NCBI GenBank assembly: GCA_905235605.1
Contig: CAJOMF010000019.1
Span: 1-32,530 of the forward strand
Direction of reading: 5' to 3'
DNA: 32,530 nucleotides
Source: an uncultured bacterium
GTDB taxonomy: Bacteria > UBP6 > UBA1177
The notes beneath the pieces were generated by a model. It was not told the DNA's origin. It saw nothing but the letters and a program-made list of their open reading frames with translations, and did not search any database. The position numbers and the translations under genes are program-made. Below are positions 1 through 32,530 of this stretch, piece after piece. The first letter of the stretch is position 1. Every line of letters starts with the position of its first letter.

Positions 1-25
1 AATTCGGAAAAACGGGAGAAACGGC

Positions 26-187
26 ATGACAGCTCATGCTGCGATAAAAAACACCTTTTTTGAGGATTTTTTTGTCCAGAAATGCTTGACCATTATACTG
101 TTTTTATGTCAACGAAAACCTGAACAGCGAAACTTCCAGAACAATCGCAAAAATATACAAAAATCCTGTGATTTAAATTTGACTTAA
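26..187 (+). CDS. possible small ORF, 53 aa, unknown
   Basis: An ATG follows a GGGAG ribosome-binding-like sequence (14-18) with a 7-base gap and opens a 53-codon frame ending in TAA at 185-187. The product (MTAHAAIKNTFF...) has a short hydrophobic stretch and a basic, Asn/Gln-rich tail, and matches no family I recognise. A hexamer pair TTGTCC (73-78) and TATACT (95-100), 16 bases apart, lies inside the frame. The region is AT-rich, so a frame of this length is easily accidental. It is listed because of the ribosome-binding sequence. Nothing else in bases 1-221 looks like a gene. Confidence 0.2.
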   Translation: MTAHAAIKNTFFEDFFVQKCLTIILFLCQRKPEQRNFQNNRKNIQKSCDLNLT

Positions 188-221
188 AAGAAATTCAGCT
201 GGAATCGGGATGAAGAACTGA

Positions 222-413
222 CTAAACAGCTTTCTGAACCTTACCTGAACGAAGGCAGCGCGAGCATACGGTGACCGTTTTTACCGTGCCGTTCTCAACG
301 ATTTTGACTCTCTGAATATTCGGATTCTGGATCTTCTGGGTTCTGTTGTTCGAGTGGCTTACATTGTGACCGAACATCGGTTTTTTGCCGCATATTTCAC
401 ATTTGCGTGACAT
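222..413 (-). CDS. rpmB: 50S ribosomal protein L28
   Basis: This 63-residue protein of the large ribosomal subunit begins [12 protein letters not shown], the typical L28 N-terminus, and carries the two CxxC pairs (CEIC near the start, CSRC near the end) of the zinc-binding form of L28. The frame is open further upstream from base 467, but that extension ([11 protein letters not shown]...) lies in the promoter and 5' leader. The ATG at 413 is chosen because GGAGAA sits just upstream of it and it matches the family start. The gene stands alone downstream of mrcA with its own strong promoter (457-484), so it can be expressed independently of the translation-factor operon. Length is normal. Confidence 0.95.
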
Positions 414-456
414 GATTTTCTCCATAAAATTAAAACAACAACAAAAAAACGCAGGC

Positions 457-484
457 ATTATAGACATTTTTAATGAAAAAGCAA
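457..484 (-). promoter_or_regulatory. sigma-70 promoter of rpmB
   Basis: Read on the minus strand, TTGCTT (484-479) is followed after 16 bases by a perfect TATAAT (462-457). Seven bases further on there is a run of seven T (449-443), about where transcription should start. The same layout precedes several other genes in this window. The 5' leader to the rpmB ATG is about 35-40 bases. Confidence 0.8.
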
Positions 485-539
485 TTTTTTTGAGCAGAAA
501 AACTAAAAATATCGGATTTTATCGGTAAAACAAAGGTGT

Positions 540-3131
540 TTAGAAAAAATCTTCGGCACCCTGAGTCGGATCGAGGACATCTTTTTCTTCGACGGTTTTG
601 TTCGGTTCGCTTCCTGCATGGAAGTACATTCTGACCCCGTCTTTATCGGAAACGAGACCTGTTTTCGGGTCGATGTTTCTGCCGACAACGCCTGCAGGAA
701 GTTCGTAATCGGATGTCGGCGGGAAGTTTTTGAGATACCTTTCCATGAAGTCGCGCCAGATCGGAAGCGCAGTTTTCGAGCCTGTTTCGACTCTGCCGAG
801 CGGACGGCCGTGCTGGTCGTTGCCTACCCAGACACCGGCAACGAAATTGGGCGAATAGCCTATAAACCATGCGTCGAAATAGTCGTTCGTCGTTCCGGTT
901 TTGCCGGCAATGTGACGGCTGCATGTTCCCTCTCCGCCTTCCTCATCCTCGCTCAAGTTGCTCTTTTTACATTTGTAATGGTTGAAGCCTCTGACGCTCG
1001 CCGCAGTTCCGCGGTTGACGACATCTTCGAGAATTTTGTTCGTTATGTAAACCGTCTGAGGCGTAAGAACTTGATTTTCTTCCCTTTTTGCAAAGTAAAG
1101 CAGTCTTTCCAGCTTCGACGGAGCTGATATGTAAGGATCATAAAAAACTGTGTTGTCTTCGAGGACATTTCCGTTTTTGTCGTATATTTTTCTGATATAG
1201 GTCGTGTGTGGTGCCTTTCCCATGTTGGGAAAATGCCCGTAAGCATCGGTAAGTTCGTCTATCGTGAGACAGCTCGAACCGAGCATACTGCCGAATTCAG
1301 GCTTGATTTCGCTTTTGATGCCTAAAGCCTTAGCACCGTCGATCGCATCGCGAAGCCCGAGCTTCTGCAGGACTCTGATTGCGGGAGTATTCATCGAGTG
1401 AATGAGCGCTTCCCAGACCGTGACTTCGCCTTTGAAAGTGTTCTCGAAGTTTGCCGGCTTGAAGTTAGTGTCGGTGACCGTTACCGGCGCGTCAAGCACC
1501 ATAGTTGCCGGAGTGAGAAGAGGCGATCTGCCGTTTCGTTTTTCAAGCGCCAGAGTGTAGAAGATCGGTTTTATCGAGCTTCCCGGCTGACGGCATGCCT
1601 GAGTCGTGCGGTCGAATTCGCTGATTTCGAAATCGTAACCGCCCATAAGCGCCTTGACATAACCTGAATACGGGTCTTTTACGATTATCGCAGCCTGAGA
1701 CGACGGGATCTGTTCAAGAACGAAATAGAAGTCTTTTCCCAGTTCTTTCGAATAGTTACGGAAATCGTACTGGTCACGCGTCCCGGCCTTGTCGGTCGCT
1801 CTGACAAGAATGACATCGCCCGGTTTGAAAACTTCTTTGACCGATCTGACAACTGCGTAAGAACCGACAGGGCTCCACGGACGCGCCCAGCCTAAATCTT
1901 CGAGATAGATATTTCTCTTGACTTCGCCTACCTGCACCAGAGCGCTTTTTTCGGCTGTTTCGAGAACGACACCCTGATAGTAGAGACCGCTGCGGATCGA
2001 ATCTTCGGTGATTTTTCCGAATACTTTTTCATGCCGCTTGAGGTAGTTTTCGAGATCTTTTTTGAGGTTTATCGAATAGAGCGGGTTCGTAACTTCGCCG
2101 CCGAATTTATCCCCTTTTTTGTAGCTGTCCTCTTCCCCACGCGCATATCCCTGACGTTTCGAAAGTTCTCTTATGCCGTAAAAAACCGCTTCGTGAGCGA
2201 ACTGCGTGGCGCGCATATCTACAGTCGTCTGAACGGTAAGACCTTCTTTGTAAAGTTTGTCGAAACCGTATTTGTCGATCAGGTATCTGCGTACTTTTTC
2301 ACTGAAATACGGCGCTTTGTCGAGGAAAAGTTCCTTCTGGGCATTCGTTTTTATCGGTTTGGACAGAGCTTCATCGTATTCAGATTTTGTGATGTATTTG
2401 TCCTCAAACATTCTTTTGAGAACGTAGTTCCTGCGGCGCAGAGCCTTGTCCGGATTGAGGATCGGGGAGGCCGCCGACGGGAATTTGGGAAGTCCTGCAA
2501 GGATCGCCATTTCGTCGATTTCAAGTTCCCAGACATGCTTGCTGAAGTATTTGCGCGAAGCCGCTTCAACGCCGTATGCACCGCTTCCGAGGTAGACTTC
2601 GTTGAGGTAAAGATAAAGGATTTCCTCTTTCGAAAGATGTTTTTCAAGTTCCATCGCCATGATCATGTCCTTTATCTTACGGCTGTAAGTCCTCTCCGTG
2701 CCGACAAACGACTTGGAAAGCTGCTGCGTTATCGTACTTCCGCCCTGCTTGATTCCGGTTGTCATGTACTTGAACGCCGCACGGACTATGCCGAGCGGAT
2801 CTATGCCGTGGTGGGTATAGAACGAAGAATCTTCGCCGGCAACGAAAGCGAGACGAAGTTTTTCCGGAATTTTGTCGTAGGGAATGATGATCCTTCGGTT
2901 TTCGTGGTAAAACTCGGCGATAAGCTCTCCGTCATAGGAATATACTTTCGTACCGGCATCGGGCTTGTAGTCGCTGACCATATTTATTGCCGGAATTTCC
3001 GATTTGAATTTGGAATAAACGGAAACAGCGGCGACAATACCTACAACAAAGAAAGCAGCCGCAGCAATCAGCGCGATCTTAAATATTTTCGGGAACTTTG
3101 CAGATTTGAAACTGCTCTTTTTTCGAGCCAT
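540..3131 (-). CDS. mrcA: penicillin-binding protein 1A (class A, bifunctional)
   Basis: Class A penicillin-binding protein, 863 aa, that polymerises glycan strands and cross-links peptides of peptidoglycan at the outer face of the inner membrane. A basic N-terminus and one membrane segment (about 16-38) are followed by the glycosyltransferase domain, with catalytic Glu100 in EDSSFYTHHG and the GGSTITQQL motif (about 130-138). An inserted OB-like region (about 350-450) follows, as in PBP1A proteins. The transpeptidase domain has Ser518-x-x-Lys521, Ser579-Met-Asn581 and Lys744-Thr-Gly746. All catalytic motifs are intact. The ATG at 3131 has GGAGG just upstream and starts 15 bases after the rbfA stop, so it reads as the last gene of the rimP-nusA-infB operon. 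That is unusual, since truB or rpsO is commoner there. No U-tract terminator is visible after the stop. Confidence 0.95.
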   Translation of the reverse strand: MARKKSSFKSAKFPKIFKIALIAAAAFFVVGIVAAVSVYSKFKSEIPAINMVSDYKPDAGTKVYSYDGELIAEFYHENRRIIIPYDKIPEKLRLAFVAGEDSSFYTHHGIDPLGIVRAAFKYMTTGIKQGGSTITQQLSKSFVGTERTYSRKIKDMIMAMELEKHLSKEEILYLYLNEVYLGSGAYGVEAASRKYFSKHVWELEIDEMAILAGLPKFPSAASPILNPDKALRRRNYVLKRMFEDKYITKSEYDEALSKPIKTNAQKELFLDKAPYFSEKVRRYLIDKYGFDKLYKEGLTVQTTVDMRATQFAHEAVFYGIRELSKRQGYARGEEDSYKKGDKFGGEVTNPLYSINLKKDLENYLKRHEKVFGKITEDSIRSGLYYQGVVLETAEKSALVQVGEVKRNIYLEDLGWARPWSPVGSYAVVRSVKEVFKPGDVILVRATDKAGTRDQYDFRNYSKELGKDFYFVLEQIPSSQAAIIVKDPYSGYVKALMGGYDFEISEFDRTTQACRQPGSSIKPIFYTLALEKRNGRSPLLTPATMVLDAPVTVTDTNFKPANFENTFKGEVTVWEALIHSMNTPAIRVLQKLGLRDAIDGAKALGIKSEIKPEFGSMLGSSCLTIDELTDAYGHFPNMGKAPHTTYIRKIYDKNGNVLEDNTVFYDPYISAPSKLERLLYFAKREENQVLTPQTVYITNKILEDVVNRGTAASVRGFNHYKCKKSNLSEDEEGGEGTCSRHIAGKTGTTNDYFDAWFIGYSPNFVAGVWVGNDQHGRPLGRVETGSKTALPIWRDFMERYLKNFPPTSDYELPAGVVGRNIDPKTGLVSDKDGVRMYFHAGSEPNKTVEEKDVLDPTQGAEDFF

Positions 3132-3146
3132 TTATCCTCCAGACAG

Positions 3147-3494
3147 CTAATCCTTTTTTATCGCTTCAAAAATCTTTTCCAGCCTTATCTCGCGGTCGAT
3201 CGAGTCGTCGTAAACAAACTTTATTTCTGGAACGAATTTGAGTCTGCTTAAGTGCGATGCGAGCTTGAAGCGGATGTTTTTAAGGTTTGAATCAAGATAT
3301 TCCTGTATTTTTCCGACATTTTCGGGTTTAAAAGTCGAATAGTAGATTTTTGCCGACCTCAGATCCTGAAGCACTGAAACGTGAGTTATCGTGATCATGT
3401 CCGCCGGAGTACCGCCGAAATCGCTGTAAACCATAGTGCTTATGAACCTTTTTATCGATTCTGCGACCCTGTCCTGCCTTATTGCGCCAGCCAT
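3147..3494 (-). CDS. rbfA: 30S ribosome-binding factor A
   Basis: RbfA (115 aa) binds the 30S subunit late in assembly and assists maturation of the 16S rRNA 5' region. The sequence has the family layout: RxxRVAESIKRFIS at the N-terminus, ITHVSVLQDLRSAKIYYS in the middle, and the basic SHLSRLKFVPEIKFVYDDS element near the C-terminus (the KH-like fold). The start codon shares one base with the infB stop (TGATG at 3496-3492), which implies translational coupling. Length is typical. The order infB-rbfA is one of the most conserved in bacteria. Confidence 0.96.
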   Translation of the reverse strand: MAGAIRQDRVAESIKRFISTMVYSDFGGTPADMITITHVSVLQDLRSAKIYYSTFKPENVGKIQEYLDSNLKNIRFKLASHLSRLKFVPEIKFVYDDSIDREIRLEKIFEAIKKD

Positions 3495-6100
3495 CAGATG
3501 ACCTCGTCTCTGAATTCTTTGTCAATGTAGCACTCGATTACGTCGCCGATCTTGATGTCGTTGTAGCTGTCGATAGTAGCACCGCATTCGTAACCGCTCT
3601 TGACCTCTTTGACATCGTCTTTGAAGCGTTTGAGCGTACCGAGTTTGCCGTTGTAGATAACGACGTTGTCGCGGACGAGCTTGATTTTGGAGTTCTTGAC
3701 GACTCTTCCTTCAACGACCATACAGCCTGCGATAGTGCCGACTTTACCGACTTTGAAGATCTCCCTGACTTCGAGTTTTCCGATGTATTCCTCTTTGATG
3801 ATTGGTGCCAGCATACCCGACATTGCCGCTTTGATGGCGTCGATAAGCTCGTAAATAATCGAGAAAATTTCGATATTTACCCCTTCAGACGCGGCAAGCT
3901 GTTTGGCTTTGTTGTCAACGCGGACGTTGAAGCCGATGATCATTCCCTTCGAAGCGCTTGCGAGCAGAACGTCGTTTTCGTTGATGCCGCCGACACCCGA
4001 GTGGATGACTTTTATCTTCATTTTCTTGTGCTCGATCTTGTTGAGAGATGCGATGATAGCTTCTACCGAACCGTCAACATCGCCTTTGACGATTACGTTG
4101 AGATCCTTAACCTCTTCCTGCTCTGCAGCAAAGAACTCTTCGATCGAAGGAGTCGCCTTCTCGACGTTTTTCTTTTCGCGCTGCTTGTTGATCCTGAGTT
4201 CGACCAAGCCTTTTGCCCTTCTTTCGTCCTTGAAGACGTAGAGCTTTTCGCCTGCCGGCGGAACTGTGTCGAGACCGGTGATCTCTACTGCCATTGAAGG
4301 CGAGGCCTCTTTGACGCGCTTTCCTGTCCAGTCCATCATGCTTCTGACGAAACCGATAGATGCGCCTGTAACGACCATGTCGCCGATCTTCAGAGTTCCG
4401 TCTTTGACAAGAACTGTCGCAACGGGACCTTTGCCGAGATCCATTCTCGATTCGATGACGATACCTTCAGCAGGTTTGGTAGGATCAGCCTTGAGATCCA
4501 TCATTTCGACCTGAAGAAGGACAGCTTCGAGAAGACCTTCGATGTTTATCCTCTGTTTAGCCGAAATTTCAACGAAAAGGTTTTCGCCGCCGAGCTCTTC
4601 CGCAACGATCTCGTATTTCAAAAGTTCGTTTTTGACTTTCGCCGGATTTGCCGTCGGCTTGTCTATTTTGTTGATCGCAACGATTATCGGAACATTCGCC
4701 GCCTTGGCGTGGTTGATAGCTTCGACCGTCTGCGGCATAACACCGTCATCGGCTGCAACGATGAGGATAACGACGTCTGTCGCCTGCGCTCCGCGGCTTC
4801 TCATCGCCGTGAAAGCCTCGTGACCGGGAGTATCGAGGAAAGTGATCTTTCCGCCGTTGATTTCTACCGAATATGCACCGATATGCTGCGTGATACCGCC
4901 TGCTTCGCGGTCAACGACATTCGTGTGTCTGATCGCATCGAGAAGTTTCGTTTTGCCGTGGTCGACGTGACCCATGACGGTAACTACCGGCGGGCGCGGG
5001 ACCATGTTTTCAGGCTTGCTCTCGGTAACTTCGATGAACGATTCTTCGCTGAGAGCGACGTTTTCAGCCGTGAATCCGAACTCCTCTGCAAGAAACTGTG
5101 CTGTGTCGTACGGGATCTTGTCGTTGATCCCGAACATTTCGCCTATGCTCATGAGCTTTGAAAGGAGCTGGGCCGCCTTGACACCCATTCTGCGTGCAAG
5201 TTCTGCGACCTGAATCGAATCCTCGATCTTGATTATCTTTTTTATCGCCTTTGTCGGATTAGGCGCGACTACCGGCTGCTGCTTTGCTCTTTTCTTGTCT
5301 TTCTTTTTCTTTCTGAAATCCTGGAAACCGCCGCCGTAGCTGCTTTCACGGTCGTCTCCGAAGAACTGCGAAATGTCAGCGCCTCTGAGCTTGCCTGTAA
5401 CGACCAGTTGAACAGAATCGTCTCCGCTGCCGCGGTTCACGTTTTTCTTCTTGCCGCCGTGGCGCTGCTGCATATTGTTGTTCTGGACGACCGGAGTGTC
5501 GATTTCCGGAATCACGACTTTTCTCTTTTTGTTTTTGTTTCTGAAATCACCTGAATAATCTTCATCTTCCTCTTCAGCCGTCTCTTCATCTTTTCTGCGC
5601 AGAGGTCTTTTTTCCTCTTCTTCCGGGATTTCTTCCTCTTCCTGCTCTGCCGCAGCGATCTTTCTGATTTCGTCTTCGACGCTGACGATTTTTTCTTCAG
5701 GCGTTTCACTCGGCTCTTCTGCCGCAACTTCTACAGGTGCCGCTTCGGCCTGGTTCTCGGAAGGTTCGGGGGCTGCCTCTTCCGAAGAAACTGCCGGAGA
5801 TTCTTCTACCGGTTTCGTTTCCTGAACTTCTTCTACAGGCTTTTCAGGCTGTTTAGCCTCTTCCTGCTGGTCGGACGTCCGATTCTCCGGAGGAATGAAA
5901 CTTTTCTCCCTGTTACCTCTGCGGAGTATCGCTTTCGGCTGCTTTACAGGTTCAGGTTTGAAATGATCTCTCGCCTTCTTTTCATGCTCTTCATCCACTT
6001 TGTTCGCGGCTTTGTATTCTTTGCCGACCGCTTCTTTGAGAAAGTCGATGACGACCTTGCTTTCTACACCAAGTTCTTTTGCCAGTTCACTGATACGCAT
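3494..6100 (-). CDS. infB: translation initiation factor IF-2
   Basis: IF-2 (868 aa) is the GTPase that brings initiator tRNA to the 30S subunit and promotes subunit joining. An N-terminal IF2_N helical domain (about 1-50, MRISELAKELGVES) is followed by a long Glu/Pro/Lys-rich linker (about 60-290). A second IF2_N-like domain (about 296-350) precedes the G domain: G1 GHVDHGKT at about 377-384, G3 DTPGHEAF, G4 NKID. The later beta-barrel and C-terminal fMet-tRNA-binding domains are present. The ATG at 6100 shares one base with the ylxR stop (TAATG), with GGGGA upstream as ribosome-binding site. The acidic linker is low-complexity and likely disordered, as in other IF-2 proteins. Confidence 0.97.
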   Translation of the reverse strand: MRISELAKELGVESKVVIDFLKEAVGKEYKAANKVDEEHEKKARDHFKPEPVKQPKAILRRGNREKSFIPPENRTSDQQEEAKQPEKPVEEVQETKPVEESPAVSSEEAAPEPSENQAEAAPVEVAAEEPSETPEEKIVSVEDEIRKIAAAEQEEEEIPEEEEKRPLRRKDEETAEEEDEDYSGDFRNKNKKRKVVIPEIDTPVVQNNNMQQRHGGKKKNVNRGSGDDSVQLVVTGKLRGADISQFFGDDRESSYGGGFQDFRKKKKDKKRAKQQPVVAPNPTKAIKKIIKIEDSIQVAELARRMGVKAAQLLSKLMSIGEMFGINDKIPYDTAQFLAEEFGFTAENVALSEESFIEVTESKPENMVPRPPVVTVMGHVDHGKTKLLDAIRHTNVVDREAGGITQHIGAYSVEINGGKITFLDTPGHEAFTAMRSRGAQATDVVILIVAADDGVMPQTVEAINHAKAANVPIIVAINKIDKPTANPAKVKNELLKYEIVAEELGGENLFVEISAKQRINIEGLLEAVLLQVEMMDLKADPTKPAEGIVIESRMDLGKGPVATVLVKDGTLKIGDMVVTGASIGFVRSMMDWTGKRVKEASPSMAVEITGLDTVPPAGEKLYVFKDERRAKGLVELRINKQREKKNVEKATPSIEEFFAAEQEEVKDLNVIVKGDVDGSVEAIIASLNKIEHKKMKIKVIHSGVGGINENDVLLASASKGMIIGFNVRVDNKAKQLAASEGVNIEIFSIIYELIDAIKAAMSGMLAPIIKEEYIGKLEVREIFKVGKVGTIAGCMVVEGRVVKNSKIKLVRDNVVIYNGKLGTLKRFKDDVKEVKSGYECGATIDSYNDIKIGDVIECYIDKEFRDEVI

Positions 6101-6675
6101 TAAATATCCCCCGAAGTGAAATTATTCAGTAAATTCATATAAAACATAAGTTTTTCCGACTGTTTTGACGGTTTCAGCGCAATTACCGAAACCTCACGGC
6201 CGTCGAATTTTTTTCCAAAAAAATCTTTTGAAAATATTGTTTTTATCCCTTTTGACCCTGTCTTTTTTTCAAGTTCCCGAACTGTTCTATCCGATGCATC
6301 GGAAGCGAAAAGTATCGCTGCAAAAGCGGTCCCGCAGTCAGCTTCTCCGGCAATCAGGTTCTGACCTTTGAGCAAAACTCCGCTTCTGCGGCATATCGCA
6401 AAATAGTAGTCAAACGACTTTTCAGCCTGGATCCGCACGAAATCAAGGATCTTCTCCTGCGGAACACCGAAAGAGGTACAGTTTTCAAAAGAGGAAAACA
6501 CTTTTTTAACGCCGTAAATCCCGCAGAGACACTTTCTGTCAAAGTGGGTATAAACCGAACGTCCGTCAAGTTTCTGAGTCCAGTCCGGAACGAGAATCCC
6601 GCCCGCTGCAACCCAGCGCAGAAGATTTTCCTTATTATCTCTGCCGCCGCAGAATACACAGGTCCTTTCGGTCAT
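6100..6675 (-). CDS. ylxR: YlxR-family RNA-binding protein with an L7Ae-like C-terminal region
   Basis: This 191-aa protein starts with the YlxR (DUF448) signature: MTERTCVFCGGRDNKENLLRWV, then a short strand pair and DGRSVYTHFDRKCL. The remaining ~115 residues (from about EKILDFV to LNNF) have the length and alternating pattern of an L7Ae/L30e-like domain, as found near YlxR in other bacteria, but that assignment is by layout only. The ATG at 6675 is preferred over the upstream in-frame start at 6717. It has GGAG a few bases upstream, lies one base past the nusA stop, and begins at the family's usual point. Known YlxR proteins bind RNA and have been linked to ribosome or RNase P function. 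Membership of the nusA-infB operon agrees with that. Confidence 0.85.
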   Translation of the reverse strand: MTERTCVFCGGRDNKENLLRWVAAGGILVPDWTQKLDGRSVYTHFDRKCLCGIYGVKKVFSSFENCTSFGVPQEKILDFVRIQAEKSFDYYFAICRRSGVLLKGQNLIAGEADCGTAFAAILFASDASDRTVRELEKKTGSKGIKTIFSKDFFGKKFDGREVSVIALKPSKQSEKLMFYMNLLNNFTSGDI

Positions 6676-6676
6676 A

Positions 6677-8254
6677 CTACTCCTTTTCTTCCTTTTCGCC
6701 GTCGCCGTCTTCTTCAAGTTTCGAGAAATCGAAGAAGGAATCAGGTGTTACTCTGCCGATTTTGTCGCGTTTTTTGCCGTTGAGCTCATCGATATGGATC
6801 TGGAGGCTGTAACGGATCTGTCTCGCCCTTCTTATGCTGAGTTCCGCATTTTTCGCAAAAGATTCGGTATCGGGCTCGCTCTGAATGTCTGCAAGCGTGA
6901 AATAGCCCCTTTCAGCAAGGAACTGACCGAGCTCTTCGTTGATGCACTTGAGAGTCGTCGTCGGAACATCGAGTTTCTTTTCGAGTTCGTCATCGATGTT
7001 GATGACACCCATTCCTTTTTCAAGCATCATATTAGCCTGTTCGATGATCGACTCGGCTTTTTCAGCAGTAATATCGGGAAGCTCGGCCAAAACTTCGGGA
7101 GCGACCGTCGTGAGATCTTCCAAAGTCGTATATCCGAGTTTGATGAGCGAATCTGCGATGCTCTCGTCGATGCCGTCGATGAAGAGGAGTCTTCTCTTTG
7201 CCTCTTCAAGCATCATCTGCATCTGGCTCTCGCTCTGGATATCGATGCTCCAGCCGGTGAGCTGGCTTGCAAGTCTTACATTCTCGCCGCCGCGCCCTAT
7301 TGCGACCGAAAGCTGATCGTCAGGAACGATGACATCCATGCTGTGCTCCTCTTCGTCGATGATGATCTGGGAGACTTCGACAGGAGAAAGAGTGTTGCAG
7401 ATATATTTTACGGAATCCTCGTCCCACGGAATGATGTCTATTTTTTCGCCGCTGAGTTCGTGAACGACGTTCTGGATCCTAGAGCCTTTCATACCGACGC
7501 ATGCGCCGACAGGATCAACGTCGTGATCAATCGATCTGACGCTGATTTTGGAACGGTGTCCCGGATCACGCGCAACGCCTTCGATTTTAACAATTTTCTC
7601 AGCAATTTCAGGAACTTCAAGTTCAAAAAGTTTGATAAGGAACATCGTGTTGATACGGCTGAGAAGAATGTTGCAGCTCTGTCCTGACGCCGGTTTTTTG
7701 ACTTCGAGGATGAAAGCCTTGATCCTGTCGCCGGTTTTGAATCTGTCGGACGGGATCTGCTGCGTGTACGGAAGGTAAGCCTCTGTTTTGCCGATATCGA
7801 CGATGATGCCGGTTTTTTCGAAACGTCTGACCGTTCCGGTGATGATTTCGGACTGTCTGTTCTTGAACTCGTCGTAGATTATATCGCCTTCAAGAGTCTT
7901 TATCTTCTGAAGGATTACCTGCTTTGCGACCTGAGCCGCGATCCTGCCGAGTTCGTCAGCCTCCATCTTGATACCGAGCGTATCGCCCAGCTGAGCTTCC
8001 GGGTCGATCTTTTTCGCTTCGTCCAAAGAAATATCAAGCAGCGGATCTTCGACTCTGTCGGTGACAAGTCTGAAGTAGTAAGCCTCCAGATTGCCCGTCG
8101 CATCGTCGTACATGATGTCGATATCGGCTTCCGATCCGAGTTTTTTCTGAACGGCGCGGTAAAGAGCCTCTTTCACGATGTCGATGATAAGTTCCCTTTT
8201 GATACCTTTCATTTTGACCAGCTGGTCGATCAATTCCTTCAAATTAAAGTCCAT
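6677..8254 (-). CDS. nusA: transcription termination/antitermination factor NusA
   Basis: NusA (525 aa) binds RNA polymerase and nascent RNA and modulates pausing, termination and antitermination. Visible in order are the N-terminal RNAP-binding domain (MDFNLKELIDQLVKMKGI), an S1 domain (about 130-200, GTVRRFEKTGIIVDIGKTEAYLP), two KH domains (GVARDPGHRSKISV, then VGMKGSRIQNVVHEL, and later VAIGRGGENVRLASQLTGW), and two C-terminal helix-hairpin repeats (ADSLIKLGYTTLEDL and LAERGYFTLADI) of the acidic-repeat type. The ATG at 8254 shares one base with the rimP stop (TAATG) with GGAG upstream. A TTG at 8272 would add six residues but has no support. The C-terminus is highly acidic. Confidence 0.96.
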   Translation of the reverse strand: MDFNLKELIDQLVKMKGIKRELIIDIVKEALYRAVQKKLGSEADIDIMYDDATGNLEAYYFRLVTDRVEDPLLDISLDEAKKIDPEAQLGDTLGIKMEADELGRIAAQVAKQVILQKIKTLEGDIIYDEFKNRQSEIITGTVRRFEKTGIIVDIGKTEAYLPYTQQIPSDRFKTGDRIKAFILEVKKPASGQSCNILLSRINTMFLIKLFELEVPEIAEKIVKIEGVARDPGHRSKISVRSIDHDVDPVGACVGMKGSRIQNVVHELSGEKIDIIPWDEDSVKYICNTLSPVEVSQIIIDEEEHSMDVIVPDDQLSVAIGRGGENVRLASQLTGWSIDIQSESQMQMMLEEAKRRLLFIDGIDESIADSLIKLGYTTLEDLTTVAPEVLAELPDITAEKAESIIEQANMMLEKGMGVINIDDELEKKLDVPTTTLKCINEELGQFLAERGYFTLADIQSEPDTESFAKNAELSIRRARQIRYSLQIHIDELNGKKRDKIGRVTPDSFFDFSKLEEDGDGEKEEKE

Positions 8255-8733
8255 TACTTTTCTCCATTCCAAACTTCATTTATTTTTCTGACAAATCCTT
8301 TTGCTATCTTAAGTTCCGTTCCGTCTTCGGCGCGGACGACAAATTCCTCTTTGTCGTCATCGACCGAAACAAGTTCGCCCGTAAAGCGTTTTCTCCCTTC
8401 AACAAGTTCCGCAAGTTTGATTTTAAGCGTCTTTCCTATTTCATCGTGAAGATCGTCCCACCTTCTGACAGGTCTGTCGAGACCCGGCGAACTTACTTCG
8501 AGATAGTAGCGGAAAGGAAAAGGATCTTCCGCATCGAGAAAATCGCTCACTATCGGACTGAATCTGCCGCACTCGTCAAGCGAAATGCGCGTTTCAGGCG
8601 AAAGTGTGTCGAGATAAACCCTGAAAACGCCGTTCTGCCCCGTCGGCAGATCGAGTTCGACAATCTTGAACCCCATCCTGTTAGCCAACGGCTCCAATTT
8701 TAAAAAAATATCCTTAGCTCTGCCACTCCACAT
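8254..8733 (-). CDS. rimP: ribosome maturation factor RimP
   Basis: RimP (159 aa) assists 30S subunit maturation. The N-terminal alpha/beta domain contains the family signature YYLEVSSPGLDRPVRRWDD (about 80-98). The C-terminal SH3-like barrel (GKTLKIKLAELVEGRKRFTGELVSVDDD) completes the two-domain layout. The ATG at 8733 has GAGG a few bases upstream. It is the first gene of the minus-strand operon rimP-nusA-ylxR-infB-rbfA-mrcA. No strong promoter stands out upstream. The best candidate is TTGCAA with TAAAAT about 15 bases later near 8845-8871, which I regard as weak. Confidence 0.94.
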   Translation of the reverse strand: MWSGRAKDIFLKLEPLANRMGFKIVELDLPTGQNGVFRVYLDTLSPETRISLDECGRFSPIVSDFLDAEDPFPFRYYLEVSSPGLDRPVRRWDDLHDEIGKTLKIKLAELVEGRKRFTGELVSVDDDKEEFVVRAEDGTELKIAKGFVRKINEVWNGEK

Positions 8734-9057
8734 TCAACAACCTCACTCTTTGGATTAAAAACTGCGAAACCATGCAGAGAAATGAGATAAAAAGAACCTC
8801 ACGGCGAGCTATTTACCATTAAAAATGGAAAAATCAAAAAAATTTTATGGTTCAGTCACATTTTGCAATGTAGATGCTCTGAAAATTTTCAATGAAATGA
8901 CCGTAGACAACCAGAAAAATCAGGAAATATTTCAGATTGTCGAACAGGCTGTTTCGCTTTTCTTTTCCGTTATCCAAGACTATTTCTCAGAGAAGACCTA
9001 ATATTCAATTTTCTGGAAAAATCGATATCCTTAACAGTTTTTGTGTTGCCTTAAACT
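8734..9057. other. intergenic stretch between rimP and the accessory operon
   Basis: This 324-base region separates the start of rimP from the end of the LamG accessory operon, both on the minus strand. It must hold the rimP operon promoter, for which I see only a weak candidate. It also contains the 58-codon plus-strand frame described separately. I see no tRNA, clear terminator or repeat. The absence of a hairpin plus T-run after the accessory operon is notable. Confidence 0.5.
8825..9001 (+). CDS. possible small protein, 58 aa, unknown
   Basis: An ATG opens a 58-codon frame (MEKSKKFYGSVTFCNVDALKIF... ending SVIQDYFSEKT) on the strand opposite its neighbours. The predicted product is soluble and amphipathic-helical. 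Its composition (Glu/Lys/Asp balanced by Phe/Val/Ile) looks more protein-like than random AT-rich DNA, and the third codon positions are varied. No Shine-Dalgarno sequence is close to the ATG; the nearest purine-rich stretch (GGCGAG) is about 16 bases away. I know no family for it. It could equally be a chance frame in the leader region of rimP. Confidence 0.35.
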   Translation: MEKSKKFYGSVTFCNVDALKIFNEMTVDNQKNQEIFQIVEQAVSLFFSVIQDYFSEKT

Positions 9058-9900
9058 TTAGACAAACAGCATCGAACAGCCGTCGGATTTGCTATTTTCT
9101 TTGTTTTCTGCAGGAGCTTCATCAGTTGCGGGTGTTGCTGAATCTCCGTCAGCGGTATCTTCTTTAACCGCTCCGTCGGTCGGAGTTTCTGTATTTGCAG
9201 CATCGCCACCTACTTGGATTGTGCATTCGCAGCATTCTTTATCTTCGCATGAATCAAATGTTTCAATGCAGTCCGACTCTCTTTTATATTCGTTTCTCCA
9301 ATATTCAGAGCGACAGCAATCCGCGAATTCATGAACCGTTATGCTTGATTCAGTTGAATAATCGATCGGAGCATCAAGAATTTCATTGATGTCATTGATG
9401 GGTTCTTCGGAGCAGGTGTTCTTGATTCTTTCGAAGTAGGCAATACACTCATTAAGAATTTCTTCAGCGCAGATTTTTCTTGGAGTCGGCACTTCGGTTC
9501 CGCAGGTTTCGACAAGAATTTCGTTGCAGCCTTCTTCGCCGAAATAACCATCACCCGTTTTTTTCCCGTCAACGTAGTGACAATAGCATTTGTACTTGCC
9601 GTTTTTATCCACTTCGCAGGCTCCGGCGTCATTACTGCAGTTGGCAGGGATCTTTTTGCACCAGTTATCAATTTCTGCCAGACAATCTTCTTCCGTAAGC
9701 ATAGTAAATCCTTCAAAAACAGGATCTGAACCACTAAATTCCCTTCCGTTGCTGCAGACACAGTTCTGAGACAATGTTTCGTCAGAAAGTTCAAAGGAAC
9801 ATTTTCCATAGTCCGATTCACACGATACCGTTTCATTTTCCGCAAAAAGTGCCATCGCAAGCGCAAGCATTGCGATAAAAATCAAAATTTTTTTAGTCAT
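9058..9900 (-). CDS. cysteine-rich exported protein, unknown function
   Basis: Exported protein of 280 aa. The start is placed at the ATG at 9900 because GGAGG precedes it and a clean type I signal peptide follows (MTKKILIFIAMLALAMALFA, cut near ALFA-EN). Upstream codons to 9996 are in frame but overlap the preceding lipoprotein gene and lack a ribosome-binding site. The mature protein is rich in cysteine (more than 20), often as CxC or CC, which suggests many disulphides in the periplasm or at the surface. An Ala/Thr/Asp/Glu-rich tail ends in SKSDGCSMLFV. No catalytic motif is visible and I do not recognise the family. It is the last gene of a three-gene operon with the lipoprotein at 9914 and the LamG protein, so a joint surface role is likely but not shown. 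Confidence 0.75.
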   Translation of the reverse strand: MTKKILIFIAMLALAMALFAENETVSCESDYGKCSFELSDETLSQNCVCSNGREFSGSDPVFEGFTMLTEEDCLAEIDNWCKKIPANCSNDAGACEVDKNGKYKCYCHYVDGKKTGDGYFGEEGCNEILVETCGTEVPTPRKICAEEILNECIAYFERIKNTCSEEPINDINEILDAPIDYSTESSITVHEFADCCRSEYWRNEYKRESDCIETFDSCEDKECCECTIQVGGDAANTETPTDGAVKEDTADGDSATPATDEAPAENKENSKSDGCSMLFV

Positions 9901-9913
9901 GATCAGCCTCCAA

Positions 9914-10612
9914 TTATTCTTCATCTTCGTCTGAAATTTCAACATCTGCGTTTTCATCCGTGACAGGCTCTTCTTCAACAGCACTCGGATCAACAATTTC
10001 CATGTAAATTATTACACCTTTTTCTATCTCAGAGCCGTCTTCAGCTTTTTCAAACCAATGGAAACTTGTGCGTCTTACGGTTTCTCGGTTCTGTTCATTT
10101 CTAAAATATATATTCCCGTCAACACTTTGTGAAAACAATTCCATATAATCTATGTTTGCCGATTCACCGTTTACATAAGCCACGGTTTTAAAATAGTCAT
10201 TATCGGTTTCAAAAAAGATTTTCGGGCATCCCTCGAAACAATTGGTATTGGGTTCAACCGTGTAGATTTCACATCCGGCAATCTTTACCATCTTTAAAGA
10301 TTCAGGAATAAAATCGGGACATTTAACTGTTTTATAGTTTCCATATTCATCTTTTTCATTCAGGTCTCGACAATCATCCTTGCGAAAAACAAATTCATAT
10401 TCCTGCAGTTTGGCAACGATTTTTGCCACATCTTCCTTGCTTGAATTTCTGTAGCAAATTTCTCCTGCAAGCTTTTCCAGACAAGTGTTTCCGACATCTT
10501 TAGTGAAAAAGTTTGTTCCGTATGAATGAGTTGTTGTACAGGAATCATTACTACTGCAGCCTAAAAACATAAAAACGGCTGAAATTGTGATAAACAATAA
10601 TTTCTTAGTCAT
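9914..10612 (-). CDS. lipoprotein, unknown function
   Basis: Lipoprotein of 232 aa. The signal peptide MTKKLLFITISAVFMFLGC ends in a lipobox (FLGC) with the lipid-modified Cys at 19. The mature part contains several Cys (for example CTTTHS, NTCLEKL, EGCPKIF) and ends in a strongly acidic tail (VTDENADVEISDEDEE). No known domain is apparent. Its start overlaps the end of the LamG gene by 8 bases, with GGAGG lying inside the last codons of that gene, so translation is probably coupled to it. If the frameshift in the LamG gene abolishes translation of its distal part, expression of this lipoprotein may also fall. Confidence 0.8.
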   Translation of the reverse strand: MTKKLLFITISAVFMFLGCSSNDSCTTTHSYGTNFFTKDVGNTCLEKLAGEICYRNSSKEDVAKIVAKLQEYEFVFRKDDCRDLNEKDEYGNYKTVKCPDFIPESLKMVKIAGCEIYTVEPNTNCFEGCPKIFFETDNDYFKTVAYVNGESANIDYMELFSQSVDGNIYFRNEQNRETVRRTSFHWFEKAEDGSEIEKGVIIYMEIVDPSAVEEEPVTDENADVEISDEDEE

Positions 10613-13607
10613 GGTTTTCCTCCAATGAAATTGTTAAATACGTTTCGTTTGCATCATCTTTTGCGACAGCGGATAAAATGAACTTGCCATCCTCGTTTAA
10701 AACATAAGCTATGATTTTTTCTTCGTTCTTTCCGAGAGCAGAATATATTTCTTCCTCTACCTGATTTTCAGATTTTATAGTGCCTCTTTTTATTTCAGAG
10801 ACGGAATAAGGAACATTTGAGCGCAACTGATAGAATCCTTCAGCATCGTATTCAACTTCGATACTTTCTGCAAAAATTGGAACTCCGTTAATTACTGGTC
10901 TGAACACAAAAGCAACGGAATTTATCATTTTGCCGAGAGACTCTCCGTTTCCGCCGACTTCAAAAGCCTCGTTCACATCTCTTGAAATTCCGGCATATTC
11001 AAGTTCGATTGACGTCAGAGTTTCTGCTGTTTCTTTCGCTTCATTAAATTTATTCCAAATTGTCTCTTCAGATTCTTCTTCATCTTCGAATGAAGTCATT
11101 TTCCTGTTCATAACGGCTGAAATGTTTTTGTCTTTTCGAGTCAGAATCAAATAATCATCTTTGTAATTATATCTGTCATTTCCGTGGAAATTTACAGTGT
11201 TTACATCTATGTTTACATCAAAAAGTTGTTCTATAATGTGATTTGGCACAGAATCGTAGGAATAAGCAGCAAATTCTTCTGGATAATCTTTTGATAACTT
11301 GCTTGAACTTCTCTGAACACCTTTAAAATTCGGAGATTCTCTGTCTCTGACACAGTAATGGGTAAATTCAGACAAGTTGCTTTTCTGGGCTTTTGGTCCA
11401 GTCGAAACATTGTAAAAATAATCATTTTTCATATATGTTCCAGTGCAGCTTGAGTCTGAGCAGGCACATTTTTCAAGAGTCAGAAAACGGGCATCCCTGT
11501 CATCATCGCCAATAAAAGATTCGCTCCAGGAATCAATCCATGCTTTTGAAACGGTTTTATTTCTGCCTGTTAAATCATGCCAATGATCATAGTAATTATA
11601 AGTATCGTTCCAGCCACCCCATGATGAATTTTTTCTATAACCCCCGACACCATTTAATCTTGTTAAAATATTATAATAAATTTTTCCGACTTCACTCCAA
11701 CTTGTATTACTATTGCCCATCGATTTACAGGATGTTGTTTCCATCCAACGGGTATTTTGTTTGCCTAAATTCTTTGAATATGGATCTGAACCATCTTTTT
11801 TTATTTGAATATTAAAGTTATCGTTGTCTGAAGCGTAAGGAATCCAAATTTTCATGACAGTTGAAGAATATGTGCCATGTCCGGAAAGCATCAAAAGAGA
11901 ATAATTATCAGCATAGTTTTCAAATTTTTGCTGATTACCTAAATAAACTCTGCTCAGAAATTCATCATGATCCGTGTTAGCGCCGCTATTAAAAGGAAGA
12001 TTAACCGTATTGAATCTTACACACTCTATTCTTGTAGGATTGTTGTCCAAATTTATAGTATCATAAACTCCCCTCAAACATAACGCATAATCATCACCAT
12101 AAGAATCGTTGGCTCTAAACAAACCAACACTACCAACCTTGTCATATTTACCATGCAAATAAGCAAAATTTATGTCATTATAAAACTGACGAAAATCCAG
12201 TTCAGGATAAGTTGACATATTTCTCCTAAAATCATTGTGTGATGTCATAAGATAACCGCCATTTGTGTTGCTATCGTTATCTATTTCCAAATAAACATCG
12301 CCGTATAATTCCACAGAAGCTGCACGGTTTGTGCCTGTTATGGTGTGTTGAAGATTTCCGGAAAAATTATATCTGTCATAACTGTTAAGAAAAAGTCTTC
12401 TGAATTCGTTGGCTTTTGTAGGTTTTTCAAAATCAGAAAGTGCATAGATATAAGCAAAACCCGACGGAGAGTCGTTGTAGTCATCAGCTCTTTTATAGCC
12501 GAAGAACTTCTTTGCGGCACTGAAAGAAGATGGCTGAACAGTCATCGAATAAACATTGTTTATTATAGATGACGGGAAAAACAAGCTCGAGTTTGACGAA
12601 TTATAAAAACCATCGTCGTAATAATGACATTCACCCTGATGATTAGTCTGTGTGCACAAATATGCTTCCCAACCCTCGGAAACTTTTATTGATTCAATGC
12701 TTGTTTGAGGCATTGGAAGATAAATAGTAATCCCGTTAAATCCAGGTGAAGGAATCAACCAATAAGGTTGGCTGCCAAGATTATAAATAGTATCATTCAC
12801 CACTGTGCATCCGGCAGAATTCTGATCTGTGTTACAGTATCTGACTCCGCTGAATTCACTGCGGTAAAGAGCTTTGACTCCGGCTTCTGTCAAAGAAGTT
12901 GCATAAAAAAGAAGATTGTCAATTTCACCTTCAAAAAAATCTGTGCTACTACCTAATCGTCCCCCAAGAATCCATGGCTTATATGTAGAAGTAAAAGTTC
13001 CCATTACAGCAGAGATTGTGCCTGTCCAAATTTGAGAACCGTTCTTATATAATATTACTGAGGTTGTAGATTCCGATAAATTTTCAGTGGCAACAATCAC
13101 ATAATGAGTCCATGTTGTTGGTTCTGCTGATGTTGAAATATCTACGTAAGCATTTCTTATTTTCAAAATCAGTTTATTATTCCAATAACCGAAACGGAAA
13201 ACATCCCCGTTAGTGTCAGTTTGCTTCACAATATAAGCATTACTATTTGAAGCACTTGCCGGATTATTAGACTTTATCCACAAGCTGATTGAATATTTTT
13301 GTGTTGTTGTTCCCGGATTGCGAGGATCGGTAACCCCAGTTCCAAACTGGACATAATCATCAACTCCGTCAAAATATACTGCCTGATTTTCCAGACCTTG
13401 TTTAAAAATAGCACCGCCGACACGACTTCCTGTGACAGAACCAACAGAATCTTTTATTGTTCCATCCATTTTAAAATGAAGTTTAGCAGCTTCTTTTAAG
13501 TATAATTCTTTAACCTCGTCAGCTGTAATATTCCAGTCGTAAATACGGACATTGTCCATTCGTCCTTTAAAGAAATCTGTTTTTAAGGTTGAACTATCCC
13601 AATCCAT
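10605..13607 (-). CDS. LamG / caspase-like surface protein, distal part of a frameshifted gene
   Basis: A 1000-residue open frame forms the distal portion of a protein whose 5' part lies at 13808-14209 in another frame. Residues about 1-35 finish a first LamG (concanavalin-like) domain. A complete second LamG domain spans about 40-250 (KLHFKMDGTIKDSVGSV to ALYRSEF). A Cys-containing region (about 255-360, EGWEAYLCTQTNHQGECHYYDD) resembles a beta/gamma-crystallin-type strand motif. Further on, SGHG (His577) and TTSCKSMG (Cys627), about 50 residues apart, followed by Trp- and Gly-rich segments, have the His/Cys arrangement of caspase-like clan CD folds (DUF6345-like proteins are similar); this is an inference from motif layout. 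The rest is acidic with no familiar domain. The ATG at 13607 has no ribosome-binding site and is probably not a real start. Codons and base composition are visibly AT-richer than flanking core genes. Confidence 0.8.
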   Translation of the reverse strand: MDWDSSTLKTDFFKGRMDNVRIYDWNITADEVKELYLKEAAKLHFKMDGTIKDSVGSVTGSRVGGAIFKQGLENQAVYFDGVDDYVQFGTGVTDPRNPGTTTQKYSISLWIKSNNPASASNSNAYIVKQTDTNGDVFRFGYWNNKLILKIRNAYVDISTSAEPTTWTHYVIVATENLSESTTSVILYKNGSQIWTGTISAVMGTFTSTYKPWILGGRLGSSTDFFEGEIDNLLFYATSLTEAGVKALYRSEFSGVRYCNTDQNSAGCTVVNDTIYNLGSQPYWLIPSPGFNGITIYLPMPQTSIESIKVSEGWEAYLCTQTNHQGECHYYDDGFYNSSNSSLFFPSSIINNVYSMTVQPSSFSAAKKFFGYKRADDYNDSPSGFAYIYALSDFEKPTKANEFRRLFLNSYDRYNFSGNLQHTITGTNRAASVELYGDVYLEIDNDSNTNGGYLMTSHNDFRRNMSTYPELDFRQFYNDINFAYLHGKYDKVGSVGLFRANDSYGDDYALCLRGVYDTINLDNNPTRIECVRFNTVNLPFNSGANTDHDEFLSRVYLGNQQKFENYADNYSLLMLSGHGTYSSTVMKIWIPYASDNDNFNIQIKKDGSDPYSKNLGKQNTRWMETTSCKSMGNSNTSWSEVGKIYYNILTRLNGVGGYRKNSSWGGWNDTYNYYDHWHDLTGRNKTVSKAWIDSWSESFIGDDDRDARFLTLEKCACSDSSCTGTYMKNDYFYNVSTGPKAQKSNLSEFTHYCVRDRESPNFKGVQRSSSKLSKDYPEEFAAYSYDSVPNHIIEQLFDVNIDVNTVNFHGNDRYNYKDDYLILTRKDKNISAVMNRKMTSFEDEEESEETIWNKFNEAKETAETLTSIELEYAGISRDVNEAFEVGGNGESLGKMINSVAFVFRPVINGVPIFAESIEVEYDAEGFYQLRSNVPYSVSEIKRGTIKSENQVEEEIYSALGKNEEKIIAYVLNEDGKFILSAVAKDDANETYLTISLEENHD

Positions 13608-13803
13608 GCCTAGAACCCAAGATTTATCGTCCTCTTCGAAATCCCCGGCAACATCATTTAATGTTCCGCTCCAAACCTGCGAACCATTTTTATAAATAAC
13701 AACCGAAGTTGTTCCATCATTATTGTCTTCGATAGCGGAAACAACATAATGTACCCATTTGTTTTCAGGTTCGTTTCCGGCAGCAGAAACATGTGCAACT
13801 GTA

Positions 13804-13825
13804 TTTTTTATCTGTTTTTTATCTG
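13804..13825 (-). repeat. perfect 11-bp tandem duplication that breaks the LamG gene
   Basis: On the minus strand CAGATAAAAAA occurs twice in direct succession (13825-13815 and 13814-13804). The 5' frame reads ...VFQIKN, then Arg and a stop (TAA at 13810-13808). With one 11-base copy removed it reads ...VFQIKNTVAHVSAAG..., which continues in the 1000-residue frame. It also lines up with the second LamG domain of the same protein (LILKIRNAYVDIS). The full gene length from 14209 to 10605, less 11 bases, is 3594, exactly divisible by 3 and free of internal stops. Confidence 0.93.
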
Positions 13826-14209
13826 GAAAACAAGTTCTCCGCCATAATAACCGAAGAGAACGGCATTGTTGCCTGAACTAGTATGCTTTCCAATATAACA
13901 GTTGTTATTTGATGTCGAAGCCTGATCTGTGGAAAGAACCCACATTGAAATAGAATAACGTCCTCCAAACTGAGCAGGATTAAAATCTCCTTTGCCAAAT
14001 TCCAAATAATCACTTGTTCCATTGAAAACAAGTGCTTTCCCGTTTCTGCCTGTTTGATAAGTTGCAGAACTTGATCCTTTAAAAGTTCCGTTGTTGTCGC
14101 CGACGCTGTCTTCTAACGATTCTTCAAATTCAAGATGCGTCAGCAATTTTGCCGATAAAATTCCAGAGGAGCACAAAATACAAAACAACAAACAAAATAC
14201 TTTTTTCAT
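13808..14209 (-). CDS. LamG surface protein, signal peptide and first LamG domain (5' part, truncated by frameshift)
   Basis: This is the proximal part of the large LamG gene (133 codons). The ATG at 14209 opens a signal peptide (MKKVFCLLFCILCSSGILSA), followed by the first half of a LamG domain: LLTHLEFEESLEDSVGDNNGTF, GKALVFNGTSDYLEFG, RYSISMWVLSTDQAS. It ends prematurely at TAA 13810-13808 because of the 11-bp duplication at 13804-13825. With the duplication collapsed, the product would be about 1197 aa with two LamG domains, a crystallin-like segment and the His/Cys domain. LamG domains commonly bind glycans or matrix proteins, so an adhesin or surface enzyme is plausible. An alternative start four codons upstream (ATG at 14221) is possible; the ribosome-binding site here is weak. 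A good promoter lies at 14284-14312. Confidence 0.8.
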   Translation of the reverse strand: MKKVFCLLFCILCSSGILSAKLLTHLEFEESLEDSVGDNNGTFKGSSSATYQTGRNGKALVFNGTSDYLEFGKGDFNPAQFGGRYSISMWVLSTDQASTSNNNCYIGKHTSSGNNAVLFGYYGGELVFQIKNR

Positions 14210-14283
14210 TTTGATCGCCATAATATGGTTAATGAATGGCAAAATTAAAAGTTCAAAAATATCAAGGAACTCCCGATATCTTA

Positions 14284-14312
14284 ATTATATTGTTTTTTGA
14301 ATCGTTTTGCAA
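14284..14312 (-). promoter_or_regulatory. sigma-70 promoter of the LamG operon
   Basis: Read on the minus strand, TTGCAA (14312-14307) is followed after 17 bases by a perfect TATAAT (14289-14284). The leader to the ATG at 14209 is about 65-70 bases. Unlike most other promoters in this window it has no T-run at the expected start site and a 17-base spacer, so the operon may be controlled differently. Confidence 0.65.
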
Positions 14313-14370
14313 GAATATTTTTTGACTGTCGGTGCAAAGCAACAATGTACGGTGTATAAGCGTTATCTCC

Positions 14371-14401
14371 GCCGCCGGCATACAGACATGCAAACGGCGG
14401 C
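14371..14401. repeat. GCCGCC-bounded stem-loop downstream of rpoD
   Basis: GCCGCCGGCAT (14371-14381) faces ATGC plus CGGCGGC (14388-14401) across a six-base loop, with a three-A bulge, giving an 11-bp GC-rich stem. It starts 8 bases beyond the rpoD stop. There is no T-run on the rpoD strand, so it is not a classical terminator, though it may still stop transcription or protect the 3' end. Related GCCGCC/GGCGGC elements occur at 18237, 20560 and 24716. Confidence 0.65.
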
Positions 14402-14408
14402 AGAAAGA

Positions 14409-16412
14409 TTACATGAAATCGTCCCAGGAAGTCTTTTTGTTTTTGAGCATTTTTTTGAGTTTGATGACGGCTTTTGCTTCGATCTGTCTGATCCTTTCGC
14501 GGGTCACGCCGAATTCCTTGCCTATTTCGTCAAGCGTGAATGAGTCGGTTTCGCCTATTCCGAAACGCATTCTGATGACTTTTTCCTCTCTCGGAGTGAG
14601 ACCGTGGAAAAGCTCTCTGATGATCTCGGCCATATTCTGACGCGCCGTGTAGTCTTCCGGGCTCAGAGTCTTCGGATCTTCGACGAAATCCTGAAGCTGG
14701 CTGTCCTCGTCCTCGCCGATAGGAGTTTCGAGCGATATCGTCTCTCTAGCGCTGCGCCAAACCTTGCGGATCTTGTCTTCGGGAAGGTTCATCTGTTTCG
14801 CAACATCGGCGATGCTCGGCTCGAAGCCGTTTTTATTGGTGAGTTCCTTGATGGTTTTGTTGATCTTGTTCATCATTTCGATCATGTGGACAGGAATTCT
14901 TATCGTCCTGCCCTGATCGGCGATAGCCCTCGTTATCGACTGTCTGATCCACCATGTCGCGTAAGTCGAGAACTTGTAGCCGCGGTGATATTCGAACTTG
15001 TCGACCGCCTTGATGAGACCGATGTTTCCTTCGCAGATGATGTCCTTGAAATCAAGCCCGCGGTTGTTGTATTTCTTCGCGATGCTGACAACAAGTCTCA
15101 GGTTAGCCTGAATAAGCTGGTTTTTCGCGCTTCGGACAGCCTCTTCGGCTGCTCTGAGCTTTTTGGAATTGGCAGTAAGTTCTTCGATCGAAAGAGTCGT
15201 CTCGGCTTCGAGTTTCTTGATGCTGCGCTTTGTCTGGTTGATAAGTGCATATTTTTCGTTGATGTGCATGGCGTTTGCATCAACAAGCGGGAACTTTTCA
15301 GGATTGGCAATGATCTGTCCCATCTGTTCGAACGTCATGTTCATCTCTTCTTCTATGATTTTAACATTGTTCTGAAGCTGTTTGGCCTTTTCCTCATAAA
15401 GCCTGATTTTTTCACAGAGAGAGTTGAGATAAGCCTTGTTGAGCCTCATTTCAATAACGATATCGACCATTTCGTCAACAACAGCGTTAAGAGCGGCCGT
15501 ATATTTTTTCTTCGCATCAGATCTGAGACGCGGCGTTTCGAGCTGTTTCTGGATTTTTATTTTTTCTCTGTTTTTGGTCTTAAGAGACTCGATGCAGGCG
15601 ATGGTAGCATCTATAAGTGACTGATTCTTTTCACTGTTTTGGATCTCTTTCTGAGTTTGCGCCTTAGGTTGTTTTGCCTTTTTGCCCTGAGTTTCGGTAT
15701 CGGCTGCCTCTTCGTCGTCATCGTCCATATCCGACGAACCTTTTTCGCTCTCGAAATCGTCGTCGTCATCGTCAGACATATCGTCGCCGTCGCCGCCCAT
15801 ATCTTCATCCTGCTCTCTTACAATTTCCTTTATGTTCAACTGACCGTTGTTCACTTTGTCGGGAATGGTCACGATCTCCTTGAAAGTAATGAAAAAATCA
15901 AGAAGAAGCCTGATTATGTCCTTTTCGCCGCTTTCGATCTTTTTCGCGATATCGACTTCACCTTCTTTAGTGAGAAGAGGAACAGAACCTATCGTGAGCA
16001 TATACATTCTGAGAGGATCTTTCCTTCCGCGTTCGTGCGCCGTCGAAGATGTTTTCTTCATTATCGTCGCAACAGCATCGGCAGACGGGACCTCGGTTTC
16101 ATCAGGTACGCCTGGAGTACCGATCTTTCTGTCAAGATTGAAGTCGTCCGGAAGAACATTGAAGAGCATCTCCATATCGTCAACATTGAAGTCGTCAGGC
16201 ACCATTTTGTTGAAATCCTGAGGATCGGTGAAGTTGTCGGCATTCAGCAGAACGTCCTTTGCCACCTGTTCAAGCGACTCTTTCGGGTTTCTGCCCTCCT
16301 GCTGCAGCTGTCTCACTCTGTCGGAAATCTGTTCTTCCTTTTTTCTGCGGTTTAAAGCTTCGGAATCCCTTGTGATCACGTTTCTTTTTTTCATGAAAGG
16401 CGGAATTCTCAT
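14409..16412 (-). CDS. rpoD: RNA polymerase primary sigma factor (sigma-70)
   Basis: Housekeeping sigma factor of 667 aa. Region 1.2 ([28 protein letters not shown]) is followed by a long non-conserved insert containing an extremely acidic run ([26 protein letters not shown]). The conserved core is intact: region 2 ([39 protein letters not shown]), region 3, and region 4 with its helix-turn-helix ([24 protein letters not shown]). The start at ATG 16412 has AAGGAG upstream. A TTG at 16427 would overlap the dnaG stop and is rejected. The gene lies 11 bases after dnaG, the remnant of the macromolecular-synthesis operon (no rpsU here). It should recognise the TTGnCT/TAnAAT promoters found through this window. 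Confidence 0.97.
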
Positions 16413-16423
16413 TTTTTTCTCCT

Positions 16424-18175
16424 TCAATTATTCAAAACAATTCTGTTGTCCTTTTTTACCTTTTCAAGTTCCCTGTTTTCTTTAATAATTTCAGCTATTT
16501 TACATTTAGCATCTTCACTTCCGTCACTGCATAGGGTCCTGTAAAGCATCTCGTTCCGGGCAATCTTCACGCCGGCGATTTCCCTTCGGAAATATTTTTC
16601 AATAAAGTTACCGCTTTTATTTTCGAATTCTGCCGTAACTTCGCCTGAAGCATCGACCCTTTCCAAAATGCCTTCCATCGGCTCCCCTTCGTCATAAGCA
16701 CTCATAATCTCGTCTATCAGCGTTCCGTAGCCGGAATAGACGAAATAATCCCTGACTTCTTCGAGCGGACGGACGAATTCATTGTGCAAAAGTGCGATCA
16801 CCACGAGTTTTTTCAGGTTTTCGAAACTGCATTTTTCATAAATGTCATGCTGTGTCACTTCGCCGTTCTCAGCCTTTGAAACAAGCGTTCTCACCTGTGA
16901 CAAAGCAGGTTTGTAGACTCTGATTTCGCCGTTTGACCTCTTCATAACGTAATTTGAGTAAGCCTTTGCCTTGGATGCCGGGATGTTGCTGAAAATATCG
17001 CGGATAAGGTGTTCCGTCTTGAGTTTTTCCTCTACATTGTCCAGAGAATTGAAAATAACAAGCTGCTCGTCCAGAAGTTCCTGAAAAAGCGGTCTCGAAT
17101 TTTCGATGAGAGAGCGTATTTTACCGTCACCGCCCTCTTTTTTCAGCATCGAATCAGGATCCTCGCCTTCGTCAGTGATAAACGCAGCCCGGAGATCAAG
17201 TCTGTCAGGCACGGTAAGCGTTGCGATCCTTTTGGCAGCCTTTCTTCCGGCACTGTCTCCGTCAAGCATGACCACAAGAGGCTTGTTGAACCTGCTCAAA
17301 ATCTCGAGATGTTCGTCGCTTACTGCAGTCCCCAAAGCAGCGACCGCAGTCTGGAAGCCGTTCTGGTGCATTGCAACGACATCGAAATAGCCTTCGCACA
17401 GAACGACATACGGGAAATCACGCAGCGATTCGCGGACAAAATCTATGCCGAAAAGGTTGTGTTTTTTGTTGAATACCGGCGTATCGGGCGAATTGAGGTA
17501 TTTCGGACCTGAATTTCCGGCTGACATGACCCTTCCGCCGAACGCGATGACGTTCTTTCTGTGGATTATCGGAAACATCAGGCGGTTGAAAAAAAACGAA
17601 CGCACTCTCGAGTTTTCGTCAATCTTGGCAAGACCGGCACGCACCGCAGTATTCAAACTTACGCCGTTTTTCTTAAGCTCTTCGATAAAAGCGTCTCCGT
17701 CACCAATGAAACCGATCGCGAAACGCCGTTTCATTTCGTCGGAAACACCGCGTTTTCTGAGATATTCAAGCGCCTCGGGACTGTTTTCGAGATTCTGCAT
17801 GAATATCCTAGCCGCGATTTTGTTCGCCTCAAGAATCCCGTTTCTAAGCTGCTCCGCTTCTCTGTCGATTTTCGGCTCGTCTTTCAGAAGCTCAGGTATA
17901 TTGAAGTCTTCGCCGAGCTTTCTCACCGCGTCGATATATGAATACCCCTCTTTCTGCATTAAAAATGTTATCGCATTTCCGGAAGCACCGCAGCCGAAGC
18001 AGTAAAAGGCATTCATATCCGTATATATGTGAAATGACGGGGTTTTTTCATTATGCAGGGGACAGAGGCACTTGAACCCTTTTCCAGTCGGTTCCAACTT
18101 TGCATACTTCGAGATTATTTTGTCAAGGGAAATGCGCTCGGAAACGAGCCTGTTGACTTCAGTGGACAGTGCCAA
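16424..18175 (-). CDS. dnaG: DNA primase
   Basis: DnaG (583 aa) makes RNA primers at the replication fork. The N-terminal CHC2 zinc-binding domain has CPLH (about 38-41) and CFGC (about 59-62). The catalytic core has the TOPRIM motifs CEGYFDVVA and [14 protein letters not shown], preceded by the RNAP-like basic motif ([21 protein letters not shown]). The C-terminal helicase-interaction region is less conserved. The start is a TTG at 18175 (Met-Ala-Leu-Ser-Thr-Glu-Val), chosen because a strong GGAGGAG lies 5 bases upstream and no ATG is available near the family start. The promoter is at 18203-18230, and rpoD follows in the same operon. Confidence 0.96.
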
Positions 18176-18202
18176 CGCAACTCCTCCAAAAAAAGGCTGA
18201 TT

Positions 18203-18230
18203 ATGATAATCTTCAAATTTTTAAAGTCAA
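18203..18230 (-). promoter_or_regulatory. sigma-70 promoter of dnaG-rpoD
   Basis: Read on the minus strand, TTGACT (18230-18225), 16 bases, then TATCAT (18208-18203). Eight bases later a run of eight T leads straight into the GGAGGAG ribosome-binding site, so the leader is very short (about 20 bases). It diverges from the lipoprotein promoter at 18300. Confidence 0.7.
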
Positions 18231-18236
18231 TATAAT

Positions 18237-18297
18237 TGCCGCCGAAAAACTTACCGGGATCTCGTGATCTCGGAATCCCGTGATCCCAAAGGCGGCA
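18237..18297. repeat. GCCGCC-bounded palindromic element between dnaG and a lipoprotein
   Basis: TGCCGCC (18237-18243) and GGCGGCA (18291-18297) are inverted repeats. Between them GGGATC (18256-18261) and GATCCC (18282-18287) form an inner pair, and CGTGAT is repeated directly at 18263 and 18279. The element sits between two divergent promoters, so it cannot be a terminator for either gene. It shares CGTGAT and GGGATC words with the element at 24716-24825. Confidence 0.65.
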
Positions 18298-18299
18298 CC

Positions 18300-18327
18300 T
18301 TGCCTTTTCTTCAAAAATCATTAGAAT
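18300..18327 (+). promoter_or_regulatory. sigma-70 promoter of the EGF-like lipoprotein
   Basis: TTGCCT (18300-18305), 16 bases, TAGAAT (18322-18327), then six bases and a run of six T. The whole block from here to the ATG at 18362 is nearly identical to that before the gene at 19482. Confidence 0.75.
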
Positions 18328-18361
18328 CTTTCGTTTTTTGGACTTTTACTGAGGTTTTGAA

Positions 18362-19378
18362 ATGAAAAAAATTTGCATTGTTCTGGCACTTTTTACGATG
18401 TTTCTGTTTATCGGGTGCGGATCGGACGAAGATGAAAGCGATCCTGTGACCGATACGACTGATACGGCAGCAGATACAGATTCAGATTCAGGCGATTCAC
18501 TGCCTGAAGCTCCCGACACTTCCGACAGCGGTGATCCGGCCGACGATACCGAGACTTCCGATGACGCTGATTCTTCCGATGATTCCGAAACTCCTGACGA
18601 GACCGGTTCTGAAGACCGTGACGAAATTCAGGATGAGGATGAAACTCAGGACGAAGGTGGAAACGAAAATAAAGATGAAGATGAAGTTCAGGACGACACC
18701 GAAACTCCCGATGACACCGAAACCCCGGATGACACGGAAGATCCGGCTTATGATGCAGATTCTTCCAATGACGATGATGATATCGCTGCAAATCCGTGTG
18801 AAGGCGTATCGTGCGGAAACGGCGGCGTATGCTCTGCAGAAAACGGCAGCGCGGTATGCAACTGCCCTGACGGATTCTACGACAAAAACACTGCGTGCAC
18901 TGCAATAACCTCACAGAAACCGGGCTGGATCGGCGTTCAGTGGCCTTTCACGATTTCGGCTTCTGTCGGTGAAACCGATTTCAATACTCTTACAGTTTTC
19001 GGCAGAATTTACGTTGAAGGCGTCACGGGCTGCCCGCTTTCAAACCATCCGCAGCAGAGCAGCTGGAAGGCACAGCTGGGCTATAAACAAGGGACAGGCA
19101 GCGCTGAATACCCGATCGTTGCAGGAACATGGACATGGATAAACGCAGGTTTCAACGAGGCGTTCACCTGCGACGACGGCAACCAGAATCACGAATATAT
19201 GGCTTCATTCCCGGCCACTGAAGCGGGAAACTTCATATATATTTTCAGATTTTCACTTGATAACGGCGCAACATGGTGGTATGCCGACAAAGGCAAGGGT
19301 CCTGACAACAGTGATCTTCCTAGACCCGATTTCATAACATCTGAAACGAACCATCCCGGAAAGGCGACAATCAACTAA
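18362..19378 (+). CDS. lipoprotein with acidic linker and EGF-like motif
   Basis: Lipoprotein of 338 aa. The signal peptide MKKICIVLALFTMFLFIGC has its lipobox Cys at 19. Residues about 22-140 form a long Asp/Thr/Glu/Ser/Pro linker. An EGF-like cysteine motif follows (NPCEGVSCGNGGVCSAENG, CNCPDGF, CTAI; six Cys). The last ~160 residues are a folded domain beginning KPGWIGVQWPFTISASVGE, with aromatic residues and two Cys, beta-rich in appearance and of unknown family. The linker probably lifts the domain off the membrane. GAGG lies 8 bases before the ATG. Possible roles are surface binding or a cell-envelope accessory; nothing enzymatic is visible. It belongs to a group of similarly built lipoproteins in this window (19482, 22848, 26438). 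Confidence 0.85.
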   Translation: MKKICIVLALFTMFLFIGCGSDEDESDPVTDTTDTAADTDSDSGDSLPEAPDTSDSGDPADDTETSDDADSSDDSETPDETGSEDRDEIQDEDETQDEGGNENKDEDEVQDDTETPDDTETPDDTEDPAYDADSSNDDDDIAANPCEGVSCGNGGVCSAENGSAVCNCPDGFYDKNTACTAITSQKPGWIGVQWPFTISASVGETDFNTLTVFGRIYVEGVTGCPLSNHPQQSSWKAQLGYKQGTGSAEYPIVAGTWTWINAGFNEAFTCDDGNQNHEYMASFPATEAGNFIYIFRFSLDNGATWWYADKGKGPDNSDLPRPDFITSETNHPGKATIN

Positions 19379-19420
19379 ACAGTTTTTCCTCTTCACCGGC
19401 AAAAACATCTCATTCTTTCC

Positions 19421-19448
19421 TTGCCTTTTGTTCAAGAATCATTAGAAT
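19421..19448 (+). promoter_or_regulatory. sigma-70 promoter of the type-3 repeat lipoprotein
   Basis: TTGCCT (19421-19426), 16 bases, TAGAAT (19443-19448), six bases, then six T. Hexamers and spacer length are identical to those of the promoter at 18300, with only a few differences up to the start codon. Confidence 0.75.
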
Positions 19449-19481
19449 TTTTTGTTTTTTGACTTTTATTGAGGTTTCGAG

Positions 19482-20546
19482 ATGAAAAAAACAGTTATTT
19501 TCGCGATTTTTCTTTCATTTTTCTTTTTCGGCTGCCTGGAAACAACCAAACTCGTAAGTTCAGGAACTTTCGAGAACGAGGACAGCGATCCGCAGAAGGA
19601 TGATCAGGACGAAGTATCGGATGATCCCGATGATGAAGAGACTGACAGCGACCGTCCGGAAAGAGACGATGACCGCGAAAGACCTTCAAACGACGACAGC
19701 GGCGAAGGCGAAGAAGACGGATGGAACGGCGAAGAAGACGATCCCGATGAAAGACCTGACAGCGACCGTCCGGAAAGAGACGAAGACAGACCGCTACAGG
19801 ACGAAGACTCTCCTGTAAACGATGATGATACCACGGCAGACAGTGACGGAGACGGAGTTATCGACAGCGAGGACGGATGTCCTGCTGATCCCGCAAAAAC
19901 CGAGCCCGGAGTGTGCGGATGCGGGGTCGCCGATGAAGGTGATTTGGACGGAGACGGGATCCTCGACTGCGTGGACAACTGCAAAAACGATAAAAACGAG
20001 GACCAGAACGATCTTGACGGTGACGGAATCGGTGATGCCTGCGACGACGATATCGACGGTGACGGTGTAAAAAATATCGAAGACAACTGCGTTATGATCT
20101 ACAATCCGAAAGAAGGGAACATCTTCTCTCAGAAACAGCCCGACCTTGACGGAGACGGCATAGGCGATGCCTGCGACGACGACATCGACGGTGATAATAT
20201 TCCTAACGGCGAAGACAACTGTCCGAACGACGCAAATGCCGATCAGACCGACCTCGACGGCGATGGTGTTGGGGATGCCTGCGACGTATGCCCGGATGAC
20301 GCGGCAAAATCGATCGATGCAGGTGTATGCGGATGCGGAGTTCCGGAAACAGATACCGACGGTGACGGAGTTCTTGACTGCAAGGACAACTGCATCAATG
20401 TTTTCAACGGTTCGCAGCTCGACAGCGACGGCGACGGAATCGGAGACGCATGCGATGAACATCCTTTTGAAAAAGACACACCGGAACCGACAACAGATCC
20501 GAGTGACCCGAGCGACCCGACTGACCCGAGTGACCCGAGTGAATAA
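19482..20546 (+). CDS. lipoprotein with thrombospondin type 3 calcium-binding repeats
   Basis: Lipoprotein of 354 aa. The signal peptide MKKTVIFAIFLSFFFFGC ends at a lipobox Cys (18). An acidic/Arg linker (about 30-120) contains a repeated DSDRPERD block. From about 120 to 330 it carries thrombospondin type 3-like repeats: DSDGDGVIDSEDGCP, DLDGDGILDCVDNC, DLDGDGIGDACDDD and further copies. Each has the DxDGDG loop known to bind calcium, and cysteines are spaced for disulphides. The tail is DPSDPSDPTDPSDPSE, from a 9-bp DNA repeat. A stiff calcium-stabilised rod anchored in the outer membrane is the expected form. The gene has its own promoter (19421-19448) and is followed by a stem-loop at 20560. 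Confidence 0.88.
   Translation: MKKTVIFAIFLSFFFFGCLETTKLVSSGTFENEDSDPQKDDQDEVSDDPDDEETDSDRPERDDDRERPSNDDSGEGEEDGWNGEEDDPDERPDSDRPERDEDRPLQDEDSPVNDDDTTADSDGDGVIDSEDGCPADPAKTEPGVCGCGVADEGDLDGDGILDCVDNCKNDKNEDQNDLDGDGIGDACDDDIDGDGVKNIEDNCVMIYNPKEGNIFSQKQPDLDGDGIGDACDDDIDGDNIPNGEDNCPNDANADQTDLDGDGVGDACDVCPDDAAKSIDAGVCGCGVPETDTDGDGVLDCKDNCINVFNGSQLDSDGDGIGDACDEHPFEKDTPEPTTDPSDPSDPTDPSDPSE
19642..19783 (+). repeat. 28-bp direct repeat pair inside the lipoprotein linker
   Basis: A perfect 28-base repeat occurs at 19642-19669 and 19756-19783, 114 bases apart, encoding TDSDRPERDD and PDSDRPERDE. It lies in the low-complexity linker, where unequal recombination could change linker length by 38 codons without a frameshift. 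Confidence 0.8.
20496..20540 (+). repeat. five tandem 9-bp units encoding DPS/DPT
   Basis: Units of the form GACCCGAGT start at 20496, 20505, 20514, 20523 and 20532, with one to three base differences among them. They encode the C-terminal Asp-Pro-Ser/Thr repeats of the lipoprotein just before its stop. Copy changes would be in frame. Confidence 0.85.
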
Positions 20547-20559
20547 TTTTGCGGCTTTG

Positions 20560-20600
20560 TCGGCGGCCGGCTCTAAGGATCCTGAGGAATGCGCCGCCGA
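20560..20600 (+). repeat. GGCGGC-bounded stem-loop after the type-3 repeat lipoprotein
   Basis: TCGGCGGC (20560-20567) pairs with GCCGCCGA (20593-20600). The loop contains CTC...GAG around the palindrome AGGATCCT. It starts 13 bases after the stop of the preceding gene and ends 20 bases before the next start. There is no T-run after it. It may act as a transcript 3'-end structure or a partial terminator between the lipoprotein and the mechanosensitive channel. Confidence 0.6.
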
Positions 20601-20620
20601 AATAAAAAAGCGAGGTGAAA

Positions 20621-21901
20621 ATGAAACCGCTTTTTAAAATCGTCACGCCTGATATTTTTTCCGATTTTTTTGCGGCACACACACTGCTGCATGCTCTCTA
20701 CAATTTCATTGTTGTCTCATTGATTGCGATGATATTTACTTTCGCGGCAAGAAAAATCGTAGATGTAATAATAAAATTCGCCGTGACCCGGACAAAAACA
20801 AAATGGGATGACGTATTTTTCAACCACGGTGTTTTTTCAAAGTTCGTGAATATGGTCCCGGCTCTCGTTTTCTACTGGTCGGCATTTTCGTTCGAGCGCG
20901 GCGGTCACTGGCTGAAAAAGCTCTCCTTCTGCATAATAATCCTCGTCATCATGGATATTCTGCGCGCCGCCAACAAGGCGATGCTCGAAATCTACGACAC
21001 TTTTGAAATATCGAAAGACAGGCCTCTCAAAGGTCTCATGCAGATAATCCTAATCGTCATCTACTGCGTAGGTTTCATCGCGATGATCTCGATCTTGCTC
21101 GACAAATCCCCTGCCCTGCTGCTGAGCGGTTTTGGTGCGATGACGGCCGTCCTTCTGCTGATTTTCCGTGACACGATACTCGGTTTCGTCGCAGGTCTTC
21201 AGATCGCGGCAAACAATTCGATACGCAAAGGAGACTGGATCGTAATGCCGCAGAACAACGCAGACGGTGAAGTCATCGACATCGCGCTCCACACTGTAAA
21301 GATCCAGAACTGGGACAAAACCATCGCCAACATCCCGACTCATAAATTCATGGAAGAGAGCTTTATCAACTGGCGCGGCATGGTCGAATCGGGCGGACGC
21401 CGTATAAGCAGGAATATTCTTTTCGATGTTTCATCCGTCAGAAGGCTTACCGACGAAGAAATTGAAAAACTCGGCAAAATCGACCTCATCGCCGGCTACA
21501 TCAAGGCAAAAACAACCGAAATCGAGCATTGGAACGCAAATGCCGACAGCTCTGCTCCGGTGAACATGCGCAGGCTCACGAATATCGGGACTTTCCGCGA
21601 ATACGCAAAGCAGTATCTTCTGCACAACGATCTCTTGAGACACGATCTCACGCTCATCGTCAGGCAGATGCCGCAGACTGAGCACGGACTTCCGCTTCAG
21701 ATCTACGCTTTCACAAAAACGACGGAATGGGCCGGCTACGAAGCTGTCCAATCCGATATTTTCGATCACCTCATCTCAACCGCATCATTCTTCGGGCTGC
21801 GCCTGTACCAGCAGCCTGGATGGCATGACATTCAGATCGTTGCCGAAAAACTCGGCGGTAAATTAAATGCAGAAAATAAAGAAACTGATAAAAACGCTTA
21901 A
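20621..21901 (+). CDS. mechanosensitive ion channel, MscS family (YbdG-like)
   Basis: Inner-membrane channel of 426 aa that would release solutes upon hypo-osmotic shock. About five hydrophobic segments lie between residues 20 and 190. The last (LLLSGFGAMTAVLLLIFRDTILGFVAGLQIAANNSIRKGDWI) is the MscS pore-lining helix running into the beta domain. The long cytoplasmic part, with RRISRNILFD and MRRLTNIGTFREYAKQYLLHN, matches the YbdG/MscM-like branch rather than the short MscS. The ATG at 20621 follows GAGG with 5 bases between. The GTG at 20615 would place the ribosome-binding sequence inside the gene and is rejected. Its end overlaps the next gene by 35 bases, indicating co-translation. No promoter is obvious directly upstream. 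Confidence 0.9.
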   Translation: MKPLFKIVTPDIFSDFFAAHTLLHALYNFIVVSLIAMIFTFAARKIVDVIIKFAVTRTKTKWDDVFFNHGVFSKFVNMVPALVFYWSAFSFERGGHWLKKLSFCIIILVIMDILRAANKAMLEIYDTFEISKDRPLKGLMQIILIVIYCVGFIAMISILLDKSPALLLSGFGAMTAVLLLIFRDTILGFVAGLQIAANNSIRKGDWIVMPQNNADGEVIDIALHTVKIQNWDKTIANIPTHKFMEESFINWRGMVESGGRRISRNILFDVSSVRRLTDEEIEKLGKIDLIAGYIKAKTTEIEHWNANADSSAPVNMRRLTNIGTFREYAKQYLLHNDLLRHDLTLIVRQMPQTEHGLPLQIYAFTKTTEWAGYEAVQSDIFDHLISTASFFGLRLYQQPGWHDIQIVAEKLGGKLNAENKETDKNA

Positions 21902-22832
21902 AGGCAGAAAACGGATTTTCATCCAGACACACAACTATCCGGATCACGATGCAGTCGCTTCGGCATTCGCGCTGCAGTATCTGCTTAAAAACTTCAAAAT
22001 AGAATCGAACATCATTTTTCACGGAGACATCCTGCGGGATTCACTGCAAAAAATGATCGACAGGCTGAATATCCCGATACTTCCGCACTACAAATACGGA
22101 CTCAGCGAAGAAGACACTATCGTGATCGTCGATGCCAACAAAAAAAACAAAAACGTTGCAACTTTGAAGGGAAATGTCGCCGCAGTCATCGACCACCATC
22201 CCGGGATCGAACACGAAGACCTCGAATTCTGTGACATCAGAAGCGATTACGGTGCATGCGCCAGCATAATTTTTTCATATTTCGCGGAACTTATGCTGGA
22301 ACCCGGCAGAGAAGTTGCGACTGCGCTTCATGCCGGAATAGTCTTCGACACGCACCAGTTCACGCGGAACGCAAATCCGATCGACATAGAAACTGTAGCA
22401 ATGCTTTACAATGTGAGTGATGTAAATTTTGTAAATTCGCTTGTCAGGAACTCTATAAAACTCAATGATTTCAGTCAATACAAATACATTCTGGAAAAAC
22501 TCCGCGTCAAAGGGAACTTTGCATACTGTCACTTTCCCGACGGCTGCAACAAAGACTTACTGGCGATCCTGGCAGATTACATCCTTTCGGCTGAAGAAAT
22601 CGAATTCGTCGTCCTTTCAGCACAGTCCGTCGAAGGCATCTCTTTCTGCGTCCGCAGCGAGATCCCGGAAATCCCGGCTAACACGGCAGTCCAGAAACTC
22701 CTTGCAGGAATAGGCTCAGGCGGCGGTCACATCGATATGGCAGGCGGCAGGATCCCGAACGCCAGGGATTTTGATTCAGAAAACATTTTCCGAACAGGCG
22801 TCGCGATTGCAAACGGAAGAATAAAATTATAA
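21867..22832 (+). CDS. DHH/DHHA1 phosphoesterase (NrnA-like)
   Basis: Phosphoesterase of 321 aa with the DHH-DHHA1 architecture. Metal-binding motifs are DHD (26-28, in NYPDHDAVAS), Asp in VIVDANKK, DHH in IDHHPGIEHED, and an Asp in GIVFDTHQFTR. The C-terminal DHHA1 domain has the GSGGGHIDMAGG substrate-binding loop. Relatives hydrolyse nanoRNA, pAp or cyclic dinucleotides (NrnA, GdpP and others). The absence of membrane, PAS or GGDEF domains favours an NrnA-type enzyme, but the substrate cannot be read from sequence. The start lies inside the end of the channel gene. The S10 peptidase gene follows 15 bases later, so the three form one operon. Confidence 0.85.
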   Translation: MQKIKKLIKTLKGRKRIFIQTHNYPDHDAVASAFALQYLLKNFKIESNIIFHGDILRDSLQKMIDRLNIPILPHYKYGLSEEDTIVIVDANKKNKNVATLKGNVAAVIDHHPGIEHEDLEFCDIRSDYGACASIIFSYFAELMLEPGREVATALHAGIVFDTHQFTRNANPIDIETVAMLYNVSDVNFVNSLVRNSIKLNDFSQYKYILEKLRVKGNFAYCHFPDGCNKDLLAILADYILSAEEIEFVVLSAQSVEGISFCVRSEIPEIPANTAVQKLLAGIGSGGGHIDMAGGRIPNARDFDSENIFRTGVAIANGRIKL

Positions 22833-22847
22833 ATTATGGAGATCAAA

Positions 22848-24716
22848 ATGAAGAAATCCCTTGTTTTCACGGCATTTGTGCTGATTTTTGCAGTTTCGTG
22901 CAGCAACAGCACATCAAAAATCACACCGGACAGCGATCCGTGGAGCGAAGACAACGATCAGATTACGGAAAACGATAATGATACGGAAACACCGGACGGC
23001 GGCGATACGGACTACGACGGAGATACCGTTGACACAGAAACTCCGGACAAAGAGAACGACGATGACGGCACGATACCTGATGAAGACACTCCTGAAGAGC
23101 ATCAAGTCCCGTCGACACACAAATGCAGGGAAGTTTCAGACAGCATGCCGGAAAGCGCTCCGGTTACCTCTGTCGAAGGGCTCGGTTACGAATCCGGTTT
23201 CATCTATCTCGAAGAAAATGAATACATTCTCAGTAACCGCAGCAATAAAAGCGGCAGAGTAAAAATGTGGTACAACTTCCAGCCGGCAGATGAAAATCCG
23301 GAAACAAAACCGCTTTTTGTTTTCTACAACGGCGGTCCAGGCTCCTCTTCGGCACTTGTTTTCCTTTACAACACGGCAAAAAGGACAGCCGATCAGGCAT
23401 GTTCCGAAAAAGGTTTCGCTGAAAACGAAACGAGCTGGACACAGTTGGGGAATCTGCTTTACATCGATGCACGTCAGACCGGTTTTTCCTATGGAATTAT
23501 TGATGATCCGACAAATGCAAACAGCCGTTCGTCATATTTTTCGACTTCAAATTTCAACGTTTTTGCAGACGCGGCAGACTTTATCCGCGTGATCTTGCGC
23601 TTTTTGGAAAACCATCCGAAAATAAAGGCTAACCCTGTGATCCCGGCAGGTGAAAGCTACGGAGGAACAAGAACGACCGCGCTTATCAACATCCTTCTCA
23701 ATGTCGCCGACTATGCTGAAAACAACAGGGTTTTCTACGACGAAGCGCTTTTTAACGAGATCGCACGCCACTTCCGGGAAATTGATCCGTCGATAACCGG
23801 AATGCCCTCAAAAACAGACGTTGTAAAACAGTTCGGCAGACAGATCATGATCCAGCCGCTCGTAATGGGACAGAAACAGATGGATGCAGCAGGTGAACTT
23901 CTTGAACTGAGCAGCAGCCCGATGTACACGATCCAGCAGGAGACAGGGCAGATATACAGACCATGCGGAAATTCATGGAACTGCTCGAAATACAACAACG
24001 CGATAAATTATGTCGAGAACGCAGACCGCGACATCTATTCATACCGCAGGCCGTATAACTGGCTTTTCGACTACACCGATGTCGGAACAGCGAAAATGCT
24101 CCAGATGCCGATGTTCGAAGAGTTCATAATGAACGATCCGACAAAAATAAACGAGCTTTACGCGGAAAACAGGTCGGCAGAAGGTGCGTTCAGATACAAC
24201 AGTGAAAACGGATACTTAAGAAATTTTGCAGCGTTTGACACTCTTAACAAAGTTCCCGAAATTGAAAAAACTGTCATTCTGGCACGTATCAGCCAGAGGA
24301 ACACCCATCCTCTTTCGAGCGGGAATCTGGACAGCTTTTTCGGAGAACTCCCGGCTTACGATGAGTATCATGTAGATTTGTATTATCCGATAACTTCAAC
24401 ATTTTACTATGCTGCTGTAACCCCTTACAGCGATGTCAACGGTGAAATGTTCCTTGAAAACATAAAAACCGCTAAAACTTTCATAACCCAGGCTGAAGAG
24501 GATATCGTCATCTACGCAAAAGGAATTCCTGAAGCTGCAAAAAGTTTCAGCAGCGTTTCGGGAGTAGACACAGAAGACAACTCTTTCACAGTTCATTTCA
24601 AAGAGGGAGAGTCTGCGAAAGTCACATTCCCGTTCTATCCCGAAAGTTCTCACAGTGTCTCTGTGAACCAGCCGGTGAAATTCTTCAACGACGTTAAGAA
24701 CTGGCTGGAAGAATAG
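22848..24716 (+). CDS. lipoprotein of the serine carboxypeptidase family (peptidase S10)
   Basis: Exported lipoprotein of 622 aa. The signal peptide MKKSLVFTAFVLIFAVSC has its lipobox Cys at 18, followed by an acidic Asp/Thr/Glu/Pro linker to about residue 90. The enzyme domain has the S10 hallmarks: NGGPGSSS (oxyanion region, about 161-168), TGFSYG, catalytic Ser270 in GESYGGTR, a candidate Asp552 in AEEDIVIYAKG, and candidate His602 in SSHSVSVNQP, which matches the family's GH.VP.DQP element. Such enzymes remove C-terminal residues from peptides; here it would act in the periplasm or on the outer surface. The ATG at 22848 is preferred over 22836 because GGAG lies 6 bases upstream of it. A GCGGCGG-bounded repeat begins at its stop codon. 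Confidence 0.88.
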   Translation: MKKSLVFTAFVLIFAVSCSNSTSKITPDSDPWSEDNDQITENDNDTETPDGGDTDYDGDTVDTETPDKENDDDGTIPDEDTPEEHQVPSTHKCREVSDSMPESAPVTSVEGLGYESGFIYLEENEYILSNRSNKSGRVKMWYNFQPADENPETKPLFVFYNGGPGSSSALVFLYNTAKRTADQACSEKGFAENETSWTQLGNLLYIDARQTGFSYGIIDDPTNANSRSSYFSTSNFNVFADAADFIRVILRFLENHPKIKANPVIPAGESYGGTRTTALINILLNVADYAENNRVFYDEALFNEIARHFREIDPSITGMPSKTDVVKQFGRQIMIQPLVMGQKQMDAAGELLELSSSPMYTIQQETGQIYRPCGNSWNCSKYNNAINYVENADRDIYSYRRPYNWLFDYTDVGTAKMLQMPMFEEFIMNDPTKINELYAENRSAEGAFRYNSENGYLRNFAAFDTLNKVPEIEKTVILARISQRNTHPLSSGNLDSFFGELPAYDEYHVDLYYPITSTFYYAAVTPYSDVNGEMFLENIKTAKTFITQAEEDIVIYAKGIPEAAKSFSSVSGVDTEDNSFTVHFKEGESAKVTFPFYPESSHSVSVNQPVKFFNDVKNWLEE

Positions 24717-24825
24717 CGGCGGAAAACCTGATCGGGATCCCGAGATTCCGAGATTACGTGATATCGACCGCCGCCGGGATAACGTTATCCCGTGATACCG
24801 GAATCACGTAATAAAAAGCGGCGGC
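24716..24825. repeat. compound GCGGCGG/CCGCCGC palindromic element between convergent genes
   Basis: GCGGCGG (24716-24722), CCGCCGC (24768-24774) and GCGGCGGC (24818-24825) can form two alternative hairpins through the central copy. Immediately after the central copy lies a perfect 18-bp palindrome, CGGGATAACGTTATCCCG (24775-24792). The spacers contain repeated words of the type CCGAGAT and CGTGAT. It separates the convergent S10 and rubrerythrin genes and overlaps the last base of the S10 stop. A bidirectional transcription stop is possible, but no clear T-run follows on the S10 strand. Sequence words are shared with the element at 18237-18297. Confidence 0.7.
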
Positions 24826-24833
24826 AAAAAGAT

Positions 24834-25427
24834 TTATTTTCCGAAATATCTTTCAAGAAGTCCTTTGAGAGCCTTGCCGTGACGTGCTTCGTCGCGTGCC
24901 ATCTCGTGAACTGTGTCGTGGATCGCGTCAAGACCGTTCTGTTTTGCGCATTTTGCAAGTTCTACTTTTCCTGTAGTTGCGCCGAATTCGCAGTCGACAC
25001 GCCATTTGAGGTTGGCTTCGGTCGAATTTTTCATATTCGGTTCAAGCGTTTCGCCCAGAAGTTCCGCAAATTTTGCAGCGTGATCAGCCTCTTCGAAAGC
25101 TGCTTTTTCCCAGTAGAGACCGATTTCGGGGTAACCTTCCCTGTGAGCGACCCTTGCCATGCAGAGATACATCCCGACTTCCGAACATTCACCGGTGAAG
25201 TTCGACTTGAGCTGCTCAAGGATGAATTTCTTGTCTTCTTCAGAAATGTTTTCGTTGTTCTCTACATTTTTGCCGTAAAAACCGAACTCGTGCTCTGCAG
25301 CAAGTTTGAGCTCGTCTTTGATCTCTTCGAACATTTTTGCCGGAGCTTTGCATACCGGGCATTTTTCCGGAGCTGACTCACCCTCATAAACATAACCGCA
25401 AACCTTGCAAACGAATCTTTTTTTCAT
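24834..25427 (-). CDS. reverse-type rubrerythrin
   Basis: Non-haem iron peroxidase of 197 aa. The rubredoxin domain is at the N-terminus (Cys7-x2-Cys10 and Cys23-x2-Cys26, [12 protein letters not shown] and EKCPVCKAP), followed by a four-helix ferritin-like di-iron domain ([53 protein letters not shown]). Domains in this order define reverse rubrerythrin, studied in clostridia, where it reduces hydrogen peroxide and oxygen using NAD(P)H-linked electron donors. This points to an anaerobe coping with oxygen. GAGGAGG precedes the ATG. It shares an intergenic region with the divergent gene at 25587, where an inverted repeat (25506-25528) covers its likely -35 TTGACA. Confidence 0.93.
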
Positions 25428-25505
25428 AACTTCCTCCTCATAAAATCAAGCCAAAATATTTGTCGGAAACAATTTTCCGATAAAACCGCATACAGGAAAG
25501 GCTTA

Positions 25506-25528
25506 TTGTCATTTTGCGGGAATGTCAA
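25506..25528. promoter_or_regulatory. inverted repeat in the rubrerythrin upstream region, possible operator
   Basis: TTGTCATT (25506-25513) and AATGTCAA (25521-25528) form an imperfect inverted repeat with a 7-base centre. On the minus strand the right arm gives TTGACATT, a consensus -35 facing rubrerythrin. A -10 about 15 bases on (AATAAG) is weak. A repressor or redox-responsive regulator could bind here; no specific family is indicated. Confidence 0.35.
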
Positions 25529-25536
25529 TTTTCATA

Positions 25537-25563
25537 TTGATTTTTTTATTATGAACTTATAAG
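25537..25563 (+). promoter_or_regulatory. probable promoter of the LRAT-type gene
   Basis: TTGATT (25537-25542), 15 bases, TATAAG (25558-25563). AGGAGG follows just before the ATG at 25587. The spacer is one base shorter than in most promoters here and there is no T-run at the start site, so this is less certain. Confidence 0.4.
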
Positions 25564-25586
25564 ATAGTGCGGTTTCAGGAGGAAAA

Positions 25587-26126
25587 ATGACCGATTTAAT
25601 ATTACATCACGAAAACGGCAATAATATCAAAAGAGTTGTAAGAGACGATGAAATCCGGTTCGGAGACGTTGTCGGAGTCCACAGAATGCGCGGTCTTTAC
25701 GACCACTACGGAATCTACACAGGAAACGGCGGAATGATCCACTACGCCGATCCGTCGGGCGATTTCGGCACTAACATCATCGTCCACAGAACGACTTTGA
25801 AGGCGTTCAAAGAGGATTCGGAATACCTTTTCGTCATCGATTTCGACAAATTCATCAGAAAAAATCAGGTAAAGATTTTCGATATCATCACCCCGTTCGG
25901 AATAAACGTCTCAAAACTCCTCATCGCCCTGCTCGGAAACAGCAGCTACCGCATTTATTCCCCTGAAGAGACGGTTAAGCGCGCCGAAAGCCGCCTCGGA
26001 GAAAGGCAGTACAACATCGCGACGAACAACTGCGAACACTTCGCGATATGGTGCAAAACCGGTGTCAGCGAATCAACGCAGATCGAAAATTTTCTTCAAA
26101 AAATCAGAGAAATCAGGATACACTGA
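25587..26126 (+). CDS. LRAT / NlpC-P60-like papain-fold protein
   Basis: Protein of 179 aa with no signal peptide. It has the circularly permuted papain-fold (NlpC/P60, LRAT/H-REV107) layout: His40 in YDHYGIYTG, His52 in MIHYADPSG, and the nucleophile Cys149 in TNNCEHFAIWCKTG. The NCEHF box is the typical LRAT signature. Family members act as acyltransferases, phospholipases or thiol hydrolases. The substrate here is unknown, and a lipid- or amide-bond enzyme acting in the cytoplasm is the most I can infer. AGGAGG precedes the ATG. It is divergent from rubrerythrin and followed after 81 bases by ferredoxin, which has its own promoter. Confidence 0.85.
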   Translation: MTDLILHHENGNNIKRVVRDDEIRFGDVVGVHRMRGLYDHYGIYTGNGGMIHYADPSGDFGTNIIVHRTTLKAFKEDSEYLFVIDFDKFIRKNQVKIFDIITPFGINVSKLLIALLGNSSYRIYSPEETVKRAESRLGERQYNIATNNCEHFAIWCKTGVSESTQIENFLQKIREIRIH

Positions 26127-26134
26127 GTTTTTCC

Positions 26135-26163
26135 TTGACAAAAGTCCGTTCTCAAACTAAAAA
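26135..26163 (+). promoter_or_regulatory. promoter of the ferredoxin gene
   Basis: TTGACA (26135-26140), 17 bases, TAAAAA (26158-26163), then TAGCGGC and five T. The -35 is perfect and the -10 weak. The leader to the ATG at 26208 is about 38 bases. Confidence 0.6.
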
Positions 26164-26207
26164 TAGCGGCTTTTTAGCGTTTATTAACACGGTACGAGGA
26201 GAAAAAA

Positions 26208-26372
26208 ATGCACAAGATTAATCAGGATGTTTGCGTAAAATGCGGTGCATGCGCTGGAACCTGCCCGGTAGAAGCTATCATCGAAAAAGACGGCGGCTAC
26301 GAAGTAACAGACGCATGTGTTGACTGCGGCGCATGTGAAGACGGCTGCCCGGTAGAAGCTATTAAGGCTTAA
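26208..26372 (+). CDS. 2[4Fe-4S] ferredoxin
   Basis: A 54-residue bacterial-type ferredoxin, a cytoplasmic low-potential electron carrier. It has two cluster-binding motifs, CVKCGACAGTCPVEAI (from Cys9) and CVDCGACEDGCPVEAI (from Cys37), each with the CxxCxxCxxxCP spacing. The two halves are clearly an internal duplication. GAGGAG lies upstream of the ATG at 26208. This protein fits the anaerobic lifestyle suggested by rubrerythrin. A perfect intrinsic terminator (26394-26421) lies 21 bases after its stop. Confidence 0.96.
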   Translation: MHKINQDVCVKCGACAGTCPVEAIIEKDGGYEVTDACVDCGACEDGCPVEAIKA

Positions 26373-26393
26373 TTCCGAAAAGCTCATTTTTTC

Positions 26394-26421
26394 AGACCCT
26401 CTTCGGAGGGTCTTTTTTTTT
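26394..26421 (+). terminator. intrinsic terminator after ferredoxin
   Basis: AGACCCTC (26394-26401), loop TTCG, GAGGGTCT (26406-26413), then an unbroken T-run to 26421. The 8-bp perfect stem with a UUCG tetraloop is textbook. It ends only 16 bases before the start codon of the next gene, whose AAGGAGG ribosome-binding site is at 26426-26432. Confidence 0.95.
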
Positions 26422-26437
26422 ACTTAAGGAGGTTTTT

Positions 26438-27199
26438 ATGAAAAGATTTTCACTTATTACAGTTTTGATTCTTTCTCTTTTCTTCTTTGTTTCATGCGGC
26501 AGCGACGAGGATGAAGGTGATACGACCGTCGATACAGGCGACTCTCAGAACGACACCGATACGGGCGACACTCAGACAGAACCGACAGACACGGGCGACA
26601 CTGATCCATCAGAGCCGACAAACCCGACCGATCCCACAGAACCTACTGACCCAGGCGAACCGACAAATCCCGCGGATCCAACCGATCCGACTGAGCCAAG
26701 TGAGCCGGCTGAACCGACCGAGCCGACGGACACTGACGCCGGGGATTGTGCAGTTATCAGCATCGGAACAATGAAAAACGACGGTTCAATGGACAGTTAC
26801 GCCTACTATTCAGGCTCATATCAGCCCGGAACAGGCACAGCAACAGCTGACGAGATAGATTTCGAAATCTACAGCGAAACAACAGCCGGGACCTACGATC
26901 TGACCGAAGGCTACAATGTTTCCTACAGCTCGTGCGCTCAGTGCATCCTTGTTTACGAAGACATCATGTACGACAATGAAGGCTACTTCGAAGGCGCAGG
27001 CAAATACTATTATCCTGAAAGCGGCACAATGACCGTAAACTCTTTCTCCTACGATTCAGGTTCTCTCAACGTCACGCTTGAAAACGTAAAACTCATTCAG
27101 GTCACAAGGGAATACGACCCTGAAAGTGACAGATTCAAATCCGAACCGGTTGAAAACGGAAGCTGCATCGTCATTCAGAATACGACCTTGAACATCTGA
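26438..27199 (+). CDS. lipoprotein with Thr/Asp/Pro/Glu repeat linker
   Basis: Lipoprotein of 253 aa. The signal peptide MKRFSLITVLILSLFFFVSC has its lipobox Cys at 20. Residues about 23-105 are an extreme low-complexity linker of DTGDT, then TDPTEPTDPGEPTNP-type repeats, with Pro at every third residue over much of its length. The C-terminal ~145 residues form a folded domain (CAVISIGTMKNDGSM, EIDFEIYSETTAGTYDLTEG, YSSCAQCILVYED, ENGSCIVI) rich in aromatic residues with four Cys, of unknown family and probably beta-structured. AAGGAGG precedes the ATG. There is no room for a promoter between the ferredoxin terminator and this gene, so it may depend on readthrough. Confidence 0.85.
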   Translation: MKRFSLITVLILSLFFFVSCGSDEDEGDTTVDTGDSQNDTDTGDTQTEPTDTGDTDPSEPTNPTDPTEPTDPGEPTNPADPTDPTEPSEPAEPTEPTDTDAGDCAVISIGTMKNDGSMDSYAYYSGSYQPGTGTATADEIDFEIYSETTAGTYDLTEGYNVSYSSCAQCILVYEDIMYDNEGYFEGAGKYYYPESGTMTVNSFSYDSGSLNVTLENVKLIQVTREYDPESDRFKSEPVENGSCIVIQNTTLNI

Positions 27200-27224
27200 T
27201 CTGCGGTCGAAACTGCATACAATA

Positions 27225-27842
27225 TCAAAACAAACTCAACTGTTCGGGTTCTTCTTCCTTGACGAGTTTGAAACTTTTCCTGTAGATTTCGCACGGACCG
27301 ATTTTTTTCAGGATTTCGTAATGTTCCGCCGTAGGATAGCCTTTGTGCGATGAAAGGCGGTATTCGGGATAAATTTTATCCCATTTGTCCATGATCCGGT
27401 CGCGGTAAGTCTTAGCTAAAATCGAGGCTGCAGCAATATTTATGCTTTTTGCGTCGCCTTTCACAACAGCGGTTTCATTTTCAAACTGCCCTGTCTTTTT
27501 GTTTCCGTCGATCATAACCATGCAATTTTGTTCAGTTTTTCTCATTATTCTCTTTATGCACAGGCTCATGCCGTAAAGCGAAGCGTGAAGGATGTTCATT
27601 TCGTCAATGACTTTCGGCAGGACTGAATAAACCGCCCAAAAACTGTTTTGAACAATGAGCGGAACTAGTTCCAGTCTCTTTTTTTCGGATAGTTTTTTTG
27701 AGTCGTTTATCCCGGGGATTTCAGTAAAAAGCGAGACTGCCGCCGTTACAACAGGGCCGCACAAAGGGCCTCTCCCCGCTTCGTCGGCACCGATCACAAG
27801 AAATCCCTGTTCTTTATAAATTTTATCGATTTCACCAATCAT
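27225..27842 (-). CDS. rnhB: ribonuclease HII
   Basis: RNase HII (205 aa) removes ribonucleotides and RNA primers from RNA-DNA hybrids. The catalytic motif DEAGRGPLCGPVVTAAV starts at Asp20-Glu21. Further motifs are INDSKKLSEKKR, the Asp in MVMIDGNKK, and VKGDAKSINIAAASILAKTYRDRIMD, with the SHKGYPTAEHYE element near the C-terminus. All acidic catalytic positions are present. The start codon lies one base after the hemW stop, so it is translationally coupled. It ends facing the convergent lipoprotein at 26438-27199 with only 25 bases between and no visible terminator. Confidence 0.96.
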   Translation of the reverse strand: MIGEIDKIYKEQGFLVIGADEAGRGPLCGPVVTAAVSLFTEIPGINDSKKLSEKKRLELVPLIVQNSFWAVYSVLPKVIDEMNILHASLYGMSLCIKRIMRKTEQNCMVMIDGNKKTGQFENETAVVKGDAKSINIAAASILAKTYRDRIMDKWDKIYPEYRLSSHKGYPTAEHYEILKKIGPCEIYRKSFKLVKEEEPEQLSLF

Positions 27843-27843
27843 T

Positions 27844-28965
27844 CTAGCACCTTATCGCATCAAAAAGTTTAAGGAGTATCGCGTTGAGGAAGTCACTTCC
27901 CTTCTCTGTGCATTTTATGATTTGTTTGTTTTCGTCAAAGTCTAACAACCCTTCTGAAACGAGTGATGAAACAGTTTTTTCAGAAATCAGCTCAAAAAAC
28001 TCTTTACCGAACAAATCATTAAAATCATTTAGATTTATTCCGATTTTTACACGAAGTCCCATTAGCAGAAATTCTTCAAGGCGCTCCTGCAGAGTAAGTT
28101 CGACAGAGCTGAGTCCGTCTCTTTCGATAAAAGCGTCGATATCGTCGGCGTAACGCGATGAAACGCCCGTTTTTCGGATGAACGAAGCTGCTCCCGCACC
28201 GATCCCGAGCCACGAAGAATAAGTCCAGTAAAGCATGTTGTGCCTTGATTCAAAGCCGGAAAGCGAATAGTTGCTTATCTCATAGCGCGAAAAACCGAGT
28301 TTCTGCAGAAAATCTCTGATATCACTTTCCTGCTGCAGAGTTTCATCTTCATCGAGAAGCTTGGGCGCGTTTTCCCGCTCAGGTCTTGCGTATCTGTAAG
28401 CCGAAATATGCTTGAAGGGCGCCAACTCAAAAATTTTATTAAGTTCCTGATTTATTTTACGATTTTTACCTAAACCATAGATAATATCGCAGGAAACATT
28501 GTCAAAATACTTTGCAAAAAGAGGAATATTTTTTTCCATGTCGGCAACTGTCGTCCTGCGCCCCATTTCGGCAAGAACTGCATCGTCAAACGCCTGAATG
28601 CCTATGCTCACGCGGTTTATACCGCAGTTTTTGAGATTTTTTATCCAGTTTTCGCCTCTGTCTGCCGGGTTGACTTCGACCGTAACTTCGCACTCTGCGA
28701 GATTTATCCCCGATTTTTCGGCGAATCCGGCAAAATTCCGGAAGAAATCTTCATCCATCGAAGTGGGACTTCCGCCGCCGAAATAAACCGAAACGATTTT
28801 TGTGCCGGAAAGCTCGCCGAGCCTTCTTCCAGCCTCATCGAAAAGCGATTTTCCGTATTGTTTCAAAGTGCAGCGCAGATATCCCGAAACACTGAAAAAA
28901 TCGCAGTAAAGGCATTTTTTCGGACAAAAGGGAATGTGAAAATAGATTCCTGAAAAGTTATTCAA
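27844..28965 (-). CDS. hemW: radical SAM haem chaperone HemW
   Basis: HemW (373 aa), a radical-SAM family protein related to HemN that in studied bacteria binds haem and delivers it to respiratory enzymes. The cluster motif is Cys14-x3-Cys18-x2-Cys21 (FCPKKCLYCDF). Next come YFGGGSPTSM and VEVNPAD, then GIQAFDDAVLAEMGRRT. The HemW-specific element RHNMLYWTYSSWLGIGAGAASF (the HNxxYW haem-binding signature) is present, which argues against HemN oxidase activity. The start is a TTG at 28965: no in-frame ATG or GTG precedes it, and the next Met is inside the conserved domain. The ribosome-binding site is weak. It sits ten bases after the 103-aa unknown gene. Confidence 0.9.
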   Translation of the reverse strand: MNNFSGIYFHIPFCPKKCLYCDFFSVSGYLRCTLKQYGKSLFDEAGRRLGELSGTKIVSVYFGGGSPTSMDEDFFRNFAGFAEKSGINLAECEVTVEVNPADRGENWIKNLKNCGINRVSIGIQAFDDAVLAEMGRRTTVADMEKNIPLFAKYFDNVSCDIIYGLGKNRKINQELNKIFELAPFKHISAYRYARPERENAPKLLDEDETLQQESDIRDFLQKLGFSRYEISNYSLSGFESRHNMLYWTYSSWLGIGAGAASFIRKTGVSSRYADDIDAFIERDGLSSVELTLQERLEEFLLMGLRVKIGINLNDFNDLFGKEFFELISEKTVSSLVSEGLLDFDENKQIIKCTEKGSDFLNAILLKLFDAIRC

Positions 28966-28975
28966 TTTGCGACCG

Positions 28976-29287
28976 TCAGGATTTTTTTGCAGTTATATCT
29001 TCGACACCGATCGTCGCTTTCTCGGAAACGGCGATGAAAAGCCTTGCCTGAACGCCGTGTTTGTTGAAAAGTTCCGAAACTTCGGTGTAGATCGTGTTTT
29101 TGAGCTCTTCTTTGTCCTCGAACTTGTATTCGCCGATGAAAGTTCCTTCGGGAAGAGGCTGAAGAAAATCTCCGACCCTGATCTGTGCGTAAAGACCGAG
29201 CTCCTCAAGCTCGTCGTGTATGAAATCTCTGTCGTAATTTACGGAAGAAAGAACTTCAAAACTCAGAAAAACAAAATAATGCTGCAT
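28976..29287 (-). CDS. conserved-looking small protein, 103 aa, unknown
   Basis: A 103-residue protein with no signal peptide or membrane segment. It opens with MQHYFVFLSFEVLSSVNYDRDFIHDELEELGLYAQIR and continues with strands and helices (GTFIGEYKFEDKEELKNTIYTEVSELFNKHG, QARLFIAVSEKA). The pattern resembles a small ferredoxin-like alpha/beta fold, such as toxin VapD/Cas2-like or ACT-like folds, but no motif secures this. GGAG lies upstream of the ATG at 29287. It sits between the DJ-1-like lipoprotein gene (8 bases) and hemW (10 bases), so it belongs to that operon. I do not assign a function. Confidence 0.75.
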   Translation of the reverse strand: MQHYFVFLSFEVLSSVNYDRDFIHDELEELGLYAQIRVGDFLQPLPEGTFIGEYKFEDKEELKNTIYTEVSELFNKHGVQARLFIAVSEKATIGVEDITAKKS

Positions 29288-29295
29288 AGTTACTC

Positions 29296-29910
29296 CTACT
29301 CAGAAAGTTTTTCCATAACAGCAGCCGCAAATTTTTCGGCGGCATTCGGACCGTTTCCTGTAACGAGATTTCCGTCGGTGACAACTTCTTTATTTACAAA
29401 TATTGCACCCGCGTTTTCCATGACTTTGCTCGTTTTCATACCGTACTCAGGATCGTCGCCCAACCATACCGTCACTTTTCTGCCTTTGACGACATCGGCT
29501 TTTGCGAGGATAGTCGGAGCCCAGCAGATCGCACCGAAAACCTTGTGATTTGCCGAATTTTTCGCGATTTCCACCGCTCTCATGTTTGCTCTGACCGAAG
29601 GAGTTCCCATTCCGCCGACAAACAGGACTCCGTCGAAATCGGCTTCATTCACTTCATCGACCGAATATTTGACGTCGAAAGTCGCGCCGAACATTCCCGT
29701 AGCCTCGCCTTTTTCGGTGCTTGCGACGGTGACATCGATCCCTTCGCCCAAAAACTGCTTGTAAGGAACATTCAGTTCCTCATCCCTGAAATTCTCATGT
29801 GCAATGATCATCAAAATTTTCTTTCCACTGAGCATTTTTTCCTCCTTTGAACATCCGCCAATCAATAAAATATTACTCACAATCATAAAAAAAATTCCTA
29901 ACGCTCTCAT
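29296..29910 (-). CDS. DJ-1/PfpI-family lipoprotein
   Basis: A 204-aa protein joining a lipoprotein signal peptide (MRALGIFFMIVSNILLIGGC, lipobox Cys at 20) to a DJ-1/PfpI domain. The glutamine-amidotransferase-like fold shows KILMIIAHENFRDEEL (conserved Glu), VTVASTEKGEATGMFG, DFDGVLFVGGMG, and the nucleophile elbow GAICWAPTILA with Cys129. In PfpI-type peptidases the residue after Cys is His; here it is Trp, so protease activity is doubtful and a chaperone, glyoxalase-like or redox role is as likely. Export to the envelope is unusual for this mostly cytoplasmic family. The ATG at 29910 has GGAGAG upstream; a start at 29928 would lengthen the signal peptide without support. Promoter at 29946-29973. 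Confidence 0.85.
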   Translation of the reverse strand: MRALGIFFMIVSNILLIGGCSKEEKMLSGKKILMIIAHENFRDEELNVPYKQFLGEGIDVTVASTEKGEATGMFGATFDVKYSVDEVNEADFDGVLFVGGMGTPSVRANMRAVEIAKNSANHKVFGAICWAPTILAKADVVKGRKVTVWLGDDPEYGMKTSKVMENAGAIFVNKEVVTDGNLVTGNGPNAAEKFAAAVMEKLSE

Positions 29911-29945
29911 TTCAGCTCTCCGAAGCACAAAGACAAAAAGCGCAT

Positions 29946-29973
29946 TATTTTATAAGATATTGATTTTCAGGCA
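29946..29973 (-). promoter_or_regulatory. promoter of the DJ-1/unknown/hemW/rnhB operon
   Basis: Read on the minus strand, TTGCCT (29973-29968), 16 bases, TAAAAT (29951-29946), then AATGCGC and five T. It has the same layout as the rpmB and lipoprotein promoters. It diverges from the secG promoter at 30019. Confidence 0.7.
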
Positions 29974-30018
29974 ATATTTCAGCCGCAAAATTTTTTTCAC
30001 CGAAAAGCAAAAAAAAAG

Positions 30019-30046
30019 TTGACTTTGAAATTTTCCCGACTATAAA
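30019..30046 (+). promoter_or_regulatory. promoter of secG
   Basis: TTGACT (30019-30024), 16 bases, TATAAA (30041-30046). A GC-rich stretch of 14 bases then leads to CG plus six T (30061-30066) shortly before the secG ribosome-binding site. Confidence 0.75.
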
Positions 30047-30084
30047 TCCCGCCGCTGACGTTTTTTGGATTGATGAGGTTCGCA

Positions 30085-30486
30085 ATGTTTGAGGCTTTTG
30101 CAGTCGTTCAGATAGTTATCTGCATACTGCTTGTCGTAATAATCCTTCTTCAGGAAGGTAAAAAAGGAATGGGAGCTATTTTCGGCGGTTCGAGTAGTTC
30201 TGTTTTCGGTGCAAGAGGCGCCGGCAACATACTCACCAAGATCACTTCCGTTCTTGCGATCCTCTTCATGCTCAACTCTGTCTGGATGTCCTACATTTCA
30301 AGCAGTGACAAATCGGTTGTAAGAATCGAACAGCAGGCTGAGAAAACGACTCCGGCTCCGGTTGCGGCACAGCCCGCGGAAGAAAAGAAACCGGAAGCTG
30401 TTGAGCAGAAAAACGAGCAGAAAGAAGAAGCTCCTGTCGAAGAACAGAAACCTGCTGAAGAGCAGAAAGAAGCTCCGGCTGAATAA
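30085..30486 (+). CDS. secG: preprotein translocase subunit SecG
   Basis: SecG (133 aa), the small auxiliary membrane subunit of the SecYEG translocon. The first ~80 residues hold two membrane segments (VVQIVICILLVVIILLQEG and ILTKITSVLAILFMLNSVW) with the conserved LLQEGKKGMGAIFGGSSSSVFGARGA loop between. The rest (about 90-133) is an extra Glu/Lys/Gln/Pro-rich low-complexity tail (EEQK and PAEE repeats), longer than in most SecG proteins. The ATG at 30085 is chosen because GAGG lies five bases upstream; ATG 30073 or TTG 30070 would overlap that site. A leucine tRNA follows, as in E. coli and relatives. A short hairpin (30498-30511) with a poor T-tract lies after the stop. Confidence 0.93.
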   Translation: MFEAFAVVQIVICILLVVIILLQEGKKGMGAIFGGSSSSVFGARGAGNILTKITSVLAILFMLNSVWMSYISSSDKSVVRIEQQAEKTTPAPVAAQPAEEKKPEAVEQKNEQKEEAPVEEQKPAEEQKEAPAE

Positions 30487-30548
30487 CTCAGCTGGCAGCT
30501 TCGACAGAAGCCGATCGTTCCTTTTTATTTGAGTTTTTTCCCTCCGGT

Positions 30549-30636
30549 GCAGGAGTGGTGGAATTGGTAGACACGTAAGACTAAGGATCTTATGCCTATT
30601 GTTGGTGTGGGGGTTCGAGTCCCCCCTTCTGCACCA
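30549..30636 (+). tRNA. tRNA-Leu with AAG anticodon
   Basis: An 88-nt class II tRNA with encoded CCA. The acceptor GCAGGAG pairs with CTTCTGC (one G-T pair). The D arm is GTG/CAC with the AATTGGTAGA loop. The anticodon stem TAAGA/TCTTA encloses the 7-nt loop CTAAGGA, so T33 is followed by anticodon AAG (30586-30588). A long variable arm (about 30596-30610) and the T arm GGGGG-TTCGAGT-CCCCC complete it. Length, long variable arm and position beside secG fit leucine. The bacterial norm for this box is GAG; AAG is rare and implies inosine at position 34 or an unmodified A reading CUU. No separate promoter is obvious, so it may be cut from the secG transcript. Confidence 0.93.
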
Positions 30637-30667
30637 TCTTTTATTTTTTCAATATACTGGATTTTGA

Positions 30668-31456
30668 ATGTCGTTTTTTTGGTTAGCTCTCTTTTCTTAT
30701 CTTTTTGAGTCGTATTCTATTCTTGAAAAGGCTGAAAATGACGGTTTTTTCTATAAAAATGCCGAAGTTGTTGAAGTTTCGGCCTGTAAACCGGAAAAAA
30801 ATGCCGTCTGCGTTCAGTATAAAGGCAAAACTTATCTTGCAAAAAAGAGCGGAAATCTTGAGATCGAGGCAAAAACCGTCAACGATTCCATTCAGCTGAC
30901 CGTTTCGCCCGATCCTGCCTACATTTCATACTTTCTCTACATTCAGACTGGATGCGCTGTCCACAAAGTGCAGATAACGAAACGCGAGATCGTTCTCGAA
31001 GAAAAAGCTGCAAACATCACGAGGCTTCAGATTACCGGCACCGGCGTCGGCGGTCCGGAAATTCTCTGGAGCAGAAAATTCAAGGAAGAAAAACTTCCAC
31101 CGTTTTCGGAAAATTTCGGCAAATCATTGGATTTACTAAGAAAATCCTGCAAAAAGTCTGTGGTTTCAATAGACAGCGGACTTGAAGAAGCGGCCGGAAA
31201 ATCTCTTGCGAAGATCCAGAATGAAGGACTCAAACACTATTCTTCAAAAGACGGCGGCATCCGTCACACCGGAATTCACAAAAAAATCCTCGGAGAAAAC
31301 CTTTTCGCCGCAAAAACCGAAGCCGAGGCATGGAAAATGCTCGTTTCAAGTCCGTCTCACCTCTATAACCTCATAAATCCGCAGTTCAGGCACTATTTTT
31401 ACGCGATAAAAAAAGAAAAGGACGAAGTTACCGGCGCGATCGTGTTTTCGGAATAG
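30668..31456 (+). CDS. exported CAP (SCP/PR-1)-domain protein
   Basis: A 262-aa protein with a hydrophobic N-terminus (MSFFWLALFSYLFESYS) that may act as signal peptide or anchor. The first ~140 residues are a beta-rich region with Cys residues (VEVSACKPEKNAVCVQYKGKTYLA) and no recognised family. The C-terminal ~120 residues look like a CAP domain: AAGKSLAKIQNEGLKHYSS, GGIRHTGIHKKILGENLFAAKTEAEAWKMLVSSPSHLYNLINPQFRHYFYAI. This contains the GEN element, the His in SPSHLYNLI, and the terminal strand of the family, though divergent. CAP proteins often bind lipids or peptides, and their role in bacteria is poorly known. The ATG lies 31 bases after the tRNA, with a weak ribosome-binding sequence (TGGA). 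It is likely on the same transcript as secG and the tRNA. Confidence 0.75.
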   Translation: MSFFWLALFSYLFESYSILEKAENDGFFYKNAEVVEVSACKPEKNAVCVQYKGKTYLAKKSGNLEIEAKTVNDSIQLTVSPDPAYISYFLYIQTGCAVHKVQITKREIVLEEKAANITRLQITGTGVGGPEILWSRKFKEEKLPPFSENFGKSLDLLRKSCKKSVVSIDSGLEEAAGKSLAKIQNEGLKHYSSKDGGIRHTGIHKKILGENLFAAKTEAEAWKMLVSSPSHLYNLINPQFRHYFYAIKKEKDEVTGAIVFSE

Positions 31457-31466
31457 CTGCCCCTCC

Positions 31467-31494
31467 TTGCATTTTTCATATTTTCCCTTAAAAT
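31467..31494 (+). promoter_or_regulatory. promoter of the 192-aa membrane protein
   Basis: TTGCAT (31467-31472), 16 bases, TAAAAT (31489-31494), then CATTCG and six T. This is the same spacing and T-run as at 18300 and 19421. A short inverted sequence, TTGTT/AACAA, follows in the leader (31507-31520). Confidence 0.7.
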
Positions 31495-31537
31495 CATTCG
31501 TTTTTTGTTGAACAACAAATCGTTTATTGAGGTAAAA

Positions 31538-32116
31538 ATGAAAAAACTTTTTCTCTTTATCAGCTTGTTTTTCGCGGTTTTCACTCTTTTGGCTGAAGAT
31601 GAAACTTCTCAGGATGACAACGCATGCGACTATGCCAGAAAAGCACAAAACATCGAAGTATGGCAGAAGTATCTTGAAAAATTTCCGGCAGGAAGATGCG
31701 CTTTCGAGGCTGAGAGCGAGATCGAAAGACTGAAAAACGAAAATTCAGAGCCGGAACAGCCGGCGGAAACACCGAGCGAAGACAAAAAGGAAAAAGAACC
31801 GACTTACATCGTGTTCACACAGGAACCTGTTCTGTACTACCGCCCGTACAAAACGGCCGGAATATCTTTGCTCGTGGTCGGACTGGCAGCTGATCTTGCA
31901 GGCGGAATAACCTACTACACAGGCTGGTACAAAAACGATTCCAAAATGATGCTCGGCGGACTCATAACAAGCATCGTCGGACTTCCGCTGTGGATCACCG
32001 GATCAGTTCTAATCGGCATAAGAAGACCTGTCCCAAATCAGAATGTCGAATTGAGCAGCTTTTCCGTTGCTCCCACAAAAGGCGGGGCTTACGCTTCACT
32101 CGGATTTAATTTCTAA
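31538..32116 (+). CDS. exported membrane protein, unknown function
   Basis: A 192-aa protein with a cleavable signal peptide (MKKLFLFISLFFAVFTLLA). A short region, CDYARKAQNIEVWQKYLEKFPAGRCAFEAESEIERL, recalls the W..YL..FP.G.C..EA motif seen near TPR/Sel1-like segments of envelope proteins. A Glu/Pro/Lys-rich linker (SEPEQPAETPSEDKKEKEP) follows, then two membrane segments (about 112-130 and 143-165), and a C-terminus of beta-strand type ending YASLGFNF, with a terminal Phe as in outer-membrane proteins. The start at ATG 31538 has GAGG upstream; codons from 31505 lie in the leader. No known family is identified. Confidence 0.75.
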   Translation: MKKLFLFISLFFAVFTLLAEDETSQDDNACDYARKAQNIEVWQKYLEKFPAGRCAFEAESEIERLKNENSEPEQPAETPSEDKKEKEPTYIVFTQEPVLYYRPYKTAGISLLVVGLAADLAGGITYYTGWYKNDSKMMLGGLITSIVGLPLWITGSVLIGIRRPVPNQNVELSSFSVAPTKGGAYASLGFNF

Positions 32117-32201
32117 AAAAACGACACTGTGTCAATTTTCAATTATTTATCATTTCAAGCATGAGTTAAGAGAGCAGTTTTGACAAAATTTTACAAAAAA
32201 C

Positions 32202-32229
32202 TTGCCTTTCCGTTTCAATTCCATATTAT
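32202..32229 (+). promoter_or_regulatory. promoter upstream of the CAAGAAT repeat
   Basis: TTGCCT (32202-32207), 16 bases, TATTAT (32224-32229), then ACCGCGCG, TTTGA and six T-rich bases, running into a GAGGAG ribosome-binding site. It drives a transcript through the 35-codon leader frame and probably the lipoprotein at 32465. It lies in the 348-base stretch 32117-32464, which holds no other gene-sized frame. Confidence 0.65.
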
Positions 32230-32260
32230 ACCGCGCGTTTGATTTTTTGAGGAGTCGATT

Positions 32261-32368
32261 TTGTTAACAGAGAATAAATTTTTCAAGAATCAAGAATCAA
32301 GAATCAAGAATCAAGAATCAAGAGTCAAGAATCCGCTTTTAATTATATCTAACTTAAAATCAAAGTAA
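32261..32368 (+). CDS. short leader ORF, 35 aa, containing the CAAGAAT repeat
   Basis: A TTG at 32261, six bases after GAGGAG, opens a 35-codon frame (MLTENKFFKNQESRIKNQE..., ending SNLKSK) that stops at TAA 32366-32368. The seven-base repeat lies inside it, so every gained or lost unit shifts the frame. It may be a regulatory leader peptide or the degraded start of a gene. I know no relative. The strong ribosome-binding sequence and the promoter just upstream are the only support. Confidence 0.35.
   Translation: MLTENKFFKNQESRIKNQESRVKNPLLIISNLKSK
32284..32332 (+). repeat. seven tandem CAAGAAT units (7-bp short sequence repeat)
   Basis: Seven contiguous 7-base units: five perfect CAAGAAT, the sixth CAAGAGT, the seventh perfect again. 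Short repeats of non-triplet unit length between a promoter and a gene, or inside a frame, are typical of slipped-strand phase variation. The distal lipoprotein gene starts 132 bases later. Confidence 0.93.
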
Positions 32369-32464
32369 AGTTTTTCAACCAAAAAAATTCAGAAAAGTTT
32401 AGAGAATTTCGATAGTTTTCGTGTCCCGTTTATATTTTATCAACTTTTTTCATTGGAGGAAAAA

Positions 32465-32530
32465 ATGAAAAAATTCATGTTCGTATCAATGTTTGTGTTT
32501 GTTTTCTTTATGTCAGCATGTGCATCGGAA
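32465..32530 (+). CDS. lipoprotein, N-terminal part only (cut by window end)
   Basis: The first 22 codons (MKKFMFVSMFVFVFFMSACASE) form a lipoprotein signal peptide with lipobox MSAC and Cys at 19. GGAGG lies five bases before the ATG. The rest of the gene is outside the window, so no function can be given. It lies downstream of the CAAGAAT repeat and may be under its influence. By its neighbours' pattern it is probably another envelope lipoprotein. Confidence 0.85.
   Translation, partial: MKKFMFVSMFVFVFFMSACASE

Follow-up and report, generated by a model that had tools for sequence, protein, structure and literature searches.

The gene under study lies in a stretch of 32,530 nucleotides (the window, meaning the whole DNA that was analysed) from an uncultured bacterium of the UBP6 genus UBA1177, for which the rumen is the reported source (PMC7820578). 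This tRNA-Leu(AAG) gene spans positions 30549..30636 on the forward strand (88 nt, CCA encoded), is called as tRNA-Leu(aag) with exactly these boundaries by ARAGORN and, as one of the 37 tRNAs of the genome, scores 55.3 bits (E 3.4e-11) with the Rfam tRNA model. The ORF directly upstream is secG (30085..30486, +), from which it is separated by 62 bp, and directly 3' of it there is a T-rich tract (30639..30652, +) at which a secG-tRNA transcript may plausibly end. The acceptor stem (GCAGGAG/CTTCTGC), the discriminator A73, the anticodon stem (TAAGA/TCTTA) and the anticodon loop are all intact, and the type II fold with a long variable arm, together with A73 and CCA, is that of a bacterial tRNA-Leu. 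Single-strand folding of the unmodified transcript gave z = -0.70. The loop, CUAAGGA for bases 32-38, lies at 30581-30587. An earlier note on this DNA had pointed out the AAG anticodon within 5-bp stems and secG as the neighbour, both of which hold, but it placed the critical base at 30586, which is G37, A34 being 30583.

Elsewhere in the window, a LamG-like protein is apparently split into two ORFs (13808-14242 and 10605-13607, within 10605-14242 on the reverse strand), possibly by a frameshift or a stop. Several predicted lipoproteins on the forward strand (18362-20546, 22836-24716 and 26438-27199) have low-complexity Asp/Thr/Pro/Glu tracts behind the signal peptide, and one of them contains thrombospondin-type-3-like repeats.

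The leucine tRNA set and conservation of the AAG anticodon

The draft genome (G000; 2.67 Mb, 136 contigs, 96% complete) encodes leucine tRNAs with the anticodons UAA, UAG, CAA, CAG and AAG. A separate tRNA-Leu(GAG), which according to the earlier note would have refuted the observation if the AAG gene were unexpressed, was found neither by tRNA calls nor by a GAG pattern search of this genome, and none is present in any UBP6 genome searched. tRNA-Leu(AAG) is thus the sole isoacceptor found that is dedicated to CUU and CUC, which make up 63% of leucine codons (CUU 38%, CUC 25%, CUA 1.4% and CUG 20% of 4177 leucine codons, in a sample of ~50,000 codons). In ten window genes, CUU and CUC account for 143 and 134 of 394 leucine codons, and in infB CUC (23) outnumbers CUU (13). 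CUA is nearly absent, although it would be readable by both the UAG tRNA and the presumed IAG tRNA.

That the A in the anticodon results from faulty sequencing or assembly, or that the gene is a dead copy accompanied by a genuine GAG tRNA elsewhere, would be conceivable in a draft of 136 contigs with one demonstrable gap. However, an identical 88-mer (100% identity) is found in 12 congeneric genomes, and the AAG anticodon is kept in diverged relatives (85-98% identity), including every relative at the family or order level with a complete copy. The anticodon stem pair 27-43, U-A here, becomes C-G in relatives and the pair 5-68 changes from G-U to A-U, compensatory changes that leave the stems intact. 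Relatives without a full copy, one of which has only a 42-base partial match while the rest are mostly incomplete genomes, also have no GAG tRNA. The identity among congeners and the retention of AAG in diverged relatives exclude a sequencing error, which the earlier note had left as a way out, and make the combined scenario of error or dead copy vanishingly improbable. AAG is therefore fixed across this lineage (UBP6 families f1-f3). The secG neighbour is likewise kept, at 20/21 loci of UBP6 relatives; beyond UBP6 it recurs in several Cloacimonadota, in a small number of further AAG genomes and in two with GAG. It is shared with E. coli leuU, a tRNA-Leu(GAG) gene that also lies beside secG and differs from the present gene in its anticodon. 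This common neighbour indicates that the secG-tRNA locus is old. One record entitled uncultured Spirochaetales bacterium RUG11946 (L191) matches the window flank over ~4 kb, as UBP6 records do, and is probably misnamed.

The tadA cluster and the probable state of A34

Wobble inosine in bacteria is usually taught as being restricted to arginine, with lactic acid bacteria as the exception. In the assembly analysed here, TadA, tRNA-Arg(ACG) and all four Ser tRNAs were not found. Mollicutes have lost TadA and Arg(ACG), and a similar loss in the UBP6 lineage would leave A34 uneditable. In congeners, however, these genes form a conserved cluster, Ser(UGA)-Ser(GCU)-Arg(ACG)-tadA-Ser(CGA)-Ser(GGA), which is found in families f1 and f2 (G007:C3:82088-83079 in L082 and L114, equivalents in L068-L088), whereas in f3 the Ser neighbours of tadA are retained without an adjoining Arg(ACG). 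The tadA block of G007 occupies bases 8089-9080 of locus L158. Our genome can be aligned to this locus as far as 8053 (contig C96) and again from 9436 (contig C103). The ~300-350 bases at each of the two contig ends (G000:C96:1-314 and G000:C103:1-353) have no match to the congener; these ends may be chimeric, and a 4.5S-RNA-like stretch begins near C96:280. Ser tRNAs are indispensable to a cell, and the disappearance of all four of them together with tadA and Arg(ACG) points to an assembly gap at the cluster. Judging by these alignments, tadA and Arg(ACG) are missing here only through that gap, and their loss from the lineage, which is very improbable, was rejected. The one 21-bit match to TadA in our genome belongs to what appears from its sequence to be a dCMP-deaminase-like protein. 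TadA is thus encoded in the lineage, as seen in the congener genomes (our own draft being gapped at the locus); its catalytic HAE/PCxxC motifs are intact, and comparison with a structural database places the TadAs of S. pyogenes (2nx8) and S. aureus (2b3j) among its best-matching relatives.

The most probable reading, to which we assign a probability of about 0.86, is that a functional single-copy tRNA-Leu(AAG) has replaced tRNA-Leu(GAG), that the TadA of the lineage edits A34 to inosine in both this tRNA and Arg(ACG), and that the resulting IAG anticodon reads CUU and CUC. In this scheme, TadA encoded next to Arg(ACG) would deaminate both substrates, tRNA-Leu(IAG) would read CUU and CUC, with CUA as a further possibility, and the UAG and CAG tRNAs would cover CUA and CUG. 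Deamination and the ensuing decoding are what we infer. The loops of Leu (CUAAGGA) and Arg(ACG) (CUACGGA) in UBP6 differ solely at position 35; C32, U33, A34, G36 and A38 are shared, making the Leu loop a TadA-compatible one. Base 35 makes a single hydrogen bond to TadA (PMC11472039). The closest precedent comes from Streptococcus, in which conversion of tRNA-Leu(AAG) to IAG by TadA has been demonstrated (PMC11472039; PMC13249217). As in UBP6, AAG stands in place of GAG in S. pyogenes and both TadA and Arg(ACG) are present; editing of Leu(AAG) by the S. pyogenes enzyme is complete both in vivo and in vitro, and the reported consensus of edited loops, YUAMGRA, covers the UBP6 loop CUAAGGA (PMC11472039). 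The lineages are unrelated, however, and editing in UBP6 is a prediction from sequence. The S. pyogenes Leu and Arg loops differ at positions 35 and 37, whereas those of UBP6 differ at 35 only, and E. coli TadA does not edit S. pyogenes Leu(AAG) (PMC11472039). When an AAG anticodon is placed in an orthogonal tRNA that has been given the loop of E. coli tRNA-Arg, E. coli TadA edits it in part, and changes at 32, 37 or 38 abolish editing (PMC11066159).

Alternatively, A34 might stay unmodified, the tRNA reading CUU, and CUC being read weakly by the same tRNA and by Leu(UAG) through extended wobble; a Leu(UAG) with cmo5U might even read CUC unaided. Unmodified A34 tRNAs do exist, as in O. oeni, where inosine occurs in only two of four A34 tRNAs (PMC11066159), and the TadAs of AAG genomes have no diagnostic residue (see below). 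However, an AAG tRNA assayed in E. coli reads CUU ~3 times better than CUC even though it is partly inosine-modified (PMC11066159). In this genome, the quarter of leucine codons that are CUC, a codon more frequent than CUU in infB, would be poorly served by a tRNA with CUU as its main codon. This, together with a Leu loop that is the lineage's own TadA substrate loop except for base 35, makes an unmodified A34 unlikely, and I34 is most likely the state of tRNA-Leu(AAG).

Editing of Leu(AAG) would imply that TadA specificity has widened, which the earlier note had proposed alongside decoding with unmodified A, and acceptance of a second tRNA by TadA holds up as the probable explanation. A search for accompanying substrate-loop changes found no diagnostic residue: none of 167 TadA columns (numbered after E. 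coli TadA) separates the TadAs of 16 A34 genomes from those of 26 G34 genomes, the best p being 0.0027, uncorrected. Widened specificity is thus not readable from the sequence of the enzyme, and a residue signature of AAG genomes was discarded. A GGV-SLY-RLNHRV stretch common to UBP6 and S. pyogenes TadA at first suggested convergence, but G325, which is a GAG genome, has a close variant of it. A requirement for G37 in Arg(ACG) was dismissed as well, with no clear link (10/15 AAG genomes outside UBP6 vs 13/25 GAG genomes, by hand count).

Distribution and loop classes of Leu(AAG)

In a pattern survey of 386 genomes, Leu A34 was found in 40, Leu G34 in 214 and both in none, the first two counts being lower bounds since the pattern misses some tRNAs. 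Counted by genus, A34 occurs in 25/323 and G34 in 193/323, and zero overlap would have a chance of ~1e-10 under independence (a hand estimate that ignores relatedness). A34 and G34 are mutually exclusive in the surveyed genomes. A34 is present in four families of the UBP6 phylum and in at least 14 families outside it, plus Cloacimonadota, and one family (f15) is mixed, with A34 in G186 and G34 in G038 and G325. The UBP6-type anticodon arm, used as a query against named genomes, retrieved 63 records, mostly Candidatus Cloacimonadota, and ARAGORN confirmed Leu(aag) at 61 of the loci. Two Cloacimonadota records (L182 and L214) have the Leu(AAG) arm twice on one contig each.

According to a published survey, Leu(AAG) is nearly confined to Bacilli, with Mycoplasma and Prochlorococcus as additional cases (PMC13249217); its occurrence in UBP6, Cloacimonadota and at least 14 other families shows this view to be too narrow. 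Our search of open-licence papers yielded no report of Leu(AAG) in Cloacimonadota. The departure from the arginine-only rule that the earlier note had seen in this gene is thus real, but not exceptional, given the Streptococcus precedent and the other families: the phenomenon is known in kind from Streptococcus and other Lactobacillales, while the lineages and the breadth appear new within the open-licence literature. In Lactobacillales, as here, AAG and GAG exclude each other and CUU and CUC are major leucine codons (PMC13249217). The codon shift reported there (PMC13249217) has no counterpart between the AAG and GAG genomes sampled here, in whose CUU and CUC use no shift was found (p 0.26 and 0.78), and such a shift was abandoned as a mark of AAG genomes.

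The Leu(AAG) loops fall into two classes. Class 1, (C/U)UAAGGA, is found in UBP6 f1-f3, in the Cloacimonadota-type tRNAs and in nine families outside; class 2, UUAAGGG, in f17, f168, f213, f15, f135 and f4. Where GAG tRNAs were read over their whole length, the loop is UUGAGG(G/U), with U32 in every GAG match listed, and the class 2 loop is the product expected from a bare G34-to-A change of a GAG arm. The class 1 arm core matches that of the same genome's UAG tRNA at 7-10 of 10 positions, compared with 4-7 for GAG vs UAG (p 0.00015), but in the rest of the molecule class 1 tRNAs resemble UAG no more than GAG tRNAs do (p 0.97). The arm core fits simple descent from Leu(UAG) but the body does not, and class 1 may have originated either in that way or by converging on a loop favourable to TadA. 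A tentative and rather doubtful extension is that the many origins of Leu(AAG) followed two routes: class 1 tRNAs, with a UAG-like core and C32/A38 as in Arg(ACG), would be good TadA substrates, and class 2 tRNAs would be GAG arms with G34 changed to A. Some class 2 lineages might then read CUU and CUC through an A34 left unmodified or by means of a TadA adapted in another way.

On this evidence, Leu(AAG) is a switch that recurs among bacteria, becomes fixed in lineages and is incompatible with GAG. The TadAs of AAG lineages are predicted to accept UAAG loops besides UACG loops, and such wider acceptance would widen the set of editable mRNA sites, as in S. pyogenes. How the specificity of TadA evolved can be tested directly on the set of AAG and GAG genomes and on the two loop classes and, if true, the two-route origin would provide a natural series for the widening of TadA specificity toward that of eukaryotic ADAT.
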